64,000 nt of DNA from Brevundimonas abyssalis TAR-001 (lineage in GTDB: Bacteria; Pseudomonadota; Alphaproteobacteria; Caulobacterales; Caulobacteraceae): positions 1 through 64,000 of the forward strand of contig NZ_BATC01000010.1 in assembly GCF_000466985.1 (NCBI RefSeq). Direction: 5' to 3'. The translations under genes and the position numbers were made by a program. Positions 1 to 64,000 of this stretch are shown in pieces. The first letter of the stretch is position 1. Every line of letters begins with the position of its first letter. The notes beneath the pieces are model-generated. The model was not told the DNA's origin. It ran no database searches and saw nothing but the letters and a program-made list of their open reading frames with translations.

Positions 1-191
1 ACGTCATAGGTCTCGGCCAGCCGCAGCAGCAGCTGGGCCGAGACGGGGCGCTGGTTGCGCTCGATATGGTTCAGATAGCTGGGCGAGACGCCCAGATCCG
101 CGGCCATGGCGGTCTGGGACAGGGCGAGCTCGCGCCGCAGCCGCTTGAGGCGTCCGCCCAGAAACAGTTTGCGGTCGGCGTCGTCGCTCAT
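1..191 (-). CDS. XRE-family regulator, N-terminal part (short-chain fatty acid/ScfR type)
   Basis: Only the first 63 residues are inside the window; the gene runs off the left edge. They form an XRE helix-turn-helix: a basic start (RLKRLRREL, about residues 14-22), the turn LSQTAMAADLG and the recognition part SPSYLNHIERNQRP. The start is the ATG at 191; the next ATG upstream in that frame is followed at once by a stop. The gene is divergent from isocitrate lyase, with a 157-bp shared promoter region. In alphaproteobacteria and actinobacteria, regulators beside aceA with this HTH (RamB/ScfR group) control acetate and glyoxylate-shunt genes. The effector domain is not visible, so that role is inference. 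Confidence 0.75.
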   Translation of the reverse strand, partial: MSDDADRKLFLGGRLKRLRRELALSQTAMAADLGVSPSYLNHIERNQRPVSAQLLLRLAETYD

Positions 192-240
192 TCAGTCATG
201 ATGTCATGAAGTGACTGACAAAAGATAGTCACGATGTGAC
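192..240. promoter_or_regulatory. Candidate operators between the XRE regulator and aceA
   Basis: Two dyads are visible. TCAGTCA at 192-198 is the exact inverted repeat of TGACTGA at 212-218, and GTCAC-GAT-GTGAC forms a perfect 5-3-5 palindrome at 228-240. GTCA-like half-sites recur about every 9-10 bases across the block (GTCATGAT, GTCATGAA, GTGACTGA). The position next to the regulator start and upstream of aceA suits binding by the regulator itself. No binding data; inference from symmetry and position. Confidence 0.4.
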
Positions 241-348
241 CAATAAGCGCGAAAGACGGGCGTGCAGCCGTTACAATCCGGGCGCTCGCATGTTTTCTGA
301 GCAGCGACGCGGCGACGAGGCCGCAAGATCTGTTGTCGGAGACACATC

Positions 349-1632
349 ATGACCACTTTCGCGGAACTGGTTCCGGGCGCCCCCGCGGGGCGGTTCGACG
401 GGATCGAGCGTCCCTATGGCCCCGAGGAGGTGGAGCGCCTGCGCGGCTCGTTCCCCATCCAGCACACCCTGGCCGAGCGGGGCGCCAACCGCCTGTGGGA
501 GTTGCTGCACACCGAGCCCTTCATCAACGCCCTGGGCGCCGTGACCGGCAATCAGGCCATGCAGATGGTCCGCGCGGGCCTGAAGGCCATCTATCTGTCC
601 GGCTGGCAGGTGGCGGCGGACGCCAATACGGCCTCGGCCATGTATCCGGACCAGTCGCTGTATCCGGCCAATGCGGCGCCGGAGCTGTGCCGCCGCATCA
701 ACCGCACCCTGCAGCGCGCCGACCAGATCGAGCACGGCGAGGGCGGGGCGAAGCGCGACTGGTTCGCCCCCATCGTGGCGGACGCCGAGGCCGGCTTCGG
801 CGGGCCGCTGAACAGCTTCGAGATCATGAAGGCCTTCATCGAGGCGGGCGCCGCGGGCGTGCACTTCGAAGACCAGCTGGCCTCGGAGAAGAAGTGCGGC
901 CATCTGGGCGGCAAGGTGCTGATCCCCACCCAGGCCCATGAGCGCAACCTGATCGCCGCGCGGCTGGCCGCCGACGTCATGGGGGTTCCGACCCTGACCG
1001 TGGCGCGCACCGATGCGGAGAGCGCCCAGCTGATCACGTCCGATGTGGACGAGCGGGACCACCCGTTCATCGACCGCGAGAACCGCACGCCGGAGGGCTT
1101 CTATCGCCTGAAGGCCGGCACGGGTCTGGACCACTGCATCGCGCGCGGTCTGGCCTATGCGAAATACGCCGACCTGCTGTGGTGGGAGACCTCGCACCCG
1201 GATCTGGACGATGCGCGCCGGTTCGCCGAGGCGATCCAGAAGGAACACCCCGGCAAGCTGATGGCCTACAACTGCTCGCCCTCGTTCAACTGGGAAGCCA
1301 AGCTGGACAAGGCGACCATTGCGAAGTTCCAGCGCGAGCTGGGGGCCATGGGCTACAAGTTCCAGTTCGTGACCCTGGCCGGGTTCCACAGCCTGAACAA
1401 CGGCATGTTCGAGCTGGCCCAGGGCTACCGCGACCGGGGCATGGCGGCCTATTCCGAGCTGCAGCAGCGCGAGTTCGCCAACGAGGCCTCGGGCTACACC
1501 GCCACCCGGCACCAGCGTGAGGTGGGCACCGGCTATTTCGACCAGGTGGCCATGACCATCTCGTCGGGCGCCTCGTCCACCACCGCCTTGAAGGATTCCA
1601 CCGAGACCGCCCAGTTCGTGGCGGCGGAATAA
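349..1632 (+). CDS. aceA: Isocitrate lyase
   Basis: Cleaves isocitrate to glyoxylate and succinate, the first step of the glyoxylate shunt, in the cytosol. The 427-residue protein has the usual length. The active-site loop KKCGH lies at residues 181-185 with catalytic Cys183, and the metal-binding stretch [10 protein letters not shown] is at about 143-152. The start ATG follows an AGGA-like site (CGGAGACACATC) by a few bases. A 69-codon ORF follows after 11 bases and then malate synthase, so the shunt genes form one transcription unit. The divergent regulator and the palindromes at 192-240 suggest induction on acetate or fatty acids. Confidence 0.97.
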
Positions 1633-1643
1633 GGAGCACCATC

Positions 1644-1853
1644 ATGACCGAGATCAGAAGCGCCGACGCCATCATCGACTTCTGCCTGGCCCCGCTGGGG
1701 CTGGACGGGGGCGGGGCGGCCGAGCGGGAGGTGCGCCACCGCATGGCCCATGTCATCAAGACCTATCAGGCGCGCATCCCCCAGCCGGTGGCCGTGGACT
1801 TCAACGCCATGCCGCCGCTGGTCATCAATGAAGCCGCGCACGGGTATGAGTAG
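1644..1853 (+). CDS. Small conserved-looking protein between aceA and aceB
   Basis: A 69-residue protein starting with ATG eight bases after an AAGGAG ribosome site. It is predicted soluble, with no signal peptide or membrane segment; the N-terminal part (DAIIDFCLAPLGL) looks helical. I do not recognise the family. It sits 11 bp after aceA and 3 bp before the malate synthase start, so it is almost certainly cotranslated with the two shunt enzymes. This spacing and its uniform GC-rich codon use argue for a real gene. A role connected to the shunt is guesswork. Confidence 0.7.
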   Translation: MTEIRSADAIIDFCLAPLGLDGGGAAEREVRHRMAHVIKTYQARIPQPVAVDFNAMPPLVINEAAHGYE

Positions 1854-1856
1854 GCC

Positions 1857-3454
<1,598 letters not shown>

Positions 3455-3556
3455 AATCGCGGGTCCGCTTTCAGGCGGCAGGCTAAGGGCTGCTCCCGAC
3501 CCGGAGCGGGCCTTGGCGGGCATGACCGATATGGCTTCGGCTGCTATCGTCAGTTC

Positions 3557-4077
3557 ATGCGCTTGATGAGGTCTGTAATCTCACTTGTGGCCTTGACGTC
3601 CGGCTCCACGGCCAGCGCCGAGGCTGCGCTCATGCGCAGCGACAGGCTGGTCACGATCACAGTCGCCGAAGACCGTCACTACACACTCGCCCACGAGATC
3701 GTCATCGAACCCGACGAACCGTTTGCTGTGCGAACCGAAGCGCAGCTGGAGGGCCGGCTCTGGCGGGCCACACGCACATCAGAACGGGGGGTTGAGGAGG
3801 TCCGGTCCGATATGTGCCCTGCGCTGCGGCGTCTCGCCTTGTCCTTCGCCGACCTGCCCGACATACCGGTCAGTCCGAGGCCGTCCCGCGTTCATGCCGA
3901 GCTGAACCAATCCCGCCTACCCGCAAGGACGGCTTCCAGACCCGCTTGAGGTTTGCGACGCGGACGGATGACGGTTCCTACGCAACAGTCGAGATCGCAG
4001 GCGGCAATGCTTACGCCCAATGGGGGCACGACGCCGTTTCGGCCTTGATCGGCTGCTGGGGACCGCTGACACCCTGA
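3557..4077 (+). CDS. Secreted hypothetical protein (apparent frameshift near 3908)
   Basis: The first frame gives a signal peptide (MRLMRSVISLVALTSGSTASAEA) and a charged mature part containing one Cys (DMCPAL). A second frame continues to 4077 (PIPPTRKDGFQTRLRF onward, ending GCWGPLTP). Changing AACCAATC to AACCCAATC at about 3908 fuses the frames into one protein of about 173 residues. The family is not recognised. Codon use fits the genome on both sides of the break. It stands alone after aceB, with about 100 bp of unremarkable spacer before it. Confidence 0.5.
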
Positions 4078-4196
4078 CGCAGAGTGGTCGCGATCAATGT
4101 CCGCTTCCGACCCCCTGCTGACGTTTCTCGCGTCGGCTCTTAAGGGGTCGCCGGAGGTCCGCTTCCCGGCGTCTGGCGTTTGACCGCTCCCGGCCC

Positions 4197-4562
4197 CTAG
4201 CGGACCTTGAGTGGTCCCGCTGGAAGATCGGCGAGATAGTGAGCAATCGCGGCAACCGTCGCTTCAGCCCGAGTGCGCGTCGTGGCGAGTCGACCGCCGC
4301 CCATGTGAACCATTTCGATTTTTTCCAGATAGGCGACAATGTTTCCGCGTGCCTCACCGCGCCGCAGTCGTCCCGCCACCTGAAGCAGGTAGCTGTCATA
4401 TTCGTCGGCGCACGGGCCGCCGTCTTTCCAGTCATCGCTCCCCATCTGACTAAGACCGATAGGGTCCCACTCGGACCACCCAATCTCGCGAAGGCGTGAG
4501 AGCTTTATCTTCGGCTGCTCGACCATTTCGGCAGACTGCCTCCCTGCGCGTCCGTTATCCAC
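4197..4562 (-). CDS. Small acidic protein resembling DUF1871
   Basis: A 121-residue soluble protein. Its core WSEWDPIGL, then PCADEYDSYLLQVAGRL, then IVAYLEKIEMVHMG resembles the DUF1871 layout (a WDP(L/I)G motif, a DEY motif, then two helices). Proteins of this kind are often orphan cytoplasmic proteins, sometimes next to toxin or immunity loci. No partner is visible here: its neighbours are a broken secreted protein and a DUF2283 ORF. An internal start at the MVEQPKIKLSR methionine is possible, which would shorten it by 12 residues. Function unknown. Confidence 0.6.
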   Translation of the reverse strand: MDNGRAGRQSAEMVEQPKIKLSRLREIGWSEWDPIGLSQMGSDDWKDGGPCADEYDSYLLQVAGRLRRGEARGNIVAYLEKIEMVHMGGGRLATTRTRAEATVAAIAHYLADLPAGPLKVR

Positions 4563-4641
4563 CCATCTTCGACGGTCGGCTCACGCCCCATAGCGGACGC
4601 CGGGTGGCGCGATTAGGCTATCGGTCGATAAAAGGTGCCCC

Positions 4642-4833
4642 ATGCGATTTGAGCCCAGCGACGACCCTTCGGTTGGCTATCTTTACCTGTCGAACCATCC
4701 CGGCCCCGGAGCGGTAGGATGCGTGAAGGGCATGGTGCGAGTCAGCGCGCTCATTCCCAACTACGTTGGTCCGGAGATACAACTCGATCTAAACGAGGCA
4801 GGCGAGATTATTGGGATCGAAGTGATGGAGTAG
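4642..4833 (+). CDS. DUF2283-like small protein
   Basis: A 63-residue protein. The YLYLS start and the end LDLNEAGEIIGIEVME are the hallmark of DUF2283, a small beta-rich family of unknown function found in many bacteria and often in accessory regions. The ATG is preceded by a weak AAGG-like site. It is transcribed away from the DUF1871-like gene across an 80-bp gap. No operon partner. Confidence 0.7.
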   Translation: MRFEPSDDPSVGYLYLSNHPGPGAVGCVKGMVRVSALIPNYVGPEIQLDLNEAGEIIGIEVME

Positions 4834-4915
4834 ATGTCCACTCCCCACCCGTTGCCCCGCTTCGGGACGTCGGGTGTTCGGCAGGTCGACCTCGGTTGCT
4901 TATGAGGACATGACC

Positions 4916-7206
<2,291 letters not shown>

Positions 7207-7325
7207 GGTGCCCCCGGATTTCACGCTCTTCCTACGGCCAAGGTGTGAAAAAGGGCTGAAACCGTCACGCGAAGCCGTCAGACTGTCGGGCAGGGCCAAC
7301 AGGATGGCGCCCCTCTGGAAGACAT

Positions 7326-8699
7326 ATGACCGACACTCGCGCCGCAGCCCGCATCGATCTGGACCCTCTGAGGCGCTGGGTGGTCATCCTGCCGGCCCTG
7401 GCGGCGATGGGGCTGGCCGCCGTTCTCCAGCCCGGCGTCGCCCCGGTCCTGGCCGCGGGCGCAGTCGTGACCGTGATGGCCCTGGTTCTGCTGAGGCGGC
7501 CGTCACTCGCGCTCCCGATTTCCGAACAGGACGAGCCGGACGTGTCCGCCGCCGGCGCCGCGCTCGCCGCCGAGGCGCTGGAGGCGTTGCCCGATCCTCT
7601 TCTGGTCATCGCGGGCGATGACGCCGAGGACGTGGGCGACCGGGCCATCGTGCGCGCGAACGCCGCCGCCGCCGCGCTGCTGCGCCTGCCGTCCGGCGGG
7701 CAGGATCACCCGCTGCACGCCGCGATTCGGGATCCGAACCTGCTCGAGGCCATCGACGAGGCCCTGTTCGGCAGGCGCACCCAGTCCATCGACTATGAGC
7801 CGGGCGGCGCCCAGGACCGGCACTGGAGCGCCTGGGTCGCGCCCTTGCCCGGCCACGGCGAGGCGGAGGGCCGTCTGGCCGTTCTGCGCCTTCGCGACGA
7901 GACCGATTCCAAGCGGGCCGAAATGATGCGGGTCGATTTCCTGGCCAACGCCAGCCACGAACTTCGCACGCCCCTGGCGTCATTGTCGGGGTTCATCGAG
8001 ACCCTGCGCGGTCACGCGCGCGACGACCCGGCGGCGCGGGAGAAATTCCTCAGCATCATGGCGGTGCAGGCCGAGCGCATGACGCGGTTGGTGGCCGACC
8101 TGCTGTCGCTCAGCCGCATCGAGCTGAACGAACATATTCCCCCGTCGGGCAAGGTGGATCTGGCCGGCGCCGTCTCCGATGTGGTGGACGCCACCGGCCC
8201 CCTGGCCGCGCGGCGCGGCATCAGGCTGAAGGTCACACGAGAGGGTGAGGGCTCCGCCAGTGTGACCGGTGACCGCGATCAGCTGATCCAGGTGATCCAG
8301 AACCTGACCGACAACGCCATCAAATACTCGCCCGACGACACGGAGGTCGAGATCGACCTCAGGGTGGGGGTCGGCGCCGACGACGCCGCCCGGGTGCGCA
8401 CGCCGAACGCGGCGGGCCTGCCGCTGCTGACGCCGGACCGGGATTCCCAGGCCCGCTATGTCCTGATCACGGTCCGCGATCACGGCCCGGGGCTGGCCCG
8501 CGAGACCATGCCGCGCCTGACCGAGCGCTTCTACAGGGTCGAGGGCCAGAAGAGCGGCGAGCGGCTGGGCACCGGCCTGGGCCTCGCCATCGTCAAGCAT
8601 ATCGTCAACCGCCATCGGGGCGGCATGACGGTCGAGAGCATCGTGGGCGAGGGCGCCGCCTTCGGCGTCTACCTCCCCCTGAGGGTCGCCGCTCCGTGA
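7326..8699 (+). CDS. phoR: Phosphate-regulon sensor histidine kinase PhoR
   Basis: Phosphorylates PhoB under phosphate limitation. Two membrane helices occupy about residues 18-60, followed by a PAS-like region, the HisKA box NASHELRTPLASLSG with the phospho-accepting His, and an ATPase domain with DNAIKYSPDD (N box), DHGPGL and GTGLGLAIVKH. The length (457) and lack of a large periplasmic domain fit PhoR of alphaproteobacteria. It heads the pst locus, 132 bp before pstC. Signal input is expected through the Pst transporter and PhoU encoded downstream. Confidence 0.9.
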   Translation: MTDTRAAARIDLDPLRRWVVILPALAAMGLAAVLQPGVAPVLAAGAVVTVMALVLLRRPSLALPISEQDEPDVSAAGAALAAEALEALPDPLLVIAGDDAEDVGDRAIVRANAAAAALLRLPSGGQDHPLHAAIRDPNLLEAIDEALFGRRTQSIDYEPGGAQDRHWSAWVAPLPGHGEAEGRLAVLRLRDETDSKRAEMMRVDFLANASHELRTPLASLSGFIETLRGHARDDPAAREKFLSIMAVQAERMTRLVADLLSLSRIELNEHIPPSGKVDLAGAVSDVVDATGPLAARRGIRLKVTREGEGSASVTGDRDQLIQVIQNLTDNAIKYSPDDTEVEIDLRVGVGADDAARVRTPNAAGLPLLTPDRDSQARYVLITVRDHGPGLARETMPRLTERFYRVEGQKSGERLGTGLGLAIVKHIVNRHRGGMTVESIVGEGAAFGVYLPLRVAAP

Positions 8700-8731
8700 C
8701 AATCCGTCCGGGATCGGACGATGTTATAAAA

Positions 8732-8749
8732 CTGTCACGGAACCGTCGT
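8732..8749 (+). promoter_or_regulatory. Pho box upstream of pstC
   Basis: CTGTCAC-GGAA-CCGTCGT matches the PhoB target of two 7-base direct repeats separated by four bases (consensus close to CTGTCAT-N4-CTGTCAT). It lies in the only sizeable gap of the operon (8700-8831), just after phoR and about 80 bp before the pstC start. This suggests PhoB-driven transcription of pstCAB-phoU-phoB separate from phoR. Confidence 0.6.
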
Positions 8750-8831
8750 AATGCGGCGGCGGGTCGTGGGCATACGGGCCCGGCGAACGGTCATCCGAGC
8801 CGATTCGTCCCCTCGTGCGTGCGGACGGTGA

Positions 8832-10262
8832 ATGCTTCTTATTTATCTTCTGGTTCTGGCCGTGTTCTCGACGGCGGTGTTCGTCCTGGCCCGGCGCGCC
8901 GCCCGCCGTCGTGCGACCGTCGTCAAGGCGCATAGCGCCGCCGGTTATCACGGCGCCTGGGCGCTGATCTGGGCCGCGGTCCCCGCCCTGATCATCCTGA
9001 TTCTCGCCTCGACCTTCGACGCCCGCATCGAGCGGACGGTGCTCATCGCCTCGGCGCCCGAGGCCGTGCAGGCCCTGGACGCACCGCGCCGCGCCGCCTT
9101 CATCGAGGACGCCCGCATCGTCGGCGCCGGCGGCATGCCGCGCCAGATCTGGACCGGCGACCTGTCGACGGCGCTGCAGGAAGAGGCCGCACGCGCGTCC
9201 CGCGTCGACGGCGCCCTGGCCTGGGGCGGTCTGATCGCCGCGATTCTCGCCGCCCTGATCGGCGCGGGCCTGGCCTGGCGTCAGACCCGGCCTGAGTTCC
9301 GGGCGCGCAACCGGGTCGAGGCCTTCGTCAGCGTGGCCCTGTTCGCCTGTTCGGCCGTGGCCATCCTGACCACCATCGGCATCGTCGCCTCGCTGGTGTT
9401 CGAGAGCCTGCGCTTCTTCCAGACGGTTCCCATCACCGAGTTCCTGTTCGGGACCCAGTGGTCGCCCCAGATCGCCATCCGCGCCGACCAGGTGGGGTCC
9501 ACCGGGGCCTTCGGCGCGGTGCCGCTGTTCGTGGGCACCTTCCTGATCATGGTCATCGCCATGCTGGTGGCGGGGCCCATCGGCCTGTTCTCGGCCATCT
9601 ATCTGGCGGAGTACGCCGGGCCCAAGCGCCGCGCCGTGATCAAGCCGGTGCTGGAGATTCTCGCCGGTGTGCCCACGGTGGTCTACGGCTTCTTCGCCGC
9701 CCTGACGGTGGGGCCGTCGTTCCGCGCCTTCTTCAACTGGATCGGCGCCCAACTGGTCGGCGGTCCGCTGGACGGCCTCGGCCAGCACCTGCTGCTGGTG
9801 CAGAACCAGATGGCGCTGGTGGCCGGCGCCGTCATGGGGATCATGCTGATCCCCTTCGTCTCGTCCCTGTCGGACGACATCATCAACGCGGTGCCCCAGA
9901 GCCTGCGCGACGGCTCCTACGCCATGGGCGCCACCAGGTCCGAGACCATCAAGCGTGTGGTGCTGCCCGCCGCCCTGCCGGGCATCGCCGGCGCCTTCCT
10001 GCTGGCCGTGTCCCGCGCCATCGGCGAGACCATGATCGTGACCATGGCCGCGGGCCTGGCCGCGCGCACCACCCTCAACCCGCTCGACACCGTCACCACG
10101 GTCACGGTCCAGATCGTCACCCTTCTCACCGGCGACCAGGAATTCGACAGCGCCAAGACCCTGGCCGCCTTCGGCCTGGGCCTGACCCTGTTCGTGGTGA
10201 CCCTGATCCTGAACTTCGCGGCCCAGCGCATCGTCCAGACCTACCGGGAACAATATGACTGA
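8832..10262 (+). CDS. pstC: Phosphate ABC transporter permease PstC
   Basis: An inner-membrane permease of the high-affinity phosphate importer. The N-terminus carries an extra membrane and periplasmic region (about residues 1-200). The conserved permease core follows, with the EILAGVPTVVYGFFA segment and the EAA-type loop (SLRDGSYAMGATRSETI). At 476 residues it is much longer than E. coli PstC (319), as in other Caulobacterales. The last codons overlap pstA by 8 bp, implying translational coupling. Confidence 0.95.
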   Translation: MLLIYLLVLAVFSTAVFVLARRAARRRATVVKAHSAAGYHGAWALIWAAVPALIILILASTFDARIERTVLIASAPEAVQALDAPRRAAFIEDARIVGAGGMPRQIWTGDLSTALQEEAARASRVDGALAWGGLIAAILAALIGAGLAWRQTRPEFRARNRVEAFVSVALFACSAVAILTTIGIVASLVFESLRFFQTVPITEFLFGTQWSPQIAIRADQVGSTGAFGAVPLFVGTFLIMVIAMLVAGPIGLFSAIYLAEYAGPKRRAVIKPVLEILAGVPTVVYGFFAALTVGPSFRAFFNWIGAQLVGGPLDGLGQHLLLVQNQMALVAGAVMGIMLIPFVSSLSDDIINAVPQSLRDGSYAMGATRSETIKRVVLPAALPGIAGAFLLAVSRAIGETMIVTMAAGLAARTTLNPLDTVTTVTVQIVTLLTGDQEFDSAKTLAAFGLGLTLFVVTLILNFAAQRIVQTYREQYD

Positions 10263-11553
10263 CGCGACCCTGACCCGCGCCGGCGCCTCCGGTCGCAGCA
10301 CCGCCCAGCTGAGGAAGAGCCTCAAGCGCCGGCACGCGCGTGAGCGGCGGTTCAAGCTCTACGGCGTGCTGGCCATCGCCATCGCCATCGGCTTCCTGGC
10401 CCTGCTGCTGGGCCGGATCATCGAACAGGGCCACACCGCCTTCTGGACCCACACGGTGCAGACCGAGGTCTATCTGGACCCCGCCCGCATCGACCCGGCC
10501 TATCCCGAAGGGACCAATTTCGACCAGCTGGTCGCCGAACAGCAGCTGGCCCGCCTGGGCGTCCAGGACGACGAGGCCATGAGCGCGTCGCGCGACATGC
10601 GTCAGCTGATGTCGGCGGGCGTGGCCTTCGAGATGCAGCGTCTGGTGCGCGAGAACCCTGAGGTCATCGGCGACCGCATCACCGTGACCCTGCCCATCGG
10701 CGCGGACGCGGACCTCTATTACAAGGGCGAGCTGGACGGGGAAGGCGAGGAGCAATTCCGCCGCCTGAACGACCGTCAGATCCTCTGGCTGGACCAGATG
10801 CGCGATCAGGGCCGCATCCAGGGCCAGTTCAACACCGGCCTGTTCACCCGTTCCGATTCCACCCAGCCGGAGCTGGCGGGGGTGCTGGGCGCGGTGGTGG
10901 GTTCGGCCCTGATGCTGCTGGTCACCGCCTCCCTGGCCCTGCCCATCGGCGTGGGCGCGGCCATCTATCTTGAGGAGTTCGCGCCCAAGGGCCGGATCAC
11001 CGACATCATCGAGGTCAACATCAACAACCTGGCCGCGGTGCCCTCCATCGTCTACGGCCTGCTGGGTCTGGCGGTGTTCATCAACTGGATGCACCTGCCC
11101 CGATCCTCGCCGCTGGTGGGCGGTCTTGTGCTGGCCCTGATGGCCCTGCCCACGGTGATCATCGCCACCCGCAGCGCGCTCAAGGCCGTGCCCCCCTCCA
11201 TCCGCGAGGCCGCCCTGGCCATGGGCGCCTCCAGAACCCAGGCCGTGTTCCACCACGTCCTGCCCCTGGCCATGCCCGGCGTCATGACCGGGTCGATCAT
11301 CGCCATGGCCCACGCCCTGGGCGAGACCGCGCCGCTGCTGCTGATCGGCATGGTCAGCTTCGTGCCGGGCGTGCCCGAGGCCGTCACCTCGCCCTCCAGC
11401 GCCCTGCCGGTGCTGGTCTTCATCTGGGAGAACGCCTCCGAGCGTGCGTTCCATGAACGCACGGCCGCGGCCATCATGGTTCTCCTCGTCTTCATGATCA
11501 TCATGAACGCCGCCGCCATCTATCTGCGGCGCCGCTTCGAACGTCGGTGGTAG
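10255..11553 (+). CDS. pstA: Phosphate ABC transporter permease PstA
   Basis: The partner permease of PstC. A first membrane helix (about residues 40-60) is followed by a large periplasmic insert of about 160 residues, then the permease core with [14 protein letters not shown] and the EAA loop [17 protein letters not shown]. The length of 432 (296 in E. coli) reflects the insert, which mirrors the enlarged PstC. It overlaps pstC by 8 bp and is followed six bases later by the pstB ATG. Confidence 0.95.
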
Positions 11554-11558
11554 TCCCC

Positions 11559-12422
11559 ATGCGCTTCAATCTTTTCCGACAGCTGGACGGCGCCGAGAGC
11601 GGCGGGACCGCGGCGACCTCGCCCCTGCTGGCCCCGCCCCACGCCGCGCACCAGGAGCCCACCGGCCCCATCAAGATCCAGACCCGCGACGTCTCGGTCT
11701 TCTATGGCGACAAACAGGCCCTGTTCGACGTCAGCGTCGACATTCCCGACAAGGCCGTGACCGCCTTCATCGGCCCGTCGGGCTGCGGCAAGTCCAGCTT
11801 CCTGCGCTGCCTGAACCGGATGAACGACACCATCCCCATCGCGCGGGTGAAGGGCTCCATCCGCATGGACGGCGAGGACATCTATGACAAGGCGCTGGAT
11901 CCGGTGCTGCTGCGTGCCCGGGTCGGCATGGTGTTCCAGAAGCCGAACCCCTTCCCCAAGTCGATCTTCGAGAACGTGGCCTACGGCCCGCGCATCCACG
12001 GCCTGACCGAGAACAAGACCGAGCTGGCCGACCGGGTCGAGCAGTCGCTGAAGCGCGCCGGGCTCTGGGCCGAGGTGGCCGATCGTCTGGACGCGGCCGC
12101 CACGGGCCTGTCGGGCGGCCAGCAGCAGCGCCTGGTCATCGCCCGCGCCATCGCGGTGGAGCCCGAGGTGATCCTGATGGACGAGCCCTGCTCGGCCCTG
12201 GACCCCATCGCCACGGCGAAGATCGAGGAGCTGATGGACGAGCTGCGCGAGGAATACTGCCTCGTCATCGTCACCCACTCCATGGCCCAGGCCGCGCGGG
12301 TCAGCCAGCGCACCGCCTTCTTCCACATGGGCGAGCTGGTGGAATTCGACGACACCGAGACCATCTTCCAGAACCCGCGCGACAAGCGCACCCTCGACTA
12401 CATCACCGGCCGCTTCGGCTGA
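11559..12422 (+). CDS. pstB: Phosphate ABC transporter ATPase PstB
   Basis: Powers phosphate uptake. Walker [10 protein letters not shown], signature LSGGQQQR and Walker [14 protein letters not shown] are all present. The ATG at 11559 is preferred; an in-frame GTG at 11547 would add four residues inside the end of pstA. The N-terminus has a 40-residue extension rich in Ala/Pro before the ABC domain. phoU follows after 11 bp. Confidence 0.95.
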
Positions 12423-12433
12423 GGACCATCACA

Positions 12434-13165
12434 ATGGCCATGAACGAACACACCGTCCGCGCCTATGGCGAAGAACTGAACGCCCTCACCGCCGAGGTGA
12501 CACGCATGGGCGGTCAGGCCGAGGCCCAGATCAACGACGCCGTGGCCTCGGTGGTGCGTCGCGACGTGGCCCTGGCCAGGCAGGTCATCGAGCGTGACGC
12601 CAAGCTGGACGCCATGCACAACGAGATCGACCGCAAGGCCATCCGCATGATCGCCCTGCGCCAGCCCATGGCCTCGGACCTGCGCAAGTCGCTGGCGGCC
12701 ATGAAGCTGGCCATGGATCTGGAGCGCACCGGCGACTTGGCCAAGAACATAGCCAAGCGCGGCCTGAGCCTGGCCGAGACCGAGCCCATGGCGCCCCTGA
12801 CCCGCTCCATCGAGCGCATGGGCCGGCTGGTGTCCCAGCGGCTCAAACAGGTGCTGGACGCCTACACCACCGGCGATGTGGATCAGGCCGTCGCCGTCTG
12901 GTCCACCGACGACGAGGTGGACGAGCACTACAACGCCCTGTTCCGCGAACTGCTGACCTACATGATGGGCGACGCGCGCACGATCACGGCCTGCACCCAC
13001 CTGCTGTTCATGGCCAAGAACCTGGAGCGCATCGGCGACCACGCCACCAACATCGCCGAGACCATCCATTACGAAATGACCGGCGACGAACTGACCGGCG
13101 AACGCCCCCGCGCCACCGCCACGCCCAGTCCCAGTGAAATCGGCACGCCGGAGCAGAACGGATGA
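12434..13165 (+). CDS. phoU: Phosphate signalling protein PhoU
   Basis: A helical adaptor between the Pst transporter and PhoR that restrains PhoB signalling when phosphate is plentiful. Two PhoU repeats are seen, each with the metal-binding helix pattern (RMIALRQPMASDLR, then ERIGDHATNIAE). The 243 residues match the family. Its stop overlaps the phoB start by four bases. Confidence 0.95.
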   Translation: MAMNEHTVRAYGEELNALTAEVTRMGGQAEAQINDAVASVVRRDVALARQVIERDAKLDAMHNEIDRKAIRMIALRQPMASDLRKSLAAMKLAMDLERTGDLAKNIAKRGLSLAETEPMAPLTRSIERMGRLVSQRLKQVLDAYTTGDVDQAVAVWSTDDEVDEHYNALFRELLTYMMGDARTITACTHLLFMAKNLERIGDHATNIAETIHYEMTGDELTGERPRATATPSPSEIGTPEQNG

Positions 13166-13853
13166 CGCCGCACATCCTGGTATTCGAGGACGAGGACGCC
13201 CTGGCCACCCTGCTCCAGTACAATCTGGAAAAGGAGGGCTACAAGGTCAGCGTCGCCTCCGACGGCGAGGAAGGCCTGATGCAGGCCGAGGAGGAGACTC
13301 CCGATCTGGTCCTGCTGGACTGGATGCTGCCCAAGGTGTCGGGCATCGAGGTCTGCCGCCGCCTGCGGGGCCGCCCGGAAACCCGCAACGTGCCCATCAT
13401 CATGCTGACCGCGCGCGGCGAGGAATCCGACCGGGTCCGCGGCCTGGACACGGGCGCCGACGACTATCTGACCAAGCCGGTCTCCATGGTCGAGCTCACG
13501 CCCGCATCCGCGCCGTGCTGCGCCGCATCCGTCCGGGCCTGGCCGACGACCGGGTCAGCCACGGCGACATCATCATCGACCGGGTCGCCCACCGGGTGAA
13601 GCGCGACGGCAAGGAGGTCCATCTGGGCCCCACCGAGTTCCGCCTGCTGGACTATCTGATGCAGCATCCCGGCCGGGTGTTCAGCCGCGAGCAGCTGCTT
13701 GACGCCGTCTGGGGCTCGGACGTCTATGTGGAGGTCCGCACCGTGGACGTCCACGTGGGCCGCCTGCGCAAGGCCCTGACCGTCACCGACGGCCTGCGCG
13801 ATCCCATCCGCACGGTCCGCTCGGCGGGCTATGCGCTGGATCTTGAGGGATAA
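13162..13853 (+). CDS. phoB: Phosphate response regulator PhoB (apparent frameshift near 13500)
   Basis: A DNA-binding response regulator of the Pho regulon. The receiver has the acidic pair EDED, phospho-site DLVLLDWMLPK and TKP near its end. The winged-helix output has LGPTEFRLLDYLMQHPGRV and VDVHVGRLRKAL. These lie in different frames: after MVELT the reading frame is lost unless CACGCCCGC is read as CACGGCCCGC, which restores the usual linker ARIRAVLRR and a 230-residue protein. Because a working PhoB is expected in this intact operon, a missing G in the consensus is the simplest reading. If real, PhoB would be truncated after the receiver. Confidence 0.93.
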
Positions 13854-13857
13854 GGCC

Positions 13858-14217
13858 ATGACCGATCACGCGACGCCGAACCTGCCCTCGCGTGATTTCG
13901 CCGCCACCTCGACCTTCTATGGCGCGCTCGGTTTTGAGGAGGACTGGCGCGACGGCGGCTGGATGATCCTGTCGCGCGGCGAGCTGACGCTGGAATTCTT
14001 CCCCTATCCCGACCTGGACCCCTTGCAGAGTTCCTTCGGCTGCTGCCTGCGGCTGGACGACCTCGACGCTTTCTACGCCGTCTGCAAGGCTGCGGGTCTG
14101 CCGGAGACCAACGTCGGCCAGCCCCGCCTCCATCCACCCCGGCTCGAGCCCTGGGGCGGCCGGGTGGGCTTCATGATCGACCCGGACGGCACATTGCTGC
14201 GCCTGATCCAGAACTGA
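13858..14217 (+). CDS. VOC/glyoxalase-fold protein (bleomycin resistance-like)
   Basis: A 119-residue vicinal-oxygen-chelate protein. Features are an initial PNLPSRDFAATSTFYGALGF (beta-alpha-beta with the conserved FY), the middle LTLEFF, and the C-terminal GGRVGFMIDPDGTLLRLIQ. This pattern is typical of the BLMA/BLMT group of antibiotic-binding proteins, but most such chromosomal genes have no proven ligand. It starts four bases after the phoB stop (ATG 13858) and could be read through from it. It is convergent with the next gene, with a four-base gap. Confidence 0.85.
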   Translation: MTDHATPNLPSRDFAATSTFYGALGFEEDWRDGGWMILSRGELTLEFFPYPDLDPLQSSFGCCLRLDDLDAFYAVCKAAGLPETNVGQPRLHPPRLEPWGGRVGFMIDPDGTLLRLIQN

Positions 14218-14221
14218 CGCC

Positions 14222-14968
14222 CTACATCCGCGCCAGCATCCACACCGCCATCCCGATCATCATCAGGTTCTCGGTCAGGGACACGAAGCCCAGCGGCACG
14301 TTGGAGTCCCCGCCCACGCAGGCGCATTTCAGTTCGCGCTTGTCGATATAGACGGCCTTGAACACGGAAACCGCGCCGATGCCGCCGATGACCAGGGCCA
14401 CGGGCGCCGCCAGCCAGGTCAGGGCGCCGGCGATCATCATCACCCCGGCGAACAGTTCGGCGAAGGGATAGACCTTGCCATAGGGGACCCAGCGCCGGGC
14501 CAGCAGGTCGTAGTTCAGGAACATGGTGGCGAAGCCCTCCACGTCCCGCAGCTTCATCAGCGCCAGCAGACACATGGCGAAGGCGATGAACCACTCCACC
14601 GCGTGGATCGTCAGCACCGTGCCCATCATGGCCCATGTGGCCGCCAGGGCCATCAGGGCGGCGACACCGAAGATGGCGATCACCGGCGCATAGGTGGTCG
14701 CCTCCGGGTCCTTCACCTTCATCCCGAAATGCCGCCGCAGGTCGTCGTAGCCGCCGATGCGCACCCCGTCGATGAAGGTCTGGGGCGTGGTCTTCACCCC
14801 GTGTTCGGCCTTGAAGGCGTCGGTCTGCTCCCGACTGGTCAGCAGGCGGTCGTCCACCGCATAGCCGCGCGTCTTCAGCAGATGCTTCGACTTCAGCCCC
14901 CACGGGCAGACATGGTGGTCCATCACCATGCGGTGCAGGACGGCGGTTTTCTTCGGGTGGTCGGTCAT
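14222..14968 (-). CDS. Glutaredoxin-MauE (DoxX-like) membrane fusion protein
   Basis: Residues about 10-85 form a glutaredoxin-like domain with active-site CPWG (HHVCPWGLKSKHLL) and the TTPQTFIDG cis-Pro loop. Residues about 95-248 form a four-helix MauE/DoxX membrane domain with a late Cys pair (LKCACVGG). Such fusions are thought to carry thiol redox across the inner membrane, by analogy with MauE. The ATG at 14968 follows GAGGAG. It is transcribed from a MerR-type promoter at 15003-15033 divergent from a MerR regulator, so it is probably induced by metal or thiol stress. No other metal gene is adjacent. Confidence 0.85.
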   Translation of the reverse strand: MTDHPKKTAVLHRMVMDHHVCPWGLKSKHLLKTRGYAVDDRLLTSREQTDAFKAEHGVKTTPQTFIDGVRIGGYDDLRRHFGMKVKDPEATTYAPVIAIFGVAALMALAATWAMMGTVLTIHAVEWFIAFAMCLLALMKLRDVEGFATMFLNYDLLARRWVPYGKVYPFAELFAGVMMIAGALTWLAAPVALVIGGIGAVSVFKAVYIDKRELKCACVGGDSNVPLGFVSLTENLMMIGMAVWMLARM

Positions 14969-15002
14969 GGGAACTCCTCTTGCCTGAAACCGGACCCGCC
15001 CC

Positions 15003-15033
15003 ATGTAGGTTCCGTACCATGGTACGGAGTCAA
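15003..15033 (-). promoter_or_regulatory. MerR-type promoter with 19-bp spacer and perfect 18-bp palindrome
   Basis: On the minus strand TTGACT (15033-15028) and CTACAT (15008-15003) are separated by 19 bases, the over-long spacer typical of MerR-activated promoters. The spacer holds the dyad CCGTACCATGGTACGG, extending to an 18-bp perfect palindrome at 15011-15028. The order TTGACTCCGTAC then GTACGG resembles the mercury-resistance operator. It should drive the glutaredoxin-MauE gene, and it lies four bases from the regulator start, allowing autoregulation. Confidence 0.8.
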
Positions 15034-15036
15034 GGC

Positions 15037-15444
15037 ATGGAAACGGACACCATCGGCGGCCTCGCCCGCGCGGGCGGCGTCGGCGTGGAGACGGTGCGCT
15101 ATTACCAGCGTCGAGGCCTTCTGCGCACGCCGGCGCGTGACGGCGGGGTGCGGCGCTACGGGCCGGATGACGCACGGCGCCTGCGCTTCATCCGCATGGT
15201 CCAGGCGGCGGGCTTCACCCTGGAACAGATCGCTGAACTGCTGGCGCTGGATTCCGGCCGCGATCATGCCCGGGCGCGAGAACTGGCTCGAGGCCGGATC
15301 CATGACCTGGACGTCCGCATCGCCGAACTGAGCGCCGCCCGCGCCGCCCTGTCCCGTCTGGCCGCCGCCTGCGACCATGCGGAGGGGCCTTGCCCGATCA
15401 TCGCGGCGTTTGAAGGTGGCGAGAGACCCCCCGGTCCAGGCTGA
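15037..15444 (+). CDS. MerR-family regulator
   Basis: A 135-residue regulator. The winged HTH is GGLARAGGVGVETVRYYQRRGLL at about residues 6-28 (shown: GVETVRYYQRRGLL), then the wing RDGGVRRYGPDDARRL, a dimerisation helix, and a C-terminal ACDHAEGPCP with two Cys seven positions apart. Mercury MerR has a third essential Cys at the start of the dimer helix; here that place reads DSGRDHA, so Hg(II) sensing is unlikely. A thiol- or other-metal-responsive regulator of the divergent glutaredoxin-MauE gene is the best guess. Confidence 0.85.
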   Translation: METDTIGGLARAGGVGVETVRYYQRRGLLRTPARDGGVRRYGPDDARRLRFIRMVQAAGFTLEQIAELLALDSGRDHARARELARGRIHDLDVRIAELSAARAALSRLAAACDHAEGPCPIIAAFEGGERPPGPG

Positions 15445-15470
15445 ACAGGTCAGGGTGGGAGTCGCTTCCG

Positions 15471-16304
15471 CTACCTCGGGTCCACCGTCTGGGCGATGCG
15501 TTCGGCCAGGGCGCGGTCATCGCCCGTGACGCTGTGCAGCCAGACGTGGATCTGCCGACCATCGCTTTCGCGCACGAACAGGTGCTCCACCGCCCGGTTG
15601 GCGCCGTTCTCGTTGATGAGGATGGAGAAGCGGCCCGCCGCCTCGGTCTGGCGGCCGTCATAGATGGGGAAGGGCGAACAGCAGCCCACATAGATGCCCA
15701 CGAACGCCGTGTCGCCGCGCGACACCTGATAGACGTCGAAGTCGGGGCCGGAGGGGCGCTCCACCAGATCGAACGACTCCGGCACGTCCACGCGGAAGGG
15801 CAGGCCCGCCTGGGAGCTCAGGATTTCCAGCACCGGCGGTGGCGCCGGCTCGAGGACGGGGTCGGGCGCGGCTTCGACCTGGGCTTCAACCTCGGGCGCG
15901 GCTTCGGCTTCGGGTTCGCGCTCCATCCCGGCGGGCTCAGGGTCAGAAGGAGTCTCGGGGGCGGCTTCGACGACCGGCTCCGGCTCCGGCGGCGCGGGCT
16001 CCGGGTCGGGCGCGGGCGCGACAGGTTCAGGCTCGGGCGCGGCGTGGGCCCGGGCGCGGGCTGGGTCGTCCGGCCCGGCATCCGGTTCAGGCGCGAGGTG
16101 ATGTCCTCCACCGGCGGGGCTGTGGGATCCGGCGTCGGCTCGGCCTCTACCGTCGGCTCGGGCTCAGGCGCGGGCTGGGCCGCCTGGCTCGGCAGACGGT
16201 TCAGGCGCGCGGTGAAATCCTCGGCCTCCTGCGCGGCGGCGGGGAGGGCGGGGGCGGCCAGGGCCGTCAGGGCGGCGGCGATCAGCGTTTTGCGGAACAT
16301 CATG
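15471..16304 (-). CDS. Secreted Pro/Glu-rich protein (apparent frameshift near 16045)
   Basis: A signal peptide (MMFRKTLIAAALTALAAPALPAAAQ) is followed by FTARLNRLP and, repeated later, ITSRLNRMP. A long Pro/Glu/Ala-rich linker comes next, and then a compact C-terminal domain (FRVDVPESFDLVERPSGPDF, ending AERIAQTVDP) with a CC pair. The linker changes frame; restoring one G (CCGCGCCCGAG to CCGGCGCCCGAG) near 16045 gives a continuous protein of about 277 residues. The two RLNR(L/M)P motifs bracket a short repeat. Probably periplasmic or surface-linked; family not recognised. Confidence 0.6.
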
Positions 16305-16320
16305 GGGCGACTGTCGCGCC

Positions 16321-16407
16321 TCATCCCATGAACGGCAAGGCCCGAAGCGTGTAGGCCACCGCCGCCACCACGGCGAGCCCGGCGATCGACAGCAGGGCGA
16401 ACCACAT
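16321..16407 (-). CDS. DUF2474/CydX-like single-span micro-protein
   Basis: Directly downstream of cydB. From ATG 16407 (GGAAG six bases before it) it encodes 28 residues forming one membrane helix (FALLSIAGLAVVAAVAYTLR). The frame is open further upstream and reads PLPPLWKRLMWFALL, and a W-K-R-L motif before the helix is typical of DUF2474. The family start would therefore lie upstream, but only ATT, ATC or CTG codons are available there, to about 16455. DUF2474 and CydX peptides are accessory subunits of bd-type oxidases. Family call moderate, start uncertain. Confidence 0.6.
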   Translation of the reverse strand: MWFALLSIAGLAVVAAVAYTLRALPFMG

Positions 16408-16462
16408 CAGCCGCTTCCACAGGGGCGGCAGCGGATCGTCGGGGCCGGGCGGGGGGACGGGT

Positions 16463-17497
16463 CTAATGATAGCCGGTCTCCGGGGTCATCTTGCCGCGGA
16501 ACACCCAGTAGACCCAGGCTGTGTAGGCCAGGATGGTCGGCAGGATGAAGGCCGTGCCCCACAGCATGAGACCCAGCGCATTGTCCGGCGCCGCGCCCTG
16601 GCGGAAGTTCACCGCATAGGGCACCACATAGGGCGCGAAGCTGATCGCCAGCCCCAGATATCCAGACAGGAACACCGTCAGCGCCCCCACAAAGGGCCAG
16701 CCGTGCGATCCCTTGCGCGACCCCAGGAAAACCATCGCCAGACCCGCCACGCCGATCAGGGGGATCAGCGCGCGCGGCGCGAACACCGCCCAGTCGATCC
16801 CGCCCATGAGTCCGTCCGGCCAGCCCCAGCGCTCGCCGATCACCGGATGGGCCACCAGGGTCGCCAGGCTGACCGCGGCCAGCAGGACGGCGGTGGCCAC
16901 GGCGCTGATCCCGGTCCATTTGCGGGCGTCGCCGTGCAGATCATCGGTGGTCTTGAGCATCAGCCAGGTCGCACCCAGCAGGGCGTAGCCGGCCACCAGC
17001 CCGCAGGCCACCAGCAGGGTGTAGGGGGTGAACCAGTCGAACGGCCCGCCCGCGAACCGGTCGTCCACCACCTGCACGCCCTGGATGAAGCCGCCCAGGA
17101 TCAACCCTTGCGCAAAAGCCGCCAGGATCGAGCCGAAGGCGAACATCTGGGTCCAGAACCGCCGTCCGCGATCTCGCGCCCGGAAGCGGAACTCGAACGC
17201 CACGCCGCGCAGGATCAGTCCCGCCAGCATCATCAGCACCGGCAGATACAGCGCCGGCATCAGGATCGAATAGGCCAGCGGGAAGGCCGCCAGCAGTCCG
17301 CCGCCGCCCAGCACCAGCCAGGTCTCGTTGCCGTCCCACACCGGGGCGACGGTGTTCATCATCACGTCCCGGTCACGCGGCGAGCGGGCGAAGGGGAACA
17401 GGATGCCCAGGCCCAGGTCGAACCCGTCCAGCACCACATAGAGCAGCACCGCCACGGCGATCAGTCCGGCCCAGATCAGGGCGAGGTCGAGGCTCAT
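16463..17497 (-). CDS. cydB: Cytochrome bd-type quinol oxidase subunit II
   Basis: The second subunit of the bd oxidase, a 344-residue membrane protein. The VWDGNETWLVLGGG motif after the first helix is diagnostic for CydB/CioB. Eight or so hydrophobic helices follow. ATG 17497 overlaps the cydA stop by four bases. It ends TGYH just before the micro-ORF, giving an A-B-X arrangement. Confidence 0.95.
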   Translation of the reverse strand: MSLDLALIWAGLIAVAVLLYVVLDGFDLGLGILFPFARSPRDRDVMMNTVAPVWDGNETWLVLGGGGLLAAFPLAYSILMPALYLPVLMMLAGLILRGVAFEFRFRARDRGRRFWTQMFAFGSILAAFAQGLILGGFIQGVQVVDDRFAGGPFDWFTPYTLLVACGLVAGYALLGATWLMLKTTDDLHGDARKWTGISAVATAVLLAAVSLATLVAHPVIGERWGWPDGLMGGIDWAVFAPRALIPLIGVAGLAMVFLGSRKGSHGWPFVGALTVFLSGYLGLAISFAPYVVPYAVNFRQGAAPDNALGLMLWGTAFILPTILAYTAWVYWVFRGKMTPETGYH

Positions 17498-18927
17498 GAC
17501 GGATCTCCCGGAACGTCGCCGTCCACATCCTCGGGCGCCTTGGCCAGGGCCGAGCCGGGGGCGCGGCGCTCCTCGGCGGCGCGGGCGGTGACCACGGCCT
17601 TGGGCCCCTCGGCCATCAGGCGCAGGATGAACAGGGCCCCGGCAGTGAAGACGATGGCGTAGACGGTGATGTAGACGAGCAGCGAGGTGAGCACCTCTCC
17701 GCTGGTGACCGGCGACACGGCGTCGGCGGTGCGCAGGACGCCATAGACCACCCACGGCTGGCGGCCGATCTCGGTCACCATCCAGCCGGCCAGCACGGCG
17801 ATGAAGCCGGACGGCCCCATCACCACGGCGAAGCGCAGGAACCAGCGGCTGTCGAAGAGTGTCTTGCGCCAGAGCAGGTACGCACCCCACAGGCCCAGAC
17901 CGATCATCAGCATCCCCAGTCCCACCATGACGCGGAAGCTCCAGAACACCATGAACACCGGCGGCTGATCCTCGGGCGCCAGCTGGTCCAGGCCTTGGAT
18001 CACCTCGTCGCGCGGCAGGTTCTGCACCATGTTGCCGACGCCGGGGATCGACACCTCGAAGTGGTTGGATTGCGTGCTGCGGTCGGGGATGGCGAACAGG
18101 TGCAGCGGCTGGTCGGCGCGGGTCTCCCAGTAGCCCTCGATGGCCGCCAGCTTGGACGGTTGGTAATGGTGCGCCACCTCGCCGGACCAGTGCCCGGCCA
18201 GCAGCTGCAGCGGCGCGGTCACGGCGATCATGCCCACGGCCATGACCAGGGCCACGCGGCTGGCGGTCCAGCCCGTGGGCGCCTCGCCCGACTTGCGGGT
18301 CTTCAGCACCTGGAAGGCCGAGGCCGCGCCCACCACCAGCGCCGTGGTCAGGAAGGCGGCCAGCAGCATGTGCGTCAGCCGCGACGGGAAGCTGGGATTG
18401 AACACCACCTCCCAGAAATTGGTCGCCTGAAACACGCCGTTGGCCAGGATCTCGTAGCCCTGGGGCGTCTGCATCCAGCTGTTGGCCGACAGGATCCAGA
18501 ACGCCGAGACGCTGGTGCCGATGGCCACCAGCACCGTGGCCAGGAAGTGCAGTTTCGGCCCGACCTTCTTCCAGCCGAACAGCATGACGCCGAGGAACGA
18601 GGCCTCCAGGAAGAAGGCCGTCAGCACCTCATAGGCCAGCAACGGCCCGATCACCCCGCCCGTCAGGCGGATGAACTCGGACCAGTTGGTGCCGAACTGG
18701 TAGCTCAGCACCACCCCGGACACGACGCCCATGCCGAAGCTGAGGGCGAAGATCTTCACCCAGAACAGGTACAGGGTCTGGAACACGTCCCGCTTGGTCC
18801 ACAGCCACAGCCCCTCCAGCACCGCCAGAAACGCCGCCAGGCCGATGGTGAAGGCGGGGAACAGGATGTGGAACGCCACCGTGAAGGCGAACTGCATCCG
18901 GGACAGCAAGAGTGCGTCGAAATCCAC
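17494..18927 (-). CDS. cydA: Cytochrome bd-type quinol oxidase subunit I, cyanide-insensitive type
   Basis: Carries haems b558, b595 and d and reduces oxygen with electrons from quinol. His19 is in FTVAFHILFPAFTIG, and the GWMVTEIGRQPW motif is intact. At 477 residues with a short periplasmic quinol loop (around SIPGVG) it fits the CioA short-loop class rather than E. coli CydA (522). The start is GTG 18927 after AAGGAA; there is no better ATG. The DUF2474-like ORF after cydB supports the Cio assignment. A sensor kinase lies 98 bp upstream on the same strand. Confidence 0.93.
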   Translation of the reverse strand: MDFDALLLSRMQFAFTVAFHILFPAFTIGLAAFLAVLEGLWLWTKRDVFQTLYLFWVKIFALSFGMGVVSGVVLSYQFGTNWSEFIRLTGGVIGPLLAYEVLTAFFLEASFLGVMLFGWKKVGPKLHFLATVLVAIGTSVSAFWILSANSWMQTPQGYEILANGVFQATNFWEVVFNPSFPSRLTHMLLAAFLTTALVVGAASAFQVLKTRKSGEAPTGWTASRVALVMAVGMIAVTAPLQLLAGHWSGEVAHHYQPSKLAAIEGYWETRADQPLHLFAIPDRSTQSNHFEVSIPGVGNMVQNLPRDEVIQGLDQLAPEDQPPVFMVFWSFRVMVGLGMLMIGLGLWGAYLLWRKTLFDSRWFLRFAVVMGPSGFIAVLAGWMVTEIGRQPWVVYGVLRTADAVSPVTSGEVLTSLLVYITVYAIVFTAGALFILRLMAEGPKAVVTARAAEERRAPGSALAKAPEDVDGDVPGDPS

Positions 18928-18947
18928 GATCCGTTCCTTGAACAGCC

Positions 18948-18961
18948 TTGGGTGGTGTCAA
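18948..18961. promoter_or_regulatory. Weak FNR/FixK-like site upstream of cydA
   Basis: TTGGG-TGGT-GTCAA fits the TTG-N8-CAA frame of FNR/FixK boxes (consensus TTGAC-N4-GTCAA), with two mismatches in the left half. It lies 20 bp upstream of the cydA GTG, very close for an activator, so it is only a candidate. Confidence 0.25.
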
Positions 18962-19025
18962 ACGGTGCGCTTGTCGACCGTCGATGTCCACCCGCCGTCC
19001 TGTCGCGCGGTCGTCGGTCGCAGGG

Positions 19026-20711
19026 TCAGGCCGCCGGCAGCTCGATCCAGAACGTCGCACCTTCGCCCGGCGCGCTGATCACGCCGATCTCGCCGTTCTG
19101 CAGCTCGGTCAGGCGCTTGGCCAGGGTCAGGCCGATGCCGTGGCCCTCGATGGTGGACCGCTCCAGGCCCAGCCGGTTGAAGGGCTCGAACAGCTGGGCC
19201 TGTTTGTCGGGCGACAGGCCCGGGCCCCTGTCGATGACCTCGACACGGATATTGCGGCCCACGCGGCGGGTGCGGAGGGTCACCACTTTGCCGGAGGCGC
19301 CGTACTTGACGGCATTGGTCACCAGATTGCCCACCACCTGGCTCAGGCGGATGGAGTCCGCCAGGGCGACCAGATCCTCATCGCCCCGCTCGGCGGTCAG
19401 GGTCAGGCCTTCAGCGTCCTTCTGCAGGGCGACGGTGCGGCGCACGTCCTCCACCACGCCGGCCACATCCACCGGGCGCAGGTCCATCTGCACGGCGCCG
19501 GATTCGGCCCGCGCCACATCCAGCAGGTCATGGGTCAGGGTCTCGATCTGGCGGGCGGTCTTCACCAGCATGGCCGCCATCTCGCCCTGGGTCGGGGTGA
19601 CCGGCCCCAGCTGGCCCGAGGACCACAGGTCGCCGATGCCGATGACCCCGCCGATGGGGCTCTTGATCTCGTGCGCCACATTGGCCAGCAGGCGGGACTT
19701 GCCCGCGCTGGCCTTCTCCGCCCTCTGCTTGTCGGCGGCGGCGCGGGCGGCGAACAGGTCGCGCTCCTCCAGCATGGCCGCCACCAGCAGCATGGGCAGG
19801 CCCGTGGCGGCGGTGAACAGCTGGGCCAGCATCACCCGCTCGGTCAGGTCGGCGCCGGTCAGCGCGGTCATCGGTCCCTGGCCGTGGAGGGTGGCGCTGA
19901 TGGAGATGACGGCGGTGATCAGGATGGCGGCGGTGACGCCCACGATGCGCAGCCGCACCGCGATCACCAGCAGCAGCGGCATGATGATGAATTGAATGGG
20001 CGCGACCACCTGGGTGAACAACACCGTCACCAGCGCCGCCAGCGCCCCCAGCAGGACCACGGCCTCGACCACATGCCAGGGCCGGGCCAGGCGGGCGAAA
20101 TGACGCTTGGTCACCGCCAGGCCGAAGGGCGCGAACACGGCGATGCCCAGGGCGTGGCCGAACCACCAGGTCTGGAGCGTGCTCAGGAAATCCTGGCCGT
20201 TCATCAGGTACAGCATGCCCGAGGCGAACAAGGCTGCGGGCAGGGGCGGGATCACCGCGGCGAGGATCAGGAATTTGGCGGCGCCCGGCACGGTGGCGAT
20301 GTTCAGGTCCGGCAGGTAGCGACGGATCAGCACCACGGCCAGCACCACCTCGATCATGTTGCCGATGGTGAACATGAAGGCCAGGTCCGGCGAATTGCCC
20401 GCCAGCAGATTGCCGCCCGCGAAACCCGTGGCGATCAGGGCCGCATAGGCCGCGTCATAGGCCTTGCCCTTGCCCGCGCGCAGCCACGCGGTGACGGCCA
20501 CGCCGCCGGCCGCCCACAGCGCGGCCACCAGGCCCGCCGAGCGGCTGGTGGTGACCGCCAGAACCACCAGGAAAGCGAGGATCACGGCCAGGAAGATCGG
20601 CGCGTGAGGCTGGCTCATCACGTCGTGCCCACGCCGCCACGAGCCGGCGCGCGCCTCTGCGGCGGCGACGGCGGGATGCTCCAGGTCGGCGAGCGCGCGG
20701 CTCAGGATCAT
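19026..20711 (-). CDS. Sensor histidine kinase with MASE1-like membrane sensor
   Basis: Residues about 35-290 hold eight or more membrane helices resembling the MASE1 sensor. Then come HisKA (NVAHEIKSPIGGVIG), the N box NLVTNAVKYG, DRGPGLS and GHGIGLTLAKR. No receiver domain and no adjacent response regulator. ATG 20711 is chosen; 20753 is an in-frame upstream option and MSQPHAP (20618) a shorter one. It lies upstream of cydAB in the same direction, so it could sense redox or respiratory state for that operon. This is inference from position only. Confidence 0.85.
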   Translation of the reverse strand: MILSRALADLEHPAVAAAEARAGSWRRGHDVMSQPHAPIFLAVILAFLVVLAVTTSRSAGLVAALWAAGGVAVTAWLRAGKGKAYDAAYAALIATGFAGGNLLAGNSPDLAFMFTIGNMIEVVLAVVLIRRYLPDLNIATVPGAAKFLILAAVIPPLPAALFASGMLYLMNGQDFLSTLQTWWFGHALGIAVFAPFGLAVTKRHFARLARPWHVVEAVVLLGALAALVTVLFTQVVAPIQFIIMPLLLVIAVRLRIVGVTAAILITAVISISATLHGQGPMTALTGADLTERVMLAQLFTAATGLPMLLVAAMLEERDLFAARAAADKQRAEKASAGKSRLLANVAHEIKSPIGGVIGIGDLWSSGQLGPVTPTQGEMAAMLVKTARQIETLTHDLLDVARAESGAVQMDLRPVDVAGVVEDVRRTVALQKDAEGLTLTAERGDEDLVALADSIRLSQVVGNLVTNAVKYGASGKVVTLRTRRVGRNIRVEVIDRGPGLSPDKQAQLFEPFNRLGLERSTIEGHGIGLTLAKRLTELQNGEIGVISAPGEGATFWIELPAA

Positions 20712-20781
20712 GACAAAGGCTTCTGCAGGCTGGAATACTGAACGCCCAGTCAACCACGCCTTTGCTAAATATCCCTTGCGA

Positions 20782-21414
20782 TCAACCCATCAGGGCGTTG
20801 AAGCGCCGCACGGCTTCGGCTGGACCGTCCGGGTGGCGCCACACCCCCGCGCTCACCGCCAGGAAGTCCGCGCCCGCCTCGATCAGGGGCCGGGCGTTGT
20901 CCACGGTGATCCCGCCGATGGCCACGCAGGGAATGGCCATGGTCTCCTGCCAGATGGTCAGGATCTCCGGCTCGGGCCGGGCGGTGGTGTCCTTGGTCTC
21001 GGTGGGGAAGAAGGCGCCGAAGGCCACATAGTCCGCGCCCGCCTCCGCCGCCTCCATGGCCGCGTGGCGGCTGTCCCGGCAGGTGGCGCCGATCATGGCG
21101 TCCGGCCCCAGAATGCGCCGCGCGGCGTCCACCGCCGGGTCCTCGTCGCCCACGTGAACGCCGTCACAGCCCAGCTCGGCGGCCAGATCCGGCCGGTCGT
21201 TGAGGATCACCGCCACACCGTGGGCATGGGCGACGGGCAGGAGCCGCCGCACCGCCGCGCGCACCTGATCATCCCCGGCGGGCTTCAGCCGGATCTGCAG
21301 CGCCCCTACGTCCCCCGCGCCCAGCGCGGCCTCCAGATCGGCGGCGAACGCGTCCAGGTCGGGCAGGGCCGGCGGGGTGATGAGATACAGGCGGCAAGGG
21401 GCTTTTGAGGTCAT
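20782..21414 (-). CDS. thiE: Thiamine phosphate synthase
   Basis: Joins HMP-pyrophosphate and HET-phosphate to thiamine phosphate. A TIM-barrel of 210 residues with QIRLKPAG (usually QlR.K), DGVHVGDED (phosphate contacts), [16 protein letters not shown] and the GGI motif [10 protein letters not shown]. All key motifs are present. It stands alone; no TPP riboswitch was recognised upstream. It is divergent from bfd. Confidence 0.93.
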
Positions 21415-21499
21415 GGCCGGGGGGTGCGCCGTCTTGCCTCACCGGTCAAGCATCGGGTGCGCATGCGAACGATTTGCACGGCGCGAAAGTCCTGCTATG

Positions 21500-21513
21500 G
21501 AGAGTCGTTCTCA
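21500..21513 (+). promoter_or_regulatory. Iron box (Fur-like) over the bfd promoter
   Basis: GAGAGTCGTTCTCA is close to the dyad GAGAATNATTCTCA of iron boxes. It directly follows a plausible promoter, TTGCAC (21474-21479) with TATGGA about 16 bases later. Repression of bfd by an iron regulator when iron is replete is the expected logic. Confidence 0.5.
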
Positions 21514-21538
21514 ACGTATCGGGTCGGGCGACCACACC

Positions 21539-21724
21539 GTGTACATCTGCAACTGCAACGGCATTCGCGAACGGGACGTGGCCCGCGCCATCGAGGCGGG
21601 GGCCCAGCGGCCGCGCGACGTCTTCACCCACAACGGCTGTCAGGCCCAGTGCGCCAAATGCGTCTGCGAGATGCGCGAGATGATCCAGGAATCGCGCCAG
21701 GCCTTCGCTCTCGCCGCCGAGTAA
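21539..21724 (+). CDS. bfd: Bacterioferritin-associated ferredoxin
   Basis: A [2Fe-2S] protein that reduces bacterioferritin to release stored iron. ICNCNGI at the N-terminus and CQAQCAKCVC near residue 37 supply the cluster ligands. The GTG at 21539 (61 residues, VYICNCNG) is favoured because known Bfd proteins start one or two residues before the first Cys. The in-frame ATG at 21497 would place the start inside the apparent -10 element and the iron box. bfr follows 140 bp later. Confidence 0.88.
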   Translation: MYICNCNGIRERDVARAIEAGAQRPRDVFTHNGCQAQCAKCVCEMREMIQESRQAFALAAE

Positions 21725-21785
21725 TCATGCGGGCGAGATTTACTCGCAATTACAATAAGCTGATAAGTAGTCGCAGGTGAACAAT

Positions 21786-21815
21786 CGCTTGCGAAGCGTG
21801 TTATGCATCATGCAT
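21786..21815. repeat. Two small dyads upstream of bfr
   Basis: CGCTT-GCG-AAGCG (21786-21798) and ATGCAT-C-ATGCAT (21803-21815) stand in tandem about 50 bp before the bfr start. They could be regulator sites or part of the bfd-bfr mRNA leader. Neither matches an iron-box consensus well. Confidence 0.3.
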
Positions 21816-21865
21816 GGGACGCGGCCGTCGTGTGAGCCGGTCCTGGAACGAAAAGGCTTGAGATC

Positions 21866-22366
21866 ATGAAGGGCGATCCCGCGATCATCCGGACGCTGAA
21901 CGGCGTCCTCACCAACGAACTGACCGCGGTGAACCAGTATTTCCTGCATGCCCGCATGTTCGAAAGCTGGGGCCTCAGCCACCTGGGCAAGGTGATCTAC
22001 GACGAATCCATCGGCGAGATGAAACACGCCGACAAGCTGATCAAGCGCATCCTGTTCCTGGACGGCCTGCCCAACCTGCAGGACCTGCACAAGCTCAAGA
22101 TCGGCGAGACCGCGCCGGAATGCATGGGCGCCGACCTTCAGCTGGAGCTGGACGGCCGCCGCGACCAGATCGAGGCCATCAAGCAGTGCGAGGCCGCCGC
22201 CGACTTCATCAGCCGCCAGATCCTGACGGAAATCCTGTCGGACACCGAGGAGCACATCGACTTCCTCGAGAACCAGCTGAACCTGATCAAGCTGCTGGGC
22301 GAGCAGAACTGGCTGCAGAGCGCCATGAAGGACATCGAGCCCGACGGCGCCGCCACCGGCAACTGA
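21866..22366 (+). CDS. bfr: Bacterioferritin
   Basis: A haem-containing 24-mer iron store. The 166-residue four-helix protein has the ferroxidase ligands in LTNELTAVNQYFLHARM (Glu18), DESIGEMKHADKLIKRIL (Glu51, His54, and Met52 as haem ligand) and EILSDTEEHIDFLE. All are conserved, so it should be active rather than a haem-only variant. It pairs functionally with bfd upstream. Confidence 0.96.
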   Translation: MKGDPAIIRTLNGVLTNELTAVNQYFLHARMFESWGLSHLGKVIYDESIGEMKHADKLIKRILFLDGLPNLQDLHKLKIGETAPECMGADLQLELDGRRDQIEAIKQCEAAADFISRQILTEILSDTEEHIDFLENQLNLIKLLGEQNWLQSAMKDIEPDGAATGN

Positions 22367-22386
22367 TCCTCTCCATCGGAGGAGGG

Positions 22387-22404
22387 CCGGGGCCGACGCC
22401 CCGG
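22387..22404. terminator. GC hairpin after bfr
   Basis: CCGGGGC-CGAC-GCCCCGG forms a perfect 7-bp stem with a tetraloop, 21 bases after the bfr stop. There is no T-tract, so it may be a weak terminator or an mRNA-stabilising hairpin. Confidence 0.4.
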
Positions 22405-22463
22405 AACCCCATCCCGCCTGACCTGTTCCGTTCCCTGACTCATCCAACAGGGAGACCACCGCC

Positions 22464-23000
22464 ATGCCTCGCCCCCGCCCCGTCGACCGGTTCCTCAACA
22501 GCAAGGGCCGCAGCGGGCGGCATGTGGCGACGGGACTGGCGGTCACCGCCGGAGTCGGCCTCGTGGCCTCGGCCCTGGTGGCCCTGACCGCCGACCCCCG
22601 CGAGACCTCGCCCGAGCATGACGGCCGCCCCATCGTCCAGAAGCCGCGCACCGGCTACAGCATTCTCCTGCCCGCCCTGATGTCGGCCGCCACCCTGGCC
22701 GGCCTGCGCGTCTGGAACGCGCCCTCGGGGCCGGACCGCAACAGCGCCCTGCGTCTGTGGAGCGTGTCCCAGGCGGTCAGCGCCTTCTGGATGGCCTCGC
22801 GCCCGCGCAGCATGGCCGGCCAGATGATCGCCGCCATGATGAGCGCCGGCATGGCCGCCGCCTTCGCCCATCAGGCCCGCAAGATCGATCCCCGGGCCGG
22901 CTTCATGGCGTCACCCATGGGCTCCGCCGTCCGCTGGGGCAACATGATCGGCGACAAGCTGCACGGCCGCGATCAGACCCGGAACGTCACGGTCCACTGA
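22464..23000 (+). CDS. Membrane protein of unknown function
   Basis: A 178-residue protein with a basic N-terminus (PRPRPVDRFLNSKGRSGRH) and four hydrophobic stretches at about 22-42, 67-82, 100-112 and 118-135. Its middle (LWSVSQAVSAFWMASRPRSMAG) is rich in Ser and Trp. A good AGGGAGA site precedes ATG 22464. Not recognised as a named family. It is convergent with the CxxCxxCC gene, the two stops abutting. Confidence 0.7.
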   Translation: MPRPRPVDRFLNSKGRSGRHVATGLAVTAGVGLVASALVALTADPRETSPEHDGRPIVQKPRTGYSILLPALMSAATLAGLRVWNAPSGPDRNSALRLWSVSQAVSAFWMASRPRSMAGQMIAAMMSAGMAAAFAHQARKIDPRAGFMASPMGSAVRWGNMIGDKLHGRDQTRNVTVH

Positions 23001-23456
23001 TCAGGCTGAAGCGCGCGTGACCGGTCGTTCTCCGCCGTCCGGCAGCAACCGGACGCCCCGGTCGCCCACGAACACCATCACCTCCAGCCCCTGGGCCGCC
23101 CCGGCCCGCGCCCACTCGCGCAGGGTGGTCTGATAGGGCTCTCGCCGCCACGCCTGCGGGTCCGCCCCGTCAGCCTCGACGATCAGGCGCTGGCCGCCGT
23201 TCTCGGAATGCATCACGAACCCGGCCCGGTCCGGCCGCCAGTCCTCGCCCAGGTTCGGCGCCAGCAGCCAGGTGCAGTTGAACGCGCCGCAGGCTGAGGG
23301 CCGCTCCGCATAGATCGAACAGCCGCGCCCCTTGCGGAAATGGCCGCACCATTTGCGCGGCGGCTTGGCGATGGCCTCCACCCCCATGATCTTGCAGCAC
23401 AGGCCGCAGTCGCCGCAGACGCGGGGCGGAGCAGGGGCGGCGGAGGGCGCGATCAT
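23001..23456 (-). CDS. YkgJ-like CxxCxxCC cysteine-cluster protein
   Basis: A 151-residue cytosolic protein with the family signature CGDCGLCC near residue 14, then WCGHF, GCSIYAERPSACGAFNC. These eight or so Cys make a metal or Fe-S site; the family is annotated as a putative zinc/iron-chelating domain of unknown role. The ATG is at 23456. No operon partner. Confidence 0.88.
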   Translation of the reverse strand: MIAPSAAPAPPRVCGDCGLCCKIMGVEAIAKPPRKWCGHFRKGRGCSIYAERPSACGAFNCTWLLAPNLGEDWRPDRAGFVMHSENGGQRLIVEADGADPQAWRREPYQTTLREWARAGAAQGLEVMVFVGDRGVRLLPDGGERPVTRASA

Positions 23457-23512
23457 GGCGCAACGCTACAGGGCCGCGAGGCCCACGTCAGGAGGCTTGC
23501 CAGACTCACTAT

Positions 23513-23535
23513 TGCGATGCATTCTCAATATCGCA
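23513..23535 (+). promoter_or_regulatory. Iron-box-like dyad before a micro-ORF
   Basis: TGCGAT and ATCGCA form a perfect 6-bp inverted repeat around CATTCTCAA, a half-site typical of iron boxes. It lies 18 bp upstream of the 37-codon ORF at 23553 and near the start of the divergent CxxCxxCC gene, so either could be the target. Confidence 0.35.
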
Positions 23536-23552
23536 TCCACGGAGTCCGGCCC

Positions 23553-23666
23553 ATGATCGTGCTCGCCACCGGCGCCCAAAGCCTCGCCCGCCTGATGCAG
23601 GCGGACCGGCACAGGCCGCGTCCCGAAACACCCCCCAAGCCGCCCCGCACGGCTGGCCGGGCGTGA
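23553..23666 (+). CDS. Possible 37-residue peptide
   Basis: ATG 23553 follows CGGAG by six bases. It encodes MIVLATGAQSLARLMQADRH and a Pro/Arg-rich tail ending in RTAGRA. It lies right after an iron-box-like dyad. Short iron-controlled ORFs such as hemP exist, but this sequence does not look like HemP. Could equally be a leader or a chance ORF. Confidence 0.35.
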   Translation: MIVLATGAQSLARLMQADRHRPRPETPPKPPRTAGRA

Positions 23667-23673
23667 TCACCAA

Positions 23674-23697
23674 TCCTCCCCCATCGGGGGTGGAGGA
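23674..23697. repeat. Intergenic palindromic repeat, left part of the transposon target
   Basis: A CCTCCCCC/ATC/GGGGG-type palindrome followed by a GGAGGAG run. Similar C/G palindromes occur at 36627-36647, 36780-36800, 43115-43155, 43560-43580 and 47960-48000, always between genes. The transposon sits about 40 bp to its right, within the same repeat unit. Confidence 0.6.
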
Positions 23698-23726
23698 GGA
23701 GCGGCGGAGCCGATCCGACGACGGGA

Positions 23727-23734
23727 CCATGCGC
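23727..23734. repeat. Target-site duplication, left copy
   Basis: CCATGCGC directly outside the left inverted repeat; an identical octamer flanks the right end at 36582-36589. Eight-base duplications are the rule for the IS1595 family. Confidence 0.85.
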
Positions 23735-23758
23735 CGGCATTGGGTAGTTGTCACACCT
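23735..23758 (+). repeat. Left terminal inverted repeat of the transposon
   Basis: 24 bp starting CGGCATTGGGTAGTT. It pairs with the reverse complement of 36558-36581; the only mismatch is G at 23750 against A in the right copy. It lies 49 bp upstream of the first gene and may contribute to its promoter. Confidence 0.87.
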
Positions 23759-23807
23759 CGCCTCGATCAAGCGTTGAGGCCTGCCGATAGGCGGGCTATC
23801 GGGCGTC

Positions 23808-24326
23808 ATGAACGAAGAAGAAAAGCTGGGTATCCGCTTGGCGAAAATCCATGGGCAGATGCTTGGCGAACTTGAGCGGCTGGACAAGCCACCCAAACGC
23901 CTGTTGCGCCTGATCACGGATCGCGAGGCCTACGAGGCGGCGGCGCCGGCACGCGAAGAACGCCGCGCGGCAATCTTGGAGGCCCTTCCTCACCTTGCCT
24001 ACGTGGTGAAGATGCTGAACCCCGACTGGGATCATGCGGCCGCCAAGCCCATCCGACCCAGGGAACCCAACCGGGGCATCCCGCCGCAGGGCGTGGCGGG
24101 AACCGCGATGGACATCATTAAGGAGACGACCCAGCCGCTGACGATCGCGGAGATCGTCGATCTGCTCGGCGAACGGTTTGGCTACGATCTATCTACGGTC
24201 GCGGAGCGCCAGAGGTATCATACGGCCGTCAACAACGGCTTGATGAACACCTATCGACAGGACCTCGTCGAACACCCCGGCTCCCCCACAAGGTGGTCTT
24301 GGCGGGTGGATGACGAGGAAGACTAG
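23808..24326 (+). CDS. Transposon left-end protein, coiled coil plus winged-helix-like domain
   Basis: A 172-residue soluble protein. Residues 1-60 are charged and helical (LAKIHGQMLGELERL). A short motif follows, LAYVVKMLNPDWD at about 65-77 then PIRPREP. The C-terminal part (AMDIIKETTQPLTIAEIVDLL, RYHTAVNNGL) looks like a winged helix. It is built like the 155-residue protein at the other end of the element (IRIFNPAID, then TVPLRDP, then DTLREADDPVTPRAITERL); both read inward from the terminal repeats. Its stop overlaps the transposase stop by three bases, tail to tail. A role in regulation or transpososome assembly is inference. Confidence 0.7.
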   Translation: MNEEEKLGIRLAKIHGQMLGELERLDKPPKRLLRLITDREAYEAAAPAREERRAAILEALPHLAYVVKMLNPDWDHAAAKPIRPREPNRGIPPQGVAGTAMDIIKETTQPLTIAEIVDLLGERFGYDLSTVAERQRYHTAVNNGLMNTYRQDLVEHPGSPTRWSWRVDDEED

Positions 24327-25975
24327 CGGCGCACTCGCGGGTGCGGTTGGCCTTCAGGCTTGGCCCAGCCGCTGACGACGTCGTCCCGGAAACGCCTGCG
24401 CAGGTCCTGGAGTGCATCGGCATAGGCCGACGGATTGCTCCGCCTCAGGTTGAACGGGCTGGCCGTCGCGTCGAGGATCGCCGTCTCGACGTCCTTGACG
24501 TAGCTGCACGAGCGGTAGCCCACTAGGATGTTGGCCTTCATCCACTCAGTCAGGGCCCGTTCGGCCTGAATGCGGCCGGCCTCGACGTCAGGCCCGTCCG
24601 GGAGGGCTCCGCCACCCCATTGCAGCGCCATCAGGGTCTCGCGCAGGTTGGAGACCAAGATGTCGCCCGCGAGGTGACTGAGGATGCGCGTCCGAAGGCC
24701 ATAGGTTTCACCGGTGTAGGCGTGATCCGCGTCATCGTGCCGCCAGACGGGACGCTGGGGGACATCCTGGTAACCGGTGGCCCCAAAGATGGCTTGCCCA
24801 CCCCGGACGAACACCGCGTAGACACCGCCGTGGTCGGGGACCAGCGAAGGGGCGGCCAGGAACTGCTCGGCGGACAGGAAGGTAAAACCCTCGCGCCACG
24901 TCTTCGCCAGCGGTCGGCGCGGCTTGTATTCGATCGGTTCCGCGTCCTTATCGATGAACGTCACCGTCCCCTTGCGCGGCTTCGGCTTCCAGTCCTCGAT
25001 CGTGCCGTCCACCTTGCACAGCGGAAGCGAGCGCTTGCGCCCCTGAAAATAACCAGCGAGCGGCGAACGACCCTGACGGCTCATCCACGCCATCAGGTTG
25101 GTGAAGTCCTCACCCTCGGCGCGCTTACCCTTCTGGAGGGTCCAGGCCGCCTCAGCGGCATAGAGGTCCAGGTAGTTCTGCGAGATGTGACGATGAACGC
25201 GTTCCATCACGCGCATCAGAGCCCACAGCGTCTCGGCCTGATTGGTGCAGGCTTCAGGCGTGCAGTAGGCGCGCTTGTGGTTGATCCGAAACAGCTTGAA
25301 CTTGCCCCGCAGCTTACCCCAATGCGGTGCCATATCCGTGAAAACCACGCTGTTGCGTTGAACGGCATCCTTCACGAAAGGTCGGGTATCGATCTCGTTC
25401 TTGCCCACCCAGGTCCGGATCGGACCATCACCCCGCTGCCGCGCGACGACCACGCACAGCGCCCGATCGTTAGCGCGATAGGGAATTTTGCGGAGGTCCT
25501 TGCGGGTTTTGGCCTGGTTCTTCGGGCGAACATAACCGCCAAAATACGCGCCATCGACCTCGACTTCTCCTGACAGCAGCGGGGTAGCCGTGGCGGCGCG
25601 ATTGGCGATCTCAGCGCGCAGTTTGTGAAGCCAGAGCAGCACAGTCTTATACTGCACCCTGATGTGTCGGCAGATCGCCCGCGCTGTCTGAGCCTGCACG
25701 TTGTCGACAAAGCAGGCGATCAAATACATCAGCTTGCGGAACTTGATTTTTCGCTTCTGCCAGGGCGTCCCGGACGTTGCCGAGAACTGGCTTCCGCATC
25801 CCTTACACTTGTAGATCGGCCGGCACTTGTAGTGGCTCACAGCCACGCAGCCACACTTCCCACAGAACGGTTCCCCGCCGTTTTCGGCGAAGCGGAACTT
25901 TACGAACTGGGCGCGCGCCTCCGCCTCGGTCCATCCACCGATATCGAAAGGCGTCACGGCCGTGGCCGGGCCCAT
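24323..25975 (-). CDS. IS1595/ISXO2-type transposase fused to a GIY-YIG-like nuclease domain
   Basis: The ATG at 25975 gives 550 residues; a TTG at 26014 would add 13. Numbering from the TTG: zinc ribbon C51-x2-C54 and C70-x2-C73 followed by SATSGTPWQKRKI, a helical part, then the DDE core with D154 (EVDGAYFGG), D227 (VFTDMAPHW) and E261 (NQAETLW), all present. After a Lys/Pro-rich linker (about 330-390), residues 395-535 read GGVYAVF, HAYTGETYGLRTRILSHLAG, SNLRETL, VKDVETAILD and SPFNLRRSN. These are the paired Tyr motifs, Arg, His, Glu and Asn of GIY-YIG nucleases. Ordinary ISXO2 transposases are about 300 residues. The extra domain may help excision, target choice or protection; this is inference. 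Confidence 0.85.
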   Translation of the reverse strand: MGPATAVTPFDIGGWTEAEARAQFVKFRFAENGGEPFCGKCGCVAVSHYKCRPIYKCKGCGSQFSATSGTPWQKRKIKFRKLMYLIACFVDNVQAQTARAICRHIRVQYKTVLLWLHKLRAEIANRAATATPLLSGEVEVDGAYFGGYVRPKNQAKTRKDLRKIPYRANDRALCVVVARQRGDGPIRTWVGKNEIDTRPFVKDAVQRNSVVFTDMAPHWGKLRGKFKLFRINHKRAYCTPEACTNQAETLWALMRVMERVHRHISQNYLDLYAAEAAWTLQKGKRAEGEDFTNLMAWMSRQGRSPLAGYFQGRKRSLPLCKVDGTIEDWKPKPRKGTVTFIDKDAEPIEYKPRRPLAKTWREGFTFLSAEQFLAAPSLVPDHGGVYAVFVRGGQAIFGATGYQDVPQRPVWRHDDADHAYTGETYGLRTRILSHLAGDILVSNLRETLMALQWGGGALPDGPDVEAGRIQAERALTEWMKANILVGYRSCSYVKDVETAILDATASPFNLRRSNPSAYADALQDLRRRFRDDVVSGWAKPEGQPHPRVRR

Positions 25976-26202
25976 ATCGCAGTTCGATGGCGACAAGGAC
26001 AAATCCGGATACAAATGTATCGAATTTGGCGATATACGCGCGCTTCTTGGCCGTCAAGATAAAAGTAACATTTTTGGATATATTCGCGTGCTTATCGATG
26101 CGCACGGTGACGTTGTTGCCCCGCCGCGCGATACAAACCTCACGATATATGAGACGGCCGCCTTGCGATGGGGCGGGCCTCCGCCTACCCTCCGACTCGA
26201 CG
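25976..26202. promoter_or_regulatory. AT-rich divergent promoter region of the transposase and DUF6471 genes
   Basis: Much richer in A/T than its surroundings. It holds GATAC-AAAT-GTATC (26008-26021), an inverted repeat across the transposase start region, and several further GATA/TATA-like blocks up to 26150. Suited to divergent promoters with an operator close to the transposase start. Confidence 0.45.
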
Positions 26203-26568
26203 ATGGAGGCGACGGTGGAAAACCTAAAAGAGTTGGCCGAGGAGGAGCTCCGGGATTGGTCCGGAGAGGCGAAGGGGCTGCTGAAGGCCGAGCTGAAGCG
26301 CAGGAATATGACTTACGCCCACCTGGTGCAGGCGCTCGGCAGGATCGGCATAAAGGAGACGGAAGCCAACCTTCGCAACAAGATCAGCCGGGGAAATTTT
26401 TCGGCGGCCTTCCTGCTTCAGGTCCTCGACGCCATCGGTTGCACCTTCCTACAACTCTCCAGCAGCCAGGTGCAGACCTACACGTTCACGAGGAAGTTTC
26501 CGGCCGCGACCCGGGCCCTCGTTGCGAAACGGACGGCCGAAATCGAGGGCGGGGAGGAGGAGAGCTAA
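26203..26568 (+). CDS. DUF6471-domain protein
   Basis: 121 residues. The core DWSGEAKGLLKAELKRRNMTYAHL, here given as LLKAELKRRNMTY, then IGIKETEANLRNKISRGNFSA and FLLQVLDAIG matches DUF6471, which resembles a XRE-like helix-turn-helix fold. It is divergent from the transposase over an AT-rich 227-bp gap, which fits a repressor of the transposase or of itself. The ATG at 26203 is preceded by a weak site. It ends with an acidic tail (EIEGGEEES). Confidence 0.8.
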   Translation: MEATVENLKELAEEELRDWSGEAKGLLKAELKRRNMTYAHLVQALGRIGIKETEANLRNKISRGNFSAAFLLQVLDAIGCTFLQLSSSQVQTYTFTRKFPAATRALVAKRTAEIEGGEEES

Positions 26569-26702
26569 CCTCCTCCATCATTAAGCGGCCTCCTCTATTC
26601 AGTAGTTTGCGCTCGGTTCGGCGCAGAGGCGGCCCGCGTTTTCGACCATGGCATTGCCAACGGACCCGCAGGAAGCTACACGGGCGACAGGAGCCTTAAA
26701 TC

Positions 26703-27113
26703 TTGCCGCACGCCCTTCGCCACCTCTGCATCGGTCTGTGCGTCGCCATCTTGGCGGCCATGAACCTGCAGTATGTGTCGCAGTCGCAGCATGACTTCGC
26801 CCACGCAGCGGACTGGCCCGCTGTCGCGCTGATTGCATCAGATCACGATCATCATGCGGCGCATGTCCATGTGGCTCCGGAAGAAGTTCCCGATACCGGG
26901 ACGGATCGGTCAGGTGACGGGTCAATCCCTGTCGGGCATCACCATCATGGCGGCGGCGACGGTCAGCCCGCCATGCCGTCCTCAGGCCGGGTTCTGACGG
27001 ACACGTCGTCCGTTACGTCCGCGCTCCGGCGACCGGGGCCTGATCCTGCTCTGTCGAGCCATACCGGCGACGGGCCGGAATATCCTCCAAAACGGATTCG
27101 CACGGTCGTCTGA
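26703..27113 (+). CDS. Histidine-rich secreted protein heading the metal efflux operon
   Basis: 136 residues from TTG 26703 behind AGGAG. The N-terminal hydrophobic stretch (LCIGLCVAILAAM) looks like a signal or anchor. The mature part has His clusters SDHDHHAAHVHV and VGHHHHGGG, which suit metal binding in the periplasm. Small His-rich proteins often open czc/cnr/ncc-type loci. It is followed after 50 bp by the outer-membrane efflux gene. Family not identified. Confidence 0.65.
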   Translation: MPHALRHLCIGLCVAILAAMNLQYVSQSQHDFAHAADWPAVALIASDHDHHAAHVHVAPEEVPDTGTDRSGDGSIPVGHHHHGGGDGQPAMPSSGRVLTDTSSVTSALRRPGPDPALSSHTGDGPEYPPKRIRTVV

Positions 27114-27163
27114 ACCGACGCGGCCCCTTTCGGCTGCGCGCAACCCGTTTCCCGGAGATACCC

Positions 27164-28473
27164 TTGAAGACCCCGATTGCCGGCTCTGCCGGATCGTGGG
27201 CGCGTCTGGCGGCCGTTTCGGCGCTGGCGCTCTCACTGGCGGCATGGCCGTCTAACACCGCCGTGGCACAGGAGCCGACAGGCTCGGCCGCCAGTGCGTC
27301 GAGTCTGTCCCTTGACCGGGCGCTCGCACGCGCCGCCGAGGTGGACCCTGGACTTCCGGGCTTGGAGGCGCGTTCGCGGGCGGGTTACGCCGCCGTGCGC
27401 CAGGCCGACGTCCGGCCCAATCCGACCCTGGGTCTGATGGTTGAGAATCTGCCCACGCTGGGCGGCGGCAACATCATCGATCGCACCGAGACGACCCTGT
27501 CCTACGAGCAGCGGTTCGAGCGAGGTGGTGATCGACCGGCCCGGGTGGCTCTGGCCCGGGGCGAAGCCGCCCTGGTGCAGGCCGAGGCCGCGATCCGGCG
27601 GCTGGATCGGCTGGAGCAGGTGCAGCGCGCCTGGGCCGATGCCCTCGGTGCCCAAGCCGACCTTGAAATCGCGCGCGAACGTCTCGCCCTGGCCGAACGC
27701 TTTCAGACGGACGTGCAGCGTCGGGTTGATATGGCGCGCGACCCGCTGTTCGCCGGCGCCCGCGCCGAGGCCGAACTGGCCCAGGCCCAAATTGACTTCG
27801 ACCAGGCCGAGACACAGGCCCGACTGGCCCGCGCCACGCTAGGCCGGTTCTGGATCGGGGCGTCGGACTTTTCCCTCGATCCGGCCGATTTCGAAGACAC
27901 CAGCGCCGCCCGCGAAGTCGCCGGCGAGGCCAACGAAATCGACCTCGCGGTTCTGGCCGCGCAACGGGATATCGCCCAAGCCAGAGTTCGCGTCGAACAG
28001 GCGCGGGCCACGCCCGACGCGACCGTCAGCGTCGGCGTCCGTCATTTCTGGGAAGGTCAAGACCTTGGTCTGGTGGTCGGCGGGTCGATTCCGCTGGGAC
28101 GCTATGACCGGAACGAAGGGGCCATCGAACGGGCGAGATTCGAGGGCGTGGCGGCCCAAGCCGACATGGCGGCCCTCCGCCAGGAGCGAGAGCGCGAGAT
28201 CGCCCGCCTCCAGGTGCAGTTGATGGCGCAAGCCAGCCAGGCGCGTCGCATCGCGGAAGAGGCCTTGCCACAAGCCGAACGCGCGGTCGACCTCGTGCGC
28301 GATGGATTCAACCGAGGCGGCTTCACCTACAACGACGTCATTGCCGCCCAGACCGCGCTTCTCGCTACGAGAGAACGGCGGGTCGCAGTTCTCAAACAAT
28401 TTCACATGGACCGCGCCCGCCTTGACCGGCTGACCGGCGCGCACGCCGACCTGCTCGGCCTGGAGACCCGCCC

Positions 28474-28477
<4 letters not shown>
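27164..28477 (+). CDS. Outer-membrane factor of an RND metal pump (CzcC-like, TolC family)
   Basis: A 437-residue TolC-family channel. A signal peptide (to AWPSNTAVAQ, about residue 36) precedes two OEP repeats, the first with VRQADVRPNPTLGLMVENLP and the second with DRNEGAIERARFEG (approximate). It is coupled to the adaptor gene by a four-base overlap (stop at 28477, next ATG at 28474). The start at 27164 is TTG (CCTTGAAGACC) behind GGAGA. It takes metal ions from the inner-membrane pump across the outer membrane. Confidence 0.9.
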
Positions 28478-32882
<4,405 letters not shown>

Positions 32883-32910
32883 ACCGTCTTCCCTTCAACC
32901 GGAGTAATGC

Positions 32911-33639
32911 ATGACCGCCGCGACCCATCGATGGGCCGCCTGGCTGAGGACGCCCGCCGGCGTCCTTCTGCTCGGGCTGCTCGTCTTGTTCCTCAACGGC
33001 CTGCTGACGGCCGCCTTCGCCCACGGCGTCGCCGACGGCGACAAGGGCTACATCCAGGAGACCTCGGGCTTCCTGTTCTGGCCGTTCCTGTATCTGGGGG
33101 CCAAGCACATGGTCACGGGCTACGACCACCTGCTGTTCCTGCTGGGTGTGATCTTCTTCCTCTACCGAATGAAGGACATCTCGATCTATGTGACCCTGTT
33201 CGCCATCGGTCACTCCTCCACCTTGTTGCTGGGCGTGCTGACCGACATCAGCGTGTCCAGCTATCTGGTCGACGCCATCATCGGCCTGTCGGTGGTCTAC
33301 AAGGCCCTCGACAACATGGGGGCCTACCAGCGCTGGTTCGGCTTCCAGCCCAACACCAAGGTCGCGACCCTGGTGTTCGGCCTGTTCCACGGCTTCGGCC
33401 TGGCGACCAAGCTCCAGGACTTCAACATGTCGCCCGACGGCCTGATCGGGAATCTGCTGGCGTTCAACGTCGGCGTCGAGATTGGCCAGCTTCTGGCGCT
33501 CGGCGCCATCCTGATCGTCATGGGTTTCTGGCGGCAGTCATCCAGCTTCTGGCGCCACGCCTACACCACCAATGTGGTCGTCATGACCCTCGGCTTCATC
33601 CTGGCGGGCTATCAGCTCGTCGGCTTCTTCGTCACCTGA
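32911..33639 (+). CDS. HupE/UreJ-family nickel/cobalt transporter
   Basis: 242 residues with six or seven helices. The motif YLGAKHMVTGYDHLLFLLGV (metal-binding HxxxGxDHxxFL) and IGHSSTLLLGV, FGLFHGFGLA are hallmarks of HupE/UreJ_2. The family moves Ni(II) or Co(II), usually inward, so within an efflux locus it may tune or sense uptake; direction is not deducible. It is followed by the anchor protein after 15 bp. Confidence 0.9.
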   Translation: MTAATHRWAAWLRTPAGVLLLGLLVLFLNGLLTAAFAHGVADGDKGYIQETSGFLFWPFLYLGAKHMVTGYDHLLFLLGVIFFLYRMKDISIYVTLFAIGHSSTLLLGVLTDISVSSYLVDAIIGLSVVYKALDNMGAYQRWFGFQPNTKVATLVFGLFHGFGLATKLQDFNMSPDGLIGNLLAFNVGVEIGQLLALGAILIVMGFWRQSSSFWRHAYTTNVVVMTLGFILAGYQLVGFFVT

Positions 33640-33654
33640 CCGGAGACTTGACCC

Positions 33655-34277
33655 ATGTATAATGCCAACAAGCCCGACGCCTCCGAACTGCCCTCGACTG
33701 GCAAGCTGTTGAAGTCGACCGGCATCGCGGTCGTGATCGCCTCTGCTCTGCTCGTCACCGTGGTCCTGCCCGCCGAATACGGCGTAGATCCGACCCGGGT
33801 CGGATCGCTTCTGGGGCTGACGGAGATGGGCCGCATCAAGATGCAACTCGCCGCCGAAGCCGAGGCCGAAGAGGCGGGCCTGGCTGTGACGGCGTCCGCC
33901 CCCGCCGCTGTCACCACCACCTCCCCAGCCACTCCGGCCGGAGCGACTTCTGTCCCGAACGGCCAACGCTCGGACGAAACCGTCATCACCCTCGCACCCG
34001 ATCAGGCGCCGAGATCAAGCTGGTGATGGAGGAAGGCTCCCGGGTGGACTTCACCTGGACGAGCAGCGGCGGCGCGGTCAACTTCGACACCCACGCCGAC
34101 CGTCCCGGAACGCCCTACCACGGCTACGGCAAGGGCTCGGAGCAACGGGTTGAGGGCGAACTCGTCGCCGCCTTCACCGGCAGCCACGGCTGGTTCTGGC
34201 GCAACCGCACCGGGGAGCCGGTGACCATCACGCTCCAGACCACCGGCGCCTACACCGAGGTCAGGCGGGTGGTCTGA
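33655..34277 (+). CDS. Transmembrane anchor protein of the metal locus (apparent frameshift near 34006)
   Basis: The first frame has one membrane helix (GIAVVIASALLVTVVLPAEYG, about 21-41), a linker rich in Ala/Thr/Pro and the start of a beta domain (ETVITLAPDQ). The second frame holds the rest (VMEEGSRVDFTWTSSGGAV, HGYGKG, GWFWRNRTGEPVTITL). Reading CAGGCGCC as CAGGGCGCC at about 34006 fuses them into about 207 residues with the linker GAEIKL. Similar proteins follow hupE in other metal loci, annotated only as transmembrane anchor. Function unknown. Confidence 0.75.
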
Positions 34278-34287
34278 CCCGGTGTCG

Positions 34288-35610
34288 CTACTCCTTCGTC
34301 GTCGGCCAGCGTCTGTGCCGCTCATCGATGACGAAGGGGTGGGCGTGGACGCCAGCCGCCCCGTGTCCCTCCGCGAGGTGAGGGTCGTCCGCCCCGAGGT
34401 CATCATGCCGATGCGGCAGGTTCTCCGGATCGTGCGCGGGCCAGATCACGAGGGCGAGCACCGTGCCCGTCGCGCACAGGCCGGCGAGCACGAGGAAGGC
34501 CGCGCCGGGATCGACTTCGGCGCTGACCATGCCCGCCACCGGATAGGCGATCAGCCAGCAGGCGTGGGACAGGGCGAACTGGGCCGCGAACAGGGCGGGT
34601 CTGTCAGCGGCGTTCGATGATCGCCGCAAGGCCCGGCCCGCCGGGGTGATGGTCAGGGAATAGCCGAAGCCCATGACGACCCACAGCATCAGCAGCGCGG
34701 GATAGCTGACCGCGACCCAGGGACCGGACAGCAGCACCAGCGTCATGACGCCCGCGCCCAGAGCCATCGCCGTTCGGTCCGACACCCGCACCAGCAGGCG
34801 AGGCAGAACCACCGCCGCCGTCATCGATCCCCCGCCGAACGCCGCCAGCGCCCAGGCCGTCGCCTGTTCCGACATGGCGAAACGCGACTGCACCAGGACC
34901 ACGGTGTTGACGAACACCATCGCCCCGCCCGCCGCCGTCGCCAGACTGATCGCCAGCAGGCCGCGCAGACGCGGCGTCAAGGCGAACAGCCGGAGCCCGC
35001 CCGTCAGGCGTTGCAGGAACGGACGGGGCCGTGCCGTGCTGAGCGCCGGGAGGACGGCGCTGACGACGAACAGGGCCGATACGACGAACCCGACTGCCGT
35101 GCCCGCGAACAGATTGCTGTAACTCATCACCGCCAGCAGCAGCGCCGCCAGAACCGGGCTGGCTACGCTCTCCAGATCGGCCGCCAGCCGCGAGAGCGAC
35201 AGAGCCTTGGTGTATTCCGTCTCATCCGGCAGCAGATCGGGGATCATGGCCTGGAAGGCCGGGGTGAAGGCGGCTGAGGCGACGTAGAGAACCGTCATCA
35301 GCGCATAGACCTGCCACGGCTCGGCGACGAAGGGCAGGGACGCGGCGACGCCCGCCCGGACGAGGTCGAGCGACACCAGGAGGGTCTTCCTCGGCAACCG
35401 CGCTGCGAGCGCGCTCGCGAACGGGGCGACGCCAATGTAGGCGACCATCTTGATCGCCAAGGCCGCGCCGAGGATTTGCCCCGCGCTCGCGCCCGCCAAA
35501 TCATGGGCCAGCAGGCCGAGCGCAACGGTCGCCATGCCCGTTCCGAGCAGGGCCGCAACCTGGGCGGTGAAAAGGTGACGGTAGGCGCCGTGGCGGAGGG
35601 GGGAGAACAT
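34288..35610 (-). CDS. MFS metal exporter with His-rich tail (NreB-like)
   Basis: 440 residues: a 12-helix major facilitator core (MFS_3 type, FRHLFTAQ-like start, here GAYRHLFTAQVAALLGTG) plus a cytoplasmic tail of about 45 residues with HRHDDLGADDPHL, EGHGAAGVHAHP and IDERHRRWP. Nickel exporters NreB/NrsD carry comparable His-rich tails, so nickel or cobalt efflux is likely. It faces the RND operon tail to tail with a 10-bp gap. Sequence of the tail seems intact. Confidence 0.85.
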   Translation of the reverse strand: MFSPLRHGAYRHLFTAQVAALLGTGMATVALGLLAHDLAGASAGQILGAALAIKMVAYIGVAPFASALAARLPRKTLLVSLDLVRAGVAASLPFVAEPWQVYALMTVLYVASAAFTPAFQAMIPDLLPDETEYTKALSLSRLAADLESVASPVLAALLLAVMSYSNLFAGTAVGFVVSALFVVSAVLPALSTARPRPFLQRLTGGLRLFALTPRLRGLLAISLATAAGGAMVFVNTVVLVQSRFAMSEQATAWALAAFGGGSMTAAVVLPRLLVRVSDRTAMALGAGVMTLVLLSGPWVAVSYPALLMLWVVMGFGYSLTITPAGRALRRSSNAADRPALFAAQFALSHACWLIAYPVAGMVSAEVDPGAAFLVLAGLCATGTVLALVIWPAHDPENLPHRHDDLGADDPHLAEGHGAAGVHAHPFVIDERHRRWPTTKE

Positions 35611-35835
35611 CGGACCAGACTAGCAGAAGCAATGCCGCCTTTGGCCCACGAAGGGCTCCGACGTTCTGGATTGCACGATGGGGGTTTCGGCCAGCTTTGC
35701 GCTAAGCCCCCCAGATCACGGCCCTCGACCAGAGGATTCAGGCCACGCAGCGCACCCCAAAGACTTATCACTGGACCAACGGCCACCCGCCGACACCCTA
35801 CGATGGTGGAGACTATCGAGCAGGAGAAGCGACCG

Positions 35836-36009
35836 TCATAAGCCGGTGATGAGAAGTCGCGCGACCTGCGAGGCTTCCGGGGCTCGCGCAAGGACCCGCC
35901 CGTCCCGCAGTCCGATGAAGCCCGTTTCGCCTTCGGTATAGGCCTTGGCGATGTGGAAGACATGCCCGCCACGGATGAACCGCAGTGGCTCCTTGCGACC
36001 CGCCCTCAT
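35836..36009 (-). CDS. 57-residue protein coupled to the right-end gene
   Basis: ATGA overlap: its ATG (36009) shares bases with the stop of the gene at 36006-36473, a clear sign of translational coupling. The protein starts MRAGRKEPLRFIRGGHVFHI and ends SQVARLLITGL. It is basic and soluble, of unknown family. The 226 bp between it and the MFS start hold nothing I can identify apart from the MFS promoter. Confidence 0.6.
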   Translation of the reverse strand: MRAGRKEPLRFIRGGHVFHIAKAYTEGETGFIGLRDGRVLARAPEASQVARLLITGL

Positions 36010-36473
36010 TCGGCGATCTCCCAGCCCTGGGTCCTGTCGGCGAAGGCGACCGGCTGGACCATTCCCCGCATCCGCTGGGCGCGCAGGCACGCACGGACCC
36101 GCTTCAGCATGACGTCGAACAGTTCGCGGTCGGCGCCGTTGAGGCATCGGACTTCCATCAGCCGTTCGGTGATCGCGCGGGGCGTCACCGGGTCGTCCGC
36201 CTCGCGAAGTGTGTCGATTACGATCCTGGCGATCTCCCCCTTGTGGGCCGGGTCGCGCAATGGAACGGTCTTGGCCCTGATCGCACCGATGTCGATGGCA
36301 GGATTAAAGATGCGGATCGTCGCGTCGATGTGCTCCAGTTCGACCGCCAATTGGCGAAGGACCAGTCGGGCGTGGCCGATCTTTCCGCTGATCTCGGCGT
36401 GCTTGCGGGTCAGAGCGTGAAGGACATTCGGTTGGTCCGCTCCAGTCGGGACAACACAGTTGGGCATTTCCAT
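36006..36473 (-). CDS. Transposon right-end protein, coiled coil plus winged-helix-like domain
   Basis: 155 residues from ATG 36473. A helical N-terminus (LTRKHAEISGKIGHARLVLR) precedes HIDATIRIFNPAID, the pattern TVPLRDP, then IVIDTLREADDPVTPRAITERL and a closing helix (LFDVMLKRVRACLRAQ). The layout parallels the protein at the left end (LNPDWD, PIRPREP, IKETTQPLTIAEIV). The frame is open back into the right terminal repeat, but no earlier start has a ribosome site. Reads inward from the transposon end. Confidence 0.7.
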   Translation of the reverse strand: MEMPNCVVPTGADQPNVLHALTRKHAEISGKIGHARLVLRQLAVELEHIDATIRIFNPAIDIGAIRAKTVPLRDPAHKGEIARIVIDTLREADDPVTPRAITERLMEVRCLNGADRELFDVMLKRVRACLRAQRMRGMVQPVAFADRTQGWEIAE

Positions 36474-36557
36474 TCTCGCAGCAGTGGGTCCGTGCGAGCC
36501 GATTTGGCAGCGCTTGGAAAAAGCTACGAAAATCAGAGGTGAAGCGGAACGATGTCT

Positions 36558-36581
36558 AGGTGTGATAACTACCCAATGCCG
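36558..36581 (-). repeat. Right terminal inverted repeat of the transposon
   Basis: Reverse complement starts CGGCATTGGGTAGTT and matches the left repeat at 23 of 24 positions. Immediately outside it is the second CCATGCGC copy. Confidence 0.87.
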
Positions 36582-36596
36582 CCATGCGCAGCATGG
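36582..36596. repeat. Target duplication (right copy) inside the palindrome CCATGC-GCA-GCATGG
   Basis: The right duplication is the first eight bases of a perfect 6-3-6 palindrome. Joining the flanks across one duplication restores ACCATGCGCAGCATGGT, a 7-3-7 palindrome. The element thus inserted into the stem of a hairpin within an intergenic repeat. Confidence 0.8.
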
Positions 36597-36800
36597 TGGA
36601 GGGGGTCTTTCCGCGCGCACCACGTCCCCTCTCCCGGTGGGAGAGGGCTGCGCGCAGCGGGACGCGGAGCGGCCCGCTTCTTCGCGCGCAGGGTGAGGGC
36701 CCGGTGGCAGCCTTGACTCACCCGCCCCTCAACCCCCGCGCCAGGACCGTCGCGCTATGCGCTCCGGTGCGCGGGTCCCCCTTCTCCCATCGGGAGAAGG
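36597..36800. repeat. Intergenic repeat block with CTCTCCC/GGGAGAG palindromes
   Basis: No gene. It contains CCCTCTCCC-GGT-GGGAGAGGG (36627-36647), a GC-rich unit with GCGCGCAG runs, then a CGCTCCGGTGCGCGGG segment and CCTTCTCCC-ATC-GGGAGAAGG (36780-36800). The last part is closely repeated at 47930-48005. These look like dispersed non-coding repeats of the host. Confidence 0.7.
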
Positions 36801-37049
36801 TCAGGAGCCCCCCAGCTTTCCCTGTTTGGCCTTGAGCTCATACTCCTCACCGCAGTCGCCACAGCGGAAGTCGGCGACGGGCGCGTTGTTCGGCAGCTGC
36901 GGCAGGCGGTCGGCGGCGCAGGCGGGACAGAAGCCGTGTAGCGCCATCCACGCCTCGGTGACGGATCGGGCGGTCTGGGTCGGCCCCTTGAAGGCGACGG
37001 CCGGTTCGGCGAAGCCCAGCTCACACCAGTGATTGTCGTCCTGCCCCAT
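36801..37049 (-). pseudogene. DpnI-like restriction nuclease, N-terminal fragment
   Basis: 82 residues that match the start of DpnI-type enzymes: ARSVTEAWMALHGFCPACAA, then NNAPVADFRCGDCGEEYELK and KQGKLGG. The Cys4 zinc site and the PD-(D/E)xK residues (Asp in VADF, then ELK) are there, but the protein stops where DpnI would continue for about 170 more residues. The stop lies at the edge of the intergenic repeat, and no continuation is found in any frame. DpnI cuts methylated GATC. The remnant is probably inactive. Confidence 0.7.
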
Positions 37050-37165
37050 CCTCCCACCGTAGCGGGCGGCAGGTCAGGGGTCAGCCCTTGCCGCAGCGGG
37101 TCTCTTCGATTTCGTCGCCGTTCCCTGCCTTGTGCAGGGGGCCCCGACGCGCGGAAACTTGATGG

Positions 37166-38707
37166 TCAAAGTCTTTCTAGGACACCTCGAAGGTCCGCAA
37201 CTGGCGCTTCGACATCCCCAAGAATTATATATTGCCGAGCGTATATATTAAATATCTCGGCTGTTTCTCTATCAATGCGTTTCGATTCTAAGAAGTATTT
37301 ACTGACACGCTCAATGTCGCTCTTGCTTAAATAGCGACCATTTCTCCCTTCTTCATAAATCCAATGAATAATTCCTCTTTGGGCCAAGGCGGTGTATTTT
37401 CCGTCAAAGGCCATTTCAACAGCCCGCTGGTAGTGCGCCGCTCCGGCAGAAGCATCTCCGCTCCGGTATGAGATGCATCCTTTTGTTGCGATAATGCAAA
37501 TCGCGTCTGTATCATCTAGGGAACGGACGGCAGACGCGGAATTTATGTCTTCTACCGCACCGATCAGATCACCTAAGCATGCTCGAGCGTAGGCTCTATT
37601 ATTAAGAAGGACGGGGTCGTGAGCGTTTGCCACAAGACCAGATGTCGCGACACGCTCGGAGACTGTGAAATCCTGCAATATTTCTGCGGCGACAAAAGCG
37701 CCAGTAGCAGCAGCACGCGTGGAAAACGGCTCATCACCTAGCCAAGTCGATGCGTTATCGACAGCATCAACCCACTTTCCTTCCTCCACAGCTTGCCCAG
37801 TACGGGCTTCGAACGTAAGCGCGTTTTCAAGAAGGTTTTTGTTGAAGGGAACGCCACAGGTTTCGTGGGCCCAGCGAACTTGAGCGATAGTATTATCGGT
37901 TGGACTTTCGCACCCTATCTTGAAGAGTTTCTTTGCAAGTTTATCTGACCCGTTCTCCATCTCAAGTGTGGCTAAAGCAGCGGCTAGTTCCGTAACCTGG
38001 GCCGGCCTCCCTCTATCGATAATTTCTCTGAGCTTACGGCTGCTCTCTATAGGCTTCGCAGTCAAATCAGCGATTGCGACTCGTGAGGCAAGGAGCCAAG
38101 TATCCTCTGAAGGCGCATTTTTCAAAATTGACCAAGCTCGATCAACATCTTGATCCAGGACATAAAATCTCACCGCGGATCGAAGTACGTATCGATTGGA
38201 AGGAGCGATCGCTAAGGCAATGCGAAACGAATGCCGTGCTTTATCTATTTGCCCTAAAGATACGTAAGCTCTTGCGAGCTCGACATGTAAAACCGCATTG
38301 CGGGGATATAGCGAAAGCTCCCCCTTCATCTCGGCAATCTGTCTGTATTTTATCTCTCGCGTAATCAAAACTCCATGAGGAGCCGCAGGAGTAAATCCGT
38401 CGTCAAAATATGAGAGAATTAGTTGCTTCGTGCCAGGAGATAAATCGGCAATATGTGCCTTTAGAAATTCAGCGGCCGCATCAGTTTCGGAAGATCTACC
38501 GTCTACGATGGCCATCGATATCATATCAGATGCCGACCATATTGTCGGATCAGTCGCCCACTCTTCAGAAGTTATTATATTGGAACCATGAGGCGACCGC
38601 TTTAATGATCTCCCCTTAGAGCTCACAAGTTCTTGTTTGGGCGTCAGACGAAGAGATCTCCAACGTGGGATCATCTTCCTGCCTATTTTGTTAGATGGAA
38701 GCTGCAT
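37166..38707 (-). CDS. TPR-repeat protein paired with a kinase (low GC)
   Basis: 513 residues rich in helices with TPR-like units, clearest at LYPRNAVLHVELARAYVSLG (about 135-155), DKARHSFRIALAIAPSN and YQRAVEMAFDGKY (about 435). No membrane segment. GC content is far lower than in the surroundings and codons such as ATA and AGA are common, a sign of transfer. The ATG at 38707 overlaps the end of the upstream kinase by 17 bases; an ATG at 38674 is an alternative. Likely a scaffold or substrate of the kinase. Function unknown. Confidence 0.8.
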   Translation of the reverse strand: MQLPSNKIGRKMIPRWRSLRLTPKQELVSSKGRSLKRSPHGSNIITSEEWATDPTIWSASDMISMAIVDGRSSETDAAAEFLKAHIADLSPGTKQLILSYFDDGFTPAAPHGVLITREIKYRQIAEMKGELSLYPRNAVLHVELARAYVSLGQIDKARHSFRIALAIAPSNRYVLRSAVRFYVLDQDVDRAWSILKNAPSEDTWLLASRVAIADLTAKPIESSRKLREIIDRGRPAQVTELAAALATLEMENGSDKLAKKLFKIGCESPTDNTIAQVRWAHETCGVPFNKNLLENALTFEARTGQAVEEGKWVDAVDNASTWLGDEPFSTRAAATGAFVAAEILQDFTVSERVATSGLVANAHDPVLLNNRAYARACLGDLIGAVEDINSASAVRSLDDTDAICIIATKGCISYRSGDASAGAAHYQRAVEMAFDGKYTALAQRGIIHWIYEEGRNGRYLSKSDIERVSKYFLESKRIDRETAEIFNIYARQYIILGDVEAPVADLRGVLERL

Positions 38708-39806
38708 CTATTTTCATTCGGATTTCCGAAACCTTTACAAATCTATCAAATGCAGAGATAAATCTCGTCATCTCGTAGGGGTTCCCATGCTTCCGCCGGC
38801 GACTTGCGGGGTGACCCCTGAGCTGCGGATCGGGTTCCGAAAGATACGTCGCCAACTCAAAAATCTCTGCGGCCAGTTTGGGGTCATGGTTGGTCAGTGA
38901 CGCTTCGATACTGTCTTTCAACTGGCCTAGTGCATCAGCAAGTGCAGCGCGGAAATAGGGCAGGACGTCCTCATATGTTCCTTCCCAACCGCCCCCATTC
39001 TCCGAAAGCGACTGAGGTTTATGTTCTGGCCGCATGAACGAAATGACGGTGGGTGTCAGCATCGCGCCCGTGAAGAAATAATATAGCATGCTGCCAAAAA
39101 GATATAATTCTGACGCGGCCCTGCATCGTGCCTGATCTGGCATTAGAAAGTGATACAAAAACTCCGGGGAAGCATAGTAAGGTTGTCCGGCCAAAGCCAT
39201 CATTTCATGAGGAGATGCGATTGTTCGACAATGAGATCTTCCGAGATCGGCAAGTTTTGAAGTTGCTCCCCCAGAAAACGTTAAGACATTGGACGGCTTC
39301 AGGTCTTGATGAAATATACCTTGGGCGTGAAGCTGATTTAATCCCGTAGCGATTTGATGCAATGCGTTTAAAGACCAGTACGCATCGATTTCATTTTTGA
39401 GGACGGCGTGCTTTCTTACGTCGCCATCCGCAAGCTCAAATATGAGATAGCTCACTGTGCCAAATGGAGCGTCTGGAACCGCAATGGAACCATCAGCAAT
39501 TGCTACAACAACGCGGTCTAGATTTGCGCCCCGGCAAAGTGCAAGGACGTCTCTTTCAAAGTTATATGTGCGTGTCATATCTTCCAGCGCACGCACTTGA
39601 TCTTCAGCTTCTTGGGCTCTGCTGAAATCAAGTGCTTTTAGGAAGCCCACGCGAGAGGGGTTTTCTTCATGCTGAACCAAGTAGCCAACCGAGAAGCAGC
39701 CCCCTGTCTGGTATGCCTGCTTCTTAACTAGTTCTCCGATCACCCAGCCATCACTGGTGCGGAGCCCTGACAACTGTTCTATGGGCTTGGCCAAAGTGAA
39801 CCTCAT
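38691..39806 (-). CDS. Serine/threonine protein kinase (low GC)
   Basis: 371 residues with a eukaryotic-type kinase fold. Features are the Gly-rich loop GGCFSVGYLV, the Lys in VGFLKALD, the catalytic loop HQDLKPSNVL (Asp, Lys and Asn present), DLG in place of DFG (KLADLGRS), and the APE-like YYASPEF. The C-terminal about 90 residues are helical, with no membrane helix or PASTA repeats, unlike housekeeping kinases. It overlaps the TPR gene and shares its low GC. Cytosolic kinase plus TPR pairs are a known style of phage-defence module, but nothing here proves that role. Confidence 0.85.
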   Translation of the reverse strand: MRFTLAKPIEQLSGLRTSDGWVIGELVKKQAYQTGGCFSVGYLVQHEENPSRVGFLKALDFSRAQEAEDQVRALEDMTRTYNFERDVLALCRGANLDRVVVAIADGSIAVPDAPFGTVSYLIFELADGDVRKHAVLKNEIDAYWSLNALHQIATGLNQLHAQGIFHQDLKPSNVLTFSGGATSKLADLGRSHCRTIASPHEMMALAGQPYYASPEFLYHFLMPDQARCRAASELYLFGSMLYYFFTGAMLTPTVISFMRPEHKPQSLSENGGGWEGTYEDVLPYFRAALADALGQLKDSIEASLTNHDPKLAAEIFELATYLSEPDPQLRGHPASRRRKHGNPYEMTRFISAFDRFVKVSEIRMKIDAASI

Positions 39807-39904
39807 TTAGCTTAGCCTTACACCTTACACCTGTTTGTGGACCCGTCTACGAGATGAGGCCTTAGTGGCACGGTGGTCTCCGTCCACCGCCGCCATTGAA
39901 CCCC

Positions 39905-42244
39905 CTACAACCGCCCTTTCCTGAACGCCTCCGCCGACGCCGCTCTCGCCGCCGCGCGGTCCCGCTTCGGCGCCTCCTTGTCCACGGCCTCGCCCGCCCC
40001 CGTCAGGGCCTCGTTGGCGAATTCCAGGTCCATGAGCTTCATGTGCTTGATCTCGTCGCGCAGCCTGGCGGCCTGTTCGAACTCCAGGTTGGCGGCGGCC
40101 TCGCGCATGCGGGATTCCAGGTCCTTGAGGGCGGCCTGGAAATTGGTGCCGACGAAGGGTTTTGAGTCCTCCTTGACGCCGGGGGCGGTGAGCCGGTCCA
40201 GGGCGCGGGACTCATAGGGGCTCTCGATGATGTCCTTAATGTTGGACTTGACGCTTTCGGGCGTGATGCCGTGTTCGGCGTTCCAGGCCTGCTGCTTCTC
40301 GCGGCGGCGGTCGGTCTCGGCCATGGCCCGCTCCATGGAGCCGGTGATGCGGTCGGCGTAGAGGATGACGCGGCCGTCCACGTTGCGGGCGGCGCGGCCG
40401 ATGGTCTGGATCAGGGAGGTTTCCGAGCGCAGGAAGCCTTCCTTGTCGGCGTCGAGGATGGCGACCAGGCCGCACTCCGGAATGTCGAGGCCCTCGCGCA
40501 GCAGGTTGATGCCCACCAGCACGTCGAACGAGCCAAGCCGCAGGTCGCGCAGGATCTCGATGCGCTCGATGGTGTCCACGTCGCTGTGCATGTAGCGCAC
40601 GCGCACGCCCTGTTCGTGCATGTATTCGGTCAGGTCCTCGGCCATCTTCTTGGTCAGGACGGTGACGAGGGAGCGGTAGCCGGCGCGGGCCACGTCCTTC
40701 ACCTCGGCGATGACGTCGTCCACCTGGGAGAAGCCGTCCTTGGACACCGGGCGCACGTCCACCGGCGGGTCGATCAGGCCGGTGGGGCGGATGACCTGTT
40801 CGGTGAAGACGCCGCCGGTGCGGTCCAGCTCCCACGGGCCGGGGGTGGCGGAGACGTGGACGGTCTGGGGCCGCATGGCGTCCCATTCCTCGAACTTGAG
40901 CGGGCGGTTGTCGATGCAGGAGGGCAGGCGGAAACCGTATTCGGCCAGGGTCGCCTTGCGCCGGTAGTCGCCCCGGAACATGGCGTTGATCTGGCCGATG
41001 GTGACGTGGCTCTCGTCCACGAACAGCAGGGCGTTGTCGGGGATGTATTCGAAGAAGGTGGGCGGGGGCTCGCCGGGACTGCGGCCGGTCAGCCAGCGGG
41101 AGTAGTTCTCGATGCCGGCGCAGGAGCCGGTGGCCTCCATCATCTCCAGGTCGAAGCGGGTGCGCTGTTCGAGGCGCTGGGCCTCGAGCAGCTTGCCGTT
41201 CTCGACCATCCAGTCGAGGGTCTCCTTCAGCTCGGCCTTGATGCCGGTGATAGCCTGGTTGAGCGTGGGGCGCGGGGTCACATAGTGGCTGGCCGCATAG
41301 ACGGTGACCTCCTCGAGGTCGGCGGTCTTCTTGCCGGTGAGGGGGTCGAACTCGGCGATGGACTCGATCTCGTCGCCGAACAGGCTGACGCGCCAGGCGC
41401 GGTCCTCCTGGTGGACCGGGAAGATCTCGATGGTGTCGCCGCGCTTGCGGAACATGCCCCGGTCGAAGGCGGCGTCGTTGCGCTTGTACTGCAGCGCGAT
41501 CAGGTCGGCCCGCAGCTTGGACTCGTCGATGGTCTGGCCCACCTTCAGGTCGAAGGTCATGGCCGTATAGGTCTCCACCGACCCGATGCCGTAGATGCAG
41601 CTCACCGACGCCACCACGATCACATCGTCCCGCTCCAGAATCGACCGCGTCGCCGAGTGCCGCATCCTGTCGATCTGCTCGTTTATACTTGAGTCCTTCT
41701 CAATATAGGTGTCTGTTCTCGGAACATATGCTTCTGGTTGATAATAATCATAATACGATACAAAGTATTCGACGGCATTATCAGGAAAGAAGCTTCTGAA
41801 CTCTGAGTATAGCTGGGCGGCGAGGGTCTTGTTGGGGGCGAGGATCAGGGCGGGGCGCTGGGTCGCCTCGATGACCTTGGCCATGGTGAAGGTCTTGCCC
41901 GAGCCGGTGACGCCCAGCAGCACCTGATCGCGCTCGCCGGATTCGGCGGTGGCCACCAATTCGGCGATGGCGGCGGGCTGGTCGCCCGCGGGCTCGAACT
42001 GCGAGGCCAGACGAAACGGGGTCTTCAGGCGCGCGGCGGGGCGGGAGGGGCGGTGCGGGGTCCAGTCGGCGTCGACGCTCGGGGCCTCCTCGGGCGTCAG
42101 GCGCGGGCCGGTGATCGGCGCAAACATGGGGTCCTTGCCCCGCGTCCTCGGCGCGTCGTGCACGAAGGTCCCCGACATGTCGGACACGCCCGGGGTGTGG
42201 ACGGGCTTTGCGGATTTCGAAGGGGAACGGGCCATGAACGCCAA
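39905..42244 (-). CDS. uvrB: Excinuclease ABC subunit B
   Basis: The damage-verifying helicase of nucleotide excision repair. Of 779 residues, the first about 85 are an unconserved extension. Then come Walker [13 protein letters not shown], the beta-hairpin [12 protein letters not shown], the Walker B-like DESHVT, helicase motifs ([18 protein letters not shown]) and a C-terminal UVR motif ([24 protein letters not shown]). A shorter start at MSGTF or MFAPI is possible. The 130 bp over the beta-hairpin have alien codon use (see findings). It is flanked by the kinase-TPR pair and an extensin gene. Confidence 0.97.
41681..41812 (-). other. AT-rich recoded patch within uvrB
   Basis: Over about 132 bp the codon choice switches to CTA, TCA, AGA, GTA, CCA, GCA, ATA and TAT, codons nearly absent from the rest of the gene, while the encoded protein remains perfect UvrB consensus (beta-hairpin region). 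Both edges are sharp. Confidence 0.75.
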
Positions 42245-42311
42245 GGTAGTGACGCGGGAGGCGGACGGCTAGGGGGATGGTAAGCTGGGGGCCGACTCAC
42301 CCGGAGGCCCC

Positions 42312-43046
42312 ATGCGCGTCTGTGCCCCCCTGTTGCTGATCCTGCTGCTGGCCGGGTGCGGGCGGATGCTGCCCGACCCGCAGCCGGGGCCCTACCAGCC
42401 CGGGCCGACCCCGTCGGGGGCGCCGCCGGCGTCCATCGGCGAGGTGCTGATCGACCGGCCGCTGGACGGGGGCACGCAGGGGGCGGTGCTGGCCGAGGGC
42501 GGCCATCTGGGCCGCTGCCTGGCCCAGCTGTCGGCGGCCAATGTGCGCTTCAGCCCCCGGCCGGACGAGGCGCGGGGCGGCGCCTGCGGCCTCTATGACG
42601 CCGGGACCCTGGGGCCCGACATGGGCACGGTGGCGCGCATGACGCCGGGCGACCCGACCGTGACCTGCCAGACGGCCCTGGCCATCAGCATCTGGCGGCG
42701 CCAGTCCGTGGAGCCCGCCGCCCGCGAGATATTCGGACAAGACGTTGTTTCCGTTGACCATTTCGGCACATACGCCTGCCGCCCGGTCAACAATATGGCC
42801 GGCAACCGCCCCAGCGCCCACGGCCTGGCCGCCGCCCTGGACTTCTCGGGCGTGCGCCTGAGGGACGGCCGCCGCATCACCGTGGCCGGCGACTGGAGCG
42901 GGAACGGCCCGGAAGCCCGCTTCCTGCGCCGCATCCGCGACGACGCCTGCCGCATCTTCGGCACCGTCCTGAGCCCCGATTACAACGCCTTCCACGACGA
43001 CCACCTGCACCTGGAGGCCACGGGTGGGCGGGCGTTCTGCCGGTAG
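42312..43046 (+). CDS. Extensin-family lipoprotein (D,D-peptidase-like)
   Basis: 244 residues. The signal LLLILLLAGC gives a lipobox with Cys. A Pro-rich linker precedes an extensin-like C-terminal domain with the zinc-peptidase pattern SAHGLAAALDFSG (His and Asp) and FHDDHLHLEA (His). Conserved Cys pairs (GRCL, GACGL, TYACRP, DDACR) are present. The fold is shared with D,D-/L,D-carboxypeptidases acting on peptidoglycan, so the product is probably an outer-membrane wall enzyme. It is divergent from uvrB. A short AT-rich patch lies at 42728-42775. Confidence 0.87.
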   Translation: MRVCAPLLLILLLAGCGRMLPDPQPGPYQPGPTPSGAPPASIGEVLIDRPLDGGTQGAVLAEGGHLGRCLAQLSAANVRFSPRPDEARGGACGLYDAGTLGPDMGTVARMTPGDPTVTCQTALAISIWRRQSVEPAAREIFGQDVVSVDHFGTYACRPVNNMAGNRPSAHGLAAALDFSGVRLRDGRRITVAGDWSGNGPEARFLRRIRDDACRIFGTVLSPDYNAFHDDHLHLEATGGRAFCR

Positions 43047-43743
43047 TCCGCCCCGAAGCGGAGCGCCCGGGGGCGGGGGCAGGTCTCAAGCGTCGGCGGA
43101 TGGGGTTGGCCCCCTCCACCACTTCGTGGTCCCCCTCCCCCGACGGGGGAGGAAAAACAGGGTCCGAATAGTGCGAATTGTCCGAAACCGGTGAGACTCC
43201 CGGCGCGAAAAACAGTGCAACGGGAGTCTCATGTTTCGGCTCAAGGGACTGATTTCGCGGGGCGTCCGATGCGAGCGTGAGACTCCGGATGCGAAAAACA
43301 GTGCAACGGCGTGCAACGACGCCTTGTCATCCCGGAAGCGCCGCAGGCGCTGTCCGGGACGGAGCGCCGCCCTCTTGCCCGGGCCCGGACGGGATCCGGG
43401 CCGAGGGTCGCCGGCGCCGGTCGCCCGGCCCAGCCTCGCGGCTGTCAGGGCGGAGCGTCGAGACGGTCGCCGGTCCCGGCGCTCCGCTGCGCGTCGGTCG
43501 GGATGACAAGGGCCGTGAGACTCCGACCGCGAAAAACAGTGCAATGGGCGTGCAACGGCCCCTCTCCCACCGGGAGAAGGAAATCAGTCCGATGAAGTCT
43601 CGTCTCATGCGCCTCCTGTGCGGCCGGGGATGACCGGACAGGATAAGGGCGCGCCGGAGGGGTGGGTGGAAAAAGCCGGGAGAAATCGGCGGGGCCTTGC
43701 GGGGCAAGGGATTTGGCGTGGGAGATGGGGGGATTGGGGGAGT
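43047..43743. repeat. Gene-free 700 bp with three copies of a GTGAGACTCC/GCGAAAAACAGTGCAA unit
   Basis: No credible gene. The unit GTGAGACTCC-N4-GCGAAAAACAGTGCAA occurs at 43191-43220, 43277-43306 and about 43515-43544. In the first copy GAGACTCCCG (43193-43202) pairs with CGGGAGTCTC (43221-43230), putting the A-rich core in an 18-base loop. Between copies 2 and 3 lies a GC-rich repeat. A C/G palindrome is at 43115-43155 and a CTCTCCC/GGGAGAAG one at 43560-43580. Confidence 0.75.
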
Positions 43744-44613
43744 CTAGAACTCGGCGAAGGCGGCCTCGTTCACGGTGACTTCCTCGACCATGCGGACGGT
43801 CACGCCCAGGCCCCGGTCCTTGAGCAGGTCGCACAGGGCGTCCCCGTCCACCAGATCGATGGCGGGGGCGCCGTCGCGGGTGGCCTCGCGCCGGGCGTCG
43901 GCGGTGAAGGTGCCGGTGGTGATGATGAGGCCCTTGTCGGTGCGGCCGACCATGGCGCCCCGGAAGTCGCGCACTGCGCCCGCGCCCACCGAGCCGGAGT
44001 AGCGCTTGCACTGGAACAGGACATGGAAGGACAGCAGGTTCACCCGCAGCACCCCGGTGCCGTCGATGCCGCCGTCGCCCGACTTGCCGGTCACCTCGAC
44101 CTTGATGAAGCCGTACTCGCGCAGAAGGCGCTGGCTGAGCCGTTCGAAGGCGGAGGGGTCCAGCTTGAGCAGGACCGCCATCAACTGGTCCTTCCAGTCG
44201 CCTTCGGTGTCGGCGTCATCCTCGAGAACAGCGACGTCAGGCGTTGAGCCGACTTCGCGGGCCTTGGCGCGAACCCGCGCCATGTACTCCTGCTGGTAGG
44301 CCTTCGGGATCCCGGCCACATCTTCGGGCGTCATGGCAGCCCCGGCGGGGGTGAGCGTCCACACGCCCCGCGCGCTGTTTTCGACCGCGCCGCCGTTCTT
44401 CAGATAGCTGCGGGCGAAGCCCAGCCGCTGTTCCACCGCCAGTTCGTTCCACTTCCCATGACGCACCGCGCGGACGTCTTCCGGCAGACCCATGTAGGTC
44501 GAGATATCGTCCGCCATTTCCTGATTGGTCATCGACCGACCGTGCGCCTTCAGGCGTTCAATGATCGGCCACATGAAGGCTTCGAAGCTGGGAACGTCGT
44601 TGATCGTGGCCAT
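43744..44613 (-). CDS. Mrr-type restriction endonuclease
   Basis: 289 residues. The N-terminal Mrr_N winged helix is at about 8-110 (FMWPIIERLKAHG; GVWTLTPAGAAM), and the C-terminal Mrr catalytic domain has RLLREYGFIKVEVTGKSGDG followed by GIDG and FQCKRYSG. This is the PD-(D/E/Q)xK variant (Asp then Gln-Cys-Lys) used by Mrr, which cuts DNA carrying foreign methylation. It starts directly at the stop of the gene before (TAG|ATG), third in an operon with a restriction-modification enzyme. Confidence 0.9.
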   Translation of the reverse strand: MATINDVPSFEAFMWPIIERLKAHGRSMTNQEMADDISTYMGLPEDVRAVRHGKWNELAVEQRLGFARSYLKNGGAVENSARGVWTLTPAGAAMTPEDVAGIPKAYQQEYMARVRAKAREVGSTPDVAVLEDDADTEGDWKDQLMAVLLKLDPSAFERLSQRLLREYGFIKVEVTGKSGDGGIDGTGVLRVNLLSFHVLFQCKRYSGSVGAGAVRDFRGAMVGRTDKGLIITTGTFTADARREATRDGAPAIDLVDGDALCDLLKDRGLGVTVRMVEEVTVNEAAFAEF

Positions 44614-45042
44614 CTAGTATTCGTCCTCCGGCAGCCGCCAGTTTTTCAGAAACCCGGGAAACCGCTTTTCCGACGCGATCAGATCCTCGCCCGAAGCCGG
44701 TCGTAGGCGGCCATCCGGCTCTTCGATGTAAACACGTCCCTCGAAAGACGAGACGTCCCCACCCGCGCACCTTGCGCGTTCGATCAGCACCGTGGTGGGA
44801 GAGTTTGCGAGGGTGGTGGACAGGTTTTCGATCGCCAGCCGGAGCAGTGGATGATCGGGCTGAATTCGGAGCGCCTGTCGTAGGGCCCCCAAGAGGGCGC
44901 CGGGGTCGCCATCCTGCTCGGCCATGCTGATTGCGAACGCGCCAGCTGGGGAGAGCGGTTCCGCCTGGAGTTGATCGATTATCTCTTCAACGATCGCGTT
45001 TTCTGCTTCCGTTAGCGTGGTTTGATTGTCACCGCCGCTCAC
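44614..45042 (-). CDS. Unknown protein between the R-M enzyme and Mrr
   Basis: 142 residues from GTG 45042, which overlaps the stop of the R-M gene by one base. Acidic and helical at the N-terminus (AENAIVEEIIDQL), with a TPR-like QALRIQPDHPLLRLAIENL. The C-terminal part (VSSFEGRVYIEEPDGRLRPA) looks beta-rich. Its locked position between two nucleases suggests an accessory or regulatory role in the same defence unit. No family recognised. Confidence 0.75.
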   Translation of the reverse strand: MSGGDNQTTLTEAENAIVEEIIDQLQAEPLSPAGAFAISMAEQDGDPGALLGALRQALRIQPDHPLLRLAIENLSTTLANSPTTVLIERARCAGGDVSSFEGRVYIEEPDGRLRPASGEDLIASEKRFPGFLKNWRLPEDEY

Positions 45043-47863
45043 TAGGCCTTCCTCCGCCGCTTCGCCTTGCCCGGCGCCGCCAAGAGGCCCGCGGTCATTT
45101 TCTCATAGAGGGTGAACAGGTGCTCGACGCGCTCGCGGTCGCTGTCGAAGGGCGCCTTGCGGTAAAGGCGGTCCACGGCCTGATCCAGCGCTCGGTGCGC
45201 GCGGCGCAGATCGGCGGGCATGACGTCGGGATCGTAGAGGTCGGCAAGGGTTGCCCCCGGGTGGGCGGCGCGGGCGTTCAGCACCGCCTGGGCAAGTCCG
45301 TCGAGGTAGGCTTTGTCGGCCTCGGTCAGGGTGGGCCAAGGGAATGGGTTGTAGACGAGGCCGATCGAATAGCGGTAGTCGCTCTTCAGCCGCCCCCCGA
45401 TGTGGCGCAGCCACGACATGTGCGTGGCGCTGGTGAGAACTCCGAACTCAGCCAATGAGGCACCCGGCATGAATAGGCAGCTATCATGCGCGATTTCCCC
45501 ATCCCGATAAAACCCGAAGGGGACGTATCGACGGCGCTCTGAGGAGTGGCGAGGGATAAGGATAAACGCTCCGGCGCCTTGCCTGATTTCACCAAAGAGA
45601 GACGGTGTTTCCGCCAAGCGCTGTGTCGCCGGGCGAGAGCTTGCGGAGCGATAGGCACGCACGGCGGCCAGCCTATCCTTCAGGAGGGAGTTTGCACGCA
45701 TCAACCCTAGGGGAGCACCCTGAAGCCAAAGGCAAAAGCGCGCCTCACCGTTGAGGGAGTCTTGGGCTCCCACCAGTTGGCGGACGTACGGACCGATGGC
45801 GGGATCAGCTTGGATCGCATTGGCGGCTTCGGCTTCCGACAAGATCAAATGCCCACCGTCGTTCGGCATATTGCCGAACAGCATCAGCGGTCGGCTCGAG
45901 AGAGCCGTAGTGGTTTCCCTCACTACCAGATGGCGATCTGCCAGTTGTGAAGCGTCAAACAAGTACGGCGACAGCGCCGAATGCCGGGTTTCATCCGGAT
46001 CGCCGTTGATGTCCTCGTAGTTGAAGAGGCGCTTCTCCGCCGGTTCGTGGTCCCGCCGCGTCAGTCCTATGATCACGACATGAACATGGGCCTTGCCGCG
46101 TGCGTCTGAGCCCCAGCCGAAGGTTCGATGCGCGAAGGCGATTTCCAAGCCGTAACGTTGGAACAGCAGCGGCCACAGCTGTGCGACCTGCTCTCCTTGG
46201 GTGATGGAGTTGGTCGAGACGAAGCCGATGCGGGCCGGTCGCGACCCCTCTACGGTTTCGCCGGCCCCGTCCCCAGTGCGTGGGGAGGAGACGTATTCGC
46301 CAGCCTTAATGAACCACGCAGCGACGAAATCGAGGGTGCCACCGGACTTGCCGAGCGCGGCAATGCGTCGGACCTGCGCCCTCTGGGTCTCGCTCTGCAC
46401 CTTGGCGCCCAGAAACGGCGGATTGCCGAACACATAGCTGCACTGCTCCGGCGGCAGCACGTCGGCCCAGTCGGTTTCCAGCGCGTCGCCATGAACGATG
46501 TGTGGCGCGGCCTTGAGCGGGATGCGGGCGAAGACCTGGCCGAACTCGAGGCTCAGCCGGTTGTTCATGATGTGGTCCATCATCCACATGGCCGTTTCGG
46601 CGATGCGGGCGGGGAACTCGTCGATCTCGATGCCGTAGAATTGGTCGACATCGACCTTGGACAGGGCGGCGGCCTCCAGCTCGCGCTGGCCCGTGGGGTA
46701 GAGGGCCTGCAGCAACTCGATCTCGAGCAAGCGCAGTTCGCGGTAGGCGATGATCAGGAAGTTGCCGCAGCCGCAGGCCGGGTCGAACAGGTTGAGGCCG
46801 GCGAGCTTGTCCTGAAAGGCGCGCAGGGCCGCGTCACGTCCTCGCTTCAGCCCCTTGATGCGGGACAGTTCGGCGCGCAGGTCGTCGAGGAACAGGGGCT
46901 CGATGACCTTCAGGATGTTCTTTTCGGTGGTGTAGTGGGCGCCTTGGCGCGGCGCTCCTTGGCGTTCATCACCGACTGGAACAGAGCGCCGAAGATGGCC
47001 GGGCTGATCTTCTCCCAGAAGAAGCCGCACGCCTCCAGGAGCCGCTCGCGCATGGCGGTGTTGAAGTTGGCGATCGGCAGGGTTTCGGCGAACAGGTCGC
47101 CGTTGATGTAGGGGAATTTGGCCAGATCCTCGTCCAGCCCGTCGCGCCAGGCGGCGTCCTCGGGCGTGTTCAGGGTCTGGAAGATCAGGTTCAGCTTGGC
47201 GCCGAGGTCGTGGCCGTCGGTGGCTGTGCGGTCGCGCAGATAGGTTTCCAGCATGCCCCGTTCGGGGAAGATGCCGGTGTCGTCGGCGAACAGGCAGAAC
47301 AGCAGCCGCACCAGCAGCCGTTCCAGCGGGGCACCGTCATAGGTGGGTTTCAGCGCATCATGCAGCTTGCCCATGATTTCGGCGGCGATGATGTTGACCG
47401 GGTCCTGGTCGTTGAAGACCCGCTTCTCGACCCCGACCACGAAGCCGAACGCCTCTACATGGGCGGGCAGGTCGGCGAGGGGGAAGTGCGTCTCCTCGCG
47501 CGTGTCCAGATCGATCAGCTCGAACGACTGGAAGTCGCACAGCAGGACGTAGCGCGGGAGTTCGTGGTCCTTGAGGCCGGGGAAGTAGTCGAGCGCCTGT
47601 TGGCGGGCGCGGGTCAGGTTGCGGCCTGCGCTCTTCTGTTCGACCAGCAGGACGCCCTTCCAGAACAGGTCGATGAAGCCGCGCTTCTCGCCCAGAAGGC
47701 GCACGGGCTCTTCGAAGGCGGCGACCTTGCGGCGGCGCACCCCGAACGCCTCGAAAAACTCATTGTAGAAGGTCTGGGTGTCGCCCTTCTCGTAGTGGGC
47801 GTCGGCCCATTCGCGAGCGAACTCTGCGGCCCGCACCCTGATCTCGTTCCAGCTTAGGCGCAT
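45042..47863 (-). CDS. Type IIG/IIL restriction-modification enzyme (apparent frameshift near 46940)
   Basis: A single-chain nuclease and N6-adenine-type methyltransferase, about 940 residues after correction (MmeI is 919). The N-terminal PD-(D/E)xK nuclease has RGFIDLFWKGVLLVEQKSAG. A helical connector follows, then methyltransferase motif I FDPACGCGNFL, GIEIDEFPARIAE, catalytic NPPFLGAK and a C-terminal target-recognition region (LVYNPFPWPTLT). The frame breaks after NAKERRAK; reading AAGGCGCCC as AAGGGCGCCC gives GAHYTTEKNIL, the expected motif X. ATG 47863 is chosen over a TTG at 47911. First gene of the operon with the unknown protein and Mrr. Confidence 0.9.
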
Positions 47864-47904
47864 CCGTACCCCCCGCGCCGGACATTCGCCCGCTTCGCGC
47901 CAGC

Positions 47905-48005
47905 GTTGCAAGCGGGGAGTGGGGGAGGCCCCTCATCCCCCGCGCAAGAACCTCCGCTGCGCTCCGGTGCGCGGGGCCCCCTTCTCCCGACGGGAGAAGG
48001 GGCAT
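47905..48005. repeat. Dispersed intergenic repeat
   Basis: CCCCGCGC, CGCTGCGCTCCGGTGCGCGG and CCTTCTCCC-GAC-GGGAGAAGG, closely similar to 36735-36800. Lies between the R-M operon and the PadR gene; no gene seen in 47864-48149. Confidence 0.65.
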
Positions 48006-48104
48006 TTACGTCGCCCTATCGCTCTTTCATTCTTAGTCGCCCTACCGCTCGGCCCGCGGGGCCTCGCTGCTTGAGGGCGCTTGACTCCCTCACACAGTAT
48101 GCCG

Positions 48105-48117
48105 CATACACTGTATG
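48105..48117 (+). promoter_or_regulatory. Candidate PadR operator
   Basis: CATAC-ACT-GTATG is a perfect 5-3-5 palindrome about 33 bp before the padR GTG, followed by TATATGA, a possible -10. PadR proteins usually bind ATAC/GTAT dyads in their own promoter. Confidence 0.45.
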
Positions 48118-48149
48118 TCACACACTATATGACGTCTGGAGAGTGATGC

Positions 48150-48476
48150 GTGGGCGAGGGTGAGCTGTTTGAGGCGATGCGGCTGGAGCTGCGGCGGGGG
48201 TCGCTGGTGCTGGCGGTTCTGGCGCGGCTGAGGACCGAGCAATACGGCTATTCGCTGCGCGTGGCGCTGGGCCAGGACGGGATCGAGATGGAGGAGAGCA
48301 CCCTCTATCCGCTGCTGCGGCGGCTGGAGACCCAGGGCCTGCTGACCAGCGAATGGCGCGAGGAGGACCGGCGCAGGAAGCGGTTCTACCGGCTGTCCCC
48401 GCTGGGCGAGACCATGCTGGCGCGGCTGGCGGAGGAATGGCGGGGCATCTCGGCCTCGCTGGAGCGAATGCTGTGA
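48150..48476 (+). CDS. PadR-family transcriptional regulator
   Basis: 108 residues. The winged helix has LVLAVLARLRTEQYGYSLR, the recognition segment MEESTLYPLLRRLETQGLL and the wing SEWREEDRRRKRFYRLSPLG, a very typical PadR pattern. The start is GTG 48150 (GTGGGCGAG); no ATG is near. Its stop is linked to the next gene by a GTGA overlap option. It likely represses its own membrane partner downstream. Confidence 0.93.
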   Translation: MGEGELFEAMRLELRRGSLVLAVLARLRTEQYGYSLRVALGQDGIEMEESTLYPLLRRLETQGLLTSEWREEDRRRKRFYRLSPLGETMLARLAEEWRGISASLERML

Positions 48477-48529
48477 CCGGCGCGAATTTCAATCAATCGG
48501 GCAATCAATCTGGAAGTGGAGGGCGGGGC

Positions 48530-49642
48530 ATGACCCTGACGGAGAAATATCTGAAGGCGGTGGCGGCGCAGTTGCCGGCGGCCGGGCGGGAGGACGTGAT
48601 CGCCGAGCTGCGTGACGCCCTGATGAGCCGCATGGAGGACCGGGAGGCCGAACTGGGCCGACCCCTGACCGAGGCGGAGGAGGAGGCGGTGCTGCGCGAG
48701 ATGGGGCACCCGCTGGCGGTGGCCGCGCGCTTCGGCGCCGGGCCGCACCATGTGGTGGGGCCGGAGCTGTATCCGTGGTGGCTGTTCGGGGTGAAGACGG
48801 CGCTGACGGTGCTGGCGATCATCACGGTGATCGGGGCGGTGGTGCGGGTGCTGGTGGGCGACGTGGACGGGGCCCAGGCGTTCGGCCAGGCGATCCACGG
48901 CCTGTTGTGGAGCGGCATGATGATCGTGGGCTTCGCCACCGTGGCGGGCTTCATCATCGAGCGCATGAAGGACAAGCCCGCCTTCCTGACCGAATGGCGG
49001 GCGCGGGACCTGGGCCTGTTCGAGATGGGGCTGTTCTCCACCGCCTGGGTGGGCAAGGCCGCCGACATGGTGGGCGGCGAGCGGGCCGACGGGACCAGGG
49101 ATCCTGTGGCGTCATGGGGGCAGCCGGCCGGCATGTCGCCGACGGCGCGGGCGGTGGCGTCGGGCGTCGCGTGGGGCGTGTTCGTGCTGTGGTGGACCGG
49201 GGTGATCGGGCAGGAGATCCGGCCGGGCGTGATCGGCGGCGAGCTGATGGTGGACGGGGCCGACTGGGGCCTGCTGCTGAACGAGACCATCGCGTGGATC
49301 TGGTGGCCGATGCTGGCCTTCGGCGCGGCGCGGGCGGCGTTCCACCTGATGCGGGCGGCCATGGGCTCGCCGGTGCGGCTCACGGCGTTCGGGGATGTGG
49401 CGTTCAGCGCGGCGAGCCTGGGCTTCATCGGCTGGTTCTGGCTGTACTCGCCCATGGCGTCGGCGTTCGCGGTGGACACGGTGCAGGGGTTCACGGACCG
49501 GGTGCGGATCACCTTCGAGACCGGCGACATGGCGGCGCCGAGCATCCTGATGCTGATGACGGCGTTCGTGTTCCTCGCCGAGGTGTTCACCCTGTTGGGG
49601 GCGGCCGGGCGGCTGGTGACGGGGGCGGACCGGCGGCGGTGA
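48530..49642 (+). CDS. HAAS-domain membrane protein cotranscribed with PadR
   Basis: 370 residues from ATG 48530 (GGAGGGCGGGG upstream). An alternative GTG at 48473 overlaps the padR stop. The N-terminal helical domain (MTLTEKYLKAVAAQLP, then EDVIAELRDAL) is of the HAAS kind that accompanies PadR regulators. At least six membrane helices follow from residue 75. The PadR-HAAS pair is a common sensor-like module of unknown signal. Confidence 0.8.
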   Translation: MTLTEKYLKAVAAQLPAAGREDVIAELRDALMSRMEDREAELGRPLTEAEEEAVLREMGHPLAVAARFGAGPHHVVGPELYPWWLFGVKTALTVLAIITVIGAVVRVLVGDVDGAQAFGQAIHGLLWSGMMIVGFATVAGFIIERMKDKPAFLTEWRARDLGLFEMGLFSTAWVGKAADMVGGERADGTRDPVASWGQPAGMSPTARAVASGVAWGVFVLWWTGVIGQEIRPGVIGGELMVDGADWGLLLNETIAWIWWPMLAFGAARAAFHLMRAAMGSPVRLTAFGDVAFSAASLGFIGWFWLYSPMASAFAVDTVQGFTDRVRITFETGDMAAPSILMLMTAFVFLAEVFTLLGAAGRLVTGADRRR

Positions 49643-49708
49643 TGCCTTGCCACCGGCGGCGCGGCGGGGCATCACCGACGTCTGTTCAGTGACGGGGAGA
49701 CACAGACC

Positions 49709-50113
49709 ATGCGCAGCGACGTGGCGGCGACCTTCATCATCATCGGGGTGATCGTGGCGATGATCGTGGCCTTCCTGGTGGGATGGCCGCAGTACAATGT
49801 CTATCGCAAGCAGATGCAGGGCCGCGCCGCCTATGAGCAGGCGGTGCAGGACCGGCGCATCCGGGTGCTGGAGGCGCAGGCGGCGCTGGATTCGGCGCAG
49901 CTGACGGCCCAGGCCGAAATCGCCCGGGCGCGGGGCACCAACGAGGCCAACCGCATCATGGCCGAGAGCCTGGGCGGGCCGGAGAACTATCTGCGCTGGT
50001 CCTACATCCACATGCTGGAGGAGACCGCCGGAAGCGGCGACCGCCAGATCATCTACATCCCCACCGAGGCGGGCATGCCGATCCTCGAGGCCGGGCAGCG
50101 GCCCGCACGGTAG
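49709..50113 (+). CDS. Small membrane protein with coiled coil
   Basis: 134 residues: an N-terminal membrane helix (ATFIIIGVIVAMIVAFLVGW, about 7-26), a charged coiled coil (EQAVQDRRIRVLEAQAALDSA), then AEIARARGTNEANRIMAESLGG and YLRWSYIHML, which resemble the tail of SPFH/prohibitin proteins. The SPFH domain itself is missing. It may be a scaffold. Good GGGGAGA site before the ATG. Confidence 0.7.
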   Translation: MRSDVAATFIIIGVIVAMIVAFLVGWPQYNVYRKQMQGRAAYEQAVQDRRIRVLEAQAALDSAQLTAQAEIARARGTNEANRIMAESLGGPENYLRWSYIHMLEETAGSGDRQIIYIPTEAGMPILEAGQRPAR

Positions 50114-50153
50114 AGCCTTGCTCCCGCCGCGATCCGGCGGTCAGACTGGCGCC

Positions 50154-51296
50154 ATGAACAGCGACGCCCTGCGCGAGGTCTTCATCACCGGGACGGGATC
50201 GGTCCTGCCCGGGGCGCGGGTCGGCAACGACCGTATGGAGGACTTCATCGGCCGGGTCGGCGGGCGGCCGTCGGCGGTGGGGCGCCGGGCGCTGCGCTGG
50301 AACGGGATCGAGGGGCGGCACTACGCCCTGACGCCGGACGGCGCGCCGTTGCATTCCAACGCCTCCATGTGCGCCGGCGCGGTGCAGGCCGCGCTGGACG
50401 ACGCCGGGCTGGGGGTTTCCGACCTGCAGCATCTGGGCGCGGCGACGACGCAGGGGGATTATCTGGTGCCCGGCCACGCCGGCGCGGTGCAGGCCGAACT
50501 GGGTGCGGCGGCGCTGGAGGCGGTCAGCTATCAGTCGGTGTGCGCCAGCGCCCTGATGGCGGCCAAGGGCGCCTGGCTGAGCGTGCGGGCGGGGGAGGCG
50601 GACGTGGCCGCCGCCTGCGCCGGGGAGTTCTCATCGCGCTGGTTCCGGCCGGCGTTCTATGAGGGCACGGCCCTGACCGACCGGCGCGGGCGGGTGCGGA
50701 TAGAGGCGGATTTCCTGCGCTTCACCCTGTCGGACGGGGCGGGCGCGGTGGTGATGGAGCCCCGGCCGCGGCCGGGCGGGCGCAGCCTGAAGGTGCGCTG
50801 GATCGACATGACCTCGCTGGCCGGACGGTTCGACCCGTGCATGTGGGCGGGGTCGACCTTCGCCGACCGGGCGGACCTGAAGAGCGCCTGGAGCCACGGG
50901 GGGCCGGCGACGGCCCATGCCGCCGGGGCCATGGCGTTGCTGCAGGACTTCGACCTGCTGAAAATCGTGATCCGGGCGTGGATCGGGGTGTGGCTGGGGA
51001 AGGTGGACGCGGGGCGGATCGCGCCGGATCAGGTGGACCACCTGCTATGCCACTATTCCGCGCGGTCGTTGCGGGCCGAGATCGTGGGGCTGCTGGAAAA
51101 TACGGCGGCCATGATCCCGGAGGAGAAATGGTTCACCACCCTGCCCGAGAGCGGCAATGTGGGCTCGGCGTCGATCTGGGTGATGCTGGACGCCTTTCTG
51201 AAATCGGGGCGCGGCAAGCCGGGCGAGACGGTGCTGTGCATCGTGCCGGAGAGCGGGCGGGCGATGATCGGATTCATGATGCTGGAGATCGTGTGA
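50154..51296 (+). CDS. Beta-ketoacyl-ACP synthase III-like enzyme
   Basis: 380 residues of the thiolase fold. The triad is visible: Cys in VSYQSVCASALMAAKG, His in LLCHYSARSL and Asn in LPESGNVGSASIW. It should condense an acyl-CoA with a malonyl unit or act as an acyltransferase. It differs from housekeeping FabH in its longer N-terminus and in its context: coupled by a one-base overlap to a haem-oxygenase-like enzyme and then an unknown protein. The product is unknown. Confidence 0.88.
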   Translation: MNSDALREVFITGTGSVLPGARVGNDRMEDFIGRVGGRPSAVGRRALRWNGIEGRHYALTPDGAPLHSNASMCAGAVQAALDDAGLGVSDLQHLGAATTQGDYLVPGHAGAVQAELGAAALEAVSYQSVCASALMAAKGAWLSVRAGEADVAAACAGEFSSRWFRPAFYEGTALTDRRGRVRIEADFLRFTLSDGAGAVVMEPRPRPGGRSLKVRWIDMTSLAGRFDPCMWAGSTFADRADLKSAWSHGGPATAHAAGAMALLQDFDLLKIVIRAWIGVWLGKVDAGRIAPDQVDHLLCHYSARSLRAEIVGLLENTAAMIPEEKWFTTLPESGNVGSASIWVMLDAFLKSGRGKPGETVLCIVPESGRAMIGFMMLEIV

Positions 51297-51976
51297 TGGC
51301 GGACGGCGCGATGCAGGACCAGATCCAGGACACCCTGCGCAAGCTGGCGGTGGTGTTCGCCGATTTCGAGCAGCGGCTGGAGGCGACGCCGCTGATCCGC
51401 AAGCTGACGCGGGGGCGGTTCGAGACGGCGGACTATCACGCCTTCCTCATCAACCTGCGCCAGCAGGTGAAGGACGGGTCGCTGTGGATGAGCCGGGCGG
51501 CGTCCAGCATCGACGAGGCGCATCTGGAACTGCGCTCATCCCTGATGAAGCACGCGGTGACCGAGCACCGGGATTTCCGCCTGCTGGAGCAGGACTTCGT
51601 GGCGGCGGGCGGGTCGCTGGAGGCCATTCAGGGGGCGTCCAAGAATGTGGGGTCCGAGGCCCTGTCGGCCTGGATGTTCCATGAGGCGTCGAAGCCCAAT
51701 CCCTTCGGCCTGCTGGGGGCCATGTTCATCATCGAAGGGCTGGGGTCGATCAAGGCGGCGCCGTGGGGCCGGATGGTCAAGGAGCGGCTGGACCTGCCCG
51801 AGGACGCGGTGCGGTTCCTGCTGTATCACGGGGAGAACGACGCCGAGCACATGGAGGAGTTCCGCGAGATGCTGGAGATGGTGCTGCCGGACGTCGAGGT
51901 CGCCGAACGCATCGTCATGTGCGCGCGGGTGACGGCGCGGCTGTACGCGCTGCAGATCGAGGAGATCGCGGCGTGA
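51296..51976 (+). CDS. Haem-oxygenase-like (iron-containing redox/TenA-like) enzyme
   Basis: 226 residues, all helical. The pattern includes FADFEQRLEATPLIRKL, FLINLRQQVKDGS, MKHAVTEHRDFRLLEQDF (Glu and His in HAVTEH), FIIEGLGSIKAAP and LYHGENDAEHMEEF. The Glu/His sites fit the di-iron or haem-oxygenase-like fold seen in iron-containing redox enzymes. ATG 51296 overlaps the ketosynthase stop by one base. It may act on the ketosynthase product. Confidence 0.8.
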   Translation: MADGAMQDQIQDTLRKLAVVFADFEQRLEATPLIRKLTRGRFETADYHAFLINLRQQVKDGSLWMSRAASSIDEAHLELRSSLMKHAVTEHRDFRLLEQDFVAAGGSLEAIQGASKNVGSEALSAWMFHEASKPNPFGLLGAMFIIEGLGSIKAAPWGRMVKERLDLPEDAVRFLLYHGENDAEHMEEFREMLEMVLPDVEVAERIVMCARVTARLYALQIEEIAA

Positions 51977-52923
51977 GCCTGTCGGACGGCATCGCCCAAG
52001 CGCGCGGACGGGCGAGGCCCGACCCGTTCGATCCGGCCGGCTTCGACCCGAAGGATCCGGACCCGTGGATGGCGCTGTATCTGGACCAGAGCCTGCCTAT
52101 CGACGACGGGGCCAAGCGGGCGCTGTTGCTGGGGGCGCGGTCGTGGTCGCGGCGCTGGCTGTTCCCGGTGAGCCGGCCGCTGGTGCTGCTGTTCTTCTGC
52201 GTGGTGAAGGTGCTGCGGGCCATATCGCCGCGCTTTCCGAACCTGAACGGCCTGCTGCACCGAACAATACATTGGGGCTTGCGGGTGTTCGGGACGCCGG
52301 AGACCAACACCCTGATCCTGAGGCATTTCCACATCGGCACGGAGCTGCTGGCCTTCATGCGGGCCAATGCAGGGCCGGTGACGGTGTCGAGCCATCCGCT
52401 GCGGCCAACGCGCCTGAAGGACATCGAGGATAATCTGTTCCTCCAGCACGACCTGAACGTGTTCAATTTCATCATCGAACTGAACGCAGGGCTGAGGGAA
52501 CAGGGCCGCGAGCTGACGCCGCCGGAGCGGGTGGATTTCTCCATGATCTCGGACGAATTCCCGGCTTTCGAGGCGTTTCCGAAGGGGCCGCTGAATTTCG
52601 TGGACGTGCAGACCGCGGTGGAGTTCTACACGCCGCTGTATGCGCTGATGCTGCCGCGCCGGGACTTCGTGCGGGCGGCCCATTCGCTGCAACTGGACGA
52701 GACCGTGGCCATCTATATCGCCCGCATCCTGGGCACGGACTATCACCTGGCCTTCATCAAGAACGGCCACCCGATGGTGTCCCTGTCGACCCTGCAGGCG
52801 GGATTCCGGCTGATGATGCACGGGCTGGACTGCGAGGCGCTGCACGGCTGGCTGCGGCTGCTGAAGGCGCGTCAGGCGGCGGGCCTGCCGCTGGACCCGC
52901 GCAACCCGACGGCGGCCAGCTGA
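51973..52923 (+). CDS. Unknown protein coupled to the ketosynthase/oxidase pair
   Basis: 316 residues from GTG 51973 in a GTGA overlap with the previous stop. It has one hydrophobic stretch (PLVLLFFCVVKVLRAI, about 60-75) and several conserved-looking His (LRHFHIGTELLAF, FLQHDLNVFNF). This may be a DUF6999-type family, but I am not certain. The tight linkage implies a shared pathway with the two enzymes upstream. Confidence 0.75.
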   Translation: MSLSDGIAQARGRARPDPFDPAGFDPKDPDPWMALYLDQSLPIDDGAKRALLLGARSWSRRWLFPVSRPLVLLFFCVVKVLRAISPRFPNLNGLLHRTIHWGLRVFGTPETNTLILRHFHIGTELLAFMRANAGPVTVSSHPLRPTRLKDIEDNLFLQHDLNVFNFIIELNAGLREQGRELTPPERVDFSMISDEFPAFEAFPKGPLNFVDVQTAVEFYTPLYALMLPRRDFVRAAHSLQLDETVAIYIARILGTDYHLAFIKNGHPMVSLSTLQAGFRLMMHGLDCEALHGWLRLLKARQAAGLPLDPRNPTAAS

Positions 52924-53003
52924 GCGCGGGGTCGACGGCTTAAACATTGGGCAATGGCGGTGTGGCACGAGGGAGGCGAGGGCTTTCCTGAGGGTTTGCA
53001 CGC

Positions 53004-54854
<1,851 letters not shown>

Positions 54855-54884
54855 CAGCGCCGGGCGGCGCCGAGCCCGTAGAGA

Positions 54885-55574
54885 TCAGACGGCGACGCCG
54901 AACAGGCGGCCGATGCCCGCGGTGACGGCCATGGCCAGGGCGCCCCAGAAGACGACCCGGACGACGGATCGCCCGACGGGCGCGCCGCCGGCCCGGGCGC
55001 CCAGCGCCCCGAGGACGGCAAGGCCCGCAAGCGCGGAGCCGGCCACCCACAGCGCCAGTCCGGTCATGGGCGCCAGAGCGGCCACGATCAGGGGCAGGGC
55101 GGCGCCGACGGAGAACGTCAGGGCCGAGGTCACCGCCGCCTGGATGGGCCGCGCCGTGGTGATCTCGGATATGCCCAGCTCATCCCGGGCGTGGGCGCCG
55201 AGGGCGTCGTGGGCGGTCATCTGACGGGCCACCTCGGCCGCGAGATCGGGCGTCACGCCCCGCGCCACATAGATTCCGGCCAGTTCGCGCAGTTCCGCCT
55301 CCGGCTGGCCGGACAGTTCGGTCGCCTCGCGGGCCAGATCCGCCTTTTCGGTGTCGGACTGGGAGCTGACCGAGACGTACTCCCCGGCCGCCATGGACAT
55401 GGCGCCCGCGACCAGCCCGGCGACGCCCGCTATCAGGATGCTTCCGTGACTGGCGGCCGCAGCCGCCACGCCCACCACCAGGCTTGCGGTGGAGACCAGG
55501 CCGTCATTGGCGCCCAGCACCGCCGCGCGAAGCCAGCCGATGCGGTCCACCCGATGAGATTCCCTGTGCGGCAT
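54885..55574 (-). CDS. VIT1/CCC1-family metal transporter
   Basis: 229 residues with five membrane helices. The start region RIGWLRAAVLGANDGLVSTASLVVGVAAA and GAMSMAAGEYVSVSSQSDTE are the family signature, and the cytosolic ELSGQPEAELRELAGIYVARG is the metal-binding helix. Family members move Fe(II) or Mn(II). ATG 55574 has AGGAG eight bases ahead; an upstream ATG (55628) lacks a ribosome site. Might contribute to iron handling together with bfr, but is not linked to it. Confidence 0.92.
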   Translation of the reverse strand: MPHRESHRVDRIGWLRAAVLGANDGLVSTASLVVGVAAAAASHGSILIAGVAGLVAGAMSMAAGEYVSVSSQSDTEKADLAREATELSGQPEAELRELAGIYVARGVTPDLAAEVARQMTAHDALGAHARDELGISEITTARPIQAAVTSALTFSVGAALPLIVAALAPMTGLALWVAGSALAGLAVLGALGARAGGAPVGRSVVRVVFWGALAMAVTAGIGRLFGVAV

Positions 55575-55702
55575 GGCGACGACTCCTGACGATTGCTGAC
55601 GCTCGGCGAACGTCGATTCGGCATTCATATTCGGTTCATTCGGCCTGAGACCATCTTCACAGCACGCCGCGCGCGCCGTGGCCACGAGAGAAGGGCGGGG
55701 GA

Positions 55703-56035
55703 ATGACCTATCTGACGAAGAAGAGGGTGCGGGGGCCGGCCCTGGCCGCCGCCGCGGCCGTGGGGCTGTCGGGATGCGTGACGGATCCGGCGTTCATGGA
55801 GGGGCTGGCCATGGCCATGGACGGCATGGCGGCGGAGACCGCCTATATGGCCGAGGAGGCGCGCTGCTACAGACACCTGTCCACCAGCGGCGAATGGGTG
55901 ACCCTGTGTCCCCTGCCGTATGGCCAGGTGGCGCCGCCGCCGCGTTTGCGGCCGCCTCATGATCATGGCCGGGGGCGCGACCGGGATCGGGGCGGGCGGG
56001 ACCGGCGCGATGGGACGCGCGGGTCCGGCTGGTGA
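55703..56035 (+). CDS. Small lipoprotein
   Basis: 110 residues. The signal with lipobox VGLSGC predicts acylation at Cys25. The mature part has two more Cys (EARCYRHL, TLCPLPYG) and ends in a basic HDHGRGRDRDRGGRDRRDG tail. No family recognised; the tail suggests binding to acidic polymers or low-complexity drift. Upstream GC-rich gap holds the promoter. Confidence 0.65.
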   Translation: MTYLTKKRVRGPALAAAAAVGLSGCVTDPAFMEGLAMAMDGMAAETAYMAEEARCYRHLSTSGEWVTLCPLPYGQVAPPPRLRPPHDHGRGRDRDRGGRDRRDGTRGSGW

Positions 56036-56060
56036 TGATTGTGTTCCGGGAGACAATGAA

Positions 56061-56437
56061 ATGATCGGTGTGATGGCGGCGCTGGCGGTGATGGGGGCTC
56101 AACCGGCGCCGATGGGCGGCGCATGTGTGCAGTCGCTGTGGCATCGCTATGGCGAGCGGCGGGTGGCGGAGCTGTGCGCGGGGGTGAACAGCAACCTCTG
56201 CTACGGGACCGCGGCGCAGTACATGACCTTCGAACGCGCCGCCGACGTTTGCCGCCATGTTCAGGGGGAGGCGTGTTTCCGCGCCGCCGCGACATACTAC
56301 ACCCTGCAGCGGTCGGCGGATCTGTGCCGCCATGTGCATGAGCCTGCTTCGTGGCGGCCCATCGCTACCAGACGCTGGACGGCGCGGCGCAGCGGTGCCG
56401 GGTGGCCGCGCCGGGGAGAGGCGCGGGGAACCCCTGA
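56061..56437 (+). CDS. Small secreted protein with three Cys-containing repeats (apparent frameshift near 56347)
   Basis: A signal-like start (MIGVMAALAVMGAQPAPMGG) precedes three tandem units of about 26 residues: CYGTAAQYMTFERAADVCR, CFRAAATYYTLQRSADLCR and, after correcting GAGCCTGC to GAGGCCTGC, CFVAAHRYQTLDGAAQRCR. Each unit begins and ends with Cys at the same spacing. Without the correction the third repeat is lost into a basic frame that ends at 56453. The repeat periodicity strongly supports the corrected frame. Function unknown; probably periplasmic and disulfide-stabilised. Confidence 0.65.
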
Positions 56438-56480
56438 CCGGGCGAGGGATTGAAACAGGATCGCGGACCAGGCGGGGGCC

Positions 56481-57247
56481 ATGACGATTCTGAGCTTTCA
56501 ACCTTACTGCGGCGCGGCGCCGGACCCGGGCGCCGTGTGGGCGGCGTGGAACCTGGACCCTGTGCTGATCACGGCGCTGGTCGCCGTGGCGGTGGTTTAC
56601 GGCATGACGTGGGGACGGGGCGCGTCGACCCGTGAGCGGGTGGTGTTCGGGGCCGGGTGGAGCCTGTTCTTCATCGCCTCGTGTCGCCCCTGTGCGCCCT
56701 GACCTCGGCCCTGTTCGCGGCCCGGGTGGGGCACCATGTGGCGGTGCTGACCCTGGGGGCAGGGCTGCTGGTGCTGGCGGCGCCGCGCGGACGGCTTGAG
56801 CGGCTGTTCAGCGGGCGGATGCTGTTGTGGAGCGCCACGGCGGTGCAGGCGATCCTGCTGTGGTTCTGGCATGCGCCGGGGGCCTATGCATGGTCGCTGA
56901 CCGGCGACGTGCAGTACTGGATCATGCAGGCGGGCCTGATCGGGGCGGCGCTGATGTTCTGGCGCGGGGTGCGGCTGGCGCCCATCCAGCACGCCCTGCT
57001 GGCCCTGATCGCCACCATGGTGCAGATGGGGGCGCTGGGGGCGCTGATCACCTTCGCCGGCGAGCCCCTGTATGCGCCCCACTTCGCCACCACCCTGGCC
57101 TGGGGCCTGACGCCGCTGGAGGACCAGCAGGCGGGCGGTTTGATCATGTGGGCCCCGGCGGCGGGCGCCTATCTGGCGGCGGCGCTGATCCTGCTGATGC
57201 GGCGGGTCGGCTTCGGCGAGGCCGATGCGGGCGAGCGGGCCTTATGA
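56481..57247 (+). CDS. CtaG-like cytochrome oxidase assembly factor (apparent frameshift near 56680)
   Basis: A membrane protein with about seven helices, of the caa3-type CtaG family. The first frame starts MTILSFQPYCGAAPDPGAVW; the second carries SALFAARVGHHVAVLTLGAG, ILLWFWHAPGAY and HALLALIATMVQMGALGA. GCCTCGTG must read GCCCTCGTG near 56680 to join them (FFIALVSPLCALT), giving about 255 residues. The conserved His residues (GHHV, WHAP) suit copper or haem handling. It opens the caa3 oxidase cluster and overlaps the b561 gene by four bases. Confidence 0.82.
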
Positions 57248-57942
57248 TCACGCGGCTGAGGGCCTGGGCCGACACCCACACCTCGGAGGGCCGCTGGTCG
57301 CCGGTGGCCATCACCTTTCACTGGACCATGGCGGCGCTGGTGCTGTTCCAGCTGGTGTGGGGATGGTGGACCTCGGGTATTCCGGTGGGCGGCGACAAGG
57401 TGGCGGCCTATCAGCTGCACGCCGATGTGGGCCTGCTGATCCTGCTGCTGGCGGTGCTGCGGGCGATCTGGCGGCTGATGATCCCGGGTCCGGTCAATGA
57501 CGCGGATGATCCGGGCTGGGAGAGCACGGTGTCCCGGATCACGCACTTCCTGTTCTACATCTTCATCGTGGGACTGCCGCTGTCGGGCTGGCTGATGCTG
57601 TCGGCCACGGCGCCGGAGATGCAGCTGATGCTGGGCGGGGTCATCCCCGCGCCGCGCCTGCCGGTGGGGACCCTGTCGCAGGAGGGGCTGTGGCAGGTGC
57701 AGTGGGCGGCCGAGCGCATCCACTTCTTCATGATCTGGGGGATCACCTTCCTGATCATGGGCCACGTGGCGGCGGTGCTGAAGCACTATGTGTTCGACAA
57801 GGACAATGTGTTGCCGGGCATGCTGCCGCTGGTCGATGAGCTGGAGGGCGAGCCCATCGAGATCATTCCGGAGTCGGATGAGGAAGAGATGCCGCGTACG
57901 CGGAAACCGCAGCGATCTGATCGTCGGAAAGCGGACGACTGA
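57244..57942 (+). CDS. Cytochrome b561-type membrane protein
   Basis: 232 residues with four helices. The His ligands lie in ITFHWTMAALVL, YQLHADVGLLIL, ERIHFFMIWG and MGHVAAVLKHYV, the b561 haem set. A cytosolic acidic/basic tail follows (ELEGEPIEII, then DEEEMPRTRKPQRS). The ATG overlaps the CtaG stop (ATGA). It probably moves electrons from quinol in the branch that feeds the oxidase. Its last 80 bp overlap the convergent dihaem cytochrome gene. Confidence 0.88.
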   Translation: MITRLRAWADTHTSEGRWSPVAITFHWTMAALVLFQLVWGWWTSGIPVGGDKVAAYQLHADVGLLILLLAVLRAIWRLMIPGPVNDADDPGWESTVSRITHFLFYIFIVGLPLSGWLMLSATAPEMQLMLGGVIPAPRLPVGTLSQEGLWQVQWAAERIHFFMIWGITFLIMGHVAAVLKHYVFDKDNVLPGMLPLVDELEGEPIEIIPESDEEEMPRTRKPQRSDRRKADD

Positions 57943-58534
57943 CGGCGCCCATGACGTCGCGGGGGTCGTTGTGGCGCTTCGCGGACCGCCACAGCTCCAG
58001 CTGGGCCGCCAGATAGGCGGGCGACTGGCCGGTCAGGGGCGGATTGCCCGCGCCCAGACCCTGGCCGTCGACGCCGTGGCAGGTGGCGCAGGCGGCCACA
58101 TTCCGGTCCGGCAGACCCTGATGATAGAGGGCGCGGCCCTCGGCGATGCGGGCGGGCTCCGGCGAGACGGCCGGGGCGGCGGCGCGCGGCGCCATCTCGG
58201 CATAGTAGCGGGCGACCCGGGCGCGGTCGGCGTCGGACAGGCGTCGGGCGATGGGCGACATCTGGTCGTGGGGCCGCAGGTCCGAACCGTAGTCGTTGAG
58301 CTGCTTGAGCATGTAGCCCTCGTCCAGCCCGGCGATGCGCGGCGTTTCGGCGCCGTCGCCCTGACCGTCCATGCCGTGGCAGGTGAAACAGGCGGCCTGG
58401 GCCCCCGCGTCGCCGCCGGACAAGGCGATGATCTCGCCGGTGGTCACGAAGGGGTCCTCATACTCATCCACGCCGGGTGCGCAGGCGGCCAGGCTCGTTG
58501 CGGCGAGTAGGGCGGATAGGGCGCGGTACGGCAT
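57863..58534 (-). CDS. Dihaem cytochrome c (c4-like) lipoprotein
   Basis: 223 residues. The signal has the lipobox ATSLAAC. Two class-I haem sites are present, CFTCH (about residue 48) and CATCH (about 143), each followed by GxxGxG and a distal Met (QMSPIARRLSD; MGAVSRPLSD). Cytochromes of this sort donate electrons to oxidases. It is transcribed against the cluster and overlaps the end of the b561 gene by 80 bp. The start is ATG 58534; the long open frame upstream is antisense to the next genes. Confidence 0.9.
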   Translation of the reverse strand: MPYRALSALLAATSLAACAPGVDEYEDPFVTTGEIIALSGGDAGAQAACFTCHGMDGQGDGAETPRIAGLDEGYMLKQLNDYGSDLRPHDQMSPIARRLSDADRARVARYYAEMAPRAAAPAVSPEPARIAEGRALYHQGLPDRNVAACATCHGVDGQGLGAGNPPLTGQSPAYLAAQLELWRSAKRHNDPRDVMGAVSRPLSDDQIAAVSAYAASLPHPTPE

Positions 58535-58615
58535 CGCTTGGCCAACGCCGGGTGGGGGCGGGGGTTCCGGTCCTGATGAGACGGAACCCATGCGGCCAAG
58601 CTGGGTTAGGTCTGG

Positions 58616-58987
58616 ATGAACGGAACGGGGGCGACGGGCATGGTCTTGATGGCGCTGGCGCTGGCGGCGTGTTCGGGCGCGGGCGAGACCCGGACGCGGG
58701 CCGTGCCGTCGGGCGATCCCGAGCGGGGGCTTCGGATCATGAACGAGGTCGGCTGCGGATCGTGTCACGCCATTCCGGGGATCGACTGGCCGCAGGGTCG
58801 GGTGGGTCCGCCGCTGTCGGGGATGGGCGGCCGGGCGCTGATCGGATCGGGCCTGCCGAACCGACCCGAGACCCTGATCCCCTATCTGATGAACGCGCCC
58901 GTCGCGGACCCCGGGTCGGCCATGCCGCCCATGCCAATCAGCGAGGAGGAGGCCCGTGACATCGCCGCCTATCTCTATGAGCACTGA
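58616..58987 (+). CDS. Monohaem cytochrome c lipoprotein
   Basis: 123 residues. The signal has the lipobox ALAAC. The haem site is CGSCH at about residue 47, with a distal Met in SAMPPMPISEEEARDI. It precedes and overlaps the subunit II start, so it is likely a dedicated electron donor for the caa3-type oxidase. It is divergent from the dihaem cytochrome gene across 81 bp. Confidence 0.88.
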   Translation: MNGTGATGMVLMALALAACSGAGETRTRAVPSGDPERGLRIMNEVGCGSCHAIPGIDWPQGRVGPPLSGMGGRALIGSGLPNRPETLIPYLMNAPVADPGSAMPPMPISEEEARDIAAYLYEH

Positions 58988-59939
58988 GGCCTTCGCGGGA
59001 TGGCCGCCGCCGGCCCTGACCTCGGCGGGGCCGTTCGCCGCGCCGCTGGTGACCCTGTCGTGGGGCGTGTTCGCCATGGCGGCGGTGGTGCTGCTGATCG
59101 TGATCGCGGCGCTGGTGCTGGCCCTGTTCGGGCGTGAGGACCTGAAGGCGAAGATTGGTAATCAACGGTTGATCTGGTACGCCGGGCTGGCCTTTCCGGT
59201 GGTGGTTCTGAGCGCCTTGCTGATCTGGGGCCTGTCCCTGACCTCGGCCCTGACCGGAGAGCCCGAGCCGGGCGAGATGCGGGTGCGCGTCACCGGCGAG
59301 ATGTGGTGGTGGCGTGTGGCCTATCTTAACCCCGAGGGCGGGGAGGCGGGCGCGGTCCAGTCGGCCAACGAGGTGCGCATCCCGGTGGGCGAGCCGGTGA
59401 CCTTCGAACTGGAGTCCGCCGACGTGATCCACAGCTTCTGGGTCCCCCGTCTGGGCCCCAAGCTGGACATGATCCCGGGTCGGACGAATATCCTTAGACT
59501 TCAAGCCGATGAAGCTGGAACTTACGGCGGACAATGCGCTGAATATTGCGGCGGGCCGCATGCCCTGATGGGGCTGGTGGTGGTGGCCATGCCGCGCGAC
59601 GAGTTCGACGCCTGGATGGCGGAGCAGGGCGAGGCGGCGGCGGCGCCGACCGATGCGCTGGCGGCTCAGGGACTGGAGGTGTTCCAGGACAACGGCTGCG
59701 GCGCCTGTCACGTGGTGCGCGGGGCGCCGGGCGCCTCGGGACTGGCGGGGCCGGACCTGACCCATGTGGGCAGCCGGCGGACCATCGGGGCCGGAATCCT
59801 GCCCAATAATCGCGGCACGCTGGCGGGGTGGATCGCGGACAGCCAGGGCATCAAGCCGGGCAACCGCATGCCGTCCTACACCACCCTGTCGGGCGACGAG
59901 CTGCAGGCGGTGGCGGCCTATCTGGACGGGCTGGAATGA
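58977..59939 (+). CDS. coxB: Cytochrome c oxidase subunit II with C-terminal cytochrome c domain
   Basis: 320 residues from ATG 58977 (GTG 58956 is an upstream option). Two membrane helices (about 25-50 and 65-90), the CuA domain with ligands in ADVIHSFWVP and CAEYCGGPHALM, then a fused cytochrome c (CGACH, Met in RMPSYTTLS). The cytochrome fusion defines the caa3 type. It overlaps the catalytic subunit start by four bases. The 67 bp over the CuA motif show unusual AT-rich codon choice. Confidence 0.95.
   Translation: MSTEAFAGWPPPALTSAGPFAAPLVTLSWGVFAMAAVVLLIVIAALVLALFGREDLKAKIGNQRLIWYAGLAFPVVVLSALLIWGLSLTSALTGEPEPGEMRVRVTGEMWWWRVAYLNPEGGEAGAVQSANEVRIPVGEPVTFELESADVIHSFWVPRLGPKLDMIPGRTNILRLQADEAGTYGGQCAEYCGGPHALMGLVVVAMPRDEFDAWMAEQGEAAAAPTDALAAQGLEVFQDNGCGACHVVRGAPGASGLAGPDLTHVGSRRTIGAGILPNNRGTLAGWIADSQGIKPGNRMPSYTTLSGDELQAVAAYLDGLE
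59485..59551 (+). other. AT-rich recoded patch within coxB
   Basis: Codons ATC CTT AGA CTT CAA, then GAA GCT GGA ACT, then GGA CAA and GCT GAA TAT replace the usual GC-ending ones across the stretch that leads into the CuA ligands; the protein sequence stays canonical. Confidence 0.6.
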
Positions 59940-62479
59940 AGTCCGAGACCGGGTTCGACCACAAGCTTTATGAGCGCTTCCCCACCGAGGGCGAGCGGCC
60001 GGAAGGCGAGCTGGAGGCGCTGGAGAAGGTCTGGTGCGGGCCGAAAGGCTGGGGCTGGTTCACGGCGATCAACAACAACTATGTGGGCATCCTGTTCATC
60101 GGGGCGGCCTTCCTGTTCTTCACCCTGGCGGGAATCCTGGCGCTGGTGATGCGCACCCAGCTGGCCGTGCCCGACGCCGGGTTCGTGGGCGTGGACACCT
60201 ACAACCAGCTGTTCACCATGCACGGGACCATCATGATGTTCCTGTTCGCGGTGCCCATGGTGGAGGCGCTGGCGGTGCTGCTGCTGCCGCAGGTGCTGGG
60301 GGCGCGGGACCTGCCGTTCCCGAGGCTGGGGGCCTACGCCCTGTGGGCCTATCTGGTGGGCGGGCTGATCTTCTTCTGCTCGATCTTCTTCAGCCTGGCG
60401 CCGGACGGGGGGTGGTTCATGTATCCGCCCCTGACCAGCAAGACCTATTCGCCCGGCATCAACGCCGACTTCTGGCTGCTGGGCATCGGCTTCATTGAGA
60501 TCTCGGCCATCGCGGGGGCCATCGAGATCATCGTCGGGGTGATGCGCACCCGGGCCCCGGGGATGACGCTGGCGAAGATGCCGATCTTCGCCTGGGCCAT
60601 GCTGATCTTTGCGGTGATGATCATCATCGCCTTCCCGTCGGTGATCCTGGCCACCACCCTGATGGAGCTGGAGCGGCTGTTCGACTGGCCGTTCTTCGAC
60701 GCGGCGCGGGGCGGCGACCCCCTGCTGTGGCAGCACCTGTTCTGGTTCTTCGGCCACCCGGAGGTCTACATCATCTTCCTGCCCGCGGCGGGGGCCATGT
60801 CGACCATGATCCCGGTCATCGCGCGGCACCGGCTGGTGGGGCATCCGCTGGTGGTGATGGCCATGCTGGCCACCGGCTTCATCAGCTTCGGGGTGTGGTC
60901 GCACCACATGTTCACCACCGGCATGCCGACCATGTCCGTGGGCTTCTTCTCGGCCGCGTCCATGGCGGTGAGTCTGCCGGCGGGGGTGCAGGTGTTCGCC
61001 TGGATCGCCACCATGGCGGCGGGCAAGATGCGCTTCAACGTGCCCGGCCTGTTCATCCTGGGGGGGCTGCTGATCTTCGTGATGGGCGGGCTGACCGGGG
61101 TGATGGTGGCCATGGCGCCCTTCGACTGGGTGGTGCACGACACCTACTTCATCGTGGCGCACCTGCACTATGTGCTGATCGGCGGGATGGTGTTCCCGGT
61201 GTTCGCGGCCATCTATTACTGGACGCCGTTCGCGGGAAGGCGGCGCCTGTCGGAGCGGACGGGGAAGATCGCCTTCTGGCTGATGTTCACCGGCATGCAT
61301 GTGACCTTCCTGCCCATGCACCTGACCGGGCTGATGGGCATGCCGCGACGGGTGTTCACCTATCTGCCGGACCGGGGACTGGATCTGGTCAATCTGATCT
61401 CCACCGTGGGCGCGTTCCTGTTCGCCCTGGGCGTGCTGGCGGTGATCATCGATCTGGTGCGGAATTTCCGCCCGGCAACCGAGGGCAATGCGGGCAATGT
61501 GTTCGATTCCCCCGGACTGGAGTGGCTGCCCAGCGGGCTGTACTCGACCCGCTCGATCCCGGTGGTGAAGAGTCTGTATCCGCTGTGGGACAATCCCGAG
61601 CTGATGCGTGAGGTCAAGGAGGGGCGCTATTTCCTGCCCGGCACAGCGACCGGCGAGCGCGAGACCCTGATCACCAGCCCCCTGAACGCCGAGCCGCAAT
61701 ATGTGGCGCGCATGCCCACGCCGTCGCCCTGGCACTTCTGGGGGGCGATCTTCACGGCGGTGTTCTTCATGCTGCTGGTGCCCAGCGCCTATGGCCCCGC
61801 GGCCGTGGCGGGGGTGATCGCGGTGGTCTGCCTGATGGGCTGGGCCTGGAAGCTGGACGAGCCCATGAGCGCGGAGACCGTGGACGTGGGGGCGGGCATC
61901 CGCCTGCCGACCTATGGGGTGGGATCCACCAGTCACGGCTGGTGGGCCATGACCATCCTGCTGTTCGTGGCCGGGGTGGTCGCGGCCATGAGCATGTTCT
62001 CGTACGTGTTCCTGTGGAGCCGCAGGCCGGACACGTGGATCGACCCGCCGGCGATGTGGAGCCTGATCGTGGTGGTGGGCGGATATGTCCTGTCCATCGC
62101 CCTGATGCTGGGCGCGCGCAAGGTGGTGCGGCTGGACCGGCCCCGGATGGCCATGATCGCCACGGGCATGGTGGTGCTGGCCTGGGCGGCGATGGCGGCG
62201 GCGTGGCGGATCGACTGGGTCACCTGGAGCGGGGCGGGGCTGGACCCCACCCGCAGCGGGCAGGGGGCGACGGTGTTCAGCTTCATCGGCTGGCAGGGCT
62301 TCTATGTGATCGTGTGCGCCCTGATGACGCTGTATGTGGTCATGCGCTGGCTGCGCGGGCGGGTCAGCCCGGCGCGGCCGACCAGCTATGATGTGATCAC
62401 CCTGTTCTTCGTGTTCGTGGCCGCACAGGCGGGGCTGGCGGCGCTGCTGACGCGGCTGTTCCCGGGCGTGGTTCTGTGA
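59936..62479 (+). CDS. ctaD: Cytochrome c oxidase fused subunits I and III
   Basis: 847 residues. Subunit I (about 1-560) has the haem ligands FTMHGTIMMF and VAHLHYVL, the CuB/Tyr motif FFGHPEVYIIFLP and WSHHMFTTG, and K-channel residues. The remaining about 280 residues hold the extra helices of a subunit III-like part. A I-III fusion with the caa3 subunit II is typical of bacterial caa3 oxidases. ATG 59936 overlaps the coxB stop. No separate coxC is present. Confidence 0.93.
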   Translation: MKSETGFDHKLYERFPTEGERPEGELEALEKVWCGPKGWGWFTAINNNYVGILFIGAAFLFFTLAGILALVMRTQLAVPDAGFVGVDTYNQLFTMHGTIMMFLFAVPMVEALAVLLLPQVLGARDLPFPRLGAYALWAYLVGGLIFFCSIFFSLAPDGGWFMYPPLTSKTYSPGINADFWLLGIGFIEISAIAGAIEIIVGVMRTRAPGMTLAKMPIFAWAMLIFAVMIIIAFPSVILATTLMELERLFDWPFFDAARGGDPLLWQHLFWFFGHPEVYIIFLPAAGAMSTMIPVIARHRLVGHPLVVMAMLATGFISFGVWSHHMFTTGMPTMSVGFFSAASMAVSLPAGVQVFAWIATMAAGKMRFNVPGLFILGGLLIFVMGGLTGVMVAMAPFDWVVHDTYFIVAHLHYVLIGGMVFPVFAAIYYWTPFAGRRRLSERTGKIAFWLMFTGMHVTFLPMHLTGLMGMPRRVFTYLPDRGLDLVNLISTVGAFLFALGVLAVIIDLVRNFRPATEGNAGNVFDSPGLEWLPSGLYSTRSIPVVKSLYPLWDNPELMREVKEGRYFLPGTATGERETLITSPLNAEPQYVARMPTPSPWHFWGAIFTAVFFMLLVPSAYGPAAVAGVIAVVCLMGWAWKLDEPMSAETVDVGAGIRLPTYGVGSTSHGWWAMTILLFVAGVVAAMSMFSYVFLWSRRPDTWIDPPAMWSLIVVVGGYVLSIALMLGARKVVRLDRPRMAMIATGMVVLAWAAMAAAWRIDWVTWSGAGLDPTRSGQGATVFSFIGWQGFYVIVCALMTLYVVMRWLRGRVSPARPTSYDVITLFFVFVAAQAGLAALLTRLFPGVVL

Positions 62480-62778
62480 AGCGCTGGGGCTACATCCTGG
62501 GCGGGCTGATCGTGTGGACGGTCCATTTCCTGGGCGTCTATGTGATCGCCAGCATTGCTGACGTGGTCGCCGACGACGGGCACCCGCTGTCGCGCGCGGC
62601 GGTGGGCGTGTTCACCTTGGCGTGCCTGATCGTGGCGGGAGGGCTGACGGTGGTGGCCGCCCGGCGCTGGCGGCGCGGCGGCGGCGAGATGGGCTTCGAG
62701 AACGCCATCGCCGCCACGGGCGGGGCGATCTCGGCGATCTCGATCCTGTGGCAGGGGCTGCCGGCGGTGGTGGGGTAG
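62476..62778 (+). CDS. Small membrane protein of the caa3 cluster
   Basis: 100 residues from GTG 62476 in a GTGA overlap with the ctaD stop. Three hydrophobic stretches: LGGLIVWTVHFLGVYVIASI, FTLACLIVAGGLTVVAA and GGAISAISILWQGLPAVV. The WTVHFLGVYV segment is often seen in small proteins next to caa3 oxidases. It may be a subunit IV-like or assembly protein. Confidence 0.75.
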   Translation: MKRWGYILGGLIVWTVHFLGVYVIASIADVVADDGHPLSRAAVGVFTLACLIVAGGLTVVAARRWRRGGGEMGFENAIAATGGAISAISILWQGLPAVVG

Positions 62779-62788
62779 TCCAATCGCC

Positions 62789-62916
62789 CGCTCACCCCAG
62801 CGAAGGCTGGGGTCCAGATGCCGCTCTCGGTCGGGAGCGGGTCGGGGAAAACGGCGGGTGTGACCCTTTAGATATCCGACCTGTGATCTGGACCCCAGCC
62901 TTCGCTGGGGTGAGCG
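62789..62916. repeat. 31-bp perfect inverted repeat (REP-like pair)
   Basis: 62789-62819 and 62886-62916 are perfect reverse complements over 31 bp, separated by 66 bp. Each arm alone folds as CCCCAGC-GAAG-GCTGGGG. Located between the oxidase cluster and the SDR gene; probably a transcription end or a REP/BIME-like element. No gene in 62779-62978. Confidence 0.85.
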
Positions 62917-62978
62917 GTGGGGGGAACAACCCGCGCTCCCAATCGATTGTCCCGTGACCCAATCAGAAGGAGCCGGAC

Positions 62979-63974
62979 ATGGATCGTACGGAGCAATTCG
63001 AGCGCGAGGGCGACAAGGCCGCGGCGCAGGGGCGCGACATCCAGGCGCCGATCGATGCGACGGAGGCGAAGGACTCCGGGAGCAGCAAAGACGACAAGGC
63101 GATGCAGGCGGGCGCTCGGGAATACCCCGCGCCGCCGTTCCCCAAGCAGCATCAGAAGAAGCCGGGCGAGGAATACCGGCTGGACCCGGCGCCCATGTAT
63201 GACGCGCCGTTCTGGAAGGGTTCGGGCAAGCTGGAGGGCTTCGCGGCCCTGATCACCGGCGCCGACAGCGGCATCGGCCGGGCGGTGGCGGTGCTGTTCG
63301 CGCGCGAGGGCGCGGACATTGTCATCTGCCATCTGGACGAGGACCGCGACGCCGAGGAGACCAAGAAGGCCGTGGAGGCCGAGGGCCGGCGCGCGATCAT
63401 TCTGGCCGGGGACGTGGCCGACCCAGCCTTTGCGAAGATGGCGGTGGCCGAGACGCTGAAGGCGTTCGGGCGGCTGGACGTGCTGGTCAACAATGCGGCG
63501 TTCCAGCAGCACGTGCCGGACTTCGCCGACATCACGGTTGAGCAGTTCGACCGGACCATGAAGACCAATCTGTACGGCTATTTCCACATGGCCCAGGCGG
63601 CGGTTCCGCACATGAAGCCGGGCGGGGCCATCGTCATGACCGGCTCGGTCACCGGCATCATGGGCAATGAGATGCTGCTGGACTATTCGCTGACCAAGGG
63701 CGGCATCCACGCCTTCGCCCGGTCGCTGGGCGCCCATCTGGCGCCCAAGGGCATCCGCGTGAACGTGGTGGCGCCGGGGCCGGTGTGGACGCCCCTGAAC
63801 CCGGCCGACCGGGACGCGGAGGGCGTCAGCGAGTTCGGATCGGGCACCGTCATGGGCCGCCCGGCCCAGCCGGAAGAGATCGCCCCGGCCTATGTGTTTC
63901 TGGCCTCGCCCCAGTGCTCCAGCTACATCACCGGCGAGGTGCTGCCGATCATCGGGGGGTATGGCGGGGGCTGA
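62979..63974 (+). CDS. SDR-family oxidoreductase (YghA-like)
   Basis: 331 residues. A disordered hydrophilic N-terminus (about 1-75, ending DAPFWKGSGKLEG) precedes the Rossmann fold with TGADSGIGRAVA, NNAAFQQH and the catalytic YSLTKGG with the Ser in TGSVTG. Extended SDRs with this N-terminal part include E. coli YghA, linked to general stress. AAGGAG precedes the ATG. The last 26 bases of the window after it hold nothing recognisable. Confidence 0.92.
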   Translation: MDRTEQFEREGDKAAAQGRDIQAPIDATEAKDSGSSKDDKAMQAGAREYPAPPFPKQHQKKPGEEYRLDPAPMYDAPFWKGSGKLEGFAALITGADSGIGRAVAVLFAREGADIVICHLDEDRDAEETKKAVEAEGRRAIILAGDVADPAFAKMAVAETLKAFGRLDVLVNNAAFQQHVPDFADITVEQFDRTMKTNLYGYFHMAQAAVPHMKPGGAIVMTGSVTGIMGNEMLLDYSLTKGGIHAFARSLGAHLAPKGIRVNVVAPGPVWTPLNPADRDAEGVSEFGSGTVMGRPAQPEEIAPAYVFLASPQCSSYITGEVLPIIGGYGGG

Positions 63975-64000
63975 GGATTTCATCCTCCCTCAAACACCGG

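What the first reader, a model, noticed from the sequence alone, without database searches (positions are those of the whole stretch)
41681..41812. uvrB contains a 130-bp patch of alien codons over its beta-hairpin
The protein is consensus UvrB, but codons such as CTA, AGA, GTA, ATA and TCA replace the usual GC-rich ones with sharp edges on both sides. A synonymous swap confined to the most conserved motif looks like gene conversion from a distant donor, a scar of a lost intein or homing element, or recoding that blocks an endonuclease target.
Basis: partly seen in the sequence, partly recalled or inferred. Interest (0 to 1): 0.62.

Follow-up and report, generated by a model that had tools for sequence, protein, structure and literature searches.

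The report
Recurrently recoded spot in uvrB
In one genus of bacteria, more than half of the species examined spell one short stretch of the DNA-repair gene uvrB with unusual synonymous codons, overlapping the same codon each time while the protein hardly changes, which hints that something acts on the DNA itself at that spot.

Summary
The patch is real: 28 of 44 codons (145-188) end in A/T, against 5.3% elsewhere in this uvrB, with sharp edges. It is not unique to this genome. Segmentation of 103 uvrB sequences of the genus (Brevundimonas by inference) finds 60 with exactly one A/T-codon patch. All 60 cover codon 171, none lies elsewhere, and 0 of 60 uvrB genes of two sister genera has one (four of five settings agree on the region). 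Patches are 10-65 codons long (median 22). At least 18 state changes fall on the gene tree. Near sisters can differ in 17 of 30 core codons while distant species share alleles. No donor, phage, plasmid or viral source or guide was found, and 0 of 131 genomes of the genus hold an intein. Fifteen single-contig genomes carry the patch, so assembly error is not the general cause. Best reading: a discrete, recombining class of synonymous haplotypes kept by selection on DNA around codons 171-177, most likely escape from a sequence-specific DNA attack. The attacker is inferred, not seen. A second, lineage-specific patch lies in coxB of the same window.

The parts
39905..42244 (-). uvrB, excinuclease subunit B (779 aa in the ORF list)
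   Evidence: ORF list; solved UvrB structures at E down to 1e-242
41681..41812 (-). A/T-codon patch, codons 145-188
   Evidence: segmentation gives codons 145-187
41714..41734 (-). focal site, codons 171-177 (E A Y V P R T): codon 171 is covered by all 60 segmented patches of the genus
58977..59936 (+). coxB, cytochrome c oxidase subunit II (COX2 plus cytochrome c domain)
   Evidence: Pfam
59478..59561 (+). second A/T-codon patch, over the CuA motif QADEAGTYGGQCAEYCGGPH (motif name recalled); also in the nearest relative G051; 2 of 45 aligned coxB genes carry a segmented patch
37166..39806 (-). A/T-rich gene pair next to uvrB: TPR protein and protein kinase, best PADLOC hits PDC-M71B and PDC-M71A (candidate defence pair)
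43744..44613 (-). Mrr-like type IV restriction endonuclease on the other side of uvrB

Best explanation
SHOWN: the genus carries a discrete class of synonymous uvrB haplotypes that differ from the usual GC-rich spelling around one focal point (codons 171-177 of this gene), with tracts of 10-65 codons, several allele families, repeated gain or loss, and near-identical core spelling in distant species. INFERRED: selection acts on the DNA or RNA sequence and not on the protein. The usual spelling is likely the target of a sequence-specific attack, for instance a site-specific or guided endonuclease or an integrating element that reads some 20-35 bp of this conserved motif. Recoded alleles escape, and breaks or selection at this site spread them by short-tract gene conversion. 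The attacker would be limited to this genus and has not been seen.
For: Single focus: 60 of 60 segmented patches cover codon 171; none elsewhere in 65,684 codons. Under four of five settings every patch lies in codons 130-215 (51-64 of 54-65 cover codon 171); shuffled genes give 0-2 patches. Genus-specific: 0 of 60 uvrB of two sister genera; the A/T core pattern in 16 of 249 family genomes, all in this genus; in the class sample 7 of 385, of which 2 are this genus and 5 lie in DNA of GC 0.28-0.45. Two regimes: pairs of unpatched genes differ in the core about as much as outside (ratio 0.87-1.14), both-patched pairs 2.1-2.9 times more, mixed near pairs 6 times more (23 pairs). Replacement: sisters G060/G004 differ in 17 of 30 core codons but 5.8% outside, G028/G015 in 16 of 30 at 6.4%; G060/G096 differ in 3 of 30 at 20% outside, G059/G099 in 3 of 30 at 17%. 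At least 18 state changes against a shuffled mean of 30. The 24- and 30-base windows most changed from every unpatched sequence start at codons 169-175 (patched was defined there by A/T count in codons 157-190).
Against: No attacker was found: no inteins, no uvrB neighbour family clearly tied to the patch, no guide-like match that I judge above chance in 40 genomes (with 20 candidates scored per genome and the list cut), no viral contig with either core pattern. One or two mismatches would usually suffice for escape, so a median of 22 codons is more than needed. Patched alleles share a gained string (AAGCTT in 45 of 73 patched against 1 of 47 unpatched), which also fits a gained function. Sister genera show a weak A/T rise at the same place: in one genus the top 20-codon window of the gene is codon 171 (0.093 against a mean of 0.046), in the other 0.08 against 0.036; with 10-codon windows other places are higher. 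coxB genes without a patch also have their highest A/T share over the CuA motif (0.21). Both hint at a mild general effect at conserved motifs. The core of allele A could be old shared ancestry instead of transfer. The coxB patch has no known link to the same agent.
Confidence: 0.37

Rival explanations
1. Neutral mosaic: an old imported or diverged uvrB segment segregates in the genus and is shuffled by ordinary homologous recombination, without an attacker.
For: Alleles are near-identical across distant species; for 12 long patches tested the nearest sequence lies in the genus; one MAG holds both spellings.
Against: Ordinary recombination should leave patches elsewhere in the gene, and none is found in 103 sequences with the main setting (7 short ones with the laxest of five). 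Sister genera have no patch. A neutral polymorphism of some 66 bp would hardly last through a genus that differs on average at 19% of synonymous codons (my inference).
Confidence: 0.25
2. The A/T-rich spelling is a gained nucleotide-level function, such as a protein-binding site, an internal promoter or an RNA element.
For: Shared gained strings: AAGCTT in 45 of 73 and CTTATG in 43 of 73 patched against 1 and 0 of 47 unpatched; GANTC sites in 52 of 73 against 15 of 47. Weak A/T rise at the same place in two sister genera.
Against: The rest of the patch differs between allele families; about 40% of species lack it; the genes found beside uvrB vary. RNA folding and promoters were not tested.
Confidence: 0.19
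3. Local loss of codon selection or of GC-biased conversion lets this stretch drift to A/T.
For: Patched pairs diverge about 2-3 times faster in the core; patch size correlates weakly with A/T elsewhere in the gene (rho 0.29); weak A/T rise at the site in sister genera and at the CuA motif of unpatched coxB.
Against: Unpatched relatives show no raised rate (ratio about 1.0); sisters with 6% divergence outside differ in 16-17 of 30 core codons; the edges in this genome are sharp; sister genera have no patch.
Confidence: 0.11
4. Scar of a lost intein or self-splicing intron with co-converted flanks.
For: The site is the kind of conserved motif such elements choose (start of the abstract of PMC2814812, seen in the listing).
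Against: 0 of 131 genomes of the genus hold an intein; no uvrB with an insert at the site was seen. Introns were not searched for as families.
Confidence: 0.05
5. Assembly artefact of a metagenome bin.
For: The window comes from a 128-contig genome of 86% completeness; several MAG and viral contigs end in this motif.
Against: 15 genomes listed as single contigs carry a segmented patch (contig counts; patches).
Confidence: 0.02

Closest known systems
Mosaic genes made by short-tract recombination (penA-type mosaics, recalled)
   Same: Short tracts with sharp edges inside a core gene, shared between species
   Different: Here the changes are nearly all synonymous, have one focal codon, were found in one genus only, and no donor species was found
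Synonymous recoding of a homing-endonuclease or gene-drive target (natural phage cases and synthetic cleave-and-rescue designs, recalled)
   Same: Conserved protein motif, recoded DNA, unchanged product
   Different: No endonuclease, element or rescue copy was found; the tract is longer than a target needs
Phage or element attachment inside a conserved gene with a recoded gene end, such as icd in E. coli (recalled)
   Same: Recoded host-gene sequence next to a recombination point
   Different: The patch is internal, both gene ends are host-like, and no integrated element was seen at the site
Trans-species polymorphism under balancing selection
   Same: Alleles shared between species, peak of silent divergence around one site
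   Different: The cases in the listing are protein-level immune loci of animals and plants; here the protein barely varies

Membership tests
Intein or intron homing site | An inserted element at the site in some relative | tested here: not met
   None seen among the matched genomes; 9 of 131 genomes lack a match to the 82-aa fragment, several of them with uvrB cut by a contig end; G005 has runs of N
Intein or intron homing site | Inteins present in the host group | tested here: not met
   0 of 131 genomes; 6 of 14 control genomes ring
Phage attachment site | Viral sequence carrying the short target without a whole uvrB | tested here: not met
   0 viral contigs with the usual or the recoded core pattern, exact matches only; a neighbouring motif matches 7 contigs that I did not read further
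Phage attachment site | Integrated element bordering the site | tested here: not met
   uvrB reads through the site in the 98 genomes; flanking genes vary
Mosaic gene by recombination | History of the tract disagrees with the rest of the gene | tested here: met
   Sisters with different tracts, distant species with like tracts, at least 18 state changes; no formal recombination test was run
Mosaic gene by recombination | Identifiable donor outside the group | tested here: not met
   Best outside identity 75-84% for 12 patches against 117 outside sequences at hand; lower each time than within the genus
Recoded nuclease target | Single focal recognition site common to all patches | tested here: met
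   60 of 60 cover codon 171; 51 of 54 to 64 of 65 under three other settings
Recoded nuclease target | A nuclease or guide that cuts the usual spelling | tested here: inconclusive
   No guide-like match judged above chance in 40 genomes, capped search; protein nucleases cannot be tested by sequence
Recoded nuclease target | Usual allele is cut or counter-selected | not testable with these tools
   needs a bench test

The most novel reading that the evidence does not exclude
A mobile or defence-linked DNA-targeting agent limited to this genus reads about 20-35 bp of the usual uvrB spelling at codons 171-177. It has driven repeated, genus-wide synonymous recoding of that one site, a natural counterpart of recoded rescue alleles in gene-drive designs, and in this lineage perhaps of a second site in coxB.
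Probability: 0.21. Interest if true: 0.85.

Novelty: new variant of a known kind. Interest (0 to 1): 0.64.

Why it matters
Silent-site polymorphism is usually treated as near-neutral. Here a genus shows recoding at one codon-sized focus of a universal repair gene while two sister genera show no patch. If DNA-level attack is the cause, the patch is a fossil record of an unknown targeting system and gives the sequence that it reads. If a gained function is the cause, a hidden nucleotide-level site lies inside one of the most conserved motifs of bacteria. Either answer can be tested at the bench.

Tried and rejected
Donor searches: an exact 29-base pattern in the 84,980-species collection found 17 stretches, from A/T-rich or unrelated taxa judged by record titles; viral contigs gave one contig, which I judge to be of a Gracilibacteria-like bacterium. 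Phage and plasmid collections gave ordinary uvrB genes or short matches that I judge to be chance, in the rows listed (rows beyond the caps not seen). Viral contigs that end inside the uvrB motif (3 of 26) looked like attachment sites at first; on reading their frames I took them for contigs of other bacteria that end in a conserved motif. A further motif matched 7 viral contigs, left unread. An apparent interruption of coxB in one relative was a run of N in the record and was dropped.

Neighbour genes (about 1.5 kb or less on each side, crude frames, some spurious): the three largest flank families hold 8 of 23, 15 of 20 and 7 of 14 patched genomes against 61 of 98 overall. Some small families are all patched (6 of 6) or all unpatched (0 of 5), which may only follow the tree; not tested.

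Guide search: 39 of the 40 genomes have a segmented patch, G079 only by count. Besides uvrB and a uvrB paralog in G079, the best match was E 9e-4 in G056, outside the core; the best in the core was 27 bases at 89% in G010, E 0.006.

Foreign amino acids: patched genes carry 0.44 non-consensus residues in codons 155-190 against 0.21 in unpatched ones, mostly R176K and T177S; too weak to mark a donor. Ten-codon haplotype counts at codons 171-180 are high (62 of 103) but several windows are higher, among them those starting at codons 61, 71, 91, 101, 151, 271, 681 and 691; the signal lies in A/T spelling and pairwise silent divergence.

Papers: eight searches and one passage of PMC7466150 gave nothing on recoding of uvrB. 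I saw listings and starts of abstracts only, apart from that passage.

Changed on checking: single-contig genomes with a patch are 15, not 17; the weak A/T rise in sister genera and in unpatched coxB was added, for which I lowered the best explanation from 0.40 to 0.37 and the novel case from 0.22 to 0.21, and raised the gained-function and drift rivals by 0.02 and 0.01.

Full report
What is in the window. uvrB runs on the - strand from 42244 to 39905 and matches solved UvrB proteins over most of its length (residues 73-736 of 779 in the best hit). Codons 145-188 (41812-41681) change from GC-ending to A/T-ending spelling: 28 of 44 against 5.3% in the rest, 0 of 30 on the left and 2 of 30 on the right. 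The patch covers [21 protein letters not shown]; that this is the beta-hairpin is recalled knowledge of UvrB structures, not a tool result.

Is it rare within a genome? I scanned for 20-codon stretches of low GC3 between GC3-rich flanks in the same open frame. In the window plus 400 kb of four other genomes of the genus, 50,707 positions were eligible, and only two patches reached 0.25 or less: uvrB and coxB, both in the window (three weaker ones at 0.45-0.50). Another 400 kb and 399 kb of G000 gave two and two weaker ones, at 0.35-0.50; I take some for wrong frames. The 400 kb from the four relatives were chosen beside uvrB and elsewhere, so that their own uvrB patches were largely left out of that scan.

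Is it present in relatives? Yes, and this changes the picture. Of 98 uvrB genes of the genus, about two thirds show A/T codons at the same place in different spellings and lengths, and about a third show few or none. With 17 further sequences, counts over codons 157-190 are bimodal: 47 sequences with 1-7 A/T-ending codons and 73 with 9-23 (120 sequences; six fragments from G041, G005, G100, G039, G085 and G322 were left out). A two-state segmentation over codons 75-735 of 103 sequences (102 genomes; one MAG gives two) finds 60 patches in 60 sequences. All overlap codons 171-181 and all cover codon 171; median length is 22 codons, range 10-65, and none lies elsewhere. Of five settings, four give patches only in codons 130-215, 51 to 64 of which cover codon 171; the laxest adds 7 short ones elsewhere; shuffled genes give 0-2. 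Fifteen of the patched genomes are listed as single contigs, so assembly error is not the general cause.

Is it special to the genus? Two sister genera, 30 genes each, give no patch; the 30 loci of each were the best matches among 45 and 46 genomes searched. Their silent divergence at codons 161-190 is 0.20-0.24 against a gene mean of 0.23 in one, and 0.19-0.24 against 0.17 in the other. Their A/T share at codons 171-190 is 0.09 and 0.08 against means of 0.05 and 0.04, a weak rise at the same place that counts against a wholly genus-bound cause; with 10-codon windows other places are higher. An A/T core pattern is found in 16 of 249 genomes of the family, all in this genus, and in 7 of 385 genomes of the class; the five outside the genus lie in DNA of GC 0.28-0.45.

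How does it evolve? Mean silent codon difference over pairs is 0.19 outside and 0.44 in codons 161-190; the core exceeds the outside in 91% of 4,950 pairs. The excess belongs to patched genes: unpatched pairs have a core/outside ratio of 0.87-1.14, both-patched pairs 2.1-2.9, and 23 mixed pairs with under 0.10 outside 6.0. On a tree built without the region, patched and unpatched states need at least 18 changes among 99 tips (shuffled mean 30.5, minimum 22), so there is both inheritance and turnover. Sisters can hold different alleles: G060/G004 17 of 30 core codons at 5.8% outside, G028/G015 16 of 30 at 6.4%. Distant species can hold nearly the same: G060/G096 3 of 30 at 20%, G059/G099 3 of 30 at 17%. 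Twelve long patches are nearest to others of the genus and 75-84% identical at best to 117 outside sequences at hand. One MAG has one contig with the usual and one with the recoded spelling, which may be two strains. G000 and its nearest relative G051 share related patches in both uvrB and coxB, so both look inherited there.

What marks the site? The 24- and 30-base windows in which patched genes differ most from every unpatched gene start at codons 169-175. A/T endings are commonest at codons 171, 172, 173 and 176 (0.85-0.95 of patched, 0.02-0.30 of unpatched); patched is defined there by A/T count in codons 157-190, so this is partly circular, while the segmentation is not. Patched genes also share gained strings such as AAGCTT (45 of 73 against 1 of 47). 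These facts cannot separate loss of a target from gain of a site.

What could do it? No intein domain occurs in 131 genomes of the genus, with a working control. No neighbour gene family clearly goes with the patch. Short matches to the usual spelling elsewhere in 40 genomes stay at what I judge chance level, the best in the core being 27 bases at 89%, E 0.006 (capped). Viral contigs hold neither core pattern exactly. In G000 uvrB sits between a candidate defence pair (PDC-M71), an Mrr nuclease and a MmeI-like enzyme in two overlapping frames; I did not look for these in the other genomes.

Judgement. The best mechanism is escape from a sequence-specific DNA attack with short-tract conversion, at 0.37. 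Neutral mosaic exchange (0.25), a gained nucleotide function (0.19) and local drift (0.11) remain open. The coxB patch over the CuA motif (2 of 45 coxB genes segmented) is a second case in one lineage and may or may not share the cause; coxB genes without it also have their highest A/T share there (0.21).

Noticed in passing
window 59478-59561 (+), coxB: Second A/T-codon patch over the CuA motif, shared with the nearest relative G051; no segmented patch in the other 43 coxB genes aligned.
   Followed up: partly
window 37141-39841: A/T-rich (GC about 0.47) two-gene island next to the uvrB end, TPR protein and kinase matching the candidate defence pair PDC-M71.
   Followed up: partly
window 45042-47911 (-): MmeI-like type IIG restriction-methylation enzyme lies in two overlapping reading frames, so it looks interrupted.
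   Followed up: no
window about 43190-43545: Three copies of a similar string of the form gtgagactcc...gcgaaaaacagtgcaa between genes, seen by eye; a possible small repeat family.
   Followed up: no
L384 and L141 (G041 contigs C161 and C173): One MAG holds the usual and a recoded uvrB spelling on two contigs that overlap in the patch.
   Followed up: partly
L128 (G079:C1:1401020-1402765): A second, diverged UvrB (50% identity) in a single-contig genome of the genus.
   Followed up: no
loci: uvrB seems to have no fixed gene neighbours in this genus: with short flanks and crude frames, the largest flank family is found in 23 of 98 genomes.
   Followed up: no
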